DNA of 64,000 nt from Sulfurimonas sp. (GTDB lineage Bacteria; Campylobacterota; Campylobacteria; Campylobacterales; Sulfurimonadaceae). Position 1 is the stretch's first letter; each line of letters begins with the position of its first letter. Positions 1 through 64,000 of this stretch are shown here, in pieces. Both the position numbers and the translations under genes were made by a program. The notes beneath the pieces were generated by a model, which saw only the letters and a list, made by a program, of their open reading frames with translations, was not told the DNA's origin and ran no database searches. Location of the stretch: assembly GCF_028714655.1 (NCBI RefSeq), contig NZ_JAQTLY010000006.1:1-64000 (forward strand), written 5' to 3'.

Positions 1-51
1 AACTCTATGACCGATGAACTGCATGCAAAGCTTGAGATTTTTAGGACATAA
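1..51 (+). CDS. 3' end of an upstream gene (partial)
   Basis: The first 17 codons of the window read openly in frame 1 and end in TAA at 49-51, giving a tail that ends in ELHAKLEIFRT. It is probably the C-terminus of a gene that begins outside the window. The fragment is too short to assign a family. It could also be chance reading. Confidence 0.35.
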   Translation, partial: NSMTDELHAKLEIFRT

Positions 52-65
52 ACAGTAAACTTATA

Positions 66-210
66 GATTGCTTCGTCGCTTTGTTTCTCGCGATGACGGT
101 ATTGGGAGATTGCCGTGCTTGTCATTGAGATTGCCGTGCTTGTCATTGCCTTTGCCGTCCTTGTCATTGCCGTTGCCGCCCTTGTCATTGCGAGCGAAGC
201 GCGGCAATCT
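66..210. repeat. Dispersed gattgc...gcaatc repeat with four tandem 21-bp units inside
   Basis: The segment begins gattgcttcgtcgct and ends gcgaagcgcggcaatct, so its ends are inverted relative to each other, as in the related copies at 4222, 17176, 44579 and 47307. Inside, positions 107-190 hold four consecutive 21-bp units of the form (N)nttgccgtgcttgtcattg. The first two are identical and the next two diverge. Because 21 is a multiple of 3, the array also reads as a repeated heptapeptide in one frame, which is not a gene. Confidence 0.75.
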
Positions 211-283
211 ATATTTGCTCCAAAGACTTCAAGTAACTAAAACAGAAAGATTAACTAATGTGTACTCAAAGAACCTTTAAATA

Positions 284-2866
284 ATGAACTTAAACCTAAA
301 ATCAAAACTGCTCTTTTTATCAATCATACCTCTGCTTTTTGTTATAGTTTTGTCATCTATAATTTTATTTGAGCTTTTTGATAACAAAAAAAATCTTGAA
401 CTTACAAAGTATAGAATTCTTGAAGCAGAAGCAATATCTAAAGTTATTCACTACATACAGATAGAAAGAGGTATTACGGCAGGTTTTATTGCAAGTGAAA
501 ATTTAAACAGCAAAGATGATAAGCTTTTATCGGCTATGGATGATTTGGACAAAGCTATAGACGATGCAAAATTTCTATTTTTGCATATTTCACAAAACAG
601 CAGCAGCCATATTTTAGATATACTAGAGAGCGTTAGATCAAACAGAAAAAGCATCTATCTTCTTAATATGTCAACCTCCGATGCCAAAGATTATTACACC
701 AAAAATATAACTACTCTTCTAAATTTTATCAAAACCACACCTACAACTATGAACGGTAAAGATAACATAACACTCATAGCTGCATATAATCACCTCTCAA
801 CGGCTAAAGAGGCATTAGGACAAATCAGAGCCACTCTAAACGAAGTCTTTACTACCGACAAATTCCCGGATAACCTTTTTTTGTCTTTTGCCGGCAATTT
901 GGAAATATACAAATCAAACAGCGATCATTTTAAACTTATTTTACCTACTAGACTGCTTGCTTTTTATAATAGCAACTTAAATCATCCTGCCGTTGAAGAG
1001 ACCTTTAAAATGATTCATGATGCCATAAAAAACAGAGATAGCAAAAACTTTAATACTTCGGCATCTCTTTGGTTTGAAAAAGCGACAGAGTCTATCAATA
1101 TGCTTAAAAAAACAGAAGACGGACTCTTTAAGCATATTACAGATTCGATAAACGAAAAACTGCATTCAATCTTCTATAAAATAGCTCTGCTTATCTTCTC
1201 CTTAACCGTAACCGCCGTCTTGATTACTATTTTAATGGTGCTTGTTATAAAAAAAATACTTTCATCTACCAGTATACTGGAAAAAGAGTATGGTGATTCA
1301 CTTTTACTTGTTAAACAGTATAAAACAACTGTTGAAAAAAGCTTTATTGTCACAAAAACAGATGCCAAAGGTATTATCACTTATGTTAATGATGAATTTT
1401 GTAAAATAAGCGGATATAAAAAAGAGGAGCTTATAGGCAGACCACACAACATAGTAAGACACCCCGATACGCCAAAAGAGATATTCAAATCTATGTGGCA
1501 TACGATAAAAGAGTTAAAAGAGCCGTGGTCGGGCGAACTGCAAAATCTCAATAAAAATGGTACTTCATACTGGGTTAAAGCTATAATAAACCCGATTATG
1601 GACAGCAAAGGCAAAGTAGTAGAGTACATCTGCATCAGGTCAAACATAACTGAGATAAAAGAAGTATCAAATATTGATTTTATGACCGGTTACGGAAACA
1701 GAACAAAGTTAAATAACGATATAAATAAGCTACAAAATGCTTCATTAGCAATTTTCAATCTTGACAACTTTAGACAAATCAATGATTTTTACGGACATGA
1801 ATTTGGAAATAAAATCATCATCTCAATCGCAAATAAAATACACAACTTAATCTTTGATGATAAAAATTTAAGATTTTATAGACTTCAGGGGGATGAATTT
1901 GTAATTTTATCCGACTCTTACTCTAAATATGCGTTTGAATCTATCGTAAAGAGTGTTTTATCAAATATAAATGAGAACACCGATATTGACGGAGAACAGA
2001 TACTGACTTCATGCAGCTGCGGAATTTCTTACGAAGATAGAGAACATCTTCTTTCAAGTGCAAATATGGCACTTAAAATTACAAAAAAAGGTAATTCAAA
2101 CCTTTTGGTGTATACTCAAGACATCTCTCTTAACAACGAATATAAGAACAACTTGCACTGGGCTAAAAAACTATCCGATGCCATAAAAAAAGAGAATATC
2201 ATCGCTTACTATCAGCCAATCGTAAACAACTCAAACTTAGCATATGAAAAGTATGAATCATTAGTAAGAATGATAGACGGCAATGATGTTATATCTCCGA
2301 TTTTCTTTTTAGAAGTTGCAAAACAGACCAGACAATACTTTGACATCACAAAAGCGGTAATTCATCAATCCTTTGAGATGTTTAAAGACAAAGATATAGA
2401 GTTTTCCATAAATCTATCCATCAATGATATACAAGAAGTTCAAATATCCAACCATATTTTAACGATGCTTCAAGAGTATAACATCGGAGAAAAAGTAGTT
2501 TTTGAGATAGTAGAATCTGAATCAATCGAAAACTTTGAGGGCGTCATAAACTTTATAAATCAGGTAAAAAGATATAACTGTAAAATAGCGATAGATGACT
2601 TCGGTACTGGATACAGCAACTTTGAGTACCTCATAAAACTAAAAGCCGACTACCTAAAAATAGACGGCTCGCTTATCAAAAATCTTGATAAAGATAAAAA
2701 TGCTTTTATAGTCGTCTCAACGATAGTTGAATTCTCAAAAAAACTCGGGATGAAGACAATTGCAGAGTTTGTTGAGAATGAAGAGATATTTAATATAGTA
2801 AGAGAGATGGGAATCGACTACTCTCAAGGGTACTATTTCTCTGTACCTAAAGAGAGTCTAATATGA
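284..2866 (+). CDS. Membrane NIT-PAS-GGDEF-EAL signalling protein (probable c-di-GMP phosphodiesterase)
   Basis: This 860-residue protein has a membrane segment at about 8-30 and an extracytoplasmic region resembling the nitrate/nitrite-sensing NIT domain (residues about 45-290, with an IERGITAGF motif). A second membrane segment lies at about 300-322. The cytoplasmic part has a PAS domain (about 348-460), a GGDEF domain (about 461-630) and an EAL domain (about 640-860). The GGDEF signature reads RLQGDEF, with its first glycine replaced by Gln535, so cyclase activity is doubtful. The EAL domain keeps ExLxR (as ESLVR), the NLS asparagine, DDFGTGYS, the KIDGS lysine and the QGYYF glutamine, so it is probably an active c-di-GMP phosphodiesterase. 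It overlaps cheB by 4 bp (ATGA), tying it to chemotaxis adaptation. The NIT assignment is by motif and topology only. Confidence 0.85.
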   Translation: MNLNLKSKLLFLSIIPLLFVIVLSSIILFELFDNKKNLELTKYRILEAEAISKVIHYIQIERGITAGFIASENLNSKDDKLLSAMDDLDKAIDDAKFLFLHISQNSSSHILDILESVRSNRKSIYLLNMSTSDAKDYYTKNITTLLNFIKTTPTTMNGKDNITLIAAYNHLSTAKEALGQIRATLNEVFTTDKFPDNLFLSFAGNLEIYKSNSDHFKLILPTRLLAFYNSNLNHPAVEETFKMIHDAIKNRDSKNFNTSASLWFEKATESINMLKKTEDGLFKHITDSINEKLHSIFYKIALLIFSLTVTAVLITILMVLVIKKILSSTSILEKEYGDSLLLVKQYKTTVEKSFIVTKTDAKGIITYVNDEFCKISGYKKEELIGRPHNIVRHPDTPKEIFKSMWHTIKELKEPWSGELQNLNKNGTSYWVKAIINPIMDSKGKVVEYICIRSNITEIKEVSNIDFMTGYGNRTKLNNDINKLQNASLAIFNLDNFRQINDFYGHEFGNKIIISIANKIHNLIFDDKNLRFYRLQGDEFVILSDSYSKYAFESIVKSVLSNINENTDIDGEQILTSCSCGISYEDREHLLSSANMALKITKKGNSNLLVYTQDISLNNEYKNNLHWAKKLSDAIKKENIIAYYQPIVNNSNLAYEKYESLVRMIDGNDVISPIFFLEVAKQTRQYFDITKAVIHQSFEMFKDKDIEFSINLSINDIQEVQISNHILTMLQEYNIGEKVVFEIVESESIENFEGVINFINQVKRYNCKIAIDDFGTGYSNFEYLIKLKADYLKIDGSLIKNLDKDKNAFIVVSTIVEFSKKLGMKTIAEFVENEEIFNIVREMGIDYSQGYYFSVPKESLI

Positions 2867-3435
2867 AAGTGCCTAAGAAAATCGTCATAATAGGCGCTTC
2901 TACGGGAGGACCCAAGCAGATAGAAAATATTATAAAATCGCTTCATAAACTTTCTAATACGACGGTAATTATCGCCCAGCATATGGCAGCGGATTTTATA
3001 CCGAGTTTTATAAAAAGGCTTCAAGAACACAGTATAAATTCTGTAGCTCTTGCAGGTAATAACAATATCGTCGAAGCCGGAAACATATATATCTGTTCAG
3101 GTGTAGCTTCTATAAAAAAACACGGCTGTGAATTATATTTTAATATTGAACCATCAAAAGAGCATAGATATAATCCCGATATAAACTCTGTCTTTAAATC
3201 TTTTTTGCCTTTTGCAAAAGAGATAAAAATATTAGGAGTTATTTTAACAGGCATAGGCGATGACGGTGTGGATGGATGCAAAGAGCTATCGCTTATGGGC
3301 GCTTCTACTCTCACCCAAGATGCAAAAAGCGCCATAGTCGACGGTATGCCGTGCAGAGCGAGAAAAGAGATTTCAGATATTGAAGTATCGGATATTGTCT
3401 CAATTAGAGAAAAAATAAAGGAATTTTGCAGCTGA
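2863..3435 (+). CDS. cheB: Stand-alone CheB methylesterase domain
   Basis: This 190-residue protein is the catalytic domain of protein-glutamate methylesterase, which removes methyl groups from chemoreceptors. The catalytic triad is visible as Ser13 (GASTGG), His40 (AQHM) and Asp134 (TGIGDDG). No receiver domain precedes it, as in Campylobacter and relatives, so it is not controlled by phosphorylation in the classical way. The ATG overlaps the stop of the upstream GGDEF-EAL gene (ATGA), and the stop overlaps the cheR start (TGATG), so the three are translationally coupled. Confidence 0.93.
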   Translation: MKVPKKIVIIGASTGGPKQIENIIKSLHKLSNTTVIIAQHMAADFIPSFIKRLQEHSINSVALAGNNNIVEAGNIYICSGVASIKKHGCELYFNIEPSKEHRYNPDINSVFKSFLPFAKEIKILGVILTGIGDDGVDGCKELSLMGASTLTQDAKSAIVDGMPCRARKEISDIEVSDIVSIREKIKEFCS

Positions 3436-4211
3436 TGTTTGGTTTTTTTAGAAAAAAGGAGGCGGTTGCTAACGAAGCGAAAGAGGGCTTAGAACAAGAC
3501 TATAACGATGTAAGAGCGATTGCCGCATATTTTAAAAATGAGACAGGAGTAACATTTGACAAGCAAGAGTCAATCTTAAAAAATAAAGTAACTACTTTTT
3601 GCAAACATAGGAAAATCGGCTCATTTATAAAACTTCTGGAGAAAATAAAATATGACAGAGAGCTTAAACAAGAGCTTATCGACACACTAACAACAAACGA
3701 AACATTCTTTTATAGAGAGTTTAGGCAGATAGAAGAGCTTGTAAAACTAGTAATAAACAGCGGCAAAAAAATAGATATTTTATGCGCTCCCTCTGCTACG
3801 GGAGAAGAGCCTTACAGCATTGCTATCGCTCTGCTTGAAGCTGGCGTGGCTCAAAGCAGTTTTTCCATAACAGGAATAGACATCAACTCGGATGCCATAA
3901 ACGGAGCAAAAGAAGCTATCTACAAAGAGAGAAATGTAAGAAATTTATCTGCGCAAATAATTGAGAGATATTTTACAAAAAAAGAGAATTTATATATTTT
4001 AAGAGATAGCGTTAAATCGCTTGTGGCTTTTAAGACGCTAAATCTATTTGACCCGTCATTTGCCGCAATAGGGAAGTTTGATTTTATATTTTCAAGAAAT
4101 ATGCTTATATACTTCGATAAAGAGACAAAATTAAAAGCTAAAAATATATTGGAAAGTTTGAGAAAAGACCCAAATCAAGAGATATTTTTTGGACATGCGG
4201 ATTTGTTTTAA
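3435..4211 (+). CDS. cheR: CheR chemoreceptor methyltransferase
   Basis: This is a SAM-dependent methyltransferase that methylates glutamates on chemoreceptors. The N-terminal all-alpha domain is followed by the Rossmann domain with the SAM motif ATGEEPYSIAI. NETFFYRE and the C-terminal FDFIFSRNMLIYF segment are also typical. A longer frame opens at a TTG at 3426, but the ATG at 3435 is preferred because it overlaps the cheB stop in the arrangement TGATG. The pair with CheB forms an adaptation module. No chemoreceptor gene lies beside it in the window. Confidence 0.93.
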   Translation: MFGFFRKKEAVANEAKEGLEQDYNDVRAIAAYFKNETGVTFDKQESILKNKVTTFCKHRKIGSFIKLLEKIKYDRELKQELIDTLTTNETFFYREFRQIEELVKLVINSGKKIDILCAPSATGEEPYSIAIALLEAGVAQSSFSITGIDINSDAINGAKEAIYKERNVRNLSAQIIERYFTKKENLYILRDSVKSLVAFKTLNLFDPSFAAIGKFDFIFSRNMLIYFDKETKLKAKNILESLRKDPNQEIFFGHADLF

Positions 4212-4221
4212 GATTTTACTG

Positions 4222-4260
4222 TCATTGCGAGGAGCTTGCGACGAAGCAATCTATATTTGT
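4222..4260. repeat. Dispersed gtcattgcgag...gaagcaatct repeat copy
   Basis: A short copy of the repeat family at 66-210 and 47307-47374 (gtcattgcgaggagcttgcg, then gacgaagcaatctatatttg). It lies immediately downstream of cheR, in the gap between convergent genes. Confidence 0.65.
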
Positions 4261-4336
4261 TCAGAAAGTTCAATAATAAATTAGATTCTGCATCAAGCGC
4301 AAAATAGCGGAAGAAAGTTTTAGATTTGGTGTAGAT

Positions 4337-4394
4337 TGTGCAAAACTAAGCCCGACTGCGTACTCTAGTACGCCGAGCGGGTTAGTTTTGTGCA
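4337..4394. repeat. 58-bp near-perfect inverted repeat 3' of porB
   Basis: Two arms of about 27 nt (tgtgcaaaactaagcccgac, then tgcgtac; and the mirrored gtacgccgagcgggttagtt, then ttgtgca) surround a TCTA centre and could form a very long hairpin. A weaker inverted similarity extends about 20 nt outward on both sides. It lies between the convergent cheR and porB and may end transcription, although there is no clear U-run. Its GC-rich core differs from the surrounding sequence. Confidence 0.7.
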
Positions 4395-4417
4395 AGATGC
4401 GCCGAAGATAAAGCTTT

Positions 4418-5374
4418 TTATATTCTAGCTTCTTCGCGGCGTTGTAAGTACGCCCATTTTTCATCTACTCTGTCTTGCCACTCTTTGATTAAGTACTTGT
4501 ACTCATCTTTAAAAAGGTGTTTAAAACGCCCTTGAGCAGCTAAATACTCCTCAACAGGAACAATGTTTTTAGGTCTATAAGTGATATTTAACTCTCTGCC
4601 GTCAATTATCTCATAAAGCGGGAACACTAAAGAGTCAGTCGCCAAATCAGCTATGTTCATAGTGTCTTTCGGGTCAAATTTCCACTCTGTAGTACACGGT
4701 GAAACAGCATTGATAAATACAGGTCCTTCAACCGCCATACCGTGTTGAATCTTTTTAACCATATCTTTCCACTTATTTGGAGAAACTTGTGCAGCATAAG
4801 GGATACCATGTGCTGCCATAATAGCCATCATATCTTTTTTATTTCTCTTCTCGCCATAACTGATTTTTCCGGCAGGAGCAGTTGTAGCAGAAGATCCTAT
4901 AGGAGTAGATGAAGATCTTTGTCCTCCAGTATTTGCATAAACTTCGTTGTCAAGCACGATATGCATCATATTGTGACCGCGTTCCATACATCCGGAAATC
5001 CACTGAAAACCGATATCATAAGACGCACCGTCTCCGGCAAAAGAGATAAATTTAGGGTTTCTATCCGGTTGTTTTAAGCGACCTTTTTTCTTAAGCGCCT
5101 TGTACATAGTCTCCGCACCTGCAACAGCGGTTGAACTGTTTTCAAAACCGATATGAATCCAAGAAGCATCCCATGAAGTGTATGGATAAACTGCCGTACA
5201 AACTTCTAAACATCCCGTAGATGCTGCTAAAATTAAGTCATCATTCGTTGCATTTAGCACTTCGCGAACAATAATTGAGTGCGCACAACCCGGACATAAA
5301 AGGTTTGCACCTTCAAAACGGTCAGCCGATGTCGAAAACTCTTTTAAGTTTTTAATATTTTTTACTTCGCTCAC
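4418..5374 (-). CDS. porB: Pyruvate:acceptor oxidoreductase, beta subunit
   Basis: This 318-residue thiamine-diphosphate-binding beta subunit takes part in the oxidative decarboxylation of pyruvate to acetyl-CoA with reduction of ferredoxin or flavodoxin, or the reverse in the reductive TCA cycle. Visible features are the N-terminal LCPGCAHS cysteines, the TPP motif GDGASYDIGF and the LDNEVYANTGGQ loop. It starts at a GTG at 5372-5374 behind a good AGGAG ribosome-binding site. It is the last gene of a four-subunit operon read gamma, delta, alpha, beta. Confidence 0.93.
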   Translation of the reverse strand: MSEVKNIKNLKEFSTSADRFEGANLLCPGCAHSIIVREVLNATNDDLILAASTGCLEVCTAVYPYTSWDASWIHIGFENSSTAVAGAETMYKALKKKGRLKQPDRNPKFISFAGDGASYDIGFQWISGCMERGHNMMHIVLDNEVYANTGGQRSSSTPIGSSATTAPAGKISYGEKRNKKDMMAIMAAHGIPYAAQVSPNKWKDMVKKIQHGMAVEGPVFINAVSPCTTEWKFDPKDTMNIADLATDSLVFPLYEIIDGRELNITYRPKNIVPVEEYLAAQGRFKHLFKDEYKYLIKEWQDRVDEKWAYLQRREEARI

Positions 5375-5383
5375 AGTTTTCTC

Positions 5384-6607
5384 CTATAAAAATGCTAATT
5401 TCGGTCCACGAACACCGATAAATTGTTGTAATTGTGTAGTTACTTTGCCGGCATCAGCATTTGCTTGCAACTCATTATACAGTGCAACTAAATGTGCTTT
5501 TGTTAAGTCACGACCGCCTAGACCGTATACATAACCAGAAAGAAGTGCTTTTGTATCAGTATTGAACAGTGCTCCTGCAATCTCGTTAAACAACATTCCT
5601 GCAGCACCGTTTGGCGATGAACGGTCAAGAGCAGCGATTGCTTTTACGCCTTTTAGAGCTTCTGCGATTTCAAAAAACGGCAACGGTCGAACTACGCGTA
5701 AACCGACAACACCCGCTTTAACGCCTTTTGCTCTCATCTCCGTTGCAACTTCACGAGCCGTCTCAACCGAACTTCCCATACAAACAACGCATACATCTGC
5801 ATCATCCATATCATATTTTTCTACCGGGTTATATTTACGACCCGTTAGTTTTTCAAAATCAGCAAACACTTCTTTTATTTTCGGCATAACTTTTGTCATT
5901 AAGTCGTTATGTTGACGAGCTTTATGCTCAAAATGCCAATCTTCTTCAGTTTGAACACCGTGAGTTACGGGATGTTCAAAATCAAGCATATCATTCATCG
6001 GTTTATACTCACCGACAAATCCGTAAGCAACATCATCGCTTAGAGTATGAACACCTTGAGCCGTATGAGATGTCATAAAACCGTCTTGATTTACGATTGC
6101 AGGAAGTCTTATATCGTGATCCTCGGCTACTTTAAATGCTATAAGATTTAAATCATAGCTCTCTTGAGGACAAAATGCATCAAACTGAATCCAGCCGCTG
6201 TCGCGAATCATATACATATCAGAGTGGTCGCCGTTAACATTCAGCGGTGACGCAAGCGCACGGTTTACAAGATTTAAAACGATTGGAAGTCTCATTCCCG
6301 ATGCCTGATAAAGCGTTTCAGACATAAGAGCTAAACCCTGAGATGATGTAGCAGTAGCGACACGCCCGCCTGCCGCAGCAGCACCTATACATCCTGACAT
6401 TGCAGCATGCTCTGATTCAACCATTACAAACTCGCCCTCGATGTAACCGTCTGCTAAAAACTGTGCATAACTTTCAACGATAGGAGTTGAGGGTGTAATA
6501 GGATAAGCAGCAACAACATCAATTTGAGCTTGTCTCATTGCATGAGCAGCGGCATAATTACCATCCCATACCTCTACTTCTCTTAATTCCATTTTATCAA
6601 ACGCCAT
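5384..6607 (-). CDS. porA: Pyruvate:acceptor oxidoreductase, alpha subunit
   Basis: This 407-residue alpha subunit carries the pyrimidine-binding half of the enzyme (AYPITPSTPIVE near the N-terminus, then VESEHAAMSG and ATSSQGLALM). The length fits the family. Its ATG overlaps the porD stop by one base (TAATG). In Campylobacterota this enzyme links central carbon metabolism to low-potential electron carriers and is often essential. The acceptor here (ferredoxin or flavodoxin) cannot be read from the sequence. Confidence 0.93.
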   Translation of the reverse strand: MAFDKMELREVEVWDGNYAAAHAMRQAQIDVVAAYPITPSTPIVESYAQFLADGYIEGEFVMVESEHAAMSGCIGAAAAGGRVATATSSQGLALMSETLYQASGMRLPIVLNLVNRALASPLNVNGDHSDMYMIRDSGWIQFDAFCPQESYDLNLIAFKVAEDHDIRLPAIVNQDGFMTSHTAQGVHTLSDDVAYGFVGEYKPMNDMLDFEHPVTHGVQTEEDWHFEHKARQHNDLMTKVMPKIKEVFADFEKLTGRKYNPVEKYDMDDADVCVVCMGSSVETAREVATEMRAKGVKAGVVGLRVVRPLPFFEIAEALKGVKAIAALDRSSPNGAAGMLFNEIAGALFNTDTKALLSGYVYGLGGRDLTKAHLVALYNELQANADAGKVTTQLQQFIGVRGPKLAFL

Positions 6608-7005
6608 TACGCTTCCTTCTCATCTTTTTTCGGCCAGTTTGCAATTTCTGACTCTTCGTCTGCTTGTTCCGGGAACATTAGCAACGATTTTGGGTTTGTA
6701 GGACAAACCTCGACACAAACACCGCAGCCTTTACAGTGATCCATATCAACACCGATTAGTTTTTTATCTCTTGATATAATCGATACATCCGGACAATATA
6801 CCCAACAAAATTGACAGTCAATGCAGTAATCTTTGTTAAATATCGGCTTAATAAGCCTCCAGTCAGCTACACTGGCAGTATATGAACTATTTTCTGAATA
6901 GTCGCGATCTCTTTGCGGCGTTCCCGCAATGTCATCTATCTTACCATTAAAAGTACGAAGCATAGCCCCGATTTCAAACTCATCCCACCCTTTTTTTGCC
7001 ATCAT
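6607..7005 (-). CDS. porD: Pyruvate:acceptor oxidoreductase, delta subunit (2[4Fe-4S] ferredoxin)
   Basis: This 132-residue ferredoxin-type subunit has two four-cysteine clusters, CIDCQFCWVYCP and CKGCGVCVEVCP, each a [4Fe-4S] binding motif. It passes electrons from the TPP/Fe-S core to the external carrier. Two ATGs occur in tandem (7005 and 7002); an AGGGA ribosome-binding site favours the second slightly. The N-terminal extension of about 55 residues before the first cluster is typical of epsilonproteobacterial PorD. Confidence 0.92.
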   Translation of the reverse strand: MMAKKGWDEFEIGAMLRTFNGKIDDIAGTPQRDRDYSENSSYTASVADWRLIKPIFNKDYCIDCQFCWVYCPDVSIISRDKKLIGVDMDHCKGCGVCVEVCPTNPKSLLMFPEQADEESEIANWPKKDEKEA

Positions 7006-7012
7006 AAATCCC

Positions 7013-7570
7013 TTATTTCACTTCATCAAAAGCGCGTTGAATCGCAAGCATATTTGCATCAATTATCTTTTGTGGTAATTTTCCAAGAACTCTCTTCATA
7101 CTATCTTTAAAAAATTCGATGTCATACATTCCGGAAACTTTCATAAATGCACCGAGCATCGGCGTATTAGGAATTGCGCGACCGATAGTCTCATTTGCAA
7201 TCGTTATACAATCAACAGTATAAACGGCTTTTCCCTCAAGCTTAGGCTGAGCCTTAATCAACTCCTCTGTACTCATATGAGTTGTTATTATATACTTAGT
7301 GCTATCTTTATGGTTTATTGTAATATCAGTCGTAATTGCCAACGCAGGGTCAATAACAAAAACATAATCGGGTCTCATATATTTTTCATGATTCATAATC
7401 ACTTTATCATCTACACGGTTGTAAGCTGTCATTGCAGCTCCGCGTTTTGCAGATCCGTAAAATGCAAACGCTTGTACATGCTTACCAGTTGTAGAAATAA
7501 CATCCGCCAAACCTTTAGCGCCCGTAACAGCGCCTTGTCCGGCACGACTATGCCATCTAATTTCTAGCAT
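7013..7570 (-). CDS. porC: Pyruvate:acceptor oxidoreductase, gamma subunit
   Basis: This 185-residue gamma subunit is recognised by HSRAGQGAVTGAKGLAD near the N-terminus and the overall length of the CoA-binding gamma domain. It is the first gene of the operon, with an AGGAG box close before its ATG. The four genes are spaced by -1 to 9 bp, so they are almost certainly cotranscribed. Confidence 0.92.
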   Translation of the reverse strand: MLEIRWHSRAGQGAVTGAKGLADVISTTGKHVQAFAFYGSAKRGAAMTAYNRVDDKVIMNHEKYMRPDYVFVIDPALAITTDITINHKDSTKYIITTHMSTEELIKAQPKLEGKAVYTVDCITIANETIGRAIPNTPMLGAFMKVSGMYDIEFFKDSMKRVLGKLPQKIIDANMLAIQRAFDEVK

Positions 7571-7607
7571 AAACTCTCCTTCTTTTTAATAAATATAAGA
7601 ACCATCA

Positions 7608-7636
7608 ATTCTATTTTAACCGCTTATTTTAGACAA
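7608..7636 (-). promoter_or_regulatory. Candidate sigma-70-type promoter of the por operon
   Basis: Read on the minus strand, TTGTCT (7636-7631) is followed 17 nt later by TAGAAT (7613-7608), about 40 nt upstream of the porC start. Spacing and -10 element fit a vegetative promoter. This is a match by eye only, and Campylobacterota often lack a conserved -35. Confidence 0.4.
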
Positions 7637-7693
7637 GTTGCTCTTAAATATAGCTTGAAAGCAGGCTCTTTTTTAAGAAGAAAAAAAAGTGTG

Positions 7694-8332
7694 TTATTTT
7701 TTCCTATTTTGCAGATAAATCATAGCTTCAAGTGCATCATTAAATATAGTATTTGTATGTTCTTTTAAACTTTCATAAGTATCATAGCCGCTCAAAACTC
7801 CAATCGAATTTATGTTTGCATTTTTTGCAGATATAAGGTCTAGTTTCGTATCTCCGATCATCCATATATCTCTATTTTTAGTATCCATTTTCTCTAAAGC
7901 TTTTAGTATCGGCTGGGCATGCGGTTTTGGATGTTCTACATCTTCTCTGCCTATAAGAACTTCAAAATGGCTCATAAGCTCAAAATGCTCCATCAGTTCT
8001 CTTGAGTAGAGCGCCGTCTTTGTTGTCACTATCCCAAGGGTAGCAAACTCTTTGGCTAACAAAACCGCCTCTTTTGCATTTTGCAAAAGCTCGGTTTTTT
8101 GAGTTGCAATTTTTCTGTAATGCTCTTTATAAGTTGCGACGAAATCCCAAACTTTATCACTCTCTACCCCAAGCTTTTCGTACATTGTGTCAAGCGGGTA
8201 GCCTATAAGAGCTTTTATATCCTCATCTTTTTGCTTGAGAGCTTTATGAAAATCAAAAGAGTGATGAAACGACTCCAAAATCGCTTCGGTAGAGTCGATA
8301 AGCGTGCCGTCTAAATCAAAAAGTATTATCAA
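7694..8332 (-). CDS. HAD-superfamily hydrolase, phosphoglycolate-phosphatase-like
   Basis: This 212-residue protein begins with the HAD nucleophile motif DLDGTLIDS and has TTK (motif II) and GDTKLDLISAKNA (motif III with the metal-binding acids). The cap domain is the small helical type found in Gph and PpaX. The substrate cannot be fixed from sequence; phosphoglycolate, pyrophosphate or sugar phosphates are possible. Its ATG lies 2 nt from the stop of the next minus-strand gene, the solute-binding protein, so the two are probably cotranscribed. Confidence 0.85.
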   Translation of the reverse strand: MIILFDLDGTLIDSTEAILESFHHSFDFHKALKQKDEDIKALIGYPLDTMYEKLGVESDKVWDFVATYKEHYRKIATQKTELLQNAKEAVLLAKEFATLGIVTTKTALYSRELMEHFELMSHFEVLIGREDVEHPKPHAQPILKALEKMDTKNRDIWMIGDTKLDLISAKNANINSIGVLSGYDTYESLKEHTNTIFNDALEAMIYLQNRKK

Positions 8333-8333
8333 G

Positions 8334-9830
8334 TTATTTCTCCCATTTTATGTAATTATGCCAGATACCGCCCTTGCTCGGCTCTACATTTTTTATCTCT
8401 TTACTGACGGTCGTTATGGAGTTTGGAATATATAAAAACAGATACGGATTCTCATCGGTTATTATCTGAAACATCTCTCTCCAGCTCTTAGACAATTTCT
8501 CGCTGTCTATCATGCTTTGCGACTCCTCAATCATCTTATCTATCTTCGGATTATAGTAACCCACAAGATTAAATCCGCCCTTTTTATCACTATGGCTATG
8601 CCAGAACATATACGGGTCCGGTGTAGGTGAGAGTCCCCAGCCAAGCAGTACGCTGTCAAATTTTCTAGGAAAAACAACCATATTTAAAAATGCCTGCCAT
8701 TCCATAACCCGCAAAGTGACAATCACGCCCGCCTCTTTAAGCTGATGCTGCAAAATTTGAGCAGCGTAGGGTCTGATTTCGCTTGAATTTGATGTTGCAA
8801 TCTCAAAAGTAAAAGGATTCTTCTCATCGTAACCGGCTTCTTTTAAAAGCTCTTTTGCTCTTTTTATATTTTGAGAAGGTGCTTTTACGGCTTCGTTAAA
8901 AGCATTTGTTCCGGGAAGAAAAGGTCCCGTACAAACTTTAGCATGGTTAAAAAATAGGATTTTAACCAACTCTTCTCTATTGATTGCCAAAGAGAGTGCT
9001 TCTCTGATTTTGGGATTATTAAACTTTTCAAGCCGCAAATTAAACCCGAGATATGTATAAGACTGCGAAATGTTTTCATATATATTAAATTTGTTAAAAA
9101 AACCTTTATCAAGTTGCTTCTCATACTGCATAGGTTCTATGCTTCCAACATCCAAAGCCGATGATTTTAACATCAAAAAGCGTGTCATCGGGTCTGCTAT
9201 AACATGAAAAGATATTTTATCAATCTTTGCACGACCTTCAAAATAGTCATCAAATGCAGTTAGTATAATATTTTTTGAGTGCTCCAACTGATGAAGCTTG
9301 TATGCACCTGTTCCTATGGGATTTGTGTTAAACGGCGAGTTCATTAAGTTTTGCTCGTCTTTAAGTATATGCCGTGGCAAAATTCCCATCATCCAAGTCT
9401 CAAGCGCTTTAAAATACGGCTCTTTGTATTTCACTCTCACTGTAAACTCATCAACTGCTTCAACGCTCTTAACAAATCTAAAATTTGCGCTATAAGGTGA
9501 GCTTATTTTTGACGATACAAGTACTTCATAAGTAAAAACAACATCTTTTGCGCTAAATTTTTCACCGTCATGCCACTTTACATTTTCGTGAAGTTTAAAA
9601 AGCAGAGTCGTCTCATCTTCAAAATAGAACTCTTTTGCCAAATCTCCGATAATCATAGATAAGTCTTTATCATACTTGACAAGTCCGTTAAACAAAAAGC
9701 CGGTTATCTCCGACGAACTTGAATCCGTGGCTAAAATAGGATTTAATCTTGATGGATTGGCAGATGTCGCAAGATTTAGTGTTGAAGCAAAAATATTTAT
9801 AGATAAAAATAGTAGGAAAATATAGCGCAA
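8334..9830 (-). CDS. Family 5 extracellular solute-binding protein (peptide ABC transporter type)
   Basis: This 498-residue periplasmic binding protein of the DppA/OppA family has a signal peptide (residues 1-15, IFLLFLSINIFA followed by S) and the family segments WHDGEKFSAKDVVFTYE and NREELVKILF. The start is a TTG at 9828-9830, because no ATG or GTG lies near the signal peptide. No permease or ATPase genes are adjacent, so it is an orphan binding protein. Peptides are the usual ligand, but the family also binds nickel and other solutes. Confidence 0.87.
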   Translation of the reverse strand: MRYIFLLFLSINIFASTLNLATSANPSRLNPILATDSSSSEITGFLFNGLVKYDKDLSMIIGDLAKEFYFEDETTLLFKLHENVKWHDGEKFSAKDVVFTYEVLVSSKISSPYSANFRFVKSVEAVDEFTVRVKYKEPYFKALETWMMGILPRHILKDEQNLMNSPFNTNPIGTGAYKLHQLEHSKNIILTAFDDYFEGRAKIDKISFHVIADPMTRFLMLKSSALDVGSIEPMQYEKQLDKGFFNKFNIYENISQSYTYLGFNLRLEKFNNPKIREALSLAINREELVKILFFNHAKVCTGPFLPGTNAFNEAVKAPSQNIKRAKELLKEAGYDEKNPFTFEIATSNSSEIRPYAAQILQHQLKEAGVIVTLRVMEWQAFLNMVVFPRKFDSVLLGWGLSPTPDPYMFWHSHSDKKGGFNLVGYYNPKIDKMIEESQSMIDSEKLSKSWREMFQIITDENPYLFLYIPNSITTVSKEIKNVEPSKGGIWHNYIKWEK

Positions 9831-9895
9831 AATTACTCTTTTTTAGGGTAATTATATCAAAGTTTATTAATGAGAAGATTTTAAAGGAGATTTTA

Positions 9896-9914
9896 TCAGT
9901 GCAAAAAGCACTGA
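9896..9914 (-). terminator. Hairpin after rpsI
   Basis: A perfect 7-bp stem (TCAGTGC/GCACTGA) with a 5-nt loop lies 20 nt downstream of the rpsI stop. Following U residues are few, so termination is likely but not certain. Confidence 0.5.
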
Positions 9915-9934
9915 CAAAGAAGTTCTTAAAACGA

Positions 9935-10324
9935 TTAACGCTTTGAGAACTGGCGAGAACGACGAGCTTTGCGCTTGCCCGGTTTTTTTCTCTCAACCGT
10001 ACGAGAGTCACGAGTCATCATACCTTCAGGTTTTAAAATCGCTTTTAGTGAAGGGTTAAATCTTACCAATGCACGAGAAATACCGTGACGAAGAGCGTCA
10101 GCCTGACCACCGAAACCGCCGCCTAAAACAGTAGCTACGATATCAACCGATGTATCTTGTTTAGTTAAAGCAAGAGGTTGCTTAACACGAAGTTTTTTAG
10201 CCTCTAATCCGCCTAACCACGCATCTATTGAAAGACCGTTTATAGTCATACTGCCATTACCTGGAGTTAACCATACTTTTGCTATTGACGCCTTACGACG
10301 ACCTGTTGCATATACTTTTGCCAT
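9935..10324 (-). CDS. rpsI: 30S ribosomal protein S9
   Basis: This 129-residue protein has the N-terminal [15 protein letters not shown] segment and the basic tail [16 protein letters not shown], whose last residues reach the P-site tRNA in the small subunit. It follows rplM with a 10-nt gap, the universal L13-S9 operon. Confidence 0.97.
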
Positions 10325-10334
10325 CCGGTTATCC

Positions 10335-10757
10335 TTACTTAGCTAATTGTGCAGTGTGAGGATGCTCAGCACCTGCATATATTTTTAATTTTTTAATCAT
10401 TTTAGCGCCAAGTTTAGTTTTAGGAAGCATACCGCGAGCAGCCAGTTTATATAACTTCTCAGGATTTTTCTCTAAAAGTTCAGTCATTTTAACGCTTTTT
10501 GTACTACCGAAGTAACCAGAATGAGAGAAGTACTCTTTATTAGCTACTTTTCCAAGACCGTTAAATTTCGCTTTTGAAGCATTAACTACGACTACATAGT
10601 CACCACAGTCGATATTTGGAGTAAAACACGGTTTGTTTTTACCACGAAGTATTGTTGCTACTTCAGTAATAATACGACCGAAAGTTTTACCTTCAGCATC
10701 AATCAAAACCCATTTTTGATCGATTTGTTCAGGAGTTGCAATTTTCGTAAATTTCAT
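10335..10757 (-). CDS. rplM: 50S ribosomal protein L13
   Basis: L13 is an early-assembly protein of the large subunit. The recognised core includes [25 protein letters not shown] and the ending [12 protein letters not shown] frame five codons longer exists, but the ATG at 10757 is chosen: it starts [11 protein letters not shown], as in relatives, and sits behind an AAAGG ribosome-binding sequence. It is followed by rpsI. Confidence 0.96.
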
Positions 10758-10884
10758 TCTTGAACCTTTCAAGTAATTTTCTTAACAAATCATTTATAAT
10801 GGCTTGTTTAATTGGCGAAAGTATATCTTATTATACTTATAAATAACTTAATTTATGGTTTTTTTAAGGTTTTTGAAATGGAGG

Positions 10885-11409
10885 TTAATTTGTTTGAGTA
10901 GACGAATCTTGTTCAACAAGAGCAAGTCGCTTTGCGTACATAAATCGCTGCTTATAGTAACTCTTGTCTATATCATCATACTGAACTTGTCTGCTTCTAA
11001 AAGAGGCATGAATCATCTGCCCGTTTCCTGCATATATGGCAACATGGGAAGGCTCTTTTTTGTATGTGCGGTAAAAGAGCAAATCACCGACTTGTAGATC
11101 TTTAATATCGACTCTTGAGCCATGCTTAGACTGTAACGCCGCAGATCTTGGAAGAGACAGACCGAATTGTTCAAAAATCTCTTGAGTAAATCCCGAACAA
11201 TCTGTTTTAAAATCATTTCTATTTCCAAATCCGTAAGATTTGCCTAAGTACTCTTCCGCTTTTGTTATGATTTTATTTTTTGATGAAGACTCTTCTGTTT
11301 TATCAACAAGCAGATATGGAGAGCCAACCCGCTTTACCTGATGAGTTTTTGCATAAAGATGATTTCCGAAAAGAAGAAAAAAAGCGATAAATAAACATTT
11401 TTTAATCAT
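10885..11409 (-). CDS. Secreted NlpC/P60 cell-wall endopeptidase
   Basis: This 174-residue protein has a signal peptide (cleavage near LYAK) and an NlpC/P60 domain. The catalytic cysteine is in TDCSGFTQE, the histidine in PSHVAIYAG, and a third polar residue in MIHASFRS. Such enzymes cut peptidoglycan stem peptides, usually between D-Glu and the diamino acid. A GAGGAG ribosome-binding site precedes the ATG. It stands alone between addA and the ribosomal genes. Confidence 0.88.
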   Translation of the reverse strand: MIKKCLFIAFFLLFGNHLYAKTHQVKRVGSPYLLVDKTEESSSKNKIITKAEEYLGKSYGFGNRNDFKTDCSGFTQEIFEQFGLSLPRSAALQSKHGSRVDIKDLQVGDLLFYRTYKKEPSHVAIYAGNGQMIHASFRSRQVQYDDIDKSYYKQRFMYAKRLALVEQDSSTQTN

Positions 11410-11473
11410 TCGGTCTCCTCTTATTTTTTAAACTGGCTTTGACCATTATAAACTTACAAAACTTTAATTTAGA

Positions 11474-14188
11474 TTATATCTTAACTATTTTTACACTATT
11501 TTCCAGTAAGTAACAGATATAACCCTCTACTTTATTTTGCGTTATCTCTTTTATAGCTTTTACATAATACTCAACTTGTCTTATGTGATGCTGTGAGTAA
11601 GAGGTAGAACTTTTATAGTCAATCACGCTCCATCCGAAATCATTTTTTACTAAAAGATCGATATATCTGAGGTTATTTTTATATCTAATAGCCTTTTCTC
11701 TATAGAATTCGCTGCTTATTAAAGAGGTAAACTCCTCATTTTTTAAAAGCAGTCCTACTCTATTTTCTATATCTTCTATCTCTTCATCCTCTAAAAGAGT
11801 GCCGTATTTATTTATCATCATATCTTTTGCATATGGTATATTTTTCTCTTCAAACTCACCTAACATCTCTAACATATAGTGCATTGCAAGCCCGAAATTT
11901 ATGGATTTTAAATCCTCTTCTTGAACTTTTTCAACCTCTAAAATATCGCTTTGCGTTCCGTAGTAAAGTTCTTTGTACTCTAAAGTTTGAAACTGCACGC
12001 AAGAGGTTAACTTATCGGACTCTTTTTTGCACTTCAAACTTCCGCTGCTCTTAGGACTTAAATCCAAAATATCAAACGAAGAATCTTTTGATTTTAAAAC
12101 TACGACAAGATTTTCTCTTGCTCTTGTAAATGCGACATACAAAGCATTTAAACTGTCTTCATAAACTAAAGATTTCTCTTTTGTCAGAGCATTTGCATAC
12201 TCCCTATCTACCGCATCCCGTCCTTTTATGCGAAGATAGATATTTTTTAGAGTGATGCCGTCATACTCGTAAATAACAGCATCGCGAGCCGGAGGAGCTT
12301 TTTTAAGTCTGTCCATAACTATGATATGTTCATACTCCAAACCTTTGGATTTGTGAATCGTAAGCACCCTCACACCGATTAACTCGCTTGCCGCCGCGCC
12401 GGCTTCTAGCCTCTCATACTCAAAGAGAAGCGCTTCAATGTCGCTGTACCTTGACACCTCGTTTAAAAACCTTATTTGATTAAAATCATCGCTAAATAGT
12501 CCAAATTCATCTATAACATTTTTAACGACATCTAAAATTTTTGCTTTGTTAAAATCAACCTTTTTTATGGGGCGTACTTCCTGCGAAATGAGAGCAAAAA
12601 AGTTGTGTGCGTAGATATCTTGCACAAAATAGAGATACTTCAGATACTCCAAAATTGCTTTTACGCTTTTTTGATTTATAAGTTTTGTGGTTGTCTCGGT
12701 TACTACATCTATATTTTTAGCGTGAAGCGCCTCTTTAACCTCTTCGCCGTCTTTGTTTGTTGCGCAAAGAACTGCAATCTCGTTTATATCGGCTCCCTGT
12801 TCTAAAAACCTTTGAACCTGAGTTATAACTTCCTGAAGCACCTCATCGTTTTGCACTACCTCTACAAAACCTCCGCTTGCTCCTTCTGCGGCTAACTGCG
12901 GAGTATAGTTTTTTATCTTTTGTTCAAATACACCGTTTACAAACTCTACAATCTCCTTTTGCGAACGATAGTTGGTAAGAAGTTTTTCCACCCGTGTGCC
13001 GTTTTGCTCCCTCACCGTATCAAAAAGCGCGCTCACTCCGCCGCGAAATCTGTAAATTGACTGCTTCACATCTCCGACAAAGAAAAAACTTCCGTTGTCA
13101 AAGATGCCTTTGCCCGCCGTAATCTCGCTTATAAGCGGTTTTAAAATCTCATACTGCAATATGCTGGTGTCTTGAAACTCATCAAGGAGCATATGTTGTA
13201 TCTGTGAATCAAGTCTAAAATATAAAAATTCGCTGTCGTCGATAAGATTTAAAATCTCATAAACAAGGTATGTAACATCATTAAAACTAAGTTCGCTATC
13301 ATCCATATAGAGTGCTTTTTTGCTCTTTGCATAGATATCTGCAAGCTCTTTCATAGCAAAGAAAAAGTTTTGCTCTTTGGCTCTGTTTTGCCCTTTTACG
13401 GCATCTTTTATTTTAATCAGCAAATCATCCATAGCAGGGGTAAAGCACTTCGAAAATGTAGAGTAGTTTAGGCTGTCTCTCTCTAGCCAAGCTTTAGCGC
13501 AAAGCTCATCAAAACTCTCTGAGTGAACAGATTTTATAGCCGTACTTGAAGCCGCCTTGCAAGAAGTCACTATTTTTTTTAACTCCGACATATAAGATAG
13601 AGCAAGAGTCTCAAACTGCACAACATCTTGTTTTTTAAACTCTATATCTTTTAGCTCCCCAAACTTGATGTAAAACTCGTCTAAAAGCTCAAATATATCT
13701 GTAAGTCTTTTGTTTGAAGCAAGCGAAAGCGTGATGAGAATATCTTTTTTTCCGGCAACACTAACCTCTTTCAAAAACCGCGAAAGAAGTTTTAACTCAT
13801 GCTGAGAGCTAAAGGTAGAAAAATCGGGCATCAAAGAGGCATAAAGCGAAAATTTGCGTAAAATCTGAGTAAAAAAACTGTCTATCGTCATTATCTTCGT
13901 ATGCGAATTTAAAAACTCGCCTAAAACTCTTTGGCGATTTGCAAGCAAAAATTCACGGGAAAGTTCAGTAACCTTGACTATCTCATCAAGCTCACCTCTA
14001 CTCTCCAACTCCTCAAGAGTAGAAACAATCCTCTCCTGCATCTCGTTTGCGGCTTTGTTGGTAAATGTAAGAGCAAGTATCTTTGATGGCTGCGCACCTA
14101 AAAAAAGCAGACTAAGATAACGCACGACAAGCATAAAAGTCTTCCCACTTCCCGCACTCGCCTCGTAGGCTAGGTTATTTATGAACAT
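11474..14188 (-). CDS. addA: AddA-type helicase-nuclease (RecB-like)
   Basis: This 904-residue UvrD/REP superfamily 1 helicase has Walker A ASAGSGKT at the N-terminus, motif II LLDEFQDTS, motif III VGDVKQSIYRFRGG, and motif V/VI VLTIHKSKGLE and VAFTRAREN. The C-terminal RecB-type nuclease is marked by WSVIDYKSS and the QVEYY motif. With AddB it processes double-strand breaks for RecA loading. addB lies upstream but is separated by about 3 kb of accessory genes, whereas the two genes are usually neighbours. Confidence 0.9.
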   Translation of the reverse strand: MFINNLAYEASAGSGKTFMLVVRYLSLLFLGAQPSKILALTFTNKAANEMQERIVSTLEELESRGELDEIVKVTELSREFLLANRQRVLGEFLNSHTKIMTIDSFFTQILRKFSLYASLMPDFSTFSSQHELKLLSRFLKEVSVAGKKDILITLSLASNKRLTDIFELLDEFYIKFGELKDIEFKKQDVVQFETLALSYMSELKKIVTSCKAASSTAIKSVHSESFDELCAKAWLERDSLNYSTFSKCFTPAMDDLLIKIKDAVKGQNRAKEQNFFFAMKELADIYAKSKKALYMDDSELSFNDVTYLVYEILNLIDDSEFLYFRLDSQIQHMLLDEFQDTSILQYEILKPLISEITAGKGIFDNGSFFFVGDVKQSIYRFRGGVSALFDTVREQNGTRVEKLLTNYRSQKEIVEFVNGVFEQKIKNYTPQLAAEGASGGFVEVVQNDEVLQEVITQVQRFLEQGADINEIAVLCATNKDGEEVKEALHAKNIDVVTETTTKLINQKSVKAILEYLKYLYFVQDIYAHNFFALISQEVRPIKKVDFNKAKILDVVKNVIDEFGLFSDDFNQIRFLNEVSRYSDIEALLFEYERLEAGAAASELIGVRVLTIHKSKGLEYEHIIVMDRLKKAPPARDAVIYEYDGITLKNIYLRIKGRDAVDREYANALTKEKSLVYEDSLNALYVAFTRARENLVVVLKSKDSSFDILDLSPKSSGSLKCKKESDKLTSCVQFQTLEYKELYYGTQSDILEVEKVQEEDLKSINFGLAMHYMLEMLGEFEEKNIPYAKDMMINKYGTLLEDEEIEDIENRVGLLLKNEEFTSLISSEFYREKAIRYKNNLRYIDLLVKNDFGWSVIDYKSSTSYSQHHIRQVEYYVKAIKEITQNKVEGYICYLLENSVKIVKI

Positions 14189-14288
14189 GAAACAGTTCCG
14201 ATGTATGTAAGATGTTTTTCAAAACTTAATATCTCCATTTATTATTTTTCGCTATAATTTTTGTTATGGATTGCGGATTCGCGATCGG

Positions 14289-14321
14289 CAAAAAGCTCTA
14301 ACGGATTCGTTAGGGCTTTTT
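14289..14321. terminator. Hairpin terminator after the DUF3800 gene
   Basis: An AGCTCTAACG stem pairs with CGTTAGGGCT (one G:U) around a short loop, flanked by A5 on the left and T6 on the right. It could therefore terminate transcription from either strand. It lies immediately 3' of the DUF3800 stop and upstream of addA. Confidence 0.65.
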
Positions 14322-14326
14322 TGCTT

Positions 14327-15067
14327 TTACGGATACACTTTAAGACCGGCACCGTCAACCTTTCCAAAACTATTTTTATGAAACTTTCCCTTTATAACCT
14401 CAAACGCTCTATTCTCTTGTTCAGGTTTCAAAACACTTAGCCCTATCGGTCGTGCTATTAAGTCAGCCAATTGAAGACCTGCCGAATTACTCATTTTATT
14501 TGCCATAACGATTTCAAACAACATACTTTCTCTTCCATAGTTTTGTCCATCACAAACTCTTCTAAATTCAAGTTCTAGTTCATCATCTTCTTTTCTACCA
14601 CGCTGTTCAACAATAATATGCGTTATTTTTTTCTCTTGATTTTTTGATTTTAAAAATCTATAAGCTCTCTCCAAGCAGTATGTAAGAGCAATGTCATAAG
14701 GATTGTTTAACTTGCTATTCAATTTATCTTTTTTAATAACAGTTGCTATTACAATAAAATCTTCCTCTTCAATTATTTTGGTCAGCTCTTTAATAAAAGC
14801 ATCTTTCTTGCTTTTAGATCTAAGCGTTTTAAATATACCCTTATCTCTTCTTATTTCGTTTTCATGAAGAACAACCATATCATGACCAAAATGCTTAAAT
14901 TTGAAATCTTTTAGTTTTATCACGGCACTCTGAGTATAGTTTTGTTTATGAAAAATACAAAATGCTAAAACAAATATTGGGTACTCTTGATTTATGGAAT
15001 CTAGTGAATGTTCACCGCTCTCATCAACATAAACAATGTAATCACTAAAATTATTTTCTAGTATCAT
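14327..15067 (-). CDS. DUF3800 domain protein
   Basis: This 246-residue protein has the features of DUF3800: YVDESGEH near the N-terminus with the acidic DE pair, an internal IVEQRGRKED segment and the C-terminal AGLQLADLIARP with a conserved aspartate. The fold is thought to be RNase H-like, and the family is frequent in defence islands and mobile elements, but its biochemical role is unknown. Its ATG lies inside the end of the preceding VF530 gene (17-bp overlap), so the two are coupled. It sits between addB and addA, together with other accessory genes. Confidence 0.8.
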   Translation of the reverse strand: MILENNFSDYIVYVDESGEHSLDSINQEYPIFVLAFCIFHKQNYTQSAVIKLKDFKFKHFGHDMVVLHENEIRRDKGIFKTLRSKSKKDAFIKELTKIIEEEDFIVIATVIKKDKLNSKLNNPYDIALTYCLERAYRFLKSKNQEKKITHIIVEQRGRKEDDELELEFRRVCDGQNYGRESMLFEIVMANKMSNSAGLQLADLIARPIGLSVLKPEQENRAFEVIKGKFHKNSFGKVDGAGLKVYP

Positions 15068-15278
15068 TTATATACAACTCTTCAACTTTTGCCCTCGCCC
15101 ACGGTGTCTTTCTAAGAAACTTCAAACATGAACTTATAGTCGGATTTATCAAAAAACATCTAATATCTATTTTGTTCCCCAGCTCTTTAAACCCATAACG
15201 CTCAACTAGTGTCTCTAAAATATGTTGCAGCGTGACACCATGCAACGGATTGTTTTTGTTTTTTTCTTCTTCGCTCAT
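15051..15278 (-). CDS. VF530-family small DNA-binding protein
   Basis: This 75-residue protein matches the VF530 (DUF2132) family: NNPLHGVTLQHILETLV, then a central IDIRCFLINP and the ending KFLRKTPWARAKVEELY. The family fold is known from a Vibrio fischeri structure and resembles DNA-binding proteins; the function is not established. A helpful AAGGAAAAAA box precedes the ATG. It overlaps the DUF3800 gene by 17 bp, suggesting a two-gene accessory unit. Confidence 0.85.
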   Translation of the reverse strand: MSEEEKNKNNPLHGVTLQHILETLVERYGFKELGNKIDIRCFLINPTISSCLKFLRKTPWARAKVEELYINDTRK

Positions 15279-15300
15279 TTTTTTCCTTTAATAAATTTGT

Positions 15301-15313
15301 CAGACAGTGTCTG
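15301..15313. promoter_or_regulatory. Short perfect palindrome upstream of the VF530 gene
   Basis: CAGACA-G-TGTCTG, 23 nt before the VF530 start. It might be an operator or a small hairpin. Nothing else supports a role. Confidence 0.25.
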
Positions 15314-15369
15314 TTGAATTTGTGGATATATTTTATAAAAAATTCTAAATAACTTTGTTATCTATGATT

Positions 15370-15693
15370 TTATTTATCATTTCTTCCCTCACCTAAAAGC
15401 ATTTCTAACTCGTGTTCATTATGCTGTTCGCTTAACTCTAAAAAATCGAAGCTATATTCATCTTTTACAGCTAATACGGCTTGATGTTTATATTTTTCTA
15501 CCATTGTTTTATCAAAATTTGTTTGATTTATTAAAAATGCTTCATATGATTTACTTTCAATTTGATGTATCAAAACATTTTTTGTCCAACCAAATTTTTT
15601 GGTCATACCAATATAAAATTCTCGCTCAAGCTCATCTTTAGACTTTTGAAAAATAACTACATTTTTAGTCCAGCTAATTTCTCTAACTTGCAT
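15370..15693 (-). pseudogene. Truncated YhcG-type (DUF1016) PD-(D/E)XK nuclease
   Basis: The 107 residues correspond to the middle of YhcG/DUF1016 proteins: VREISWTKNVVIF, then LEREFYIGMTKKFGWTKN and NFDKT, followed by FDFLELSEQH. In full-length members an N-terminal winged-helix region of about 150 residues precedes this part, and the C-terminal nuclease core follows it. Here the frame begins at this point and ends abruptly after ELEMLLGEGRNDK. Both the N-terminal domain and the nuclease motifs are missing, so it is a decayed remnant. YhcG proteins are widespread in mobile and defence contexts. Confidence 0.7.
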
Positions 15694-15717
15694 TTATCTA
15701 CCCTTAACAATTTTTAT

Positions 15718-15792
15718 CTAATCTTTACTCAAACCATAAAGCTCATAAACCAATTTACCTATTTTGTTTATATATAATTCTTTTTTATTACC
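15718..15792 (-). pseudogene. Possible C-terminal remnant of a restriction-modification methylase
   Basis: The minus strand reads LYINKIGKLVYELYGLSKD and then a stop at 15718-15720. The phrase (I/K)LVYELYGL followed by an acidic end is typical of the C-terminus of type IIG/Eco57I-like methylase-endonucleases. Upstream the frame closes at 15811, so only the tail remains. The match is from memory and short. Confidence 0.35.
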
Positions 15793-15835
15793 GCAAAATA
15801 ATAACACACTCTAATACCAAACCCACAAAAGTATT

Positions 15836-15886
15836 TCATTTTGCCATATTCTCATATTCTTTAACCCACAAATAAACTAACTCCAT
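15836..15886 (-). pseudogene. Possible N-terminal remnant of an AAA ATPase
   Basis: From an ATG at 15886 behind a GGGG box, the minus strand reads MELVYLWVKEYENMAK and then a stop. The start MELVYLW(V/I)..Y(K/E)N is common in AAA ATPases of defence-type operons. Only 16 codons survive. With the YhcG and methylase remnants it suggests a graveyard of a former accessory cluster. Confidence 0.3.
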
Positions 15887-15908
15887 CCATTCCCCTTATT
15901 TCTCAAAA

Positions 15909-17111
15909 TCACAAAAACATCCCAAACGGCAACGCTACCAAATTTTCTCCAAACTCTACAACCATCTCGCCATTGTAAAATACCACACCCAAGCAATTTT
16001 GCTCACATCTGCTTTGAAAATCAACAATGTGTTTAAAATCATCTTTTTTGACACTGCTGCTTTGTTTTACCTCTATGGCAAGGAGTTCGTTATCCACTTC
16101 CACTATGAAATCTATCTCTTTTTTGTCATTTGTTCGGTAGTGGTAAAGTGTGCCGCTTTTTTGTATGTAGGAGAGATGTTTTTGAAGTTCGCAAAATATA
16201 TAAGTTTCAAACACTTGTCCGCTGTAAGGTGAGCTAAGGAGTTTGGCTTTGGAGTCGATTCGAAGCAGTGAGCAAAGCACTCCCGTGTCATTGAAAAACA
16301 CTTTTGGAGATTTTGCAAACTGTTTGCCGATATTCGCAAAATAGGGTTTAAGAAGTGTCGCCTGATAAATACGGCTTATGATGGAGAGATAGTTGTCGGT
16401 TGTGATATCTTTTATGCCTATGTCGTTGCTTAGACTTGATTTGTTAAGCAGCGTGCCGCTTCTTGAAGCTAGTACATTTACAAACTTTATAAAGCTGTCA
16501 ATATCTCTTATGTCCGCCAAATCTCTTGCATCTCGTTCGATGTAAGTTGCGGTGTAAGACTTAAACCACAAGTCTCTTTGTAGTCCCTCAAGTGTTAAGA
16601 TTTCAGGATATCCGCCATCGATAATGTGTCTAATAGTCTCATCGATGTACTCTCTTTTAGTAACTTTGAAGTCTCGTAAAAGAAGTTTTTCTATTACATT
16701 TTCGTGCGGTTTGTCGTTTTTTTCTTTTGAACTAAGAGGGTGAAGCCTTAGTTCACAAAGCCTACCTGCAAGGGTGTCTTTTGCATCTTTGTGGTCTAGC
16801 ACATTTGAACTGCCTGTAAGTAAAAAACTTCCGTTTACTCGCTCTTTGTCTATTTGTATTTTCATATATTCAAGGAGCGTAGGAACTTTTTGTATCTCAT
16901 CTAGGCAGATTGGGAGTTCAAGATTTTTAAGAAACGCTTTTGGATTTTCTTTTGCGTAGAGCCGTAACTCTCCATCATCAAATGTAAGGTAGTTTTGAAA
17001 GTTTTGAAGTGCAAGAGTTGACTTGCCTACTTGCCTTGCCCCATTTAAAAGCACAACAGGAAAAGTCTCTAACGCTACTTTTAAAATGGTCTCTAAAGTT
17101 CTTATTTTCAT
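15909..17111 (-). CDS. AAA_14/DUF4143 ATPase of unknown role
   Basis: This 400-residue protein has an N-terminal P-loop (LLNGARQVGKSTLAL), an LDEIQKVP Walker B segment and LTGSSN, the layout of AAA_14 domains. It is followed by the C-terminal DUF4143 region. That region contains DFIVEV and LLAIEVKQSSS, a nuclease-like E-x-K arrangement. The family is common in bacteria and often mobile; its function is unsettled. It is directed with addB and addA and lies 126 nt downstream of addB. Confidence 0.85.
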   Translation of the reverse strand: MKIRTLETILKVALETFPVVLLNGARQVGKSTLALQNFQNYLTFDDGELRLYAKENPKAFLKNLELPICLDEIQKVPTLLEYMKIQIDKERVNGSFLLTGSSNVLDHKDAKDTLAGRLCELRLHPLSSKEKNDKPHENVIEKLLLRDFKVTKREYIDETIRHIIDGGYPEILTLEGLQRDLWFKSYTATYIERDARDLADIRDIDSFIKFVNVLASRSGTLLNKSSLSNDIGIKDITTDNYLSIISRIYQATLLKPYFANIGKQFAKSPKVFFNDTGVLCSLLRIDSKAKLLSSPYSGQVFETYIFCELQKHLSYIQKSGTLYHYRTNDKKEIDFIVEVDNELLAIEVKQSSSVKKDDFKHIVDFQSRCEQNCLGVVFYNGEMVVEFGENLVALPFGMFL

Positions 17112-17175
17112 ATTTACCTCTACGATGGTATATTTTATACCATTATACTATAGAATTTTATAAATTCTTTTATAA

Positions 17176-17225
17176 GATTGCTTCACTTCATTCGCAATGA
17201 CGATGAGGCTTCGTTCGCAATGACA
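17176..17225. repeat. Dispersed gattgcttc...gcaatgac repeat copy
   Basis: Contains gattgcttcacttcattcgc, then aatgacgatgaggcttcgtt, then cgcaatgac, related to the copies at 66, 4222, 44579 and 47307. It lies between the AAA_14 gene and addB, at the edge of the accessory insertion. Confidence 0.6.
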
Positions 17226-17236
17226 ATTATTAAACA

Positions 17237-19582
17237 TCACTCTCTACCGCACATGATTTTATATTCACAATAGATACAACTCTTCAAATCTTCGCACTTG
17301 CTAAAGTTTACATCCTCAACACAAAGCAAATCTTTTATATTTGATTCTAAAACAGCAAGTTTTTCTTTTAAAAACGGCTCATCTACTATTTTTGACTCTT
17401 TGAGGTCATAATATCCGCAACCGACGACATTGCCGAAATTTTGGGCTAGAAGATAGTAAAACTCTAGCTGAAAATCGGTTGCTTCAGCGAAATTTTTCTC
17501 CGTGTAAAGAGGATATGAACCTGTTTTATAGTCAAGGACATAAACCTCATCCGCTCTCTTATCAACCCTGTCTATCTGCCCTACCAGTCTCATTCCTGCA
17601 AAGTCGGTCTCTAAGCTTGCCTCACACTGCTCCACTTTCCAGCCATCATAAAATCTTTTAATCTCATTTTGGCAAAAGATATCCATTCTTCTTTTTTGCA
17701 TAGCGATAAGGTACTTCTCAAGTTCGCTCTTCCCGCAAACTGTGTCTAACTCTGCATGCAAATCTTTTTTCATCTCACTAGCATCTGTGTAAAAACTTTT
17801 TTTTGTGTAGAGATTTTTAAGCGCTTCGTGAATATCCAAACCTATCTCATACTCACGGGGCATATCTTTTGGTATCTCGTGATTTTCTATCTGTTTTATG
17901 TATCTGTAGTAATATTTTCTCTTGCATGTGAGAAATGTTTTGAGTCTTGTTGCGGAGAGTTTTTTGTCTTTAAAACTATACTCTAAAACTATCTCTTGTT
18001 CTTCATATAAATTCGGCACTGCTTTGTCAAAAAGTATCCCTGCATAATCAGTTTCAGAGTAAATATTTTTCTCTTTTATGCCAAGCTGTTTTAAAAATCT
18101 TGAACCGCTGCTCTCTTTGGATTTTACAAAAGAGATAGCAACCTCTTTGCTTTTGTTTATCAACATCTCATAGTAGTGCTTTTGCAGACTCTCTCTATCG
18201 CTCATCGTCGGCAGATTTGCGGCCTCTCTGACGGCGGTGTTTAAAAACATATCTTTTTGGCTCTTTTTCGGAACATTTGAATCATCAAAATCGACTATCA
18301 CAACCGCGTCAAACTCTACCGCGCGAGTCTCTAAAACTCCCATTACGGTTACTTTTCCGCCCCGCACATCATCTAGCGTTCTTGCACGCAATCTTTGCAG
18401 AAAAACACTAAGGAGCGATTTTATACTCATCTCTTTCATAAAGGGCAAAATATTTTTAAAGCAGTAAAGCTCCTCTTCGTAGATTTTCAGCTCTCTTTTG
18501 TCTGCAAAACTCTCTTTATACTTTTTTAAAAATTCTAAAATATCCGCTTCTTGACTGCTTTTATAGTAAATTTTAAAAAGCTCTGCATAAAACTCATCTC
18601 CGACTCGCGCCAGTCTTGCTTCATTCTCTTTAGAGTCCTGCTCTATAAACATACAAGCAGCGTCTAGTTTCTCATAAATATCTGTTGAGCTAAATGGCTC
18701 ACCCATCGCAAAGTTAAAGTTTGATTTCTCATCAAAACTCTTCAATATTTGCGAAAACTTCTCATCGGGCAAAATAACTGCAATATTTTCAGGTTTGTAG
18801 CCCATTTTTACAAAATCATACAGCTTCTTTTGGACAAATGCCGCTTGCAAAATCGGCTCGCTAAAAGATTCACATGTAACTTTTTTATTTTGCTCTAATC
18901 TATCTTTTTGGAGTATCTCTTTTGTGTTTAGTGAGATTTTATACCTAAAACCCTGCTCCAACTCCACGCCTAGCTCCAAAAACTTGCTCTGCATTTTGGT
19001 ATTGAATCTTGTAGCGTTGAAGATAATATCTACAGTACAAAATTGTGTGCATCTCTCTAAAAGCTCTAACTCAAAGTTAGTCAAATGTCCCTCTATATGA
19101 AGCTCAATATTTTTATGGGTTTTTGCAAAATTCTCATTAAACGCATAAAGTTTTGGTAAAAATATTTTATCAAGAAGCTTTTTTTGACTACATAGAAGTT
19201 CATATCTGGCATATAACTCTTGAAGTATGGCTATATGTTCTTCATATTCGCCGTAAATATCGGAGATACTTAACTTTTTTATATCATAAAGCTCTGCACT
19301 CAGCTCTTCAAAAAATTTAAATATATATGACGAATTTTTTGTAAAAGTAAAAAAGTTTCGCTGGATTTGCAACTTTGAAAAGGATTTGAAGTCGGATGCC
19401 TCCAAAAGGAGTAAAACTCTGCCGTCGCTGTCTAATGTTTTAAAATCTTTTACTATGCAGAGCTTGGATATAAAGTCGCTCATAGTGATGTAGTTTGGCA
19501 AAAAGAGGGTATCTCCCTCAATCCTCAATTGCTCATGTCGGATTGCGCGGGCTGATGGCAGGACTATAATAGAATTATTCAT
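17237..19582 (-). CDS. addB: AddB-type PD-(D/E)XK nuclease subunit
   Basis: This 781-residue protein has a divergent helicase-like N-terminal part (no clear Walker A) and a C-terminal RecB-type nuclease. The nuclease is visible as QIDRVDKRADEVYVLDYKTG with its catalytic D and K, and four cysteines (LTCKRKYYY and CIYCEYKIMC) of the AddB iron-sulfur staple. It is the partner of AddA in break resection. Its length fits epsilonproteobacterial AddB, which is shorter than the Bacillus protein. Confidence 0.88.
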   Translation of the reverse strand: MNNSIIVLPSARAIRHEQLRIEGDTLFLPNYITMSDFISKLCIVKDFKTLDSDGRVLLLLEASDFKSFSKLQIQRNFFTFTKNSSYIFKFFEELSAELYDIKKLSISDIYGEYEEHIAILQELYARYELLCSQKKLLDKIFLPKLYAFNENFAKTHKNIELHIEGHLTNFELELLERCTQFCTVDIIFNATRFNTKMQSKFLELGVELEQGFRYKISLNTKEILQKDRLEQNKKVTCESFSEPILQAAFVQKKLYDFVKMGYKPENIAVILPDEKFSQILKSFDEKSNFNFAMGEPFSSTDIYEKLDAACMFIEQDSKENEARLARVGDEFYAELFKIYYKSSQEADILEFLKKYKESFADKRELKIYEEELYCFKNILPFMKEMSIKSLLSVFLQRLRARTLDDVRGGKVTVMGVLETRAVEFDAVVIVDFDDSNVPKKSQKDMFLNTAVREAANLPTMSDRESLQKHYYEMLINKSKEVAISFVKSKESSGSRFLKQLGIKEKNIYSETDYAGILFDKAVPNLYEEQEIVLEYSFKDKKLSATRLKTFLTCKRKYYYRYIKQIENHEIPKDMPREYEIGLDIHEALKNLYTKKSFYTDASEMKKDLHAELDTVCGKSELEKYLIAMQKRRMDIFCQNEIKRFYDGWKVEQCEASLETDFAGMRLVGQIDRVDKRADEVYVLDYKTGSYPLYTEKNFAEATDFQLEFYYLLAQNFGNVVGCGYYDLKESKIVDEPFLKEKLAVLESNIKDLLCVEDVNFSKCEDLKSCIYCEYKIMCGRE

Positions 19583-19596
19583 AGGTTAATTATAAC

Positions 19597-20103
19597 CTAA
19601 TATTCTACCACTTCCTTGCTTCTTGTATCTGTTTTGATGTTATAAAACCTCTGGGCATCTTCCACGCTCACTTTTGCCATAATATCCCATCTTCCCTCTT
19701 GAGGAAGCTTGATTGATTCAAAAGTGTAAACGCCGTTCTCAGTACTGTGCTGGTTTAGTTCTTGATCATGCTTATGATTATCCGGTCTTGTTACGACTAC
19801 TTTTATCTTTGCATTATTTACGGGATTGGAATTTATATCGCTGACTTTATATTTTATAACATAATTTTGTGCTTCAAACGCATCCGTAATATACTCGACT
19901 TTGTATTTTTTATTAAAATCGATTGCAGCTTTTAAAATGTCGTTTGCCTTTGCATCTGCTTCGTGATAGCCCATCATATATGTATCGCTCTTCTCGACAG
20001 GCATTTTATTTGTGATAATTATAGTTGCTACGCATGCACTAAATACAAATATGATTGACGCACCGATTGCGTATGGCCAGATTTTGCCGCTACTTTTACT
20101 CAA
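19597..20103 (-). CDS. FixH-like membrane protein of the cbb3 cluster
   Basis: This 168-residue protein has one N-terminal membrane helix (about 10-30) and a periplasmic beta-rich domain with NAKIKVVVTRPDNH and GRWDIMAKV. It resembles the FixH/CcoH family that assists cbb3 oxidase assembly. The ATG overlaps the preceding gene by 8 bp. It is the last gene of the ccoNOQP-containing operon. Confidence 0.75.
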   Translation of the reverse strand: MSKSSGKIWPYAIGASIIFVFSACVATIIITNKMPVEKSDTYMMGYHEADAKANDILKAAIDFNKKYKVEYITDAFEAQNYVIKYKVSDINSNPVNNAKIKVVVTRPDNHKHDQELNQHSTENGVYTFESIKLPQEGRWDIMAKVSVEDAQRFYNIKTDTRSKEVVEY

Positions 20104-20794
20104 TTTTTTGCCCTCTTATAAATAGCTTTCTTTTGATGTACATAAATATACCGTAAAGAATAAAACCGTAAAATAACACTTTTACAACTAGTATGCTGTT
20201 TTGATTTGCGCTTCCTACCGCATTTGCAAGAACTACGCCTTTACTCTTTGCAACCTGCTCTGCGATATCTGCATAACCGTTAAACATAGATCCCGAGTAC
20301 TTGCCTAGCACTTCACCCTCTTTTGCTTTTTGAGCCAAAAGGGGAATAATAGTTCCTCCGTAACTAGAGGCTATCTCTTTAAACGATGAAAAACCGTCAC
20401 TGTAAAAAACCGCCATTACAAATGCCTGCACGGCTGAAGCGACCGGACTAAGTATCTGTTTTTTGTCAAAATACTCATATAAAGATGCAGGTTGTGCCAA
20501 AATATCTACTTTAGAATTATTCTCTGAAAATGTAAGCAGTATCGTAGGTTCGCTAAACTCTTTCATAAGCTCTTTTTCGTAATCTACTATGCTCATACCT
20601 TGGGGCAACTCTTTAAGCATTATAAGTCTTAAAGATATTCCTGTTTTCTCATAGAGTTCTAAGCCCAATTTTTCAATTTCGGCACTAAATGCAGGATTGA
20701 AAATAACTTCATCTTTATATAAATATTGTGCGCTAAGCGAAACATTAAAAACAAATGTGAGGATGAGGGCTATAAGCCCTCTTGAAATCTTCAA
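20096..20794 (-). CDS. TPM-like membrane protein of unknown function in the cbb3 operon
   Basis: The 232 residues start with a signal peptide (to about SLSA) and a periplasmic domain that recalls the TPM/psb32 fold: ELYEKTGISLRLIMLKELPQG and ILLTFSENNSKVDI. The protein ends with one membrane helix (about 200-222) and a basic tail. The resemblance to TPM is by pattern only. Position between the 29-residue peptide and FixH suggests a role in oxidase biogenesis. Confidence 0.6.
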   Translation of the reverse strand: MKISRGLIALILTFVFNVSLSAQYLYKDEVIFNPAFSAEIEKLGLELYEKTGISLRLIMLKELPQGMSIVDYEKELMKEFSEPTILLTFSENNSKVDILAQPASLYEYFDKKQILSPVASAVQAFVMAVFYSDGFSSFKEIASSYGGTIIPLLAQKAKEGEVLGKYSGSMFNGYADIAEQVAKSKGVVLANAVGSANQNSILVVKVLFYGFILYGIFMYIKRKLFIRGQKIE

Positions 20795-20803
20795 TGAAAT
20801 TTC

Positions 20804-20893
20804 CTAACCGATAAAAAGATGATTTGGAGTAAGAACTGCGTAAAGTGTATAAAGAGCCATAACTACAAGCCCCCAAGAAATAATTTTTTCCAT
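20804..20893 (-). CDS. 29-residue membrane peptide in the cbb3 operon
   Basis: A short frame from the ATG at 20893, eleven nt after the DUF4006 stop, with a GGA-containing ribosome-binding stretch (AAAGGATAAATT). It encodes MEKIISWGLVVMALYTLYAV and a short LTPNHLFIG tail, a single hydrophobic helix. It fills most of the gap between the DUF4006 gene and the TPM-like gene. Tiny subunits of this kind (CcoM, CydX) exist in other oxidases. A role here is inferred. Confidence 0.6.
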   Translation of the reverse strand: MEKIISWGLVVMALYTLYAVLTPNHLFIG

Positions 20894-20903
20894 AATTTAT
20901 CCT

Positions 20904-21113
20904 TTACTTCGCATCGACAATATGATCTGCTTGTTTTGAGCCGAACATTTTAATAGATGCTTCATCTTTAATATCATAAAAATTATTCGCACTTCTGTTT
21001 TGAACATTTATACCCCAAATCGTCAATCCGACCAAAATACACAGTAACAGTACGGTTGCAACTAACATGCCGGTTATTCCATCAAGAGAAAATATGCTTC
21101 TATTTTCATTCAT
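20904..21113 (-). CDS. DUF4006 small membrane protein
   Basis: This 69-residue protein has one membrane helix (about 12-34) and the family segment SLDGITGMLVATVLLL. DUF4006 proteins are found next to ccoNOQP in Campylobacterota. Function is unknown. It is ten nt downstream of ccoP. Confidence 0.8.
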   Translation of the reverse strand: MNENRSIFSLDGITGMLVATVLLLCILVGLTIWGINVQNRSANNFYDIKDEASIKMFGSKQADHIVDAK

Positions 21114-21123
21114 ACCAGACCCC

Positions 21124-22047
21124 TTATTTGCTTAAGCTAGTGATATAAGCACCAACAGCTTCTTTTTGTTTATCGTTAAGTCTATCAAATTTCGGCATAA
21201 CACCGATAACACCTTTTTTACCGTGCGTTAAAACAGTAGTTACAAGTGCCGGTGAAAATTTAGCTATATTTGGCGCAACACTATCCATGCCGATTCCGCC
21301 CTCACCATGACAACTTGCACAAGTTCCTGCAAAAATTTCAGCACCATCACCCTTCATACCGTTAGCTACATATTTAGAAACGGCAGCAATCTCTGCATCC
21401 GTAATCAAAGCACCTGTACCGGCATTAAAGAGACCGTTGCGATCGGGCATCGGCATTTCCATACCTAAAAGCTTGTTGTTTGAACCTTTTTCTATAACAT
21501 GCTTAACAGATTTTTCGTCTATTCTTTTATTTAGATTTGCTGCTGCCCCATTAATACCGTCTGCATTAATTCCATGACAAACTTTACACTCTGCAAGAAA
21601 AACGGACTCACCCATTTCAACCAATTTGTCACCGGCAAGATTTTTATGCTTTGCTTCAAATTTTGAATTGTGCAGAGCAACATCTTCATTGTATTCACCG
21701 ATTTGTGAGTACGCATTTACGGGATATCCTATCGTAAAATACCACATACCCCAAACCATTGTCAGTAAAAACATAACTGCCCAGCCTGTAGGCAACTCAT
21801 TTTTATACTCTCCTATCCCATCCCAATTTTCATCGGCAAGTTCACCGCTTGCGCTGTCAACCTGCATTTGACGAACATATTTAACTACGACAAATACCGT
21901 AATAGTTACAAGCGAAACAGCTCCCGTAACTGCAAGCATATTGACGATATCGCCGTTTAGTCCGCCCTTTGAACCGCCTACCGACAAGTAGGTAGCACCA
22001 AGCATTACGGCTATTATTATAATTCCCCAAAGATAAAGCTTATTCAT
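21124..22047 (-). CDS. ccoP: cbb3-type cytochrome c oxidase subunit III (diheme)
   Basis: This 307-residue subunit has membrane helices in its first 125 residues and two class I cytochrome c domains marked by CKVCH and CASCH. Downstream methionines (MPMPD and MPKFD) are likely axial ligands. It carries electrons to the catalytic subunit CcoN. Fourth gene of the operon ccoNOQP. Confidence 0.93.
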   Translation of the reverse strand: MNKLYLWGIIIIAVMLGATYLSVGGSKGGLNGDIVNMLAVTGAVSLVTITVFVVVKYVRQMQVDSASGELADENWDGIGEYKNELPTGWAVMFLLTMVWGMWYFTIGYPVNAYSQIGEYNEDVALHNSKFEAKHKNLAGDKLVEMGESVFLAECKVCHGINADGINGAAANLNKRIDEKSVKHVIEKGSNNKLLGMEMPMPDRNGLFNAGTGALITDAEIAAVSKYVANGMKGDGAEIFAGTCASCHGEGGIGMDSVAPNIAKFSPALVTTVLTHGKKGVIGVMPKFDRLNDKQKEAVGAYITSLSK

Positions 22048-22056
22048 ATATCTCTC

Positions 22057-22263
22057 CTATTTCTCTTTGTCATCATGAGATTTTGCCGATACCGGAGCAT
22101 CGGAAATATCATCTTTTAGTGCCATATTGCTATAATTTTCATAATCAACTCCATCAACATCTCTCTTTTTACTGTACAGATGGTATATATAACCATAGAG
22201 TGCAATCACAAGAAGTGTAGTTAATATAAAGTATCCGTAAGCCTGAAGTTGTGCAATATCCAC
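22057..22263 (-). CDS. ccoQ: cbb3-type cytochrome c oxidase subunit IV
   Basis: This 68-residue single-helix protein (helix about 12-30, followed by HLYSKKRDVDGVDYE) fits CcoQ, which stabilises the oxidase complex. It is ten nt downstream of ccoO and upstream of ccoP. Confidence 0.85.
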   Translation of the reverse strand: MDIAQLQAYGYFILTTLLVIALYGYIYHLYSKKRDVDGVDYENYSNMALKDDISDAPVSAKSHDDKEK

Positions 22264-22272
22264 TACAAACCT

Positions 22273-22965
22273 CTACTTAAGACTATTCAAATATGCAATT
22301 AATGCAACTATTTCAGGAATCTCACCGCGAGCAACTGCATCTTTAACATCTTGATCTCTCATATCTGCTGCAATTACTTTCGCCTCTTGTAATGCGATAG
22401 CATTTGCATCAGCGATACTGCTTCCCATTTTTACAACTTTAGTAGTTCCGTCTTTCATCGGTACCGGTTGGTTATAAGGAACTGAGAAATGCTGCGCGAC
22501 CGTCAACTGCTCTGCAAATGCTGTATTTATATCAGCCTTGTTTGTAAAGAGCCATCTAAATGCCGGCATAACAGAACCCGGAACAACAGAAGGCGGATTT
22601 TTCATATGATTTTCATGCCAGTCGGTAGTTCTATAGTTACCTACACGCATCAAATCGGGACCTGTTCTTTTAGAACCCCATAAAAATGGTCTATCATATG
22701 CATATTCTCCGCTTAATGAGTAATGGCCGTAACGGTCAGTCTCTGATTTAAAAGGACGAATAAGCTGTGAATGGCACGCATTACAGCTGTTTTTTATATA
22801 AACATGACGACCTGCCAACTCTAAAGTAGAGTATGGAGCCGTACCGATAACCGGACGAGAAGCTTGAGCAAAGTTTGGAAGAATCTCTATCAAACCTGCA
22901 AACGAAATTACCAAAAACACGCCTACCGCAAAAAAGAACGGATGTTTTTCTAACCAATGAAACAT
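22273..22965 (-). CDS. ccoO: cbb3-type cytochrome c oxidase subunit II (monoheme)
   Basis: This 230-residue subunit has an N-terminal membrane helix (about 10-30) and one haem c site CNACHSQ, followed by the characteristic ETDRYGHYS and the GPDLMRVG segment. It receives electrons from soluble cytochrome c and passes them to CcoN. Confidence 0.95.
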   Translation of the reverse strand: MFHWLEKHPFFFAVGVFLVISFAGLIEILPNFAQASRPVIGTAPYSTLELAGRHVYIKNSCNACHSQLIRPFKSETDRYGHYSLSGEYAYDRPFLWGSKRTGPDLMRVGNYRTTDWHENHMKNPPSVVPGSVMPAFRWLFTNKADINTAFAEQLTVAQHFSVPYNQPVPMKDGTTKVVKMGSSIADANAIALQEAKVIAADMRDQDVKDAVARGEIPEIVALIAYLNSLK

Positions 22966-22980
22966 ATTTTATCCTTTCTA

Positions 22981-24474
22981 TTAAGCGCCCATAGGCGATG
23001 CATTTTGCAATTCATGCTCTTCAACGGGGCGAGCAGACATAGTTTTATATATGTTATATGCAAACATTAAAAAACCAACTAGATATAAAAGACCGCCGAC
23101 ACCGCGAATAGTATAATAAGGGTGAAGAACCGTAACCGTATCTATAAAAGAGTAAGCCAAATTACCAAACTCATCATGCGCACGCCACATCATACCTTGA
23201 GTAATACCTGCAATCCACATAGATGTAAAGTACAGAACAACACCAAGAGTTTGAATCCAGAACTGTGCCGCCATCAGTGACTTAGAGTATATCTCTCTCT
23301 TAAATACGCGAGGAGCCATATGATAAAGAGCCGCCATAATCATAAATCCGACCCATCCAAGAACGCCGTCATGAACATGTCCAATAATCCAGTCTGTAAA
23401 GTGAGCAATCGCGTTAACAGATTTTATAGCTTGAATCGGACCCTCTAGCGTTGAGAACATATAGAATGTTGAAGCTAAAATCATAAACTTAATAAGCGGA
23501 GAAGCCGCAACTTGCTGCCACTCACCCTTCATAGTAAGAAGCATATTTATAGCAGAACCCCAAGACGGAAGAATCAAGATTACAGAGAAAATCGAACCCA
23601 TCGTCTGCATCCAGTCAGGAACAGTCGAGTATAAAAGGTGATGTCCGCCCGCCCATAAGTAAACAAACATCAATCCCCAAAAAGAGAGTAAAGAGAGTTT
23701 ATATGAGTAGATTGCCTGACCCGACTCTTTTGGCAAAAAATAGTAAATCATCGCAACTATAGGAACCGTAAAACCGAATGCAACAGCATTATGACCGTAC
23801 CACCACTGAACAAGCGCATCATTTGTACCCGAATACATAGAAACGGAGTGATACCATGAACCGATTCCGCTCTCACCTGCTGCAGATGTTGCAAACATTG
23901 TAGGTATTTCCATATTGTTAAATAGATAAAGCATTGCTATACCTAAAAATGTTGCTATGTAATACCATACTGAAATATATAGGGATTTCTCACGACGAAT
24001 ACCGATAAGACCAAATATACTCGCACCAAAAATAACCCAAACAAGAACAACTGCAATATCTATCGGCCATTCAAATTCAGCATACTCTTTTGAAGTTGTT
24101 ACACCTGCTAAAAGTGAAACAACAACAGCTGCTACCACTACTATGTAGAGCCAAAAATGCAATTTACCTAAAAACATTAACAGCCGCGATTCAGCCATTG
24201 ACACCTTTAGCACTCTTTGACCGACATAATACCAAGTGGCAAAAACACCACTCAGCGTGAAACCAAATATTACCGCATCCGTATGCAACGGACGAAGACG
24301 ACTGAAGTTAGTATATTCAGCCAAACCCTCACCGAGGATTAAATTAAAATTTGGAAAAGCAAGTTGAAATGCCAAGATTACACCGATGAGCATACCGACA
24401 ATCCCTAAAAGAATTGTCGTAAGCATAAACATCTTTGCAATAGTATAGTCATACTCTAATGGACGATTAACCAT
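22981..24474 (-). CDS. ccoN: cbb3-type cytochrome c oxidase subunit I
   Basis: This 497-residue haem-copper oxidase catalytic subunit has about 12-14 membrane helices. Copper and haem ligands lie in WYGHNAVAFG, AGGHHLLYS and the HVHDGVLGW segment. It reduces oxygen to water at low oxygen tension while pumping protons. First gene of the operon. Campylobacterota usually have cbb3 as their principal oxygen reductase. Confidence 0.96.
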   Translation of the reverse strand: MVNRPLEYDYTIAKMFMLTTILLGIVGMLIGVILAFQLAFPNFNLILGEGLAEYTNFSRLRPLHTDAVIFGFTLSGVFATWYYVGQRVLKVSMAESRLLMFLGKLHFWLYIVVVAAVVVSLLAGVTTSKEYAEFEWPIDIAVVLVWVIFGASIFGLIGIRREKSLYISVWYYIATFLGIAMLYLFNNMEIPTMFATSAAGESGIGSWYHSVSMYSGTNDALVQWWYGHNAVAFGFTVPIVAMIYYFLPKESGQAIYSYKLSLLSFWGLMFVYLWAGGHHLLYSTVPDWMQTMGSIFSVILILPSWGSAINMLLTMKGEWQQVAASPLIKFMILASTFYMFSTLEGPIQAIKSVNAIAHFTDWIIGHVHDGVLGWVGFMIMAALYHMAPRVFKREIYSKSLMAAQFWIQTLGVVLYFTSMWIAGITQGMMWRAHDEFGNLAYSFIDTVTVLHPYYTIRGVGGLLYLVGFLMFAYNIYKTMSARPVEEHELQNASPMGA

Positions 24475-24880
24475 CTATAGACTCCTTAAAATTCAAAGCA
24501 ATTATGTTTAATTAAATTTATTAAACATATTAACATTAGTATAGTAACAGTATAAATATTTAAGAATTCTTAAACGGTGACATTTTTCTGACATTTTTAC
24601 TATTCTGTTAATTTTTTATTTACTTTTAACGCTAAATTAACAATAAGATGTTCTAAAATTTAACAAATATCATAGTAGTTAAAAATTATGGAAAAAGTAT
24701 ATTAGACTTCTTGCAAACCAAAGATCCTGAATCAAGTTCAGGATGACGGAAGTTCACAAATCTAGTCATTCCAAGCTTGTACCACAAGGGTATTTCCTTT
24801 GGTCACTTGGAATCTAATTTTTAGGTTATGCAAGAAGTCTATTAAGTGATAAAAAAGTAAAGAGAAGAGGAGATAAGTTT
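24475..24880. other. Intergenic region upstream of ccoN
   Basis: 406 bp without a gene between carA and the divergent start side of ccoN. The first 220 bp are very AT-rich and probably contain the cco promoter, which I cannot place with confidence. The rest is a MITE-like repeat (24702-24843). Confidence 0.6.
24702..24843. repeat. MITE-like repeat with terminal inverted repeats, copy 1
   Basis: The element begins TTAGACTTCTTGCAAACC and ends GGTTATGCAAGAAGTCTAT, so the ends are inverted repeats of about 17 nt. The inner part contains a second pair, AGATCCTGAATCAAGTTCAGGAT. A copy of the same length in opposite orientation lies at 31728-31865, and a tiny derivative at 33974-33994. It carries no frame. 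Such short non-coding elements may be mobilised in trans. Confidence 0.75.
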
Positions 24881-26026
24881 TTATCTTCTTATCAAAGATA
24901 AAAACTCACCAAATATATATCTGCTCTCTTTTGGACCGGGACTTGATTCAGGATGGTGTTGGACTGAAAAGATTGGAGAGTCGTTGTACTTTAATCCCTC
25001 TATCGTATTGTCAAAAAGATTGGTGTGCGTAACCTCTGCAATCTCTACGATATTATCAGGAACATTGTAGTTATGATTTTGAGCGGTAATCTCAACCAAA
25101 CCTGTTTTCATATTTTTAACAGGTTGATTTCCGCCGTGGTGACCGAATTTTAGTTTATATGTATTGTATCCGTGAGCGATAGAGAGAAGCTGATGCCCCA
25201 AACAGATTCCAAACATCGGAATTTTTGCAGCTATTAGCTTTTTAATCTCTCTTTGTTCATTTTTTAACACAAGAGGATCTCCCGGTCCGTTTGATAAAAA
25301 GACACCGTCTATCTCTTTGGCGTTGTATCTTCTTACTAGCTCATCGCCGTTAAAATTGTTAGGAATAACCTCTACACCGATATTTGCACTTACCAACTCA
25401 TTTAAAATATTTGTTTTTACACCAAAATCTAAAACTACTACATTTGCTTGAGGAGTCGGTGCTTCGTCATATTTAAAATCTCTATCGTTATATGTTGATT
25501 GGGTGTGCTTGTAAGAAACTTTTGTGCTAACTTGCTCTATATAGTTGATATCTTCAATTCTCGGAGAGTTTTCTAAAATCTTTTTTAGCTCCTCTTTATC
25601 GCTAATCTCGGTAGATGCTATCATCATCATAGCACCCTCGCTTCTTAGCATCTTTGTTATATATCTTGTATCTATGTCGCAAATACCCATAACATTTTGC
25701 TCTATTAAAAAGTTAGCAAGGGAGTTCTCTGCTCTAAAATTTGAGTATCTGTCTTGATATTTTCTTACCAGCATGCCCTTTGCATGAGCCGCACAGCTTT
25801 CCATATCTTGAGAGTTAACGCCGACATTCCCTATCTCAGGCATAGTAAATGTTACAAATTGACCCGCATAAGATGGATCAGACATTATCTCTTGGTAGCC
25901 GCTCATAGAGACATTAAAAACAATTTCACCTACTACGGTATTAGATGCACCAAAGCTGTTAGCTTCTAAAAATGTTCCGTTTTCAAGATAAATCCATGCT
26001 TTTTTTTTCGCCGCGTTCATACTCAT
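24881..26026 (-). CDS. carA: Carbamoyl-phosphate synthase small subunit
   Basis: This 381-residue glutaminase subunit provides ammonia for carbamoyl phosphate in pyrimidine and arginine synthesis. The N-terminal CarA domain (GYQEIMSDPSYAGQ) is followed by a class I glutamine amidotransferase with Cys in FGICLGHQ and His/Glu in QHHPESSPGP. Two starts, at 26026 and 26020, are possible; the GGAG box suits either. It directly follows the DUF507 gene with no gap. carB is not in the window. Confidence 0.95.
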   Translation of the reverse strand: MSMNAAKKKAWIYLENGTFLEANSFGASNTVVGEIVFNVSMSGYQEIMSDPSYAGQFVTFTMPEIGNVGVNSQDMESCAAHAKGMLVRKYQDRYSNFRAENSLANFLIEQNVMGICDIDTRYITKMLRSEGAMMMIASTEISDKEELKKILENSPRIEDINYIEQVSTKVSYKHTQSTYNDRDFKYDEAPTPQANVVVLDFGVKTNILNELVSANIGVEVIPNNFNGDELVRRYNAKEIDGVFLSNGPGDPLVLKNEQREIKKLIAAKIPMFGICLGHQLLSIAHGYNTYKLKFGHHGGNQPVKNMKTGLVEITAQNHNYNVPDNIVEIAEVTHTNLFDNTIEGLKYNDSPIFSVQHHPESSPGPKESRYIFGEFLSLIRR

Positions 26027-26578
26027 TTACTCCATTCCTCTCTTTATCATCTCTTCTCTGTATAACTTTTCATATAATATATCAAACTCGTCCGTTCCGG
26101 GAATATATCTCTTTTTATATGTTTTAATCTTATCCATTATCGCATTGTCCAGCTCCGAAGACTCGCTAACAAACGATGTAATCGCGTTATAGATGATGTT
26201 TTTGATACGGTTTTCCGTAACATCAAAATGAATCAAATCTTCTTCATAAAGTTCATCAAGAATCTTATGCGAAAGATCGGAATATCGCTCTTCATAGTTC
26301 AATATAATACCAAACTCGGGAGCTAGTTTTTTCTTTATCATAAAAAAAAGCTGTCTCTCGTCAACAAGGTTAAATTCTATCTCTTGCTGATTAGCTTCAC
26401 AGATTTCATGAGCTTTTTCTTCAAGTGCAACCTCTTGCTTAATGTTATGTAACAATATTTTTTGTGCCTCTTGCATAACCGGCTCAAGACCCTTTGTCAT
26501 TGTAACAACACCACTTTTATTTAAGTCTATTGCGATTTTGTTTGATATGTGAGGTACAGTTTTTAGTGATATTTTCAT
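26027..26578 (-). CDS. DUF507 family protein
   Basis: This 183-residue, mostly helical, charged protein contains two sections of similar pattern (EEKAHEICEANQQEIEFN and LDELYEEDLIHFDV). It belongs to DUF507, which is regularly found upstream of carA in Campylobacterota. Function unknown. No signal peptide or membrane segment is seen. Confidence 0.75.
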   Translation of the reverse strand: MKISLKTVPHISNKIAIDLNKSGVVTMTKGLEPVMQEAQKILLHNIKQEVALEEKAHEICEANQQEIEFNLVDERQLFFMIKKKLAPEFGIILNYEERYSDLSHKILDELYEEDLIHFDVTENRIKNIIYNAITSFVSESSELDNAIMDKIKTYKKRYIPGTDEFDILYEKLYREEMIKRGME

Positions 26579-26654
26579 CGATAGACCTTAGTTACATTAA
26601 AATAAATTTTGTAATTTTACAATAAGTAAGGTTAGTTTACGATTAGAAAAAGAG

Positions 26655-27164
26655 TTATTTTGCCAACAATAAAGTCAAATTTGAAGCTTTTTTTGCTTCC
26701 ATTTTGCTTAAAATGGTTCCTACCGTCGCAGGCTTTAACAATGAGAGTATTTTAGCGGCTTCTTCAGGCTCCATTTCCGATAGTACGCTTGCCGCATTGG
26801 CTGCTTTCATCTTTGCAAAAGTTTCAGTAGTTTTATTCATTTTTGCATTTTTTATCTCTTTTAAAACCTCTTCATTTTTTTGAAGCATTTTTTTTATGGA
26901 CTCTTCTTTAGATGAAATTTCAGATAATTTCCCCCCGATAACCTTCTCATCTTGAGATATTTTTGCCTCTTTCTTTTTCAACAACTCTTCAGTAGCCGTC
27001 TTTAATGCGCTGAGTGATTGTTTTTGCTCATCTATTCTCTCAAGCTCTATTAGAAGCTCGCTCTTTCTGGCTTTGAAAATTTCAGTACATTCAAATAGCT
27101 TATCACTTGTCTCCAACGCACTTAAAGATGTTAATATAAAAAGAGCAAGAGCGAGTTTTTTCAT
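26655..27164 (-). CDS. MotE-like / MgtE-N domain periplasmic protein linked to flagella
   Basis: This 169-residue protein has a signal peptide, a long coiled coil (about 25-110) and a C-terminal MgtE N-domain-like stretch with EMEPEEAAKILSLLKP and ILSKMEAKKAS. The order purA, fliJ-like, this gene matches Helicobacter, where the neighbours belong to the flagellar export system. Its ATG overlaps the end of the fliJ-like gene by 4 bp. Confidence 0.75.
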   Translation of the reverse strand: MKKLALALFILTSLSALETSDKLFECTEIFKARKSELLIELERIDEQKQSLSALKTATEELLKKKEAKISQDEKVIGGKLSEISSKEESIKKMLQKNEEVLKEIKNAKMNKTTETFAKMKAANAASVLSEMEPEEAAKILSLLKPATVGTILSKMEAKKASNLTLLLAK

Positions 27165-27580
27165 CTATTTTTCCTTGTGTATGTCATTAAAGCAATTTCA
27201 TCGAGATCTTTTGCCTCTTTAAGCTTTCTTTTTTTAAGCTCTTCTTTTATCTCTTCAAACTCTAAATATTGAAATTTTTCATGTTCCATCATATCAAGTT
27301 TTAGTTGCTTCTTTGCCTGAGCAACTTGATTTGCAGCAAAACCAACCCACTCTTTATTATGATTTATAGTATCCATTTGAGAATGAAACAAAACTCTCGA
27401 AGCCAACATCTCGCCCACCGTACCGCTACTTGGAGACTCTAACTCTTTTAAAGAAAGATATGACGACTCTAATGCCGTAGAAGCACTATTTAAATCTATA
27501 TTTGCCTTTTGTAAAATCTCCTCGCTCTTTTGCATAGTGTTCTTTTTAAGTTTTACCAATGAACTAAAGCGAGTTTTCAC
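27161..27580 (-). CDS. fliJ: FliJ-like flagellar export protein
   Basis: This 139-residue helical protein begins MKTRFSSLVKLKKNTMQKSE and is heptad-rich throughout, the pattern of FliJ, the coiled-coil stalk between the FliI ATPase ring and FlhA. Sequence conservation in FliJ is low, so the call rests on size, coiled coil and genomic order. It is 12 nt downstream of purA. Confidence 0.7.
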   Translation of the reverse strand: MKTRFSSLVKLKKNTMQKSEEILQKANIDLNSASTALESSYLSLKELESPSSGTVGEMLASRVLFHSQMDTINHNKEWVGFAANQVAQAKKQLKLDMMEHEKFQYLEFEEIKEELKKRKLKEAKDLDEIALMTYTRKNR

Positions 27581-27592
27581 GATTTTTACCTT

Positions 27593-28855
<1,263 letters not shown>

Positions 28856-29704
28856 TTACTTCGCTTTTGTTTCTATAAGTACATCTGTGTAAATCGCAAA
28901 ACCTACGGAACTAAGCTCTGAATTTTTATATCTTCCGCCTCTGGCATAAACTTCATTTTTGTCTATAACTCTAAAAAAGAGTTCATCATAGTAGAGCATT
29001 TTTGCATAATACATCGGAGCTAAAACGCTTTTTTTATAAGATAATGCACCGCATAGATTTTTCATCTTTGTTAATTCTGTTTTTATTTCAAAGGGAACAA
29101 TCTCAAGCAGTTCGTCAACTTGTTCTACATGCTGAAGATAAACAAGTTTTTCTAACCAATCAACTTTTAGATTTAAAAATTTTTCTATATTTATATGTCT
29201 AAAGTCATCAAGAGTAAGTTCATCAAACATCTCAACCAAAAGCTTCGGTATCATCATATTTGAAATCTGTATAAGAGGCTCAACTTCTAGTTTATCAAAA
29301 ATATCTATTGCAATATTTAAAACCGATGATAATTTACTCTCATCCATAAATTCAACGCCAATTTGAAACTGTTCATCCGTGGGATAACGAAAAACCGGTT
29401 GAATGTAGAACCATTTTTTATGTTCGGTATTGCGTCCGAGTCTCTTTTCAATAATTCTAACAACATCTATAGTTGAATCGGCTCTTAGGGAGATAGAGTT
29501 GTTGTTTTCATCGTTTACTTTTATCAACTCTCTCTCATCCGCAATACTTTTATGCTGATGATATGAAAATATAGGAGTAACAATCTCCTCAAATCCTTTT
29601 GCGTATAAAATATCGCTAGCGACTTTTTCTATCTCTCTTTTTATCTTCGCACTTTTGCCGAAGTAGAGTTTTGAACCGCTAGGAATTTCGTGTTCTAGTA
29701 TCAT
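28856..29704 (-). CDS. hisZ: ATP phosphoribosyltransferase regulatory subunit, HisZ-like
   Basis: This 282-residue protein resembles a histidyl-tRNA synthetase catalytic domain without the anticodon-binding part: VTPIFSYHQHKS, ISLRADSTIDVVRI and a KKWFYIQPVFRYP segment. HisZ supports the short form of HisG in histidine synthesis. It overlaps the aminotransferase gene by 4 bp. hisG is elsewhere. Confidence 0.8.
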   Translation of the reverse strand: MILEHEIPSGSKLYFGKSAKIKREIEKVASDILYAKGFEEIVTPIFSYHQHKSIADERELIKVNDENNNSISLRADSTIDVVRIIEKRLGRNTEHKKWFYIQPVFRYPTDEQFQIGVEFMDESKLSSVLNIAIDIFDKLEVEPLIQISNMMIPKLLVEMFDELTLDDFRHINIEKFLNLKVDWLEKLVYLQHVEQVDELLEIVPFEIKTELTKMKNLCGALSYKKSVLAPMYYAKMLYYDELFFRVIDKNEVYARGGRYKNSELSSVGFAIYTDVLIETKAK

Positions 29705-30816
29705 TTACCCGCCAACTTAAAATAATTTTCATTGAAAACTTTATTTGCAGTCCCGTCATAATCTCTTCTTCCAAGTTTTGCAAGAGCGAGTTCAACAGAG
29801 TTTACAACCCATGAAATCTCATACGGAGCAATTAAACCCATCTGATTTATACGGAAAATTTTGCCATCAAGGTGGTCTTGTCCGCCTGCAACATTTACGC
29901 CAAAATAAGTTTTTAAAATTTTTCTGATTTGTGATGCGTTTTCATCGTCAATAGTTGTCATAGAGAGTGCAGGAGTTTTTGGATATATATGCAAACCTAT
30001 CGCTTGAAGTGCAGAGATAACGGCATTTGCTCTAGTAGCAGTCTCTTCATAGAGTTTGTCCAATCCGCCGTTTTTCTCGATAGTTTCAAGTATCTCTAAA
30101 AGCCCGATAGTCAAAGTCGTAGCAGCCGTCCATGCGGTAGTATTTTTTCTTTGAGATTTTATTTCCGTAGCAAGATTAAAGTAGTAACCTCTTCCTTTGC
30201 CGATTTTCTCTATTGCAGCGTTGCTTAATCCTAAAATTGCAAGCCCCGGAGGAAGCATAAGCGCTTTTTGACTTCCCGCAATCAAACAATCAATATTAGT
30301 AATATCAATCTTCTCGACACCAACGGCAGTAATGCCGTCGGCAATAATCATAATATTCGGATTTATCTCTTTTACAGCTTTTGCAATCGCTTCAACAGGA
30401 TGGCGAAGCCCGCCTGCAGATTCGCTTATCTGAACGGCGATAGCGTCTATATCAGGATTGTTTTTAACTGCCTCTACAACCTCACCAACGCTTACGGGAG
30501 TATCCCACTCATTTTTTATCTCAACATTTTTAAGTCCGTGGGCGATTGCGATTTTTCCAAATCTCTCGCCGAATTTTCCGGAATTTACATTTAAAAGAGT
30601 GTTGTGGCATAGGTTTACAACCGCAGCTTCCATCGCTCCCGTTCCGCTTGATGCAAGCATTACGACTTCATCACTCCCAAAAAGGTTAAAAAGATGTTTT
30701 CTGGTTTTTTCAAAGATAGCTTCAAATTCTGGTGTACGGTGATGCATCGTCTCATCTGACATGGCATTACGAACATTTTGAGGTACTGGAGTCGGTCCGG
30801 GAGTAAAAAGTAACAT
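29701..30816 (-). CDS. Class V aminotransferase (alanine-glyoxylate/serine-pyruvate type)
   Basis: This 371-residue PLP enzyme starts MLLFTPGPTPVPQNVR, a signature of the serine/alanine-glyoxylate aminotransferase group. The PLP lysine is in GSQKALMLPPGL, and the cofactor aspartate in IIADGITAVG. Possible substrates are serine, alanine or phosphoserine. It is the first gene of a run continuing with hisZ and purA. Confidence 0.87.
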   Translation of the reverse strand: MLLFTPGPTPVPQNVRNAMSDETMHHRTPEFEAIFEKTRKHLFNLFGSDEVVMLASSGTGAMEAAVVNLCHNTLLNVNSGKFGERFGKIAIAHGLKNVEIKNEWDTPVSVGEVVEAVKNNPDIDAIAVQISESAGGLRHPVEAIAKAVKEINPNIMIIADGITAVGVEKIDITNIDCLIAGSQKALMLPPGLAILGLSNAAIEKIGKGRGYYFNLATEIKSQRKNTTAWTAATTLTIGLLEILETIEKNGGLDKLYEETATRANAVISALQAIGLHIYPKTPALSMTTIDDENASQIRKILKTYFGVNVAGGQDHLDGKIFRINQMGLIAPYEISWVVNSVELALAKLGRRDYDGTANKVFNENYFKLAGK

Positions 30817-30935
30817 ATAAAAATTCCTAAATTGATTATGATTTAAAAGTCCGTATTATATCCTAATAACTTAAATTGACTCTTTAGCGGTGCCTTTATG
30901 CTAAAATTGCGGCAAAAATTTCTTTAAGGGCTTTT

Positions 30936-31706
30936 ATGACTATACTTGATTCGATAATTTTAGGAGTAATTGAGGGTTTAACGGAATTTTTGCCAATCTC
31001 CTCTACGGGACATCTTATATTGGTCTCTCACTTCTTGGGACTTGAACAAACTAATGCTCATAAAACATTTGAGGTATCCATTCAACTCGGCAGTATTTTG
31101 GCAGTTCTGTTTTTGTTTAAACAAAAACTTCTTGTAAACAAAACTTTGTGGATTAAGATAATAGCGGCATTTTTGCCGACGGCTCTTTTTGGATTTTTAT
31201 TTTACAAAACAATCAAATCACTCTTTGGTATAGAAACCGTTGCGATAATGCTAATTGTCGGCGGCATTGCATTTTTGATTATCGAATACTTCAGAAGAGA
31301 CCATAACGACTCTAATGATAAAAGCGTAGATGATTTGAGCATAAAAGAGTCTATAATGATAGGGCTGTTTCAAACTCTTTCAATGGTACCGGGTACCAGC
31401 CGCTCGGGTGCGACTATGATAGGAGGGCTTTTTGCACGACTATCCCGCAAAAGCGCAGCAGAATTCTCTTTTTTACTTGCAATTCCGACAATGTTTGCTG
31501 CAACTGCTTATGATTTATTCAAAAACCGAAATGACCTTGTTGTAGACGACTACTCTCTTTTGATAATAGGATTTATAACAGCATTTCTTGTTGCATTTGC
31601 AACCGTTAAGGCGATGATGAAATTTCTTACTACACATACATTTATAAGTTTTGGGATTTATAGAATAGTTGTCGGCGTTTTATTTCTAACCGTGTTTGGG
31701 CAGTAG
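30936..31706 (+). CDS. uppP: Undecaprenyl-diphosphatase
   Basis: This 256-residue membrane protein with about eight helices recycles the lipid carrier of cell-wall synthesis. Both family motifs are visible: EFLPISSTGHLIL near the N-terminus and MVPGTSRSGATMIGG in the middle, which form the active site. The AGGG ribosome-binding box precedes the ATG by about 7 nt. Confidence 0.96.
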   Translation: MTILDSIILGVIEGLTEFLPISSTGHLILVSHFLGLEQTNAHKTFEVSIQLGSILAVLFLFKQKLLVNKTLWIKIIAAFLPTALFGFLFYKTIKSLFGIETVAIMLIVGGIAFLIIEYFRRDHNDSNDKSVDDLSIKESIMIGLFQTLSMVPGTSRSGATMIGGLFARLSRKSAAEFSFLLAIPTMFAATAYDLFKNRNDLVVDDYSLLIIGFITAFLVAFATVKAMMKFLTTHTFISFGIYRIVVGVLFLTVFGQ

Positions 31707-31727
31707 AAAACAAAACACTAGAACTCA

Positions 31728-31865
31728 TTAGACTTCCGTCACCTAAAAACCAGATTCCAAATTACTGAAGGAAATATCCTTGTGGTATAAGTTTGAAATG
31801 ACAAGATTTTTGAGTTTCAGTCATCCTGAATTTAATTCAGGATCTTTGGTTTGAAAGAAGTCTAT
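31728..31865. repeat. MITE-like repeat, copy 2 (inverted relative to copy 1)
   Basis: The reverse complement aligns along its length with 24702-24843, including AAACCAAAGATCCTGAAT, TTCAGGATGAC, TACCACAAGG and TTTGGAATCT. Its left end (TTAGACTTCCGTCACC) and right end (TTTGAAAGAAGTCTAT) are less perfect inverted repeats. It separates the convergent uppP and rdgB genes. Confidence 0.75.
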
Positions 31866-32453
31866 TTATACAGTCTGCAAAACTATTTTTGCCAATTCAA
31901 GCGCTTTTGCACGGTGAGAGAGCTTTTTTTTAATTTCGTTATCCAATTCGCCTAAAGTTTTATCGTATCCCAACGGAATAAACAAAGGGTCATACCCAAA
32001 ACCGCCCTCACCGACGGCTTCGCTTATTGCAGTTCCATACATCCAGCCGTGAACCGTATACTCCCCTTTTTTTGTAACGATTGCTATTGCTGCCGTATAG
32101 TGCGCAGGTGAAGATAATACATTTTTATCTTTTATATCCTGAATCAGCTTATATAGATTATCTTTATCGTTTGCATTTTTACCCGCATGTCTTGCGCTAT
32201 AAATTCCGGGTTTTCCGTCAAGAACATCTACGCTTATCCCGCTGTCATCCGCCATCACTATTACATCGTCGCTATTTAAAGCTTTAAAAACCGCTCTGGC
32301 TTTTATAAGGGCATTTTCTTTAAAGCTGCTTCCGTCTTCAACTATCTCAAACTCATCCATAAGTTCGCTATAGGGAATTACTTCAAAATCTTCGCAAAGT
32401 GCTTTTATCTCTTTAACTTTCCCTTTATTGGAAGTAGCCAGTACTAATTTCAT
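31866..32453 (-). CDS. rdgB: Non-canonical purine NTP pyrophosphatase (RdgB/HAM1)
   Basis: This 195-residue enzyme hydrolyses dITP/XTP and keeps them out of DNA. It shows [12 protein letters not shown] at the N-terminus, [22 protein letters not shown] and the C-terminal SHRAKALE. The stop lies at the border of the MITE-like repeat. Confidence 0.95.
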
Positions 32454-32541
32454 CTTATTACCCTTATAATTTTCTTTAAACTTGCAATATTTTGACTCAC
32501 AAAGTTTGTGTAAATAATCTTTTAAATATAATTGCGCAATT

Positions 32542-32596
32542 ATACCAAACCCGATTAACTTTGCCCACTTAAAATAAAGTTAGCAGGGTTTGGTAT
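32542..32596. repeat. 55-bp inverted repeat upstream of the MFS gene
   Basis: ATACCAAACCC-gat-TAACTTT (32542-32562) is mirrored by AAAGTTA-gca-GGGTTTGGTAT (32576-32596) around a 13-nt centre: an 18-bp stem with one 3-nt internal mismatch. It ends 22 nt before the MFS start, so it would form in the leader RNA, or serve as an operator. The 11-mer ATACCAAACCC also occurs at 15814-15824. Confidence 0.75.
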
Positions 32597-32618
32597 GACA
32601 TATAAATTAAGGTAGATA

Positions 32619-33935
32619 ATGTTTAAAAAAGTATTTCCTCTCTCGGCAATTCTCTCTCTTAGATTCTTGGGTCTATTTTTAGTTTTGCCTGTTATTTCAG
32701 TTTATGCACTTGAGCTTGAGGGCTCAACTCCGCTTTTAGTAGGTATCGTTGTCGGCGGATATGCACTCACTCAAGCGCTTTTTCAAGTTCCCTTTGGCGC
32801 AATGAGCGATAAAATAGGCAGAAAACCGACACTTTTGGTTGGTCTGGTTATATTTTTAATCGGGTCAATCATATGTGCCTTTACAAGCGATATATATACT
32901 CTTATGGTCGGTCGCTTTCTCCAAGGCGCGGGCGCAATCGGTTCAGTTATTGCCGCAATGATATCCGATTTGGTTGAAGAAGAGATTCGCGGCAAGGCTA
33001 TGGCAATTATGGGAGCTTCTATTGCTATGAGTTTTGCTCTTGCAATGGGATTGGGTCCTGTTTTAGGTGCCAAATTCGGCGTAGGATTTCTTTTTACATT
33101 AACGGCTGTTTTTGCGTTTCTGGCAATCATTCTTCTTTTTACCAAAGTGCCGACACCTCCAAAAATCAAACATACCTACCATGCAAAAGCAAAGATTTCC
33201 GATATTTTAAAAGATCCGAACCTTTTAAATATGATTATTATAAATGCTATGCAAAAAGGTCTTATGACGGTTGCTTTTGTTCTCATCCCTATTATTCTTA
33301 CAAGCGATGACTTTGCTTGGCAGAAATCAGACCTTTATATGGCATATATGCCTGCTATGGTTTTTGGTTTGGCTGCAATGGGTCCTGCTGCGGTATTTGG
33401 CGAAAAATACAATAAACCAAAAGAGATATTTCTGCTCTCTATTGCTCTTTTTATCGGTTCATTTTTAATTATGGGACTTACATCTTCAAGCACGCTTTTT
33501 ATAATCGGCGTTGTTATGTTTTTCATTGCCTTTAATATGATGGAACCGCTAGTCCAATCAATGGTTACAAAATTTGCAAAAGTACATCAAAAAGGCGCAG
33601 CACTCGGAATTGCCAACTCAGTTGCCTATTTCTCGACATTTGTAGGTGGTACATCTGCCGGCTTGCTATGGGGGATGAGCGATAGAGAGACGATTGGAGT
33701 CTCTATCGCTGCTGTTGCAGGAATTTGGCTTTTATGGACGCTCAAACTTCAAAATCCGACAAAATATTCCCATCTTTATATTTCACAAGATGACATAGAT
33801 ATCTCAAAGCTTGAAAACCTTGAAAACGAGCATATTGCCGAATGGTATATAAATGAGAGCGAAAATCTTGTTATTGTAAAATATGTAGCAAACGCAATAG
33901 AAGAAGAAGTTCTAAAAGGAAAGATATCCAAATAG
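32619..33935 (+). CDS. Major facilitator superfamily transporter
   Basis: This 438-residue protein has 12 predicted helices and the MFS motif A GAMSDKIGRKPTLLVG in the loop after helix 2. Motif C-like GLGPVLGAK in helix 5 suggests a drug:proton antiporter of the 12-helix type. A cytoplasmic C-terminal extension (about 395-438) includes acidic clusters. The substrate is unknown. A hairpin terminator follows. Confidence 0.87.
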   Translation: MFKKVFPLSAILSLRFLGLFLVLPVISVYALELEGSTPLLVGIVVGGYALTQALFQVPFGAMSDKIGRKPTLLVGLVIFLIGSIICAFTSDIYTLMVGRFLQGAGAIGSVIAAMISDLVEEEIRGKAMAIMGASIAMSFALAMGLGPVLGAKFGVGFLFTLTAVFAFLAIILLFTKVPTPPKIKHTYHAKAKISDILKDPNLLNMIIINAMQKGLMTVAFVLIPIILTSDDFAWQKSDLYMAYMPAMVFGLAAMGPAAVFGEKYNKPKEIFLLSIALFIGSFLIMGLTSSSTLFIIGVVMFFIAFNMMEPLVQSMVTKFAKVHQKGAALGIANSVAYFSTFVGGTSAGLLWGMSDRETIGVSIAAVAGIWLLWTLKLQNPTKYSHLYISQDDIDISKLENLENEHIAEWYINESENLVIVKYVANAIEEEVLKGKISK

Positions 33936-33946
33936 AGCAAAGAAGC

Positions 33947-33963
33947 TTGCCTCTTTGAGGCAA
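33947..33963 (+). terminator. Hairpin after the MFS gene
   Basis: A perfect stem TTGCCTC/GAGGCAA with a TTT loop, 11 nt after the MFS stop. There is no U-run, so strength is uncertain. Confidence 0.45.
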
Positions 33964-33973
33964 ACAAAAGACT

Positions 33974-33994
33974 TTGCATAACAAAATTATGCAA
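33974..33994 (-). terminator. Hairpin 3' of infC, derived from a repeat end
   Basis: TTGCATAA and TTATGCAA form a perfect 8-bp stem with a 5-nt loop just after the infC stop. The wider stretch (gactttgcataac...ttatgcaagaagtctat) matches both ends of the MITE-like element at 24702, as if the interior had been deleted and the ends retained as a terminator. Confidence 0.5.
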
Positions 33995-33999
33995 GAAGT

Positions 34000-34515
34000 C
34001 TATTTTTTAGGGAGTACATACAAGTTGTAGTAACGACCTTCAAATTTAGGCTCTTTATCCATAATCGCAACATCTTCAATCATAGACCAAACTTTTAAAA
34101 GAACATCTTTTGCCGAATCAGGGTTTGACATCTCACGACCTTTTAAAAATACACGAAATCTTACATGTTTGCCTTCAGCCAAAAATTCTCTTGCGTGTTT
34201 TACTTTATAATTGATATCGTTTTCCGCAATTTTGACAGAGAGCTTAATCTCTTTAATATCAATTTTAACTTGATTTTTTCTCTGCTCTTTCAGCTTTTTC
34301 TCTTCTTGATACTTATACTTACCGTAATTCATAATCTTAGCAACAGGAGGCTTTGCATCAGGAGCAATTAGGACTAAATCCAAACCTAGCTCATTTGCTT
34401 TTTCCATAGCTGCATCCGTAGAAATAATTCCTAAAGATTCTGCTCCATCTACATTACAACGCACTTCTGGCACACGGATTTCGTCATTCATTATGACACG
34501 GTCTTTTTTGTTCAA
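34000..34515 (-). CDS. infC: Translation initiation factor IF-3
   Basis: This 171-residue protein starts [19 protein letters not shown] and includes the IF3 segments [13 protein letters not shown] and [14 protein letters not shown]-3 prevents premature subunit joining and proofreads initiation. The start is a TTG at 34515 behind a GAGGT box, overlapping the thrS stop (TTGA). Non-AUG starts are typical of infC and part of its autoregulation. Confidence 0.95.
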
Positions 34516-36320
34516 AAATTTACCTCATTTATTTTAGTTTGTATAAGAGAGAGAAATTCGCTCTCACTTAGATTGTATTGTTCTCTCGTTCTTCTGTCAC
34601 GAATCGCAACGCTACGAGACTCGACCTCTTCATCTCCTATGATTACTAACATAGGAACTCTTGTTTTTTCCGCTGTTCTTACTCTTTTATTTAAAGAATC
34701 ATTTTTTGAGTAGATTTCGCTGTCTGCGCCTAAATCTATCAATTTATCCGCCAACTCTTTTGCATAATCGTTATGCGTAGAAGCAATCGGAACGATTGCA
34801 ACTTGAGTCGGAGCGATAAACATTGGAAACTCTCCAGCGTAATGCTCTGTTAATATACCAATAAAACGCTCAAACGAACCTAAAATTGCTCTATGAATCA
34901 TAACCGGCTGAATCTTATCATTATTCTCGCCGTTATACTCAAGCTCAAACCTGCTTGGCAGATTAAAGTCTAGCTGTATTGTACCACATTGCCACTCACG
35001 CCCGATTGCATCTGTAATTTTTATATCGATTTTTGGACCGTAAAAAGCTCCGCCGCCCTCATCTACCTCATAAACAAGAGAGTTTTTATCCATTGCATTT
35101 CTAAGAGCCTGTGTAGAAACTTCCCACACCTCATCACTTCCGACTGCCTTATCAGGTCTTGTCGAGAGCATCATTTTATAGTTAAATCCGAAAGTTGACA
35201 TTATCTTATCGACAAAATCAACAACTTCTATAATCTGCTCTTCTATCTGATCTGCTCTACAAAAGATATGCGCATCGTCTTGGGTAAACTCACGAACACG
35301 GAAAAGTCCGTGAAGCGCACCCGTCATCTCATGACGGTGAACTACACCGTACTCAAAATATTTCAGAGGCAAATCTCTATAAGAGTGCAAATCTTCTTCA
35401 TATATCTTAATATGACCGACACAGTTCATAGGTTTTACACCGAACTCTATCTCGTCGATATTTGTAAAATACATATTTTCGCCGTAGTTTTGGTAGTGAC
35501 CCGATGTTTTCCATAGGTCTGAACGGAGCATCTCAGGTCCTCTTACCGGCTCATAACCGCGTTTTCGGTGTGCTTTAAAAAGAAGCGACTCCAGTCTTGC
35601 ACGAAGCCTTCCGCCTGCAGGAAGCCATATAGGAAAACCTGCTCCTACCTCTTCACGGAATGTAAACATTTTCATCTCCGCGCCAAGCTTACGGTGATCT
35701 CTCTTCTCAGCTTCAGCCATCATATCAAGATAGGCTTTTAGAGCCTCTTTATCTGCAAATGCTATACCGTATATACGAGTAAGCATTTCGTTGTTAGAGT
35801 CTCCGCCGAGGTAAGCACCCGCAATTTTGGTAAGTTTAAAATATCTGATTAAACCTACATTAGGCAGATGAGGACCACGGCAAAGGTCTTCAAAATCACC
35901 CTGCTTATAGATAGAAACTCTATCACTCGGGATTCTTTGCATAACAAAAAGTTTCAGATGGTCATCTTTGAACTTCTCTTTTGCTTCATCCATAGAGATT
36001 TCATACTTCTCTATCTCATACTTCTTTTTAGCAATCGAGAGCATCTCTTTTTCAATCTCTTTAAGGTCGGCTTCACCTATCTCACGACTTGTTTTAAAGT
36101 CATAGTAAAAACCCTCTTTTACATTTGGACCCACGAAAAATTTTGCGTCAGGATAGAGCGACTTTATAGCTTGAGCCATCAAATGAGCAGTTGAGTGTCT
36201 AAGAATATTTAAAGACTCTTCCGAATTATCTAAAAGTATCTGTTCCCCCTCAAAACCTGATTCTTTAGCAGTTTGCAGATCAATTATTTCGCCGTTGTGT
36301 TTTATTGCTATTGCGTTCAA
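34512..36320 (-). CDS. thrS: Threonyl-tRNA synthetase
   Basis: This 602-residue class II synthetase has the editing-domain histidines in [12 protein letters not shown] and YDFKTSR, the catalytic motif [20 protein letters not shown], and motif 2 [14 protein letters not shown] full N-terminal TGS domain appears absent, as in other Campylobacterota. It overlaps infC, the common thrS-infC arrangement. Confidence 0.97.
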
Positions 36321-36335
36321 ATTCTATTCCTATTC

Positions 36336-38021
36336 TTATAATTCTGTTTTTAAAACTGCACCGTTTGAAGCGTTTGAAACTAAAAGTTGGTATCGTTTAA
36401 GCCACTTTGATTTAACCTCATTTTTGTAAGGTTTCCAAACAGCTCTTCTTTTTGCTATCTCTTCATCGCTGACATTTAGTCTTAAAATATGTTTGTCGGT
36501 ATCTAACTCTATCTCGTCACCGTCTTCTATAAGAGCTATCAAACCGCCCTCTGCCGCTTCCGGAGAAACATGCCCTATACTTGCACCCTTTGTAGCACCG
36601 GAAAAACGACCGTCGGTAATAAGAGCTACGCTATCACCGAGTCCCATACCTTGAATAAGTGCGGTAGGCGCCAACATCTCTTGCATACCCGGACCGCCTT
36701 TTGGTCCCTCATAGCGGATAACTACAACATTTCCGGGTTTGACTTTATGGCTCATAATCCCCGTTATTGCTTCAGGTTGAGAGTTAAAACAGATTGCCGT
36801 GCCTTTGAATTGTCTCATATTCGGCTCAATTCCTGCCGTCTTTACAACAGCACCTTCAAGTGCCAAGTTTCCGAACAAAATCGAAAGCCCGCCTACTTGC
36901 GAGTAAGCATTTTCATTTGTATGGATTATGCTTTCATCCAAAATTTTAGCATCCGCTATGCGTTCGCCAAGCGTTTCGCCTGTTACCGTCGGATTGTCAA
37001 GATGAAGAAGCCCGCCTCTGCGGCTTACCTCTTTCATAACCGCATTTACGCCGCCTGCTCGGTTAATATCGTCCATATGAACAGTTGTTAATGACGGAGA
37101 TATCTTAGCGATATGCGCAACATTATCTGCTATTGAGTTAATTTTCTCGATTGGAAAATCAACCCCCGCCTCTTTTGCAATTGCAAGCATATGAAGAACG
37201 GTATTTGAACTTCCGCCCATCGCCATATCTACAACAAATGCATTATGAACCGCTTTTTCGTTTAAAACATTTTTTAAATTGTACTTGCTGTCATCTGCCT
37301 TTGCCATTTCTACGATTCTCTTTGCAGCTTTTTTAACAAGCTCGATTCTCTCCGGAGTCATCGCTAAAATTGTACCGTTTCCCGGAAGCGCAATACCCAT
37401 AGCCTCACAAAGAGTATTCATAGAGTTTGCCGTAAACATACCTGAACAACTTCCGCCGCTCGGACAGGCATTACACTCTATGTCATACAGCTCTTCATCC
37501 GTCATTTTTCCCTCGGCATGAACACCGACTGCTTCAAATGCAGTAGCCAAATCTATAGGTGTACCGTCTTTTTTATGCCCTGCCGGCATCGGACCGCCTG
37601 AAACGAAAACGGTAGGAACATTTACGCGAAGCGCCCCCATAATCATACCGGGAACAATTTTGTCGCAGTTTGGGATACAGATAAGAGCATCTAGTTTATG
37701 CGCATTCATAACAGTTTCAATAGAGTCTGCGATTACTTCACGGGAAGGGAGAGAATAAAGCATCCCGTCATGCCCCATCGCAATTCCGTCATCAACACCT
37801 ATAGTGTTAAAAACAAACGGCACTCCTCCGGCTTCGCGAATAGCTTTTTTAACAATCTCGCCATACTCATGTAAGAAAAAATGCCCCGGAATAATGTCTA
37901 TATAACTGTTTGCTATTCCTATAAACGGTTTGTCAAAATCCTCATCCTTTAACCCTGTTGCTCGAAGCAATGAGCGGTGAGGAGCTCTGTCAAACCCTTT
38001 TTTTATAGTATCGCTTCTCAT
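36336..38021 (-). CDS. ilvD: Dihydroxy-acid dehydratase
   Basis: This 561-residue Fe-S enzyme catalyses the third step of branched-chain amino-acid synthesis. Cluster and substrate residues are seen in [12 protein letters not shown] and [20 protein letters not shown]. The C-terminal part includes [15 protein letters not shown]. It is 15 nt upstream of thrS on the same strand. Confidence 0.97.
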
Positions 38022-38101
38022 AAAAATCCTTTAATTTATAACTTATATATTTAGTATTTACGAGATTATAGCATTTTTTTCAAATTTTTTCGTAAAAACT
38101 C

Positions 38102-38130
38102 TTTACAAATGAAAAATAAACGGCTATAAT
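38102..38130 (+). promoter_or_regulatory. Promoter of the tRNA cluster
   Basis: TTTACA (38102-38107) and TATAAT (38125-38130) are separated by exactly 17 nt, with the tRNA-Gly gene beginning 32 nt after the -10 box. This is a near-consensus vegetative promoter. Confidence 0.65.
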
Positions 38131-38161
38131 TCCGTCCACTTAAAAAATAAGTGACAAAATT

Positions 38162-38236
38162 GCGGGAATAGCTCAGTGGTAGAGCACAACCTTGCCAAGG
38201 TTGGGGTCGCGAGTTCGAACCTCGTTTCCCGCTCCA
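38162..38236 (+). tRNA. tRNA-Gly (GCC)
   Basis: The 75-nt sequence folds into a cloverleaf with acceptor GCGGGAA/TTCCCGC, D arm AGCTCAGTGGTAGAGC, anticodon loop TTGCCAA (GCC) and the T-loop GTTCGAAC. CCA is encoded. Confidence 0.97.
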
Positions 38237-38286
38237 TTAAATAATAAAATAAAAAAGATATCCGATATCTTAAAAAAAACCCAGAA

Positions 38287-38373
38287 GCCCGGGTGGTGAA
38301 ATCGGTAGACACAAGGGATTTAAAATCCCTCGCTCGTAAGGGTGTGCCGGTTCAAGTCCGGCTTCGGGCACCA
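38287..38373 (+). tRNA. tRNA-Leu (TAA)
   Basis: An 87-nt class II tRNA with acceptor GCCCGGG/TTCGGGC, anticodon loop TTTAAAA (TAA), a long variable arm (TCGCTCGTAAGGGTGT region) and encoded CCA. Confidence 0.95.
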
Positions 38374-38400
38374 TTATTATTATAAGTTATTGTTGAAACT

Positions 38401-38474
38401 GGTGCCATCGCCAAGTGGTAAGGCCGCAGCCTGCAAAGCTGCTATCCCCAGTTCAAATCTGGGTGGCACCTCCA
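38401..38474 (+). tRNA. tRNA-Cys (GCA)
   Basis: A 74-nt tRNA with acceptor GGTGCCA/TGGCACC, anticodon stem GCAGC/GCTGC and loop CTGCAAA (GCA). CCA is encoded. Confidence 0.96.
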
Positions 38475-38502
38475 ATCTTTATAATAACTTCTTTACAAAT
38501 GT

Positions 38503-38591
38503 GGATCTTTGGCTGAGTTGGTCGATAGCACCGGTCTTGAAAACCGGCGAGGGTAATACCTCCCAGAGTTCGAATCTCTGAGGGTCCACCA
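38503..38591 (+). tRNA. tRNA-Ser (TGA)
   Basis: An 89-nt class II tRNA with acceptor GGATCTT/AGGGTCC, anticodon loop CTTGAAA (TGA), long variable arm (GAGGGTAATACCTC) and encoded CCA. It is the last tRNA of the cluster, and the AT-rich accessory island starts directly after it, so it is a likely integration target. Confidence 0.96.
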
Positions 38592-38914
38592 TATTTTTAC
38601 ACAACCCCCTTAAATACAATACTTTCAGACATTTTTCATAACTAATTCTTATATCAATAACTTTATTCTATCTATTCACTTTTTCAATATTTTTTTACTT
38701 TTAGAACAATTTTAGTCGCAGATTTGTCTCTATAAAAATGTAAGCATTCGATGAAAACGGTGTTTGAGTTTGTGGGCAACTCGCCGGTCTGCTTTGTCGG
38801 GTTATGATGATTTTGGTCGCAGATTTGTCAAAAATTTTTCGTATTAAGTTTATGCAATAAACGTATAATTTGAGGTCGAACATCTGTACGGCCTCAATAA
38901 CTATGTAGTATACT
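38592..38914. other. Non-coding left edge of the island
   Basis: 323 bp between tRNA-Ser and the DUF6527 gene without a convincing gene. It contains two copies of a 19-nt word, TTTTAGTCGCAGATTTGTC (38710-38728) and TTTTGGTCGCAGATTTGTC (38811-38829), 101 bp apart. The G+C of the middle part (gggcaactcgccggtctgct) is higher than its flanks, suggesting debris of other DNA. Confidence 0.55.
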
Positions 38915-39328
38915 TTAAATAAAAAACCTATGAAAGAACTTAGAAAAAAAACTTTGATTAATAGTATTACTTTGCTGTTCACTTTCTATTTCAGATTTTT
39001 TATTTTTGTAGTGTCTATTTCTATCAACAGCATCACGCTTCTGTACAGCGACAATCTGTTCCTCAGTCCACGACTCTGCCCAAACAACTTGTCCACTCCT
39101 AATCCAGTAATGAGATTTACATGGTAAATTCCAACTTCCAATAGAAGGATTTAAAGAAACATTGTCTCCATTGTATGAGAGTGTCCATCCTGTAGGGGTA
39201 ATGGAAGTCATAACTTTATTACCACAGCCGCAAGCACACAGGTGTGTTGCCGTTTTATATTCAATCGAAATATACAAAACGTCCTCCTGCAGCTTTTTAG
39301 GCATAAGGGTTACAAACTCATGCCGCAT
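38915..39328 (-). CDS. DUF6527 protein of the ubiquitin-like operon
   Basis: The 137 residues match DUF6527: a CACGCG cluster (Cys31, 33, 35), NPSIGSWNLPCKSHYWI (Cys70, His73) and VVWAESWT. The Cys/His pattern suggests metal binding. DUF6527 genes are known to accompany bacterial multi-ubiquitin and E1-like genes; the activity is not known to me. The C-terminal 40 residues are polar and variable. The ATG lies 11 nt inside the E1 gene, so translation is coupled. Confidence 0.8.
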   Translation of the reverse strand: MRHEFVTLMPKKLQEDVLYISIEYKTATHLCACGCGNKVMTSITPTGWTLSYNGDNVSLNPSIGSWNLPCKSHYWIRSGQVVWAESWTEEQIVAVQKRDAVDRNRHYKNKKSEIESEQQSNTINQSFFSKFFHRFFI

Positions 39329-40493
39329 TTTCTGTCCGAATCAAGTTCATTGTTGAAAGTGTAAAGAGTGTTTGATCAACACCTATAAGTGACTGATAAA
39401 ATCCTGCAGATTGTTTCCATGCCATAACAGCAAGTGACGCATTTATAGAATTTAATTCAGCTATTTGAATATTACTTCCATAAATATCATCTTCAGATGT
39501 ACTGTAATTAAGAGTACTTTGTAAATGCTTACTACTATGTGTAATAAACGATGTTGTACGTAGCATACCTGAGAGTTTATTATCTTTAATACTAACTCCC
39601 ATTCCAACATCAACATATTCAATCTCTTTTTCATCAAGATGTGCAAAGATTATTTTTTTGATACTGCCATCATCAACTGCAACAAAAATAAAATTTAAAC
39701 CATCAAGTAAAGAAAGATAATCTTCATTTATAAAGACAGGGTGAGCAGTTATGCCTCGATGCATTTTGGAATATATCCCTTTAAGGTAAGAAACCTTTTT
39801 CATACTTGAATTTAATTCTTCTATACTTGGTGCACCTGGTACTCGGAATGCATTGTGAGAAAAGAACTCATCTCCATCAAAGAGATGAATTTGTTCTACT
39901 GGAGACTTGGCAACAAAGTCCAAAATATAAGACCCAGTACCACCAAGACCGATAATGCCAATTTTATATGGTTTTAGTTTATCTGCAATATGAGAGATTG
40001 ATGAACGACTCGAATTAGCATCATGATAATTAAAAACAGAGTCACTATCCAATTCTTGGAATACTTTATGCTTTTTTGGAGTTACAGTCGAATCTATTGA
40101 TTGAGCGGGAGACGATATCATTGCTACATATGCTGTCATCTTATGATGATAATCTCTATAGTTGCCTTGCGGCTTGCTAGATAGCATCATTTTTGATACA
40201 ATATCGTTTCCGTGATTTGTAATACTTTTAGTATTTATGATTTCACTTATTTCTCTGCCATCTTTATGGCATGGTTCGTCACCAATGAAATATGCTTTGT
40301 GATCTTGATCATATTTTGCTCGCCCGCCAAGAAGAGTTAATGTTGATATCAAGGTTCCGATAGCGATTTCACATTTGTTATTTACATATGGAATATCTTC
40401 CACAACTAATATACCGCCCTTAATATATACAGTATAACCTTCATCCCTAAGTCGTTTCAGATCTGGACTATGATCGATTTGTAGGTTCGACAT
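39318..40493 (-). CDS. E1-like ThiF adenylyltransferase with N-terminal DUF6791-like domain
   Basis: This 391-residue protein has an N-terminal domain (about 1-150; GDEPCHKDG, SSKPQGNYRDYHHKMTAYVA) resembling DUF6791, thought to be E2-like. A ThiF/E1 adenylation domain follows, with GLGGTGSY (182-189), LFDGD (204-208), Asn214, Arg217 and the Lys232/233 region, so ATP-dependent activation of a Ubl C-terminus looks feasible. The only cysteines are Cys41 and Cys75, both N-terminal; the E1 domain has none at the usual catalytic-cysteine region (VDVGMG, 295-300). Transfer might therefore use another residue, or the N-terminal domain. It overlaps the Ubl gene by 26 bp and DUF6527 by 11 bp. Confidence 0.82.
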   Translation of the reverse strand: MSNLQIDHSPDLKRLRDEGYTVYIKGGILVVEDIPYVNNKCEIAIGTLISTLTLLGGRAKYDQDHKAYFIGDEPCHKDGREISEIINTKSITNHGNDIVSKMMLSSKPQGNYRDYHHKMTAYVAMISSPAQSIDSTVTPKKHKVFQELDSDSVFNYHDANSSRSSISHIADKLKPYKIGIIGLGGTGSYILDFVAKSPVEQIHLFDGDEFFSHNAFRVPGAPSIEELNSSMKKVSYLKGIYSKMHRGITAHPVFINEDYLSLLDGLNFIFVAVDDGSIKKIIFAHLDEKEIEYVDVGMGVSIKDNKLSGMLRTTSFITHSSKHLQSTLNYSTSEDDIYGSNIQIAELNSINASLAVMAWKQSAGFYQSLIGVDQTLFTLSTMNLIRTENAA

Positions 40494-40740
40494 GAAAAAA
40501 CATCCCTTCTTTTACTTTTACTAGTTCACCTATTACTAAGTTACCACTTTTACCGTGTTCACCACGCTCATAGGCTACAGTTACCATAGTGTTTTCACCT
40601 ACTGGTACTCCTGCCAGTTCAACTACTTTTTCATATGAGATTTCCTTCTCTGTGTATATGAAACTATTAGCACCTATGATAATAGTAAACTCTTTTTCTT
40701 TACCAGGGATATTATCCCTATTGTTTTCAAGGTTACTCAA
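40468..40740 (-). CDS. Single-domain ubiquitin-like protein (multiubiquitin family)
   Basis: The 90 residues have a beta-grasp pattern of the bacterial Multi_ubiq family: EFTIIIGANSFIYTEKEISY, VVELAGVP and the family ending GMFFHVEPTNRS. Only one Ubl domain is present, while relatives often have two or more. The C-terminus ends in Arg-Ser, not Gly-Gly. It is the first gene of the operon Ubl, E1-like, DUF6527. A GGAG box (AAAAGGAGTTACA) precedes the ATG. Confidence 0.8.
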   Translation of the reverse strand: MSNLENNRDNIPGKEKEFTIIIGANSFIYTEKEISYEKVVELAGVPVGENTMVTVAYERGEHGKSGNLVIGELVKVKEGMFFHVEPTNRS

Positions 40741-40823
40741 TTGTAACTCCTTTTCTTAATTTTGGCCAATCATTACTTTGGTTATCACTATCATACCTGA
40801 TATTAAGTAGATTGTCAATTGCA

Positions 40824-40935
40824 TTTCTAAAATATCATTATTTATTAGAAATTTTATTTATATAAATTCTAAAATATATAATACTATTGAAATAATATTT
40901 AATAATATTTCTAAAATAGACATATAATATAGAAA
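40824..40935. promoter_or_regulatory. Three-copy operator-like array between the Ubl operon and its regulator
   Basis: The 11-mer (T/A)TTCTAAAATA occurs at 40824-40834, 40866-40876 and 40908-40918, each exactly 42 bp from the last. In copies 1 and 3 an inverted half, TTAGAAA (40845-40851) and ATAGAAA (40929-40935), follows with its start 21 bp downstream of the first half; in copy 2 the half is degenerate (ATTGAAA). 21 and 42 bp are two and four helical turns, so all sites lie on one face. The third site covers a TATAAT (40923-40928) that could be the -10 of the WYL gene. WYL-type regulators bind such inverted repeats. Confidence 0.6.
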
Positions 40936-41002
40936 TAAATTAGAATATAAGAATAGTTAAGGTAAAATTCACCACAAATTTTGAAAGAGTAAGGAACGAG
41001 TT

Positions 41003-41890
41003 GTGGAAATTAGAATAAAAAGCATATACAAAGAACTTTACAAAACCCACCGTTCCAAAGAATACTTCGCTGAATTATTTGATGTAAGCACAAAAACAAT
41101 TGAAAACACAGTCAGTAATTATAAAGATGATATTATTTATGATAAGAAATTAAGTAGTTATCGCTTTAAAAATTTATTACCAAAATATATTTCATACGAA
41201 TCATTTTTCAAACTATTTCAGAATAGTATTGGAAATAGCATAATTAAAAATGATTTTCTTAGTATTGGTAAATCAATGAGTAAAGAAGAAAGCAGTTTAT
41301 CAATGATTGACACATCTTCTTTATCAGATTTAGCTCAAAAAATTGTTTCATGTGATATTGCAATAAATAATAATAATATCCTTAAAATTGAATATTCTGG
41401 TAATTCAAAACCAAAAGAGGCAAAGTATGTTAGGCCACATACGATAATATCAACAGGCTTTACATATTATTTATATGCTTCCTACGATGAAAAAAATGAA
41501 AAAAATATTGGTAAGTATAGGTCATTAGGGTTTAATGGAATGGGAGAAATCAGCCTTATTGATTACGTAAATAATGCTAATTTTAGAATAGACAAAACAG
41601 GTAATGCTTATGGCCTTTATGAAAAGGAAAAGTATGTGACATTAAAATTAGAGCCATATAGTGCTAATTTTTTCAAAAAAGAAGGACTTTTACAAAAAGA
41701 AAATTTTGATTTTATTATAGAAGATGATAATAATGCTATTCTAATAAACATGTATTACAATGATGATCAAGAAATTATTAATCTTATACAACAATGGATG
41801 CCTCAAATTAGTATTCAAAATAATATTAATTTAAAAGAAAAAATTTATTTAAAAATTAAATCAAATTATGAAGCACTAATTAAATCATAA
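41003..41890 (+). CDS. WYL-domain transcriptional regulator (CapW/BrxR-like)
   Basis: This 295-residue protein has an N-terminal helix-turn-helix (about 1-55, KEYFAELFDVSTKTIEN), a WYL-like domain (about 120-195, NILKIEYSG, FTYYLYASYDEKNEKN with a YLYA core) and a C-terminal WCX-like extension. This is the layout of regulators that repress defence operons until triggered. It starts with GTG at 41003 behind AAGGA. It is divergent from the Ubl operon with the 42-bp operator array between. Codon use is very AT-rich, which fits acquisition by transfer. Confidence 0.75.
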   Translation: MEIRIKSIYKELYKTHRSKEYFAELFDVSTKTIENTVSNYKDDIIYDKKLSSYRFKNLLPKYISYESFFKLFQNSIGNSIIKNDFLSIGKSMSKEESSLSMIDTSSLSDLAQKIVSCDIAINNNNILKIEYSGNSKPKEAKYVRPHTIISTGFTYYLYASYDEKNEKNIGKYRSLGFNGMGEISLIDYVNNANFRIDKTGNAYGLYEKEKYVTLKLEPYSANFFKKEGLLQKENFDFIIEDDNNAILINMYYNDDQEIINLIQQWMPQISIQNNINLKEKIYLKIKSNYEALIKS

Positions 41891-42134
41891 AATCCTCTCG
41901 CCAATTCCCTTATCCGGCGAGGACATCCTCACAAACACCATGCCTGTCTATGTTTCAAGTACTTCGCCTAAAATGGTCTGTCTCGTTTCCTGTCTTTTTT
42001 TGATAATTTTTGACGTAAAGTTTAATAATTGGGGTTTTTTGGTAAAAAAATGGGTTGGAATTGATTATCACGCAGAAGCAATTTTAGAGAGAGCAGATGA
42101 TGAGAATCATCCACTAACTCTAAGGAGTTGATAA

Positions 42135-42704
42135 TTACGCAGTTAAACCTTCAAGCTGATTTCTTACATCAACTTGATCTAGATTTCCAAAGCGTAGGTA
42201 GAATCGCTGGGTTGTACTGATATCTTTGTGACCCATACATTCTTTGACTATATGCATCGATATACCATTTTGAACGGACAAGCTTGCAAAGGTGTGTCTA
42301 GTTTGGTAAAGTCCTTTATAAGCTATACCCAATCTTTGAAGCATTGGTTTAAATTTATGGTCAACTATCGTTCTTGAGTATGTATAAGGCATCCTGCTCT
42401 TTAAATTAGGAAATACCCACTCGCAATATGACGACTCTTTGTATTGTAAAAGCTTTTCATGCAATTTTTTTACCATTGGCACACTTCGCGTAGTACCTGT
42501 TTTAGTAGTGCTTATTACGCTTCTTGTAATTGAACGCTCTATTGTTATCGTACCATTTTCAAAGTTGATATCCGACCACTTAACAAGTTCTCAAGCTTCT
42601 ATGCAAGCGCACAAAAGCAGAGCTTGAAACACTCTTTGAGATTTAGGTCTTAACGGGTGGGACGGGTACTTTTTTATGAAAACTGTTTTTTTTACTCTCG
42701 ACAT
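42135..42704 (-). pseudogene. Broken tyrosine recombinase (integrase), C-terminal domain
   Basis: From an ATG at 42704 the frame reads MSRVKKTVFIKKYP and FQALLLCACIEA, then an in-frame TGA at 42591-42593, and continues in the same frame to 42135. The rest includes LVKWSDINFENGTITIERS, TRHTFASLSV, GHKDISTTQRFY: the second Arg, the His and the nucleophilic Tyr are present. The first catalytic Arg (normally in GLR.GEL) falls in the altered ACIEA-stop-EL stretch and is lost. The N-terminal core-binding domain is absent as well, so the enzyme is dead. Confidence 0.85.
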
Positions 42705-42790
42705 ATTATTTTAATTTATCCGCATATCAAACCAGCAAGCGTTAAAAGAATAATGTTATAATATGACAAATAAAAAGAGGAGGTTTGATA

Positions 42791-42988
42791 ATGCAGACTA
42801 TCCGAATTGATAATCCCGAAGCGGAGAAGTTTATAGCTTCAAGGTATGGAAGCGACACTAAAAGTTTGGTTGATGATTTTATAAAATTTATAAAGCTTTC
42901 GCTAGATGACGGTTATCCTGCTATCTCAAAAGAAGAAGCAAAAAGCAGAGTTGCAAAATCTCTTCAAACAGTAAGAGCAGAGCTTTAA
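42791..42988 (+). CDS. Antitoxin-like small protein
   Basis: The 65 residues start MQTIRIDNPEAEKFIASRYG and are followed by a helix-rich acidic part (DDFIKFIKLSLDDGYPAISKEEAKSRV). This looks like the antitoxin component of RelBE/ParDE-type pairs in Campylobacterota. The ATG at 42791 has an excellent AGGAGG box; a TTG six nt earlier is less likely. A TATAAT lies at 42757-42762. The toxin gene that should follow survives only as a fragment. Confidence 0.65.
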   Translation: MQTIRIDNPEAEKFIASRYGSDTKSLVDDFIKFIKLSLDDGYPAISKEEAKSRVAKSLQTVRAEL

Positions 42989-43095
42989 ATTTCAAAAACC
43001 AGATAGATGGCAAAATAAACGATTTGGCAAACTTCACATATAAATCTCGACCCTCTATTCATAATGAAGATGAAAATGATTCGGCGTTATTTTAA
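42988..43095 (+). pseudogene. Remnant of a RelE/ParE-family toxin
   Basis: Immediately after the antitoxin-like gene one frame reads NQIDGKINDLANFTYKSRPS and IHNEDEN before a stop at 43093-43095. The pattern KIN.L..F.Y..R.SI...DEN is that of the C-terminal half of ParE/RelE toxins. The N-terminal half and the usual ending (RDLIFKGY) are missing. It is too short and divergent to be functional. Confidence 0.45.
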
Positions 43096-43157
43096 GTACA
43101 ATTATATTGCAAATACTCTTTACTTGGTTCAAGTGCTAATGGTAGGAATAAATATTT

Positions 43158-44555
43158 ATGAATAACAAAAAAGAACCTGCTCTACTCCAAGTTTTAGGTC
43201 TTGGTACGGCGATACTTTTGGTAGCCGGAAATATGATCGGCTCAGGAGTATTTAAAAAAATAACTCCGATGTCGGCGGAGCTCATGGATGGGTCGCTGAT
43301 TCTTTGGGCATGGGCTGTGGCAGGTCTAATTACGATGCTGGGAGCCTTCAGCTTTGCTTCTCTTGCTACTACCACGAAGGAAGCAGGAGGACAGTTTCAA
43401 TACTTTAAAAATGTATTTGGCGATTTTTTCGGGTTTATCTACGGATGGAGCTTTTTTGCCGTTATCAGCACAGCGTCAATTGCCTCTATCGCTTATGTCT
43501 TTGCTCAATCATTTGGAAATCTGCTCGGGATACCTCCAATTTTAGAAGCATATAGCTCCTACAGCATCGGAGGAGTTATTTTTCCGTTTCAAAACGCCTC
43601 TATTAAACTCATCGCTATTTCTACATTAATTTTACTGACTCTATTTAATATCCGCGGTGTTGAGAGAGGAGGATGGCTCAGCAATATAATTACGGGTGCA
43701 AAGATTTTAGGAATTTTACTGCTTATAGTTCTTGGATTTAGCTATACCGGGCACGGAACCGAATCTTCTGCGGCAACTCATATAGCCAATGCGGAGCAAG
43801 CAGGTGAATTGTTGCGCATCAGCGCATTTTTCACTGCAATGCTCGGAGCGTTTTGGGCATACGACGGATGGGTAAATATCACCAATATGGCAAGCGAGTT
43901 TAAAGATCCTACCAAAAATATCCCTAGAGCTATCATAATCGGAACGGCATTAACCATGTTTTTATATGTTATGGTAAATTATGCATATCTGCAAGTCCTC
44001 GCACCCGCTGATTTTGCCAAGTTAAGCACTCAAGAGGGAAGCATTGCCGCAGTAGAAGTTGCAGGAATTGCCATGGGACCAATCGGTGTTACTCTTATTT
44101 CTGTTTTAATTATGATTTCAACATTCGGAGCAACACAAGCAAGCATGATGTCCGCGGCAAGGGTCTACTATCAGATGTCCAAGGAAGGATATTTTTTCAA
44201 ACCGTTTTTACATGTACATAAACGCTTTCATACTCCCCATATCTCTTTGATCGGACAAATGATTTGGGCATGCTTGCTTGTTATAAGCGGTACTTTTGAT
44301 CAACTTACCGATATGTTAATTTTCGCAGCGTTTATATTTTATGGCTTAGGTGCCGCTGCCGTTATTCGTCTTAAAATAACAGGAAAATTGCAGTTTACCT
44401 TCGGATATCCCGTGGTACCGCTCCTATTTATTCTATTTTGTTCGGTTATCGTTGCAAATGCCGTTTATACTCGCCCGCTTGAATCTCTTACGGGAATGGG
44501 ATTAATTACGCTTGGCATACCGCTTTATCTATATTTTAAAGTACGCAATCAATAA
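43158..44555 (+). CDS. APC-family amino-acid permease
   Basis: This 465-residue protein has about 12 membrane helices and the APC start GLGTAILLVAGNMIGSGVFK, with the substrate-backbone binding GSG segment in helix 1 and FWAYDGWVNITNMASEFKDP around helix 6. It resembles the L-type/basic amino-acid exchangers. No neighbouring gene hints at the substrate. Confidence 0.87.
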   Translation: MNNKKEPALLQVLGLGTAILLVAGNMIGSGVFKKITPMSAELMDGSLILWAWAVAGLITMLGAFSFASLATTTKEAGGQFQYFKNVFGDFFGFIYGWSFFAVISTASIASIAYVFAQSFGNLLGIPPILEAYSSYSIGGVIFPFQNASIKLIAISTLILLTLFNIRGVERGGWLSNIITGAKILGILLLIVLGFSYTGHGTESSAATHIANAEQAGELLRISAFFTAMLGAFWAYDGWVNITNMASEFKDPTKNIPRAIIIGTALTMFLYVMVNYAYLQVLAPADFAKLSTQEGSIAAVEVAGIAMGPIGVTLISVLIMISTFGATQASMMSAARVYYQMSKEGYFFKPFLHVHKRFHTPHISLIGQMIWACLLVISGTFDQLTDMLIFAAFIFYGLGAAAVIRLKITGKLQFTFGYPVVPLLFILFCSVIVANAVYTRPLESLTGMGLITLGIPLYLYFKVRNQ

Positions 44556-44578
44556 ATTTCTTGCATAACTCTCTTTTT

Positions 44579-44609
44579 AGATTGCTTTACTTCATTCACA
44601 ATGACCGTC
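44579..44609. repeat. Dispersed gattgcttt...caatgaccgtc repeat copy
   Basis: AGATTGCTTTACTTCATTCA then CAATGACCGTC, related to the copies at 17176 and 47307. A TTCTTGCATAAC just before (44558-44569) resembles the tip of the MITE-like element. Confidence 0.5.
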
Positions 44610-44657
44610 TTAATTTAAAATATATGTTATGATGTTCTTTTAAAAAAAGGATTTATC

Positions 44658-44984
44658 ATGAAAAATTCTGCCAAAAAAGTTAAAGTATTTTGGGGATTGG
44701 CTATTGCGGGCATTCTTTTGATATCAGGCGGTTGTGCGAGGGTCGGATATGAATTTAACTCTGAGCAAGTTCGTCAGATAAAAATTGGCGAAACAACGCA
44801 AAATGATATTGTTAGCATGTTTGGACAGCCTTGGCGCAAAGGAATTGAAAACGGTGTAACCATGTGGACTTACGGTCGTTATACATATCGTCTCGTTGGT
44901 GAAGCCGACACAAAGGATTTGGTTGTAAAGTTCAACAGCGAAGGAAAAGTGATTTCTTATACTTTTAACGCAACGGCGCAATAA
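44658..44984 (+). CDS. SmpA/BamE-like lipoprotein
   Basis: This 108-residue lipoprotein has a membrane signal with lipobox ISGGC and the BamE-like fold sequence VRQIKIGETTQNDIVSMFGQPW with a C-terminal beta strand pair (DLVVKFNSEGKVISYTF). BamE belongs to the outer-membrane protein assembly complex, but many proteins of this fold have other roles, so membership of the Bam complex is not implied. Confidence 0.8.
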   Translation: MKNSAKKVKVFWGLAIAGILLISGGCARVGYEFNSEQVRQIKIGETTQNDIVSMFGQPWRKGIENGVTMWTYGRYTYRLVGEADTKDLVVKFNSEGKVISYTFNATAQ

Positions 44985-45076
44985 CCAAATCAATATTCGT
45001 CATATATTCAAACACCTACTCAACGATTTTTTCACACTAGATATATTAAACTTCTTTAAAATCTAAAGGAGTTTAT

Positions 45077-45505
45077 GTGCGTTCTGCCTCATGTCCTATC
45101 TCTTCAAATATTATTGACAATTCTGAATTTAAAATTGCGGGAGCGGTTTATATCATTTTATTGCTTGGATATATTTTTAGTGGGTATCTTTTTTTAGTTG
45201 GGTACACTTTAATTGATATTCTTATGCGATTAAGTCCATTAAGTAAATCACCTGCGCTTTTTTTGTCATATATTGTTGTCAAATTTGCAGAGTTAAAGTA
45301 TAGTCCTAGAAATGAAGCCCCGAAAAAGTTCGCTCTTATGCTCGGAAGCGTAATGCTTTCATTTATTATGCTAGCGCATTTCTACTCTTTTGATTTTTTA
45401 GCTTTAATAATTACTTCAAATTTGATTATATTGAAGTTGTTAGATGTTGTTTTGGATTATTGTGTTGGGTGCAAACTCTATGGTCTTTTAATGTTATTAA
45501 AATAA
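45077..45505 (+). CDS. DUF4395 membrane protein
   Basis: This 142-residue protein has about three or four membrane helices, an N-terminal CPISSNIIDNSEFKIAG segment and the C-terminal CVGCKLYGLL pair of cysteines, as in DUF4395. It starts with GTG at 45077 within ATGTG; the frame of the overlapping ATG at 45075 does not encode the family. An AAAGGAG box lies 5 nt upstream. The cysteines suggest redox or thiol chemistry, unproven. Confidence 0.7.
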   Translation: MRSASCPISSNIIDNSEFKIAGAVYIILLLGYIFSGYLFLVGYTLIDILMRLSPLSKSPALFLSYIVVKFAELKYSPRNEAPKKFALMLGSVMLSFIMLAHFYSFDFLALIITSNLIILKLLDVVLDYCVGCKLYGLLMLLK

Positions 45506-45514
45506 GGAAAAAAT

Positions 45515-46063
45515 ATGAATAAGTTATTGGTAATTCTTTTATCGTCGGCTGTTATGGTGTTTGCCGCAGATGAAAATATGAATAAGGGCGGTGCTACTTG
45601 CAATAGCAAGATGATGCAAAACGGTATAAGCCAAAAAATGGAAATGGTAAATCAAATGCCAGAAGATATGAAGTTAAAACTCCATTTTGATGCATTGGTT
45701 AATCTGCCTATCTTGGCAAGAACATTCAATAAAAACAACGAAGACGAAAAATTGGCTTTAACAAAAGAGCAAAAAATTGCTATTCAAAAGTACAAATTGG
45801 AAACGATGGATACCATAGTGCCTATAATGAAAAGTTCTCACGAGCTATCGCAGAAGTTGAAAAGCGGAGTTTTATACGGCACCATGAGTGAACAAGAAGC
45901 TCTAAAGATATCAAGTGAAATTGCTAAACAAAAAGAGAGCGTTTTGGCTATGAAAATCAATTGTATACTATTTTTTAGAAAGACTTTATCTAAAGAGCAG
46001 TTTGAAAGATTGCTTGAACTTGATAAAAATATGCTCTATCTAAACAATCCGTATAACTATTAA
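45515..46063 (+). CDS. Periplasmic Spy/CpxP-like helical protein
   Basis: The 182 residues have a signal peptide (cleavage after VFAA) and a long helical mature part with LTKEQKIAIQKYK and LSKEQFERL, which resemble the LTxxQ motifs of Spy/CpxP periplasmic chaperones. A Met-rich and Cys-containing start (NMNKGGATCNSKMMQ) may bind metal. It lies ten nt downstream of the DUF4395 gene, so the two are probably expressed together. Confidence 0.6.
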   Translation: MNKLLVILLSSAVMVFAADENMNKGGATCNSKMMQNGISQKMEMVNQMPEDMKLKLHFDALVNLPILARTFNKNNEDEKLALTKEQKIAIQKYKLETMDTIVPIMKSSHELSQKLKSGVLYGTMSEQEALKISSEIAKQKESVLAMKINCILFFRKTLSKEQFERLLELDKNMLYLNNPYNY

Positions 46064-46219
46064 TCCGTATTTTATGGAATAAATATTGCTACCTATAACA
46101 AACTCAAATATTTAAAATATGAGTGGAGGGGTAGCTTGAATTTTTTTGAAATCATTAACATTAGATTAAAAAAGATGTTACATCAGTTTAAAAAACATAG
46201 TTTAAGAGTCTAGTTTAGG

Positions 46220-46708
46220 TCATATTTTGACTTTAACTACGGCTTTGACGACTTTTACTTCATCCGTTGCCTTGATACACGGCATATGGGCGTCTTGCGG
46301 GTAAAGAATAGCCACATCGCCTGCTTTAAGAACAATGGATGAAGCTTGTTTTGTACCTTCGTATTTGATTAAGTCCGCTTGTTCATTATAGACCAAAGAG
46401 ACAACTAAAAGAGTGGCATTTGATACTTCTATAATCTCTTCTCCGCTAAGTATAAACTGCACATCGATATATTTTCTATGCGACTCAAAAAAACACTCTT
46501 CTCTATCTTTGGCGTTATAAATCTGCTCCAATGCAAAATTGCCGTCATCCAACTCTACTTTTTTACAACTATCTAATGGGCAGCTCATAAGTTGTTTGTG
46601 TTCTGTGCTGTTTTTATCAGCCAATCTTTCAAGGTACTCAAAAGCTACTGCAAATTTTTCCTGATTTGCTTGGCTTTTTACAATTTCCAATGCTCCAAAT
46701 AGTGCCAT
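46220..46708 (-). CDS. YhcH/YjgK/YiaL (DUF386) family protein
   Basis: This 162-residue cupin-like protein contains FESHRKYIDVQFILSGEE, ILYPQDAHMPC and VKKAVVK-type endings typical of the family, with metal-binding His and Glu residues. Members act in carbohydrate (sialic-acid) metabolism or biofilm formation. No sugar genes are adjacent. It is 16 nt downstream of yaeQ. Confidence 0.85.
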   Translation of the reverse strand: MALFGALEIVKSQANQEKFAVAFEYLERLADKNSTEHKQLMSCPLDSCKKVELDDGNFALEQIYNAKDREECFFESHRKYIDVQFILSGEEIIEVSNATLLVVSLVYNEQADLIKYEGTKQASSIVLKAGDVAILYPQDAHMPCIKATDEVKVVKAVVKVKI

Positions 46709-46724
46709 TAAACCGTCTCCGCTC

Positions 46725-47255
46725 TTATTTCCATCTCTCTTCTTTAACTATTACACTGTTTTCATTATCAATTATAGTAAGCTCATAATCGCTGATATTG
46801 CACTGCAACGCCATCGTTCTTTGCGCCAAAAGCTCTATCTCGCCTGCAATGCTAAGATAAACTACGGAGAGATTTTTAAATCGTTCAAGAGATTTTCCTA
46901 TCTGCTTCCACCATGCCGAGGCACTGCCTTCTTGGTATGTGTAGATAATAACCCTTTCAGAACGCCCGCATGCTTTTCTAATGCGTTTTTCATCAGGCTG
47001 ACCCAAGTCTATCCAAAGTTTAATCTCGCCGTCTAAAGCCTTTTGCCACAAGTCCGGCTCATCATCTTGTGAAATTCCTTTGCTAAAGAGCAGTTTTTCA
47101 TCTGCATTTAGTATAAACGCCGCCAAGCGTACCATTAGGCGTAAATCATTTTCTGAAGGATGTTTGGCTAAAGTAAAGTTATGCTCTGCGTAATAATTAC
47201 GATCCATATCGGCAATGTTTAGTGAGGCTTTATAAATAGTTGCTTTAGCAGCCAT
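46725..47255 (-). CDS. yaeQ: YaeQ family protein
   Basis: This 176-residue protein begins MAAKATIYKASLNIADMDRN and contains WIDLGQPDEKRIRKACGRSE, all typical of YaeQ, whose fold is a PD-(D/E)XK nuclease variant. The frame extends 47 codons further upstream but only through a dispersed repeat, and an AGGAG box 6 nt before the ATG at 47255 fixes the start. Molecular role unclear; E. coli YaeQ was linked to transcription elongation. Confidence 0.88.
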   Translation of the reverse strand: MAAKATIYKASLNIADMDRNYYAEHNFTLAKHPSENDLRLMVRLAAFILNADEKLLFSKGISQDDEPDLWQKALDGEIKLWIDLGQPDEKRIRKACGRSERVIIYTYQEGSASAWWKQIGKSLERFKNLSVVYLSIAGEIELLAQRTMALQCNISDYELTIIDNENSVIVKEERWK

Positions 47256-47306
47256 TGTTCTCCTTGTATCGGCTATTTTTATAATTGAACATTCTGAACA
47301 AACAGA

Positions 47307-47374
47307 GATTGCTTCGTCGCTTTTCTCCTCGCAATGACGGTCATTGCGAGCCTCTTTAAGAGGCGCGGCAATCT
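47307..47374. repeat. Dispersed repeat, complete inverted form
   Basis: GATTGCTTCGTCGC, then CTCGCAATGACGGTCATTGCGAG, then GGCGCGGCAATC: an element with inverted ends and a palindromic centre (TGACGGTCA). This is the clearest copy of the family at 66, 4222, 17176 and 44579. Confidence 0.7.
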
Positions 47375-47495
47375 CATGATTTATCAGAGATTCCAATTGA
47401 GAGTATACAACAATAGGAGTTCTTATTCTATTTTTTTAGTAAAAATATGTGACAATGGCAGGATAAATAAAATTAGATAAAAGTGAAGATTGATT

Positions 47496-47795
47496 ATGAA
47501 ATTACCTCATTACAAAAAAATAAAAACATCTCCTAAAAATAAAACTTTGGATTTAGATCCTAAAAATGAAGTTAAAGAGATGTTTATGAAATGGTTCAAA
47601 AAAAACAATAAAGTCGGTCAGATTATGACTAAACAAGAGGTAGTTGAAAATGTCATAGCTAAATTAGACGCGAAACAAAACGATGCTTTAGAACAAGCCA
47701 TGAATGAGCTGAAGCGTAGCAGTTTGATTGAAACGAAAGAAGATGGAGTTACATTGGTATTGACTCAAAAAGGTGTTGATTTTATAAACAATTAA
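47496..47795 (+). CDS. Small winged-helix-like protein of unknown function
   Basis: This 99-residue basic protein is rich in Lys. The second half resembles a winged helix: QEVVENVIAKLDAKQNDALE, AMNELKRSSLIE, GVTLVLTQKGVDF. A TTG frame begins six nt earlier, but the ATG at 47496 is preferred. No known family comes to mind. Confidence 0.6.
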   Translation: MKLPHYKKIKTSPKNKTLDLDPKNEVKEMFMKWFKKNNKVGQIMTKQEVVENVIAKLDAKQNDALEQAMNELKRSSLIETKEDGVTLVLTQKGVDFINN

Positions 47796-47865
47796 GTGTG
47801 GTATAATTTTTTTTAGAGATTTTAGCCTCTTTTGGAACATATTTAAAATACTTAAAAGGGTTTAC

Positions 47866-48309
47866 ATGTTAGCTTATTTTAAACAGATACAACCGGATAT
47901 CCTCGCATATAAAGAAAAATTGGACAAACACAACATTACTATAGATAAAACAAATCTAATGTTTCTAAATCTGATTTTAAATATTTTAAACTTTTTAGGT
48001 ACAGAGGACGCAAACAAGCTTGATGAACAGTGCGAATACAATATCCTTACTATGAGAAAAGAGTTTGAGGGTGTTATCCGCGGCGATGCCGTCAATGAAA
48101 AGGCTCAAGCGATTTTACTTACATTTTTTTTACGAATCGCAAAAGAGATGGAGATTAAATATAAAAAAATAGAAAATGAGAATCTTGAGAGACTTTATAC
48201 TCTTATGACCTCAAAAGATTTTAGATACCCAAGCTACATAAAAGATCAAAAAAACTTTGCTCTTGAGAGTATGCCTGAGAATATAAAAAGAATGGAGTAT
48301 CTAAAATAG
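47866..48309 (+). CDS. Hypothetical helical protein
   Basis: 147 residues, all helical in pattern, without signal peptide or membrane segment. I do not recognise the family. It is convergent with the aldolase gene, with only two bases between stops, and follows the winged-helix-like gene by 70 nt. Confidence 0.65.
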   Translation: MLAYFKQIQPDILAYKEKLDKHNITIDKTNLMFLNLILNILNFLGTEDANKLDEQCEYNILTMRKEFEGVIRGDAVNEKAQAILLTFFLRIAKEMEIKYKKIENENLERLYTLMTSKDFRYPSYIKDQKNFALESMPENIKRMEYLK

Positions 48310-48311
48310 GT

Positions 48312-50273
48312 TTAGATTATTCTATCGCTTCCGCCGTCAATTGCCACCTGAGCGCCTGTTGTTTTTGCAAATGGCGCTCCTGCCATCGCACATACAAGCT
48401 CTGCAACATCGTTTGATTTTATCTCGGTTTTAAGAATATTGTTTGTTTTATACTGAATAACGCTCATATTGTAAGCTTTTGCACGATTAGCCAAAACTTC
48501 CTCTGTCCAAATAGCCGTGTCAAAGACTGCATGCGGGTGAAGCGTATTTACTCGCACTCCAAACTCTCCAAGCTCAAGCGCCGCAATACGGGCTAGCTGA
48601 GTCTGTCCTGCTTTTGCCACAGAGTAAGCCGCCGCACCTTTTCCCGGTGCCGGAAAGTTTTTAGAAGCAACCATGATTAAAGCAGCATCAATGCCAAGTT
48701 TTAAAAACGGTGCAGTATATTTGATAAGTTTCTGGTGCGAGGTAAGGTTTATATCCATGCTTCTTTGCCAATTCTCATCGCTTAAACTATCAAGATTTTC
48801 ACTTGGCGTAAAGATGCCCGCATTGCTGACAACTATGTCGATTCCGCCAAAACTCTTAACCGCACAAGCAATTGCATTTTGAATATCTGCACTGCATGTC
48901 AAATCACATTTCACACCGATAGCATCACTTTTTGCAAAGATTTTTTCAACTTCGCTGTTGATATCAAGTGCGACAACTGCCGCACCCCTTGAGTTTAACA
49001 TCTTGGCAATCGCCAAACCTATTCCGCTTGCTGCCCCCGTTACAACTGCTACTTTTCCGCTAAACTCAGGCAATTTCCCGCCGCCTTTTAGCTTTGCCTG
49101 TTCCAGAGACCAGTACTCAACTTCAAAGATATGTTTTGCGCTTAAGGCTTTGTAACCGCCCAGTTTTTCGGCTTTTAAAATAGCCTCGTAGGTATGGTCG
49201 TTTATATCTTTTATGATATTTGCCTCTTTTGCATTTGAACCAAAAGAGAGAGTTCCGTTGCCTTTAAGTATCGCAAAATTCGGAGCAGGATTTAAAAGTG
49301 TCTCGTTTGTTTTATTTGCTTCAAAATACTCTTTATACTCTTTTACATACTCTGCCAAATCAGTGTTAAAATCATCTCCCAAAATAGCGGGAATTCTCTT
49401 TGTTCTGATAACATGGTCAGGTGTCAGAGGTCCTCGCACTGCAATCTTCTCAACATCTTGCTTTGAAAAGTGCAGTGCCAAATTGCTCTCGTTTAAGATA
49501 GAAATAGTCGCCGCACCTTTAAGATTTGAGACCTCTTTGCGGATTTGTGCAAGTTTTAAAAGCTCAAAAGAGAGATCAGATTTTTCTATATGCAGAATTG
49601 CGCCCTTAGCCTCAAGATACCCCTCAGCCTTGCCCACTAACTCTATGGTTTTTTCATAAGATTTTTTTGCATCATCACTAAATGTAAAAAGACCGTGATT
49701 CATAAGAACCATTCCATCCAACTCGCTCCAGTTCACATCTCTTGTCATATCATATACAAGTTTTGCAAGAACAAATCCGGGCATAATGTATGGAATAACC
49801 AGTACTTTATCGCCGTAAAGCTCTTTGATTTTATCTTCGCCGCCCTGCGTGTTTGTAATGGTTACAACCGCGTCAGTATGTGTGTGATCAACAAATTTAA
49901 AAGGAATAATCGCATGTAGTATTGCCTCAACCGACGGGTTTGGAGCGGAGGGGTTTGTCATGGCAAGTCTCTGGTACTTTACCATATCGGTATCGCTCAG
50001 CTCCTTTAACTCTGCCATTTTCATAAGCATATCCATTTTTACGGGAGCAAAACCCTCAGCCTCGATAGTCGCCAAATCCCAGCCGCTCCCTTTGACATAA
50101 AGTATATCTTCAACCTCACCGAAAAGATTTGTCGCAGTTGATTTTACAGATGTGTTTCCGCCGCCGTGAAGAACCAAAGAGGCATCACGCCCAAGCAGTC
50201 TTGAAGTGTAAACCCTTAAATCCAAATCTGTTTTAAACTTTTCTGCTTCTTTGTCGTCGTATAAACTTTTCAT
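48312..50273 (-). CDS. Class II aldolase / short-chain dehydrogenase fusion
   Basis: The N-terminal part (about 1-400) is a class II aldolase with zinc ligands His130 and His132 (VDHTHTDAV) and His193 (MNHGLF). The C-terminal part (about 405-653) is an SDR with GAASGIG (413-419), Ser537 and Y550-x-x-x-K554. The architecture is that of rhamnulose-1-phosphate aldolase/alcohol dehydrogenase fusions. The location downstream of mtnK and mtnA suggests the aldolase cleaves 5-methylthioribulose-1-phosphate (or the 5-deoxy analogue) to DHAP and an aldehyde, which the SDR could reduce. This is inference; rhamnose metabolism genes are not seen here. Confidence 0.83.
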   Translation of the reverse strand: MKSLYDDKEAEKFKTDLDLRVYTSRLLGRDASLVLHGGGNTSVKSTATNLFGEVEDILYVKGSGWDLATIEAEGFAPVKMDMLMKMAELKELSDTDMVKYQRLAMTNPSAPNPSVEAILHAIIPFKFVDHTHTDAVVTITNTQGGEDKIKELYGDKVLVIPYIMPGFVLAKLVYDMTRDVNWSELDGMVLMNHGLFTFSDDAKKSYEKTIELVGKAEGYLEAKGAILHIEKSDLSFELLKLAQIRKEVSNLKGAATISILNESNLALHFSKQDVEKIAVRGPLTPDHVIRTKRIPAILGDDFNTDLAEYVKEYKEYFEANKTNETLLNPAPNFAILKGNGTLSFGSNAKEANIIKDINDHTYEAILKAEKLGGYKALSAKHIFEVEYWSLEQAKLKGGGKLPEFSGKVAVVTGAASGIGLAIAKMLNSRGAAVVALDINSEVEKIFAKSDAIGVKCDLTCSADIQNAIACAVKSFGGIDIVVSNAGIFTPSENLDSLSDENWQRSMDINLTSHQKLIKYTAPFLKLGIDAALIMVASKNFPAPGKGAAAYSVAKAGQTQLARIAALELGEFGVRVNTLHPHAVFDTAIWTEEVLANRAKAYNMSVIQYKTNNILKTEIKSNDVAELVCAMAGAPFAKTTGAQVAIDGGSDRII

Positions 50274-50297
50274 ATATTCTTCTCTCTATTTTTATTT

Positions 50298-50867
50298 TTA
50301 TTTGAATAAATTGTGTAATTTTTGCTTTAGTTCGTCAAAGTTTGGATGACTAAAATCATATGGAGCATTTGGATATGCTTTTTTGTAAATTTCATTTAAT
50401 ACACTTTTATGATTTTCTTTAGATGCAAACTCTGAACAATTCAAAAAAGTCTCTATACACTCTTTTTGTTTTTTTGGTATAGATGAAAGAAGTAGTGACT
50501 CTAAGTAACCATCTTTTGTTTGTGGGTCACATGTCACATAAATATCGGCAATCTCTGAAAAAGATAATTTGGTTATAATATCTCTTAATTCATTTTCTGT
50601 GTTGTTAAAACCGCCGTAAGTTTTATCATTTTTTTCATAATCAGCATCAACCACAAATAAAATTTTGCTAATTGCTTCTTCTTCTATTTGTAATTTTAAT
50701 CTCTCATATTTCGGATTATCTAATTTAAAGAAATTGCTCTTTGCCCCAAAACCAAAAAACTCAACTCTATCTAAATCAAAACTCAAATCTTGAATCAAAA
50801 GTTTTAATAGCTCATTATCATTTGTTTTTTGGGCATTTCCCTCATGAAGAACGGCAACTTTTACCAT
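50298..50867 (-). CDS. DUF3226/TOPRIM-like protein paired with an ATPase
   Basis: The 189 residues show a TOPRIM-like pattern: Glu9 in VLHEG, Asp74-x-Asp76 in FVVDADYEKND, and DGYLES. It resembles DUF3226. It overlaps the AAA ATPase gene by 7 bp. Pairs of an AAA ATPase with a TOPRIM protein occur in several phage-defence systems (OLD, PARIS, Gabija types), with the TOPRIM part acting as a nuclease. The exact family is not certain. Confidence 0.65.
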   Translation of the reverse strand: MVKVAVLHEGNAQKTNDNELLKLLIQDLSFDLDRVEFFGFGAKSNFFKLDNPKYERLKLQIEEEAISKILFVVDADYEKNDKTYGGFNNTENELRDIITKLSFSEIADIYVTCDPQTKDGYLESLLLSSIPKKQKECIETFLNCSEFASKENHKSVLNEIYKKAYPNAPYDFSHPNFDELKQKLHNLFK

Positions 50868-51886
50868 CCTCTTACCTCATGGTCATCATCAATACTATCT
50901 TGCAACATGTCATAATCTCTCACACCAGCTTTTATGCTGCCATCTTTTAATCGACTCATTTTTATGTAACAAATCTCTTTATCTTCAAGCTTTTTAGCAA
51001 CCCTTGCGTAAGACTCTATACACTCTTTTGAGTGAGTTATTGCAAAGACTTGTACATTTTGTTCTTTGGAAGTTTTTAAAACTATTTCCCATAAATCATC
51101 TAAAAGAGAATAATGAATCCCATTTTCTATTTCATCTATAAAGACTATTTTTTCTTTATGTGTAAGCAAAACTATTATGATATAAAAAAAAGATTTCAAT
51201 CCATCGCCAAAATTACTTAGTTCGAGGAATCTTCCACTTTGTTGCAGCATTACTCTGTTTTTAATTATGTCGATTTTTTCAATATTAAAAATATCCTTCA
51301 TTAAGCCATTAATATAGTCATATTTGCCTATTAATTTTAATTCATCTACCATATCTCTAATAGCTTCATTCATGTTATTTTGACTAGAAATAAATGTATA
51401 ATCGTTTAAAAGTGGCTGATGGTTTTTTTTATAAATTTTATTATAGTAAGTATTGCTTCTAAAATTTGAGATATCAACACTTCCATGATTCCAATAATTT
51501 TGTTTTTGAAACTCATCCGGAGATAAGAAGTTATCCTTACAATATAAATGAAATTGTTTATTAATTTCTATATCAAAAGTATAGTCTTTGAAGTTGAACT
51601 CTTCTTTTAACCATTCTAGTAAAAAATCTTTTGGACTTCTGTTTTGTTCAATTATTAATAGCAACTTTATGATTTCAAAATACACAATCTCTCTATCAAT
51701 GGGAGTTTTTTGAGATTTTAACATATTATATGAATTGGCAATTAAAAAACAAGCTTCCATAAAAGCAGTCTTTCCGACATTATTTTTCCCGCCGATTAGA
51801 TTTACTCTCTTAAACCCATCAGCTTTGAAATCTTTGAAGCATTTAAAATCTTTTATCTCTATCTCTGTCAATAAATGTTTATCCAT
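50861..51886 (-). CDS. OLD-like AAA (ABC-type) ATPase
   Basis: This 341-residue protein has Walker A GGKNNVGKT (32-40), signature-like LSNFGDGLKSFF, Walker B KIVFIDEIENGIH and AITHSKE, the order of AAA_15/AAA_21 ATPases. The N-terminal LTEIEIKDFKCFKDF is also typical. With the overlapping TOPRIM-like gene it forms a two-gene unit in the middle of the mtn operon, 12 nt after mtnA. Confidence 0.83.
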   Translation of the reverse strand: MDKHLLTEIEIKDFKCFKDFKADGFKRVNLIGGKNNVGKTAFMEACFLIANSYNMLKSQKTPIDREIVYFEIIKLLLIIEQNRSPKDFLLEWLKEEFNFKDYTFDIEINKQFHLYCKDNFLSPDEFQKQNYWNHGSVDISNFRSNTYYNKIYKKNHQPLLNDYTFISSQNNMNEAIRDMVDELKLIGKYDYINGLMKDIFNIEKIDIIKNRVMLQQSGRFLELSNFGDGLKSFFYIIIVLLTHKEKIVFIDEIENGIHYSLLDDLWEIVLKTSKEQNVQVFAITHSKECIESYARVAKKLEDKEICYIKMSRLKDGSIKAGVRDYDMLQDSIDDDHEVRGW

Positions 51887-51898
51887 AATTACCGCTCC

Positions 51899-52987
51899 TC
51901 AAATCTCTTGCTTGTTAAATTTTTCTCTTATTCTATCAAAGTTCGCCTCACAAACCCCTCTGTTTGTTATCAGCCCCGTTATAAGTCTTGCGGGAGTTAC
52001 ATCAAAACCGTAGTTTAGAGCCGGCGAATCTTCCGGAGTTATGCGCACCTCACGAACCAAGCCCTCACTGTCCACCCCTTTTATAAATCTAACCTCATCA
52101 GGGCTTCTCTCCTCTATGGGTATCTCTTTTACACCGTCTCTTATCTCAAAGTCAAAGGTTGATGTGGGAATTGCCACATAAAAAGGTACGCCGTTATCGT
52201 GCGCCGCAAGTGCCTTTAAGTATGTTCCTATCTTGTTTGCCACATCGCCGTTCGCACTTACCCTGTCCGCTCCGACAATCACCATATCTACCATGCCGTG
52301 CTGCATAAGATGCCCGCCGGTATTGTCAGCTATGATTGTATGCTTTATATTGCTCTTTGAAAGCTCCCACGCAGTGAGTGACGCTCCCTGATTTCTAGGT
52401 CTTGTCTCATCAACCCATACATGAACGGCTATTCCTCTTCTCTTTGCCTCATAGATAGGTGCCAATGCCGTTCCCTCATCTATAACTGCCAGCCAACCCG
52501 CATTGCAGTGAGTTAAAATATTTATCTCTGTTTTGCCGCTCTTTTTTAAAATATCCTCTATGATGTCACAACCATGCTCTGCTATATTTTGGCTCTCTAA
52601 CGCCTCTTCGTCATTTAGTTTTATGGCTGCCTCTCTTGCATCTTCTATGACATTAGAGGAGTCCTTTAAAAGCTCTATCATCCTATCAACCGCCCACATA
52701 AGATTCACAGCAGTTGGACGGGACTCTCTTATAAGAGCCGCCTTCTCTTGAAGCTTTTCATAATCTCCCTCAACCTCAATTGCGGCTACATATATCCCAA
52801 AAGCCGCAACACTTCCGATTACTCCCGCACCCCGAACGGTCATATTTTTTATTGCATTTACAACTTCTTCGGTATTTGTCAGATATCTTGTGTCATAGAC
52901 AAACGGGAGCTGCCTTTGGTCAATCACCTCCAGACACTCATCAAACATCTCATCACTTAGCCATAGCGCCTTATATTTACCCTGCAT
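51899..52987 (-). CDS. mtnA: S-methyl-5-thioribose-1-phosphate isomerase
   Basis: This 362-residue protein of the eIF2B-alpha-like family converts 5-methylthioribose-1-phosphate to the ribulose form in methionine salvage. Catalytic elements are the NILTHCNAGWLA cysteine and the aspartate in VIVGADRVSANGD. The overlap with mtnK is 11 bp. Its partners, mtnK and a class II aldolase, indicate a shunt in place of the full salvage pathway (no mtnB-mtnD seen). Confidence 0.92.
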   Translation of the reverse strand: MQGKYKALWLSDEMFDECLEVIDQRQLPFVYDTRYLTNTEEVVNAIKNMTVRGAGVIGSVAAFGIYVAAIEVEGDYEKLQEKAALIRESRPTAVNLMWAVDRMIELLKDSSNVIEDAREAAIKLNDEEALESQNIAEHGCDIIEDILKKSGKTEINILTHCNAGWLAVIDEGTALAPIYEAKRRGIAVHVWVDETRPRNQGASLTAWELSKSNIKHTIIADNTGGHLMQHGMVDMVIVGADRVSANGDVANKIGTYLKALAAHDNGVPFYVAIPTSTFDFEIRDGVKEIPIEERSPDEVRFIKGVDSEGLVREVRITPEDSPALNYGFDVTPARLITGLITNRGVCEANFDRIREKFNKQEI

Positions 52988-54203
52988 TTTTTATAATCTC
53001 CAATATCTCATCTAAGCTCTGTATCTTGTCGTGCTTTATTACAAACTCTCTGGCAATTTTTAGAGCCGTCTTCTCGGCTTCAGCTCTAAGCGCTCTATCC
53101 TCTATCCCTCTTATCTCCGCAACTCCTGCAACACCATAAACTCTTCTTGCCATCTTGCAGCCCGCAAATCCGACACTCTCTCTTAAAATGTTTTTTACAA
53201 ATCTCTCTTTATACTTTTGAAGCGTACTTTCATCGAGATACCCATCGACCAAAAGTGCAGAATTTCTATACTCTTTCCAAAGATTTAAAAACTTCTCGCC
53301 AAATTTCTCTAACACCTCTTTAATAGTCACCAAAAGCCACTCTTGAAAATCTTTATCTTTTGTAACAACGCTATGATGAATATAGTTGTTTACAAAATTT
53401 GCCAAAAGCGCCCCGACATCAAAACCAAACGGACCGACGAACGCAAACTCAGGGTCTATAACATAGGTCTCTTTCTCGTTTATCATGATAGAGCCCGTAT
53501 GCAGATCCCCGTGAACAAGTGCATCGCTTTGCGTCATAAACTTGTACTTTAGCTCCAAAACTCTCTCTTTAAACTCCATATCTAAAAAAAGTTTTTTTGC
53601 TTCTTGGTTATCTTTTACATTTATATTATCGTTGGTTTCATGCTCCATAAAAGGAAAGCTAAAAACTAAATCCTCCGTCAGTTTACACAGCTCGGTATTG
53701 CCGTTAAATCTGCCTATCAGCTCTCTTTTGTCACTGCTGCTAAGATATAAAGAGGATGTGTAAAAAAGCGTTGCCGCCATATAGGTTGAGATATGCTCGC
53801 TGAAATTTTTATATTTTACTCTATCGATAAGCCCTTTTCTCATAATTATGTGACTGCCTAGATAATCCATAACAACCAAGCTCATCTCTTCGCTTGCATA
53901 ATGTATTTTAGGAACAAAACTCGGAAAAATAGCATAAAATTTTTGCAAAGCTCTTATTTCGTAGGTCATCCTCTGTCTGCTAAGCGGAAAATCCTCGCCT
54001 ACACATCTAAGAAACGGTACCGCCTGTTTGACAATCAGAGCTTTTTGAGGAGTTACAATAGAGCTTATTTTGTAAACATAATTTAGATTGCCATCACCAA
54101 TCTCATCGGCTCTTATTTCGTCGGAACCAAAATAATCCATAACGCTTTTTACATTTGAAATATACTCAACTATACTACCCGCATCCAATACTTTATAATT
54201 CAT
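52977..54203 (-). CDS. mtnK: Methylthioribose kinase
   Basis: This kinase-fold protein phosphorylates 5-methylthioribose. HGDLHTGSIMI with the catalytic Asp and VIDPEFAFVGPFGFD with the metal-binding Asp match MtnK/choline-kinase-like enzymes. A longer frame starts at 54239, but the ATG at 54203 (MNYKVLDAGS) has a good AGGGAAG box, giving 408 residues. First gene of the operon. Confidence 0.9.
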   Translation of the reverse strand: MNYKVLDAGSIVEYISNVKSVMDYFGSDEIRADEIGDGNLNYVYKISSIVTPQKALIVKQAVPFLRCVGEDFPLSRQRMTYEIRALQKFYAIFPSFVPKIHYASEEMSLVVMDYLGSHIIMRKGLIDRVKYKNFSEHISTYMAATLFYTSSLYLSSSDKRELIGRFNGNTELCKLTEDLVFSFPFMEHETNDNINVKDNQEAKKLFLDMEFKERVLELKYKFMTQSDALVHGDLHTGSIMINEKETYVIDPEFAFVGPFGFDVGALLANFVNNYIHHSVVTKDKDFQEWLLVTIKEVLEKFGEKFLNLWKEYRNSALLVDGYLDESTLQKYKERFVKNILRESVGFAGCKMARRVYGVAGVAEIRGIEDRALRAEAEKTALKIAREFVIKHDKIQSLDEILEIIKNAG

Positions 54204-54274
54204 ATCTTCCCTGACTGTTTGTTTAAAAAATTGTATCATAATTCAATATTAATTTATAAGATGCGAGGCTTATT

Positions 54275-54469
54275 ATGGGATGGACATGCCAACATGATTA
54301 TAAAGGTTACTGTAAATTGCTAAAAAAAGAGTGCTCTCCCGGCATAAAAGGATGCGTACTAAAAAGCAGTGAGTATATCTTTAGCACGGGCAGTTACGAA
54401 GAGGATAAAAAGGCACAAGAAGAGAAAAAAGAGGAGATTGATTTTGCTGCGTTAGCAAGAAGCAATTAG
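54275..54469 (+). CDS. Small cysteine-rich protein
   Basis: The 64 residues have four cysteines (Cys5, Cys13, Cys20, Cys27) in the first half, spaced as a possible metal or Fe-S site, and a charged Lys/Glu tail. A GAGG box lies before the ATG. Family not recognised. The stop overlaps the stop of the convergent epimerase gene by 4 bp. Confidence 0.65.
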   Translation: MGWTCQHDYKGYCKLLKKECSPGIKGCVLKSSEYIFSTGSYEEDKKAQEEKKEEIDFAALARSN

Positions 54470-55161
54470 CTCCAAAAATTTAGCGGATTTGGGTGCAAAA
54501 ATGTGTAATCCAAATCTTTTACCAACTTATCTGAGATAATCACTCTATTCGTCATACCCTCAAATGTTCCAAGAGCAAATCCAAAATCTTCGCTATTTTT
54601 TTGATGAATTTCGGAGCGAAGTGGATGGTTTGGCGCGACAAGATTATATACCCCCTCCGTTATACCTTTTTGCATCATTAGCTTTACGATATTTATAACA
54701 TCGTCTCTATGTATATAGTTTACAAATCCATCACTAAAATCAGTCGCACTCTTCCATCTTCCCGCAACCCTGTCTTCTCCCATAAGTCCGCCGAGCCTAA
54801 GCACTAAAACACTCCTTTTTGAGTTAAGAAGCAGGTCTTCAGCCTCTTTTATGAGCGATGTTTTTGTAATGATTGCACTCTCATCTACGGCAGAGTCAAA
54901 CTCTCTATATATGGAAGTTGAACTCATCAAAACAAAATTAGATGTCGGTTTAGCTAATGTAAGAATCTTTTGCAGGGTTTTTATGTAGTTATCTTTTGTA
55001 TGGATGGCGATTATGATGGTATCGCTCTGCCAAAAGGCAGAGGTGTCAGTCGTATCTTCTCTTGAAAAACACTCCACGGCAAAATCATTTGCAAGCTCGC
55101 AAGAGAGCGGTTTTCCCAGCCAACCGCACCCTATGATACCAATACTTTTTTTACTTCTCAT
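54466..55161 (-). CDS. NAD(P)-binding epimerase-like protein
   Basis: The 231 residues contain a Rossmann fold start IGIIGCGWLGKPLS and extended-SDR features (LMSSTSIYREF, VLRLGGLMGE), without the complete YxxxK. Related to nucleoside-diphosphate-sugar epimerase-like proteins. The substrate is unknown. It overlaps the preceding membrane-protein gene by 11 bp and ends the operon starting with the siroheme decarboxylase. Confidence 0.75.
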   Translation of the reverse strand: MRSKKSIGIIGCGWLGKPLSCELANDFAVECFSREDTTDTSAFWQSDTIIIAIHTKDNYIKTLQKILTLAKPTSNFVLMSSTSIYREFDSAVDESAIITKTSLIKEAEDLLLNSKRSVLVLRLGGLMGEDRVAGRWKSATDFSDGFVNYIHRDDVINIVKLMMQKGITEGVYNLVAPNHPLRSEIHQKNSEDFGFALGTFEGMTNRVIISDKLVKDLDYTFLHPNPLNFWS

Positions 55162-55450
55162 CTTTATGTTTATTTGTGGTATAGCTTTTTTTGATAACTA
55201 ACATTTCATAGATTGTGACTTCAGGCATTGCCTCTTCGATAAGTTTATCCGTATCGCTAAACTGACCCTTCATACTCTCAATCTCTTTATACCCTTTAGG
55301 CTTAATATTGCTCATAGCCATTCCTATAGTTCCCGCCCACATGATTAAAAGCATAAGCCAAACAGTTTTTTTGGCACCCACATAAACTCCGGCAAAGTGA
55401 AATACTACGCTAACTAATATAGCTACGGTAAGTATAATTGTTAAACTCAT
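55151..55450 (-). CDS. Small membrane protein, unknown
   Basis: 99 residues with two hydrophobic segments (about 2-22 and 29-48) and a polar tail. The ATG overlaps the stop of the 52-residue gene (ATGA). No family recognised. Confidence 0.65.
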   Translation of the reverse strand: MSLTIILTVAILVSVVFHFAGVYVGAKKTVWLMLLIMWAGTIGMAMSNIKPKGYKEIESMKGQFSDTDKLIEEAMPEVTIYEMLVIKKSYTTNKHKDEK

Positions 55451-55605
55451 TTTGTTAAATTCTCCCCTCTTGGTTTCATCTCGATTCCTGTATCTTCAAT
55501 CATCTTTTCGCCAAAACTTTTCACACCCATAGTGCCAAGAAGCATCAAAAAAGAGACTAAAAGTAAAAAAAATATAGCTAGCGCATATCGCTTTAAAATC
55601 GCCAT
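55447..55605 (-). CDS. 52-residue single-helix protein
   Basis: A short frame starting ATG at 55605, immediately after the stop of the preceding gene (55606), and ending TGA at 55447-55449, overlapping the next ATG by 4 bp. It encodes MAILKRYALAIFFLLLVSFL, then a GTMGVKSFGEKMIEDTG stretch: one membrane helix and a short soluble tail. The tight fit between two genes supports it. Confidence 0.65.
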   Translation of the reverse strand: MAILKRYALAIFFLLLVSFLMLLGTMGVKSFGEKMIEDTGIEMKPRGENLTK

Positions 55606-56049
55606 CTACTGCTTAGCCTCTTTGCTAAGAGCTTCTTTTGCTGCCTCTTCTTTTGCCGCTTCTTCCAACTGAGGCTTGCTTCCAATCCACTCTACACATC
55701 TTGAAGTATGAAAATCTCTCTCATAATCACTATTTTTAAAAAGATGATCTTCAAGTTTCCAGCCAAGCTCTTTAGATAAAAGCACAGACCTTGAAATCGT
55801 TCTGCGCATTTTGTTTTCACAAATAACGGTCTCACCGGAGTTGAAAATCTCTTCAATTCCGCTCATTCTTTTTGTTGTCATACCGTAGTGAAAAGATATC
55901 ATTAAAGACATAGCTGCAACTACACCTAACATTCCTTTTTTAAATGCGCCCTTTGGCATAAAATCTCTTGTCGTTACAACTGCTGCTATACTCAATATAA
56001 AGATACCGATGATTATATACACTATCTCTAATTCTAAAAAAAGTTCCAT
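55606..56049 (-). CDS. Membrane protein, unknown
   Basis: 147 residues with two N-terminal hydrophobic segments (about 8-26, 38-55), a soluble middle with two cysteines (ICENKM and TSRCVEW) and an Ala/Glu/Lys-rich C-terminal coil (EEAAKEEAAKEALSKEA). No family recognised. It follows the siroheme decarboxylase gene by 43 nt. Confidence 0.65.
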   Translation of the reverse strand: MELFLELEIVYIIIGIFILSIAAVVTTRDFMPKGAFKKGMLGVVAAMSLMISFHYGMTTKRMSGIEEIFNSGETVICENKMRRTISRSVLLSKELGWKLEDHLFKNSDYERDFHTSRCVEWIGSKPQLEEAAKEEAAKEALSKEAKQ

Positions 56050-56092
56050 TTTTATTCCTTAATTTTATAAAATGTTAGCTTAGGCTGTCGCA

Positions 56093-57094
56093 CTAAATAT
56101 TGCTATATTTTTCTTCCCAAGCTTCAAACTCAGGCGTAAAGTACTCAATTCGCACCTTTTTAAACTCTCTTGAACTATAAAGCGGCATATAGCTTTTTGC
56201 CTCTATCTCTTGCGCCATCTCTTTTATAATCTCATTTGTCTCTTCAGTTGTTTTTCCGTGAACCATCGTAAAGAGATTATATTGCCAATTCGGATATTTT
56301 GGACGAAGATAACAGTGAGAAACGGCACTAAATGCGGCAGCTTTTTCTCCGATTGACTCTCCGTTTTCTTCATCGACATCCCATACAACCATTGCATTTG
56401 CGCTAAAGCCTGCTTTTCTATGATTAAGGATTGAAGCAAATCTTCTCATAACGCCCGCCTCTTGCAACTCGTTTAAAATCCCAAAAAATGTATTATAGTC
56501 AATACCCAGCGTATCAATAATTTTTTTAAACGGTTCTTCTACCATATCTATATCGTACTGAGCATATCTAATAACGGCATGGTGAAGCGGTGTTAGCTCT
56601 ATGTCCGTATGTTTGACTCTTTTTACTTCCTCTTTTTTCTCATCTTTTCCGGTTGTATTGAGCTTTACATTTATCTTAAATAGTTTAAGCGTAGGCAGTA
56701 TAATGTAATCCTCTGCACCCGTAGCTTCTGCCAAAATTTCAACCGTTTTTTCTAACCCAAGTTTAGAGTTTGGAGAAACTGCAACCGTAAACCAGATGTT
56801 AAAGTCATGATTTCTCTCATAATTATGTGAAATACCGGGATGTGAATTTATTATTTTTACGGCATCGCTTATCATTTGGGGTGGAATTTTAAACGCTACC
56901 AAAGAAGATACATATCCAAGTCTTTTAGTATCAAATATCGGCGATGTTTGACGGATAATATTACTTTTTTTCTGTTCTTGCAAAATGCTAAGAACCTCGT
57001 CTTCACTCATGTTGAGTTCATCTGCTATTTCCTTAAAAGGTCTCTCAACTAAAGGAAATTTCTTTTGAATTCGTGATAAAATTTCGTCTTTCAT
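56093..57094 (-). CDS. Fused siroheme decarboxylase (AhbA-AhbB / NirDL type)
   Basis: This 333-residue protein consists of two Lrp/AsnC-like halves (about 1-150 and 165-333). Each has a helix-turn-helix (PFKEIADELNMS and PFKKIIDTLGID) and a C-terminal ligand domain with a conserved His/Tyr segment (GISHNYERNHDFNIWFT and SHCYLRPKYPNWQYNLFT). These proteins decarboxylate siroheme to didecarboxysiroheme in haem d1 or alternative haem synthesis. AhbA and AhbB, or NirD, L, G and H, are often separate; here two are joined. The gene diverges from a precorrin-2 dehydrogenase gene. Confidence 0.8.
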   Translation of the reverse strand: MKDEILSRIQKKFPLVERPFKEIADELNMSEDEVLSILQEQKKSNIIRQTSPIFDTKRLGYVSSLVAFKIPPQMISDAVKIINSHPGISHNYERNHDFNIWFTVAVSPNSKLGLEKTVEILAEATGAEDYIILPTLKLFKINVKLNTTGKDEKKEEVKRVKHTDIELTPLHHAVIRYAQYDIDMVEEPFKKIIDTLGIDYNTFFGILNELQEAGVMRRFASILNHRKAGFSANAMVVWDVDEENGESIGEKAAAFSAVSHCYLRPKYPNWQYNLFTMVHGKTTEETNEIIKEMAQEIEAKSYMPLYSSREFKKVRIEYFTPEFEAWEEKYSNI

Positions 57095-57156
57095 CTATTA
57101 TCGTTCCATCCATACTTTCATTTTGTCGATTGTAATCTAATTTCAATTAATCCAAG

Positions 57157-57170
57157 TTGATTTTTATCAA
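57157..57170. promoter_or_regulatory. Perfect FNR/NNR-type palindrome
   Basis: TTGAT-TTTT-ATCAA, the consensus of the CRP/FNR family for anaerobic or nitrite-dependent control. It lies in the 136-bp gap between the divergent siroheme decarboxylase and precorrin-2 dehydrogenase genes, and about 25 nt before a TATTAT (57194-57199). Confidence 0.65.
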
Positions 57171-57230
57171 TAAGAGTTTTCAAAAAAGTATGATATTATG
57201 TCGCACAAAAAATGCATAAAAAGAAAAAAA

Positions 57231-57797
57231 ATGAGTTATTTCCCCGCTTTTTTAAAACTAGACAATAAAAAAATTCTAATTGTCGGCGGCGGACACATAG
57301 CTTATGAAAAGTTGGAACATCTTTTAGATTTTACTTCCGATATCTCTATAATCGCTCTTGATTTTTCTCAAGATATGAAAAGAGTTATAGAAGAAAATAA
57401 TCTAAATTTTGAAAAAAGAGGCTATCAAAAGGGCGATATTAAGGATTTTGCCGTCGTTATTGTCGCCGTTGACGATATTCCTCTTCAAGCAGAGATATTT
57501 GCCGAATCAAAACAGCATAATTGCCTTTGCAACTCTGTTGATTCAGTCGAGTATTGTGATTTTATATTTCCGTCTTATATAAAAAAAGATGATTTGACGA
57601 TTGCTATTTCAACATCGGGAGCATCTCCCGCAATGGCAAAGCACTTGAAAATATACCTTCAAAATCTTATTCCCTCAAGTATAAGTGATTTTCTGCAAGA
57701 GATGAAAGAGTTAAGAAGAACTTTGCCAAAAGGCAAAGAGAGAATGAAAATGCTTGATAAAAAAGCACAAGATTATATAAGAAGTTGGAGTAAATAA
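57231..57797 (+). CDS. Precorrin-2 dehydrogenase / sirohydrochlorin ferrochelatase-like (Met8/CysG-N)
   Basis: The protein starts MSYFPAFLKLDNKKILIVGG and has the NAD-binding GGGHIAYEKLEHL, ICNSVDSVEYCDF-like and SGASPAMAKHLK motifs of the siroheme synthase N-terminal domain. It oxidises precorrin-2 and may insert iron. A start 33 nt upstream (57198) is possible, but the ATG at 57231 matches the family start. The product feeds the siroheme decarboxylase gene opposite. Confidence 0.88.
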   Translation: MSYFPAFLKLDNKKILIVGGGHIAYEKLEHLLDFTSDISIIALDFSQDMKRVIEENNLNFEKRGYQKGDIKDFAVVIVAVDDIPLQAEIFAESKQHNCLCNSVDSVEYCDFIFPSYIKKDDLTIAISTSGASPAMAKHLKIYLQNLIPSSISDFLQEMKELRRTLPKGKERMKMLDKKAQDYIRSWSK

Positions 57798-58187
57798 ATG
57801 AATGTAAAAAAAGCTTTAATATTTGGATTTTTCACAGCCTTTTTGATTTTAGGAGTGCTCTCTATGCAGCGAGCTATGCCTGATCCGAAAGAGGATCGTA
57901 TCTATACGGCTATAAAAGCTTATAGTCCGTATATAGTGGAGAAACGAATCGGCGGTTTGGCTATTGTAGACAAACGCAATGATCCAAAAAAAGATTTAAA
58001 AGAGAAACCAAATGCAAGCGATTTTTATCACAGATTGGATGAGCTTGAAAAAAATTGGGGAAAAGAGCATCTTAAAATTGAAAACAACGAAGTGATTGTT
58101 ACTGATGAAAACAATCAAACGGCTGCTAAAATTTTTATTGAAAATCAAAAAGAGCTAGAGTTTGTCAAGAGATTTTACGGAATTTAA
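57798..58187 (+). CDS. Membrane-anchored hypothetical protein
   Basis: 129 residues, one N-terminal hydrophobic segment (about 6-25) and a polar, probably periplasmic domain (YIVEKRIGGLAIVDK, DFYHRLDELEKNWGKEHL). Starts directly after the precorrin-2 dehydrogenase stop. Family not recognised; the link to haem synthesis is by position only. Confidence 0.65.
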   Translation: MNVKKALIFGFFTAFLILGVLSMQRAMPDPKEDRIYTAIKAYSPYIVEKRIGGLAIVDKRNDPKKDLKEKPNASDFYHRLDELEKNWGKEHLKIENNEVIVTDENNQTAAKIFIENQKELEFVKRFYGI

Positions 58188-59401
58188 TCTCTTGATGGCA
58201 CCTCTAGCTTAAAAGATAAAAAGAGCGCTCCAAGAAGCACTGCAATGGAACTTCCGTATAAAATATTATAGTTTAAATAGTGCAAAATCACTCCTCCCGC
58301 AATTGAGAAAAACATCCCCAGAGAGACTATATTCATCTGAAGAGCGATATATACGGGTCTTTTATCCGCAGGAGCGATTTTAAGTATAAGATTGCTTGAT
58401 GCTATGCGATTGCCGTCCATTGAAGCACCTATTAAAAAGAAAATAACCGTATATTCAAATAACGAAGATGCATTAAACGCCGTCGATATGGCAACCAATT
58501 GAAGAAATATAGAAATTATTGCGGTAAGTTTATCTTTTCCTCTACCGCTAAGACTCCCCCACAAAAAATTGCTAAGCATGGCACCGACCATTTGAGTCGT
58601 AATCAAAGAGCCGATTGCTATACCGTCAAGATTTATCTTTTGCTGTGCATCTAAAATTATAAACGGCAGAGCGATAAGATAGCCGTAAGCCAAAAGAAAA
58701 GTTGCAGTTTGAAACTGAAGTCGCTTGTCTGCTTTTAAAAGTGCGTATGAGTTATGTAAAAAATCTCTAAACGAACCCTCTTTTTTTGAAGTTTGCTCTT
58801 TTATCGGTTCATCCACCAAAGCAAATGCCAAATACCCAAGCCCCATAATAAACGAGCTGATTATAAAGAGATACCCGTAACTTTGCGGCGCTTCAAACGA
58901 TTCTAAAATCCAAGCAGCCAAAGCTCCGCTTAAAAGTCCTCCCGCACCGCTAAAAAACTGCCGATACGCCATAGTTTTTCCGCGAAATTTATGACTAAAA
59001 ATCTTTGCCATAATCTCCCTGAAATATATTGCGGCAAAACCGGCGCTAAATGAGAACATAAACAAGCCAAAACCGATAGAAGCAAGTGTTATATTCGGAT
59101 AGTTTTCACCAAAGACGGTAATTGCGACACCTATTAAAAACCATGATAAAAATCTGATAAAAAAGATTCGACGAAGATAAGGCATCATCAACTGATAACT
59201 TTGTGCATGAAAAGCTGCAAAAAGTTGCACTACTATCGCTCCTCCGCGAAGAAGCGCCGCAAAGAACCCTACAAGCATAGAGCTGCCGCCAAAGTAGTTT
59301 ACGATAAGCGGTAAAATCGTTGATGGTTCGGCAATCGTCGTGCCGATTGCCAAAAAAAAGCCATGCAGGATATTTTTTATATGGTTGGAAAATTTATCCA
59401 T
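58184..59401 (-). CDS. MFS transporter
   Basis: This 405-residue protein has about 12 membrane helices and the general MFS outline (GTTIAEPSTILPLIVNYFGG, RGKTMAYRQFFSGAGG). It overlaps the phosphoribosyltransferase-like gene by 8 bp. The substrate is unknown. Confidence 0.8.
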   Translation of the reverse strand: MDKFSNHIKNILHGFFLAIGTTIAEPSTILPLIVNYFGGSSMLVGFFAALLRGGAIVVQLFAAFHAQSYQLMMPYLRRIFFIRFLSWFLIGVAITVFGENYPNITLASIGFGLFMFSFSAGFAAIYFREIMAKIFSHKFRGKTMAYRQFFSGAGGLLSGALAAWILESFEAPQSYGYLFIISSFIMGLGYLAFALVDEPIKEQTSKKEGSFRDFLHNSYALLKADKRLQFQTATFLLAYGYLIALPFIILDAQQKINLDGIAIGSLITTQMVGAMLSNFLWGSLSGRGKDKLTAIISIFLQLVAISTAFNASSLFEYTVIFFLIGASMDGNRIASSNLILKIAPADKRPVYIALQMNIVSLGMFFSIAGGVILHYLNYNILYGSSIAVLLGALFLSFKLEVPSRD

Positions 59402-60290
59402 TTAATTTTTCAAAAGCTTCATCTATACTAGAAGCTTTTTGTGCTACAAAAAGGTAAACGGCTGCATTTAACCGTGCTAATTTTAAAAACTCTTCTGATG
59501 GATTATTTAGCTGTTCTATCGACTCGTCAAGAGTTATTTTTTCCCAAGATTTTGTGTAGTTTATACCGTAATACGCAGGATCAATTATAAACTCTTTAAC
59601 ATCATCTCCCTCTGCAATCCACAAGCGACCTTTACTAAAAAGCTCAGGAGTGCCTTCATTTCCTTGAATAAGAGCAAATCTTTTATATCTATGAGAAAAA
59701 ACCTCAACATATTTTTTTACAAACGGTTTATGAAAAACACCTGTAATTGCAAACTCGCTGGAAGCAACACCCGTTATTTTTTCGATAGTGTTAAAACCCG
59801 TTCGAAGACCGAGCCTCATGCGTATGCCTGTTAAATCATGCATCTCTTTAAAAAAGTCAGCTCTGTCAAAATAGTGAATATTTTTATTCAGTTCTATATT
59901 TGTTGCAACCTCTTTTAGGGTTATTCCTGCTTTTGCCGGTGCCAAATCATCTCCGACGACGACAAGACCCAGTCCTGAATTCTCTAAAATTTTTCCGACT
60001 AAAGGAAACATAAAAGGGTTATTTACTTTTCCGTCAAAAGGATATCCAAGCTCTATCGTATTTGGCACGGTTGTTTTTTTGATAAACGAATCGCACGCTT
60101 CGACAACTCCCCTAAACTCATCCGTTGTCTCAGGTTTTAATCTCCATCCGAGCAAAAATGCGGCTATCTGTTCACCGTGAACTTCTTGTTTTAAAACAGA
60201 CTCCATCATCTCTTTTGACTCGGCAAGAGTTAAATCTCTATTTCCCTTAACACCTGTTCCCACCGCGTGAATATACTTAAAAAAATCCAT
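59394..60290 (-). CDS. Anthranilate phosphoribosyltransferase-like protein (TrpD2/YbiB type)
   Basis: About 298 residues from the ATG at 60290 (MDFFKYIHAVGTGVKGNRDL). A longer frame starts 24 codons earlier but lacks family resemblance. The N-terminal helical domain (LAESKEMMESVLKQEVHGEQ) and Rossmann-like part resemble TrpD, but the glycine-rich substrate loop (GTGGD) is replaced by GYPFDGKVN, as in TrpD2/YbiB, which bind nucleic acids without transferase activity. Pairing with an MFS gene is unexplained. Confidence 0.75.
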   Translation of the reverse strand: MDFFKYIHAVGTGVKGNRDLTLAESKEMMESVLKQEVHGEQIAAFLLGWRLKPETTDEFRGVVEACDSFIKKTTVPNTIELGYPFDGKVNNPFMFPLVGKILENSGLGLVVVGDDLAPAKAGITLKEVATNIELNKNIHYFDRADFFKEMHDLTGIRMRLGLRTGFNTIEKITGVASSEFAITGVFHKPFVKKYVEVFSHRYKRFALIQGNEGTPELFSKGRLWIAEGDDVKEFIIDPAYYGINYTKSWEKITLDESIEQLNNPSEEFLKLARLNAAVYLFVAQKASSIDEAFEKLNG

Positions 60291-60374
60291 TTTTTTCTCT
60301 ACTTTTACAATTTTTTTTATTTCTCGGTATGATATAATCATTTGCTTAATATGAGATAACAAAAGGTATTTTAA

Positions 60375-61193
60375 ATGTCAAATATAGTTTTAGTCACAGG
60401 TGCCAGTTCCGGTATGGGAAGAGCGGCTGTAGACCTTTTATCAACGAAAGGTTTTGTAGTTTATGCAGGAACTAGAGATGTAAAAGAGTTTAAAAATCTA
60501 AAAAATAGCAATATTATCCCTATAGAACTCGATTTGACAAATCAGCAAAGCATAACAAAAGCGGTAGAATTTATAAAACAAAAACATAAAAAAATTGATG
60601 TTCTTGTAAACAATGCCGGTTACGGTTTAGTCTCAACCGTAGAAGATGTCACGGAAGATGAGATGTACAACCAGTTTAACATCAATGTGTTTGGGGTTCT
60701 GCGTGTTTGCAAAAGCACCATTCCCATAATGAGAGAACAGCGTAGCGGAGTAATCATAAACATAAGTTCATTTCTTGGAAAAATCGGCTTGCCGCTTTTG
60801 ACTCTATATAACTCTAGCAAATACGCTGTTGAGGGTATAACCGACTCCTTGCGTTATGAGTTAAAAGATTTTAACATTAGAGTCCACTCCATAATGCCCG
60901 GATTTTTTGATACAAAATTTGCAAGAGAAAATCTTGTTACAAATGCCAAAACATTTGATAAAGAGTCCCCATACTCTGCTCTTGTTTCAAACTTGGCACC
61001 GATTGTAGTAGAGCAGATAAACAACGGAAACAGTGCCTTGGAGGTGGCAGATATGATTTTAGAAATAATCCAAAACCCAAAATTTAGCGCTCATGCAACA
61101 GTCGGTGATAAAGCCAAAAAATTTATTCCTATGAAAAAAGAGTTGAGCGATGAAGATTTTGAGAGGCGAGTTACGGAGTATTACAACTTATAA
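60375..61193 (+). CDS. Short-chain dehydrogenase/reductase
   Basis: This 272-residue classical SDR has the cofactor motif GASSGMG, NNAGYG and the catalytic Ser/Tyr/Lys (ISSFLG, YNSSKYAVEG). Substrate unknown. Its stop overlaps the AraC gene start by one base (TAATG). A paralogue lies just downstream of that regulator. Confidence 0.85.
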   Translation: MSNIVLVTGASSGMGRAAVDLLSTKGFVVYAGTRDVKEFKNLKNSNIIPIELDLTNQQSITKAVEFIKQKHKKIDVLVNNAGYGLVSTVEDVTEDEMYNQFNINVFGVLRVCKSTIPIMREQRSGVIINISSFLGKIGLPLLTLYNSSKYAVEGITDSLRYELKDFNIRVHSIMPGFFDTKFARENLVTNAKTFDKESPYSALVSNLAPIVVEQINNGNSALEVADMILEIIQNPKFSAHATVGDKAKKFIPMKKELSDEDFERRVTEYYNL

Positions 61194-62116
61194 TGGAGAG
61201 TCTGTTTTTTAATATTACCAGCACAAAATATAGAGTTACAGAACTTTTAAATAGTAAAAATGAGTATATTAAAAGAGTAGATATCTCAAACGGAATCTTT
61301 TTTTTAGACATACATGTAACTCAAACTAAAATCCAAACCCACTTTAAAAATCTTGATAGAATGGTAGCAATTTGTGTAGTAAAAGAGGGAGCTCTTAAGA
61401 TATATGACAATATTGAAAAAAGTGAGTTTTATTTAAACCAAAACACCATAAACATAGTCGCTTCATCTAAACAAGATTTAACGATTACTGCGGATGAGAG
61501 CAAAACAACAGATATCTTTCTGCTCTGCATTGCAGATTTTTTTCTCAAAAGATATCTAAGTACAAACCCTAACGAGCCGATAGATTTTTTATACAATCTG
61601 CTTCAAGAAAATATTACCAGTAAACTTATAAACACCCAACCGATTGATGCTCTTAGCTTATATATAATTGATAAAATCATAAATATCAAGTCCGATTCTA
61701 CTATGAAAAGCATCACATGTGAACATAATATTTTAGAGTTTATTATACAAAGGCTTAATCTGCTTGATATGCCGGATAAGCACTTAGCGGATGATGAGCT
61801 ATGTATATCTAAAAATGCAAAAGAGATTCTGCTTAAAAATTTTACAAAACCGCCTACTATTGAGACACTTGCCCATATGTGCGCCACAAATGAATCCAAA
61901 CTGAAAAAAGTTTTTAAAAAAGTATACAAAACCACCATTTATGAGTATGTGCAAAAGCTTCGCCTTGAAAAAGCAAATCTTCTTTTAAAAGAGCAGTTAT
62001 TAAATATCGGCGAAATAGCAAAAGAGGTGGGATACAAACATCAAGGACACTTTTCAAAACTTTTTTTCCAAACATACGGAGTCTATCCAAAAGATTTACT
62101 TAAAAAAAATTCATAA
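61193..62116 (+). CDS. AraC-family transcriptional regulator
   Basis: This 307-residue protein has a C-terminal double helix-turn-helix (about 215-307: PTIETLAHMCATNESKLKKV, and GEIAKEVGYKHQGHFSKLFF ending in YGVYPKDLLKK). The N-terminal part (about 1-190) is an effector or dimerisation region without a known family. It lies between two paralogous SDR genes, likely its targets. Confidence 0.88.
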   Translation: MESLFFNITSTKYRVTELLNSKNEYIKRVDISNGIFFLDIHVTQTKIQTHFKNLDRMVAICVVKEGALKIYDNIEKSEFYLNQNTINIVASSKQDLTITADESKTTDIFLLCIADFFLKRYLSTNPNEPIDFLYNLLQENITSKLINTQPIDALSLYIIDKIINIKSDSTMKSITCEHNILEFIIQRLNLLDMPDKHLADDELCISKNAKEILLKNFTKPPTIETLAHMCATNESKLKKVFKKVYKTTIYEYVQKLRLEKANLLLKEQLLNIGEIAKEVGYKHQGHFSKLFFQTYGVYPKDLLKKNS

Positions 62117-62219
62117 AATCCTCTTGGTGCTAAAATAAAATTCTTCTACTGCTAAAAACAGCTTGATTAACTACCTCTTTTTTTCATATACTTTAAATAT
62201 TAAATTTTAGGAGTTTTAT

Positions 62220-63032
62220 ATGTCAAAAGTAGTTTTAATCACGGGTGCTACTTCAGGAATGGGTGAGCTGAGTGCAAAATTTTTATCTGATAACGGATAC
62301 ATTGTTTATGCAGGTTCAAGAGATGAAAATGTTGAGGCTGGAAGCGGAAATCTTAAACATATCTATATAGATGTTACAAAAACAGATACCATAAAAAACG
62401 CAGTAAAAACAATCATAGAAAACGAGGGTAAAATTGATGTGCTTGTGAACAATGCAGGTTACGGGCTTTTAGCAACTCTTGAAGAGGGAACTGATGAGGA
62501 AATTTTCAATCAGTTTGATGTAAATGTTTTTGGACTTATTAAAACTACAAGGGAAGTTCTTCCACATATGAGAAAAGCAAAGAGCGGAGTTATCATAAAC
62601 ATCAGTTCGTTTTTAGGCAAAATGGGGCTTCCTCTTTTATCTCACTATAACGCTTCAAAGTATGCTGTAGAGGGGATTGTTGACTCACTTAGATTTGAAA
62701 CACTGCCTTTTGGCATAAGAGTTCATTCCATCCAATCAGGACTTTTCGGCACAAACTTTGTAAAAAAAGGTTTAGTTGCAAACGCAAAAACGACAAGCGA
62801 GAATTCACCGTACAAAGATTTGGTATCCCACTTTGTTCCTATTGTTGCAAAAGCTATAAATGAGGGACCAAACCCGCAACCGATTGCCGATGCAATAAAA
62901 ATGATTATCGAAAATGAAGATGCAGACATATCGATACCTGTCGGCGGCGAAGCTACAACATTCGTTCCGCTAAGAAAAGCACTAAGCGATAAAGAGTTTG
63001 AACAGAAAATCAAAGATACTTTTGGAATTTAG
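62220..63032 (+). CDS. Short-chain dehydrogenase/reductase, paralogue
   Basis: This 270-residue SDR is close to the one at 60375: GATSGMG, NNAGYGLLATLEEGTDEEIF, ISSFLGKMGLPLL and YNASKYAVEG. The two probably arose by duplication around the AraC gene. It overlaps neither neighbour; the cytochrome c peroxidase gene follows immediately. Confidence 0.85.
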   Translation: MSKVVLITGATSGMGELSAKFLSDNGYIVYAGSRDENVEAGSGNLKHIYIDVTKTDTIKNAVKTIIENEGKIDVLVNNAGYGLLATLEEGTDEEIFNQFDVNVFGLIKTTREVLPHMRKAKSGVIINISSFLGKMGLPLLSHYNASKYAVEGIVDSLRFETLPFGIRVHSIQSGLFGTNFVKKGLVANAKTTSENSPYKDLVSHFVPIVAKAINEGPNPQPIADAIKMIIENEDADISIPVGGEATTFVPLRKALSDKEFEQKIKDTFGI

Positions 63033-64000
63033 ATGAAAAAACTACTCTTTAATGCACTTCTCATCGCTATAGCGGTCATGAGTATTATATTGACAATATC
63101 ATTTTTGACTCCTCCAAAAAAGATTCCTGAGTATAATGATGAGAAGTTAAGAGAGCTGGCATTAGAGAGAGGGTTAAAACCTGTTCCTGATTCATTTGAA
63201 AAATTATTGAAGTTAGTTGATGATACATCCAACCCTATGACACCGCAAAAAATAGCGCTTGGCTCCGAACTTTTTTTTGATACAAACCTCTCAAAAAACA
63301 AAAAAACAAGTTGCGCCTCATGTCACTCATTTGACAAAGATTTAAAAAACAGAGGCATACTGCTTGATACACTTACTAAAAAAGATCAAGAGGTTACCAA
63401 CTGTGCGGCTTGCCATCTCCAAGATCAAAGCGGAGTTGACAGATTTACATTTTCGCAAGGAGACGGTGGCACAGAACACCCGTATCTTCTCAACACCCAA
63501 ACTATTTTAAACTCCGCATTTGCAAAATATTTTTCATGGAGCGGTGAAGTAAACAGCATAAAAGAACAGAGTGCAAATTCACTCCAAGATCATCATAAAA
63601 TGAATCTTACACCCAAAGAAGTGGAAGCCAGAGTAAGCCAAAATCCTAAATATGCAGAGAAATTTGGAGAGATCTTTAATGACGGCATTAGTTTTGAAAA
63701 TACAACAAAAGCAATAGAAGTATATGTAAAAACTCTTGTTACAAGAGGCGATTATGATAGATTTTTAGAAGGAGATAACTCCGCGATAAGTCATGAAGCA
63801 AAAAGAGGATTGGCAAATTTCATAAATTTTGGATGCAAAGGCTGTCACAACGATATAAGCTTTGGAGGTCAAAGCATCCAGAGATTTCCGCTTAGAGAGT
63901 TCGCGCAAGTTTATGATTTAAAACTAAATTTTGAAATAGTTCCTCAGCTTAAAAGGCTTGATAGCGAATTTCCTTTTGAAAATAGCGGAGGATATTTAGG
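63033..64000 (+). CDS. Cytochrome c peroxidase / MauG family protein (partial, three haem motifs)
   Basis: The frame is open from the ATG at 63033 to the end of the window, so the C-terminus is missing. A membrane anchor (about 7-26) is followed by PMTPQKIALGSELFFDTNLS and three CXXCH motifs: CASCH (94-98), CAACH (124-128) and CKGCH (268-272). The first and third have the spacing of diheme peroxidases; the second is additional. The enzyme should reduce H2O2 with periplasmic cytochrome c. It starts directly after the SDR stop. Confidence 0.85.
   Translation, partial: MKKLLFNALLIAIAVMSIILTISFLTPPKKIPEYNDEKLRELALERGLKPVPDSFEKLLKLVDDTSNPMTPQKIALGSELFFDTNLSKNKKTSCASCHSFDKDLKNRGILLDTLTKKDQEVTNCAACHLQDQSGVDRFTFSQGDGGTEHPYLLNTQTILNSAFAKYFSWSGEVNSIKEQSANSLQDHHKMNLTPKEVEARVSQNPKYAEKFGEIFNDGISFENTTKAIEVYVKTLVTRGDYDRFLEGDNSAISHEAKRGLANFINFGCKGCHNDISFGGQSIQRFPLREFAQVYDLKLNFEIVPQLKRLDSEFPFENSGGYL

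Follow-up and report, generated by a model that had tools for sequence, protein, structure and literature searches.

A widespread, JAB-less relative of the Bub operon with a serine-ended ubiquitin-like protein and a predicted E2-like/E1 fusion in Sulfurimonas sp.

Introduction

Bub, the closest described relative of the operon presented here, uses Ser-linked (oxyester) intermediates, a piece of background that was not used as evidence in this study. The Bub reference consists of BubA, BubB, BubC and BubD together with DUF6527 and corresponds to operon type 6e of Iyer 2006, with structures deposited as PDB 9ea4-9eae. One report lists 544 Bub operons, many of them with CapW (WYL), CapH and CapP or CapK and CapS as regulators, and states that protection against phage was not shown for Bub (PMC13373217). 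The operon type discussed here was already noted in 2006 in row 6e, as an E1 with an uncharacterised N-terminal domain replacing the JAB (PMC1779556).

In the present work, we analysed a DNA stretch of 64,000 nucleotides from Sulfurimonas sp., in the following called the window, which lies on contig C6 of a 26-contig, 2.19-Mb genome. Within it, three overlapping genes encode a ubiquitin-like protein (Ubl), a two-domain protein with an E1-like half, and a DUF6527 protein.

Results

Gene layout and distribution of the operon

All three genes are located on the minus strand, and the coordinates, strand and overlaps of 26 bp (Ubl/fusion) and 11 bp (fusion/DUF6527) given in the original prediction were borne out. 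The features of the operon are as follows:

38915..39328, minus strand: DUF6527 gene, 137 aa, small beta domain and long C-terminal helix (Pfam PF20137, 1.5e-24; AlphaFold)
39318..40493, minus strand: E2-like/E1 fusion, 391 aa (NCBIfam NF004805, 9e-143, "hypothetical protein"; alignments)
39321..39995, minus strand: ThiF/E1 adenylation domain, residues 167-391 (Pfam ThiF, 2e-8; match to the BubCD profile)
39999..40493, minus strand: DUF6791 domain, residues 1-165, predicted E2/UBC-like fold (Pfam DUF6791, 2.3e-52; predicted structure)
40179..40181, minus strand: codon of S105, motif [FLM]-S-x-K (Ser in 59/59)
40269..40271, minus strand: codon of C75, motif G-x-x-P-C, just after strand beta4 (alignment of 59)
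40468..40740, minus strand: Ubl gene, 90 aa, one beta-grasp domain, Multi_ubiq, TTG start (Pfam PF14452, 2e-8); the mature C-terminus reads ..T-N-R-S-COOH (..EPTNRS, read from the sequence)
40468..40493, minus strand: 26-nt overlap of the Ubl and E1 reading frames (identical length in 53/55 homologous loci)
40471..40473, minus strand: codon of the Ubl C-terminal Ser (homologous operons; third-position selection test)

More than 50 copies of this operon were found over many phyla, on plasmids and islands. A genome scan yielded 40 further loci, nearly all with the order Ubl, fusion and DUF6527, in Alpha- and Betaproteobacteria, Verrucomicrobia, Planctomycetes, Acidobacteria, Actinobacteria, Saccharibacteria and others, and a plasmid scan yielded 115 records, 45 of which belong to Acinetobacter; Klebsiella and Pseudomonas plasmids carry the operon as well. 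Among the genomes and plasmids of many phyla sharing the three-gene order, E1 identity ranges from 32 to 49%. Since dozens of genomes and plasmids share this order, with the same 26-nt overlap in nearly every locus compared, the arrangement is more than a chance observation. Among the 199 genomes searched (host genome and relatives), just one other carries a DUF6791 gene, and the operon is therefore patchy in its distribution. Phage-borne copies were absent from the phage collection, and none was confirmed in viral contigs. Despite this widespread occurrence, DUF6791 is annotated as of "unknown function" (Pfam) or as "hypothetical protein" (NCBIfam), and no mention of DUF6791 or DUF6527 was found in the literature searched.

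Comparison with Bub loci using profiles made in this study revealed a clean exclusion pattern: JAB occurred in 13/13 Bub loci vs. 0/51 DUF6791 loci and Prok-E2_E in 12/13 vs. 0/51, whereas DUF6791 was present in 0/13 Bub loci vs. 51/51. DUF6527, in turn, is shared by both (10/13 Bub loci and, as third gene, 49/51 DUF6791 loci). DUF6791 thus takes the position of both the JAB and the separate E2. In the window, the Bub-like components are the Multi_ubiq Ubl (2e-8), an E1 of the BubD kind and DUF6527 as third gene, while an E2 of the Prok-E2_E (BubB) family and a JAB peptidase (BubC) are lacking, the absence of an adjoining JAB gene having been noted originally. A Citrobacter plasmid relative (L046) features the order winged-helix regulator, Ubl-E2 fusion, JAB-E1 fusion and DUF6527.

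The Ubl ends in a conserved serine

Instead of the canonical Gly(-Gly), the Ubl carries the Arg-Ser end that had been read from the sequence before. A terminal Ser was found in 54/55 Ubls and in 6/6 added later (60/61), with the remaining one ending in Ala. E1 codon 7 takes its third base from the first position of this Ser codon, so that replacing T with C there would leave the E1 residue unchanged but give a Ubl ending in Pro. The T is kept in 31/32 clusters (log10 P about -13 from the gene-wide T/(T+C)), although many of the tested genes favour C at third positions, which indicates selection on the terminal Ser, with the qualification that the comparison separates Ser from Pro only and that an RNA-level constraint could mimic the result. 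In 52 operons with the 26-nt overlap (window 40468-40473 and homologues), the terminal codon is TCG, TCA or TCT only, never TCC or AGY, and E1 residue 8 is consequently always Arg, His or Leu.

The separate Ubls of Bub run beyond Gly (..TTTEG, ..NPGQN) or into a fused E2; Bub would thus need a protease, and the operons with a Ser-ended Ubl would not. Among solved structures, the Ubl family profile matches 9cd2 at 1.5e-22, the last residues of which are ..TDKS. Overall, the missing JAB and the Ser end, which could have been taken as peculiar to this copy, proved to be traits of the family, and the two occur together.

The E1 half retains its ATP site and has no invariant cysteine

Residues for adenylation (GxGGxG 182-187, D206, D208, N214, R217, K233, D274, R312) are conserved in 58-59/59 sequences, with GxGGxG, D206/D208, R217 and K233 present in all 59, as in an E1 ATP-binding site. 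Of the nucleotide-binding residues originally named, GxGGxG, D206/D208, N214 and R217 were kept, the conserved Lys being K233 rather than K232, and a loss of the site was not seen. The closest solved relative of this half is BubCD (3.9e-8 in the PDB; hhalign E 8.7e-19 at the profile level); it also matches MccB by sequence, and the PADLOC matches to the fusion cover the ThiF part only.

The only cysteines of the 391-aa fusion are C41 and C75, both N-terminal, so that the ThiF half is devoid of Cys, as originally described. For this one protein, this alone carries little weight as evidence: one to three Cys occur in the ThiF half of most relatives, 2/42 have none, and no such Cys is invariant. 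Alignment column 272 is C36/S17/A4, and no invariant Cys occurs in or after the adenylation domain, where an E1 of the Uba1/Cap2 type would have its conserved catalytic Cys. A conserved Ser/Thr in the ThiF half was considered as alternative E1 nucleophile and rejected, as none is invariant.

DUF6791 is predicted to adopt an E2 fold

An AlphaFold model of DUF6791, built on 32 sequences, reached a pLDDT of 86 and a pTM of 0.80. Its top VIA-align match is Citrobacter BubB (9eae_C; Z 8.9, rmsd 3.6), aligned over 120 of about 130 folded residues, with the runner-up well below at Z 6.1, and all 50 matches listed are E2, UEV, UFC1 or Atg3-type folds. Foldseek gave no significant match with the same model, the best one (E 0.36) being an E2. 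Similarity between DUF6791 and BubB was not detectable by sequence (hhalign probability 0.3%), and a sequence-level link of DUF6791 to Prok-E2_E was rejected on the same grounds. We take the E2/UBC fold to be settled to the extent that a confident prediction allows. The structure prediction proposed along with the original note has assigned an E2 fold to this half, and since the N-terminal domain has such a fold, the suggested transfer through it is plausible, although not through C41, which is R, G or K in relatives and was rejected as catalytic residue.

An E2 fold may also be catalytically dead, as in UEV/RWD domains, a state formerly suggested for the E2-like family of 6e (PMC1779556). Accordingly, DUF6791 could serve as an inactive UEV-like scaffold, with the target or a small molecule attacking the adenylated Ubl directly, MccB-style, and without a covalent enzyme intermediate. 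In favour of this, the top structural matches include UEV domains of the TSG101 type, no Cys is conserved in the ThiF half, and MccB, a sequence match of the E1 half, adenylates a peptide with a non-Gly end. In this peptide substrate, the terminal residue is Asn. We nevertheless consider a scaffold quite improbable, given that an invariant patch of S105, K107 (59/59) and Y122 together with the near-invariant C75, H65 and K118 exceeds what it would need.

Candidate catalytic residues

The family alignment that had been proposed originally did reveal conserved residues in the N-terminal domain, S105 being the only Ser/Thr/Cys invariant across all 59 fusion sequences. C75, in contrast, is Cys in 52/59 and His or Tyr in the other seven, and thus differs from the invariant Cys of a canonical catalytic E2; its apparent invariance in a first set (41/41) was overturned by sampling more plasmids and genomes. 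The seven Cys75-less operons form a monophyletic group (FastTree support 1.0) including Rhizobium, Ensifer, Neorhizobium and Sagittula plasmids, and they have DUF6527 where annotated. The Rhizobium leguminosarum operon L092 is one that lacks C75. The sole Cys fully shared by this clade is at column 272, where 21 other members have Ser or Ala.

In the model, C75 comes shortly after strand beta4, at the site occupied by HPN in other E2s. At this position, Atg3/Atg10 have HPC. The spacing of 10 between H65 and C75, as in human E2s, suggested a canonical HPN..C pair, which was rejected because H65 precedes strand beta4. A true E2-type catalytic role of C75, passing the Ubl from the adenylate to a thioester as in Atg3/Atg10-like E2s, would be in line with its occurrence in most relatives within G-x-x-P-C, five residues past beta4, and with Atg3 among the matches of the E2 fold; the rhizobial Cys-less clade would then be degenerate or re-engineered. 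Those seven operons, however, keep S105, K107 and the ATP site, and in 6/7 the terminal Ser of the Ubl (Ala in the seventh), a conservation not expected of a dead system, and we hold this role of C75 to be rather unlikely.

The VIA alignment pairs residue 131 of the DUF6791 model with residue 361 of BubAB, and counting back places S105 within two residues of the Ser in W-S-R-H of BubB (S333 in L046), a correspondence that rests on first and last aligned residues rather than on an inspected superposition. Taken together, we infer that, as a candidate for the whole family, S105 is preferable to C75, which would be accessory or clade-specific; S105 could also be structural. Because C75 is absent from an otherwise intact clade and S105 is invariant, the non-cysteine route put forward in the original prediction is plausible.

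DUF6527 as a probable metal-binding partner

In 22 aligned DUF6527 sequences, H29, C31, C33, C35, C70 and H73 as well as W48, P61, G64 and W66 are invariant, and the CxCGC..CxSH core is also present in the Bub DUF6527. The set Cys31/33/35/70 and His73, initially proposed as a metal site, thus behaves as expected of one, and DUF6527 is probably a metal-binding protein; a function as target adaptor would be a guess. The AlphaFold model (pLDDT 91) displays a small beta domain and a 48-residue helix, and PDB searches gave no convincing match for the fold, the best ones covering its long helix only. In most members, the C-terminal helix is basic/aromatic with a conserved Trp (e.g., ..FWARLWKWLSR), the copy in the window ending in ..FFSKFFHRFFI (38915-39000), and such a helix might bind a membrane or a partner.

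Genomic surroundings and regulators

The following features surround the operon:

38503..38591, plus strand: tRNA-Ser, left edge of the variable region (ARAGORN; homology to genus relatives stops there)
40741..41002, no strand assigned: intergenic region with putative divergent promoters (from position only)
41003..41890, plus strand: WYL-type regulator, divergent from the operon (PADLOC WYL, 2.4e-11)
42135-42482: phage-type integrase fragment, 115 aa (Phage_integrase, 3e-10)

Homology to most genus members ends at the 3' end of the tRNA-Ser (38591), while in the closest relative G080 it extends to about 38827 and resumes at 41889. There, the operon and the WYL gene are replaced by a GmrSD_N gene (PADLOC NsnA, 1e-76) and a RiboL-PSP-HEPN gene, and this pair (L082, G080:C46:1-3000, corresponding to window 38828-41889) represents a cassette exchange at one site. 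The second operon copy in the genus is found in G015 (L083, G015:C6, 2925-5790), beside a shortened Mg-chelatase/comM-like gene, a neighbour that suggests insertion into comM. In genome G674, the 60-bp end of the tRNA-Ser recurs about 12 kb away (L084, G674:C1, near 590-632 and 12148-12206), as expected of an integrating element, and the tRNA-Ser is an integration site in the genus; in the window, no further tRNA-Ser end was found that would delimit an element on the right. The integrase fragment is probably what is left of the element by which the cassette arrived.

Regulators near homologous operons include ImmA/IrrE peptidases (11/49 by similarity, one more by Pfam), S24 (1) and WYL (2), some of them of types for which control of Bub and CBASS operons following DNA damage has been reported (PMC13373217). 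In the Adhaeribacter operon L048, a WYL gene is placed divergently in the same way, and the divergent WYL protein is likely the controller of the operon described here. An assignment of this protein as CapW by sequence was rejected, PDB matches to WYL/BrxR proteins being weak (0.06-0.8).

Near 18 homologous operons (L007-L013, L015, L016, L018, L021, L024, L026, L030, L042, L085, L087, L088), a large protein of the UvrD helicase-nuclease type is encoded, combining M78 peptidase, UvrD helicase and PD-(D/E)XK parts (e.g., L010:269-5169); 14 of these loci also have 304-aa and 195-aa genes and possibly constitute a six-gene system. An IetA-like AAA protein was found in six loci, alone in four of them (L022, L026, L034, L037) and in two (L043 and L025, 1745-5243) as a full IetAS pair that immediately precedes the Ubl operon and shares its strand. 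Overall, the context points to defence, as a defence-island signature rather than as proof of it.

The same surroundings bear on two further explanations. Plasmid carriage, patchiness and apparently tight regulation would suit a toxin-antitoxin or addiction module with self-maintenance as its sole role and no phage defence, but the fact that anti-phage genes repeatedly lie beside the operon or take its place, together with the diverse, exchangeable stress regulators, makes us give such a module little chance. An E1 of the ThiF/MoeB type would also be compatible with a sulfur carrier, i.e., a Ubl thiocarboxylated for small-molecule biosynthesis like ThiS/MoaD. Metabolic or sulfurtransferase genes are, however, absent from the operon and the neighbour genes examined, the Ubl ends in Ser rather than Gly-Gly, and the locus is mobile and patchy with defence-type surroundings, all of which renders a sulfur carrier extremely improbable.

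Discussion

Our analysis places the operon as a widespread, JAB-less, E2-E1-fused relative of Bub. Its function is probably a compact and mobile Bub-like Ubl conjugation, in which the Ser-ended Ubl is adenylated by the E1 half and then transferred by the E2-like domain, likely without an obligatory thioester. The ThiF half, having an intact site, would bind ATP and adenylate the Ubl C-terminus, and with nothing following the terminal Ser, the Ubl should require no protease for maturation. The E2-fold DUF6791 half would then take the Ubl from the adenylate and hand it to a target. With no Cys conserved in the E1 half and a natural clade of otherwise intact operons lacking C75, this transfer need not proceed via a thioester; S105 (F-S-x-K) would be the most likely group, either as oxyester-forming nucleophile or as active-site helper, assisted by C75 where present. 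DUF6527 could, speculatively, choose or hold the target. With no JAB encoded to remove the Ubl again, conjugation should run in one direction only, and a stress-type regulator, here the WYL protein, may keep it off until infection or DNA damage.

A stricter version of this conjugation scheme, i.e., a cascade lacking any catalytic cysteine, with a Ser-ended Ubl, a Cys-less E1, an oxyester at Ser105 and no deconjugase, resulting in an irreversible, infection-triggered tag, is a tentative proposal to which we lean less than not. In any case, the C75-less clade and the selected Ser end offer clean tests of Ubl transfer without a cysteine or a glycine tail, and such relatives make a cysteine-free tagging chemistry directly testable. 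The question bears on the origin of ubiquitin chemistry and on how far it can vary. Moreover, once DUF6791 is recognised as an E2 domain, a fusion that lacked an explanation becomes a minimal conjugation system of three genes, the size of which allows reconstitution.

With regard to earlier work, the operon almost certainly has the same architecture as the subset in row 6e of 2006, whose Zn-finger-like partner resembles DUF6527; the N-terminal domain was guessed to be JAB-like there, whereas it is predicted here as an E2 fold (PMC1779556). Judged from the model, an E2 role fits this domain better than a JAB-like one. Bub itself is alike in its Multi_ubiq Ubl, the related E1 (hhalign 8.7e-19), DUF6527 as third gene, the stress-type regulators including WYL, and an E2-fold partner, BubB being closest to the DUF6791 fold (Z 8.9). 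It differs in that Bub has a separate or Ubl-fused Prok-E2_E E2 and a JAB, whereas DUF6791 is fused ahead of the E1 and a JAB is missing here, and in that the Ubls of Bub extend past a Gly with additional residues or a fused E2, while the Ubl of this operon is born mature and ends in Ser. The solved 9cd2 ("ZDHYS365 multi-ubiquitin domain protein") is similar in its C-terminal Ubl domain with a ..VTxTDKS end, and its plasmid relatives adjoin ThiF-family genes of this operon type, but it is longer (222 residues), with more sequence ahead of the matching Ubl domain. CBASS Cap2 and Bil likewise combine an E2-like domain with an E1 in a small defence-type operon, Cap2 even in the same E2-then-E1 fusion order, yet both use catalytic cysteines and a JAB, unlike the operon described here. 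Finally, the microcin C7 adenylyltransferase MccB shares the ThiF fold and adenylates a peptide C-terminus without a need for Gly-Gly, but has neither a Ubl nor an E2-like domain of this kind.
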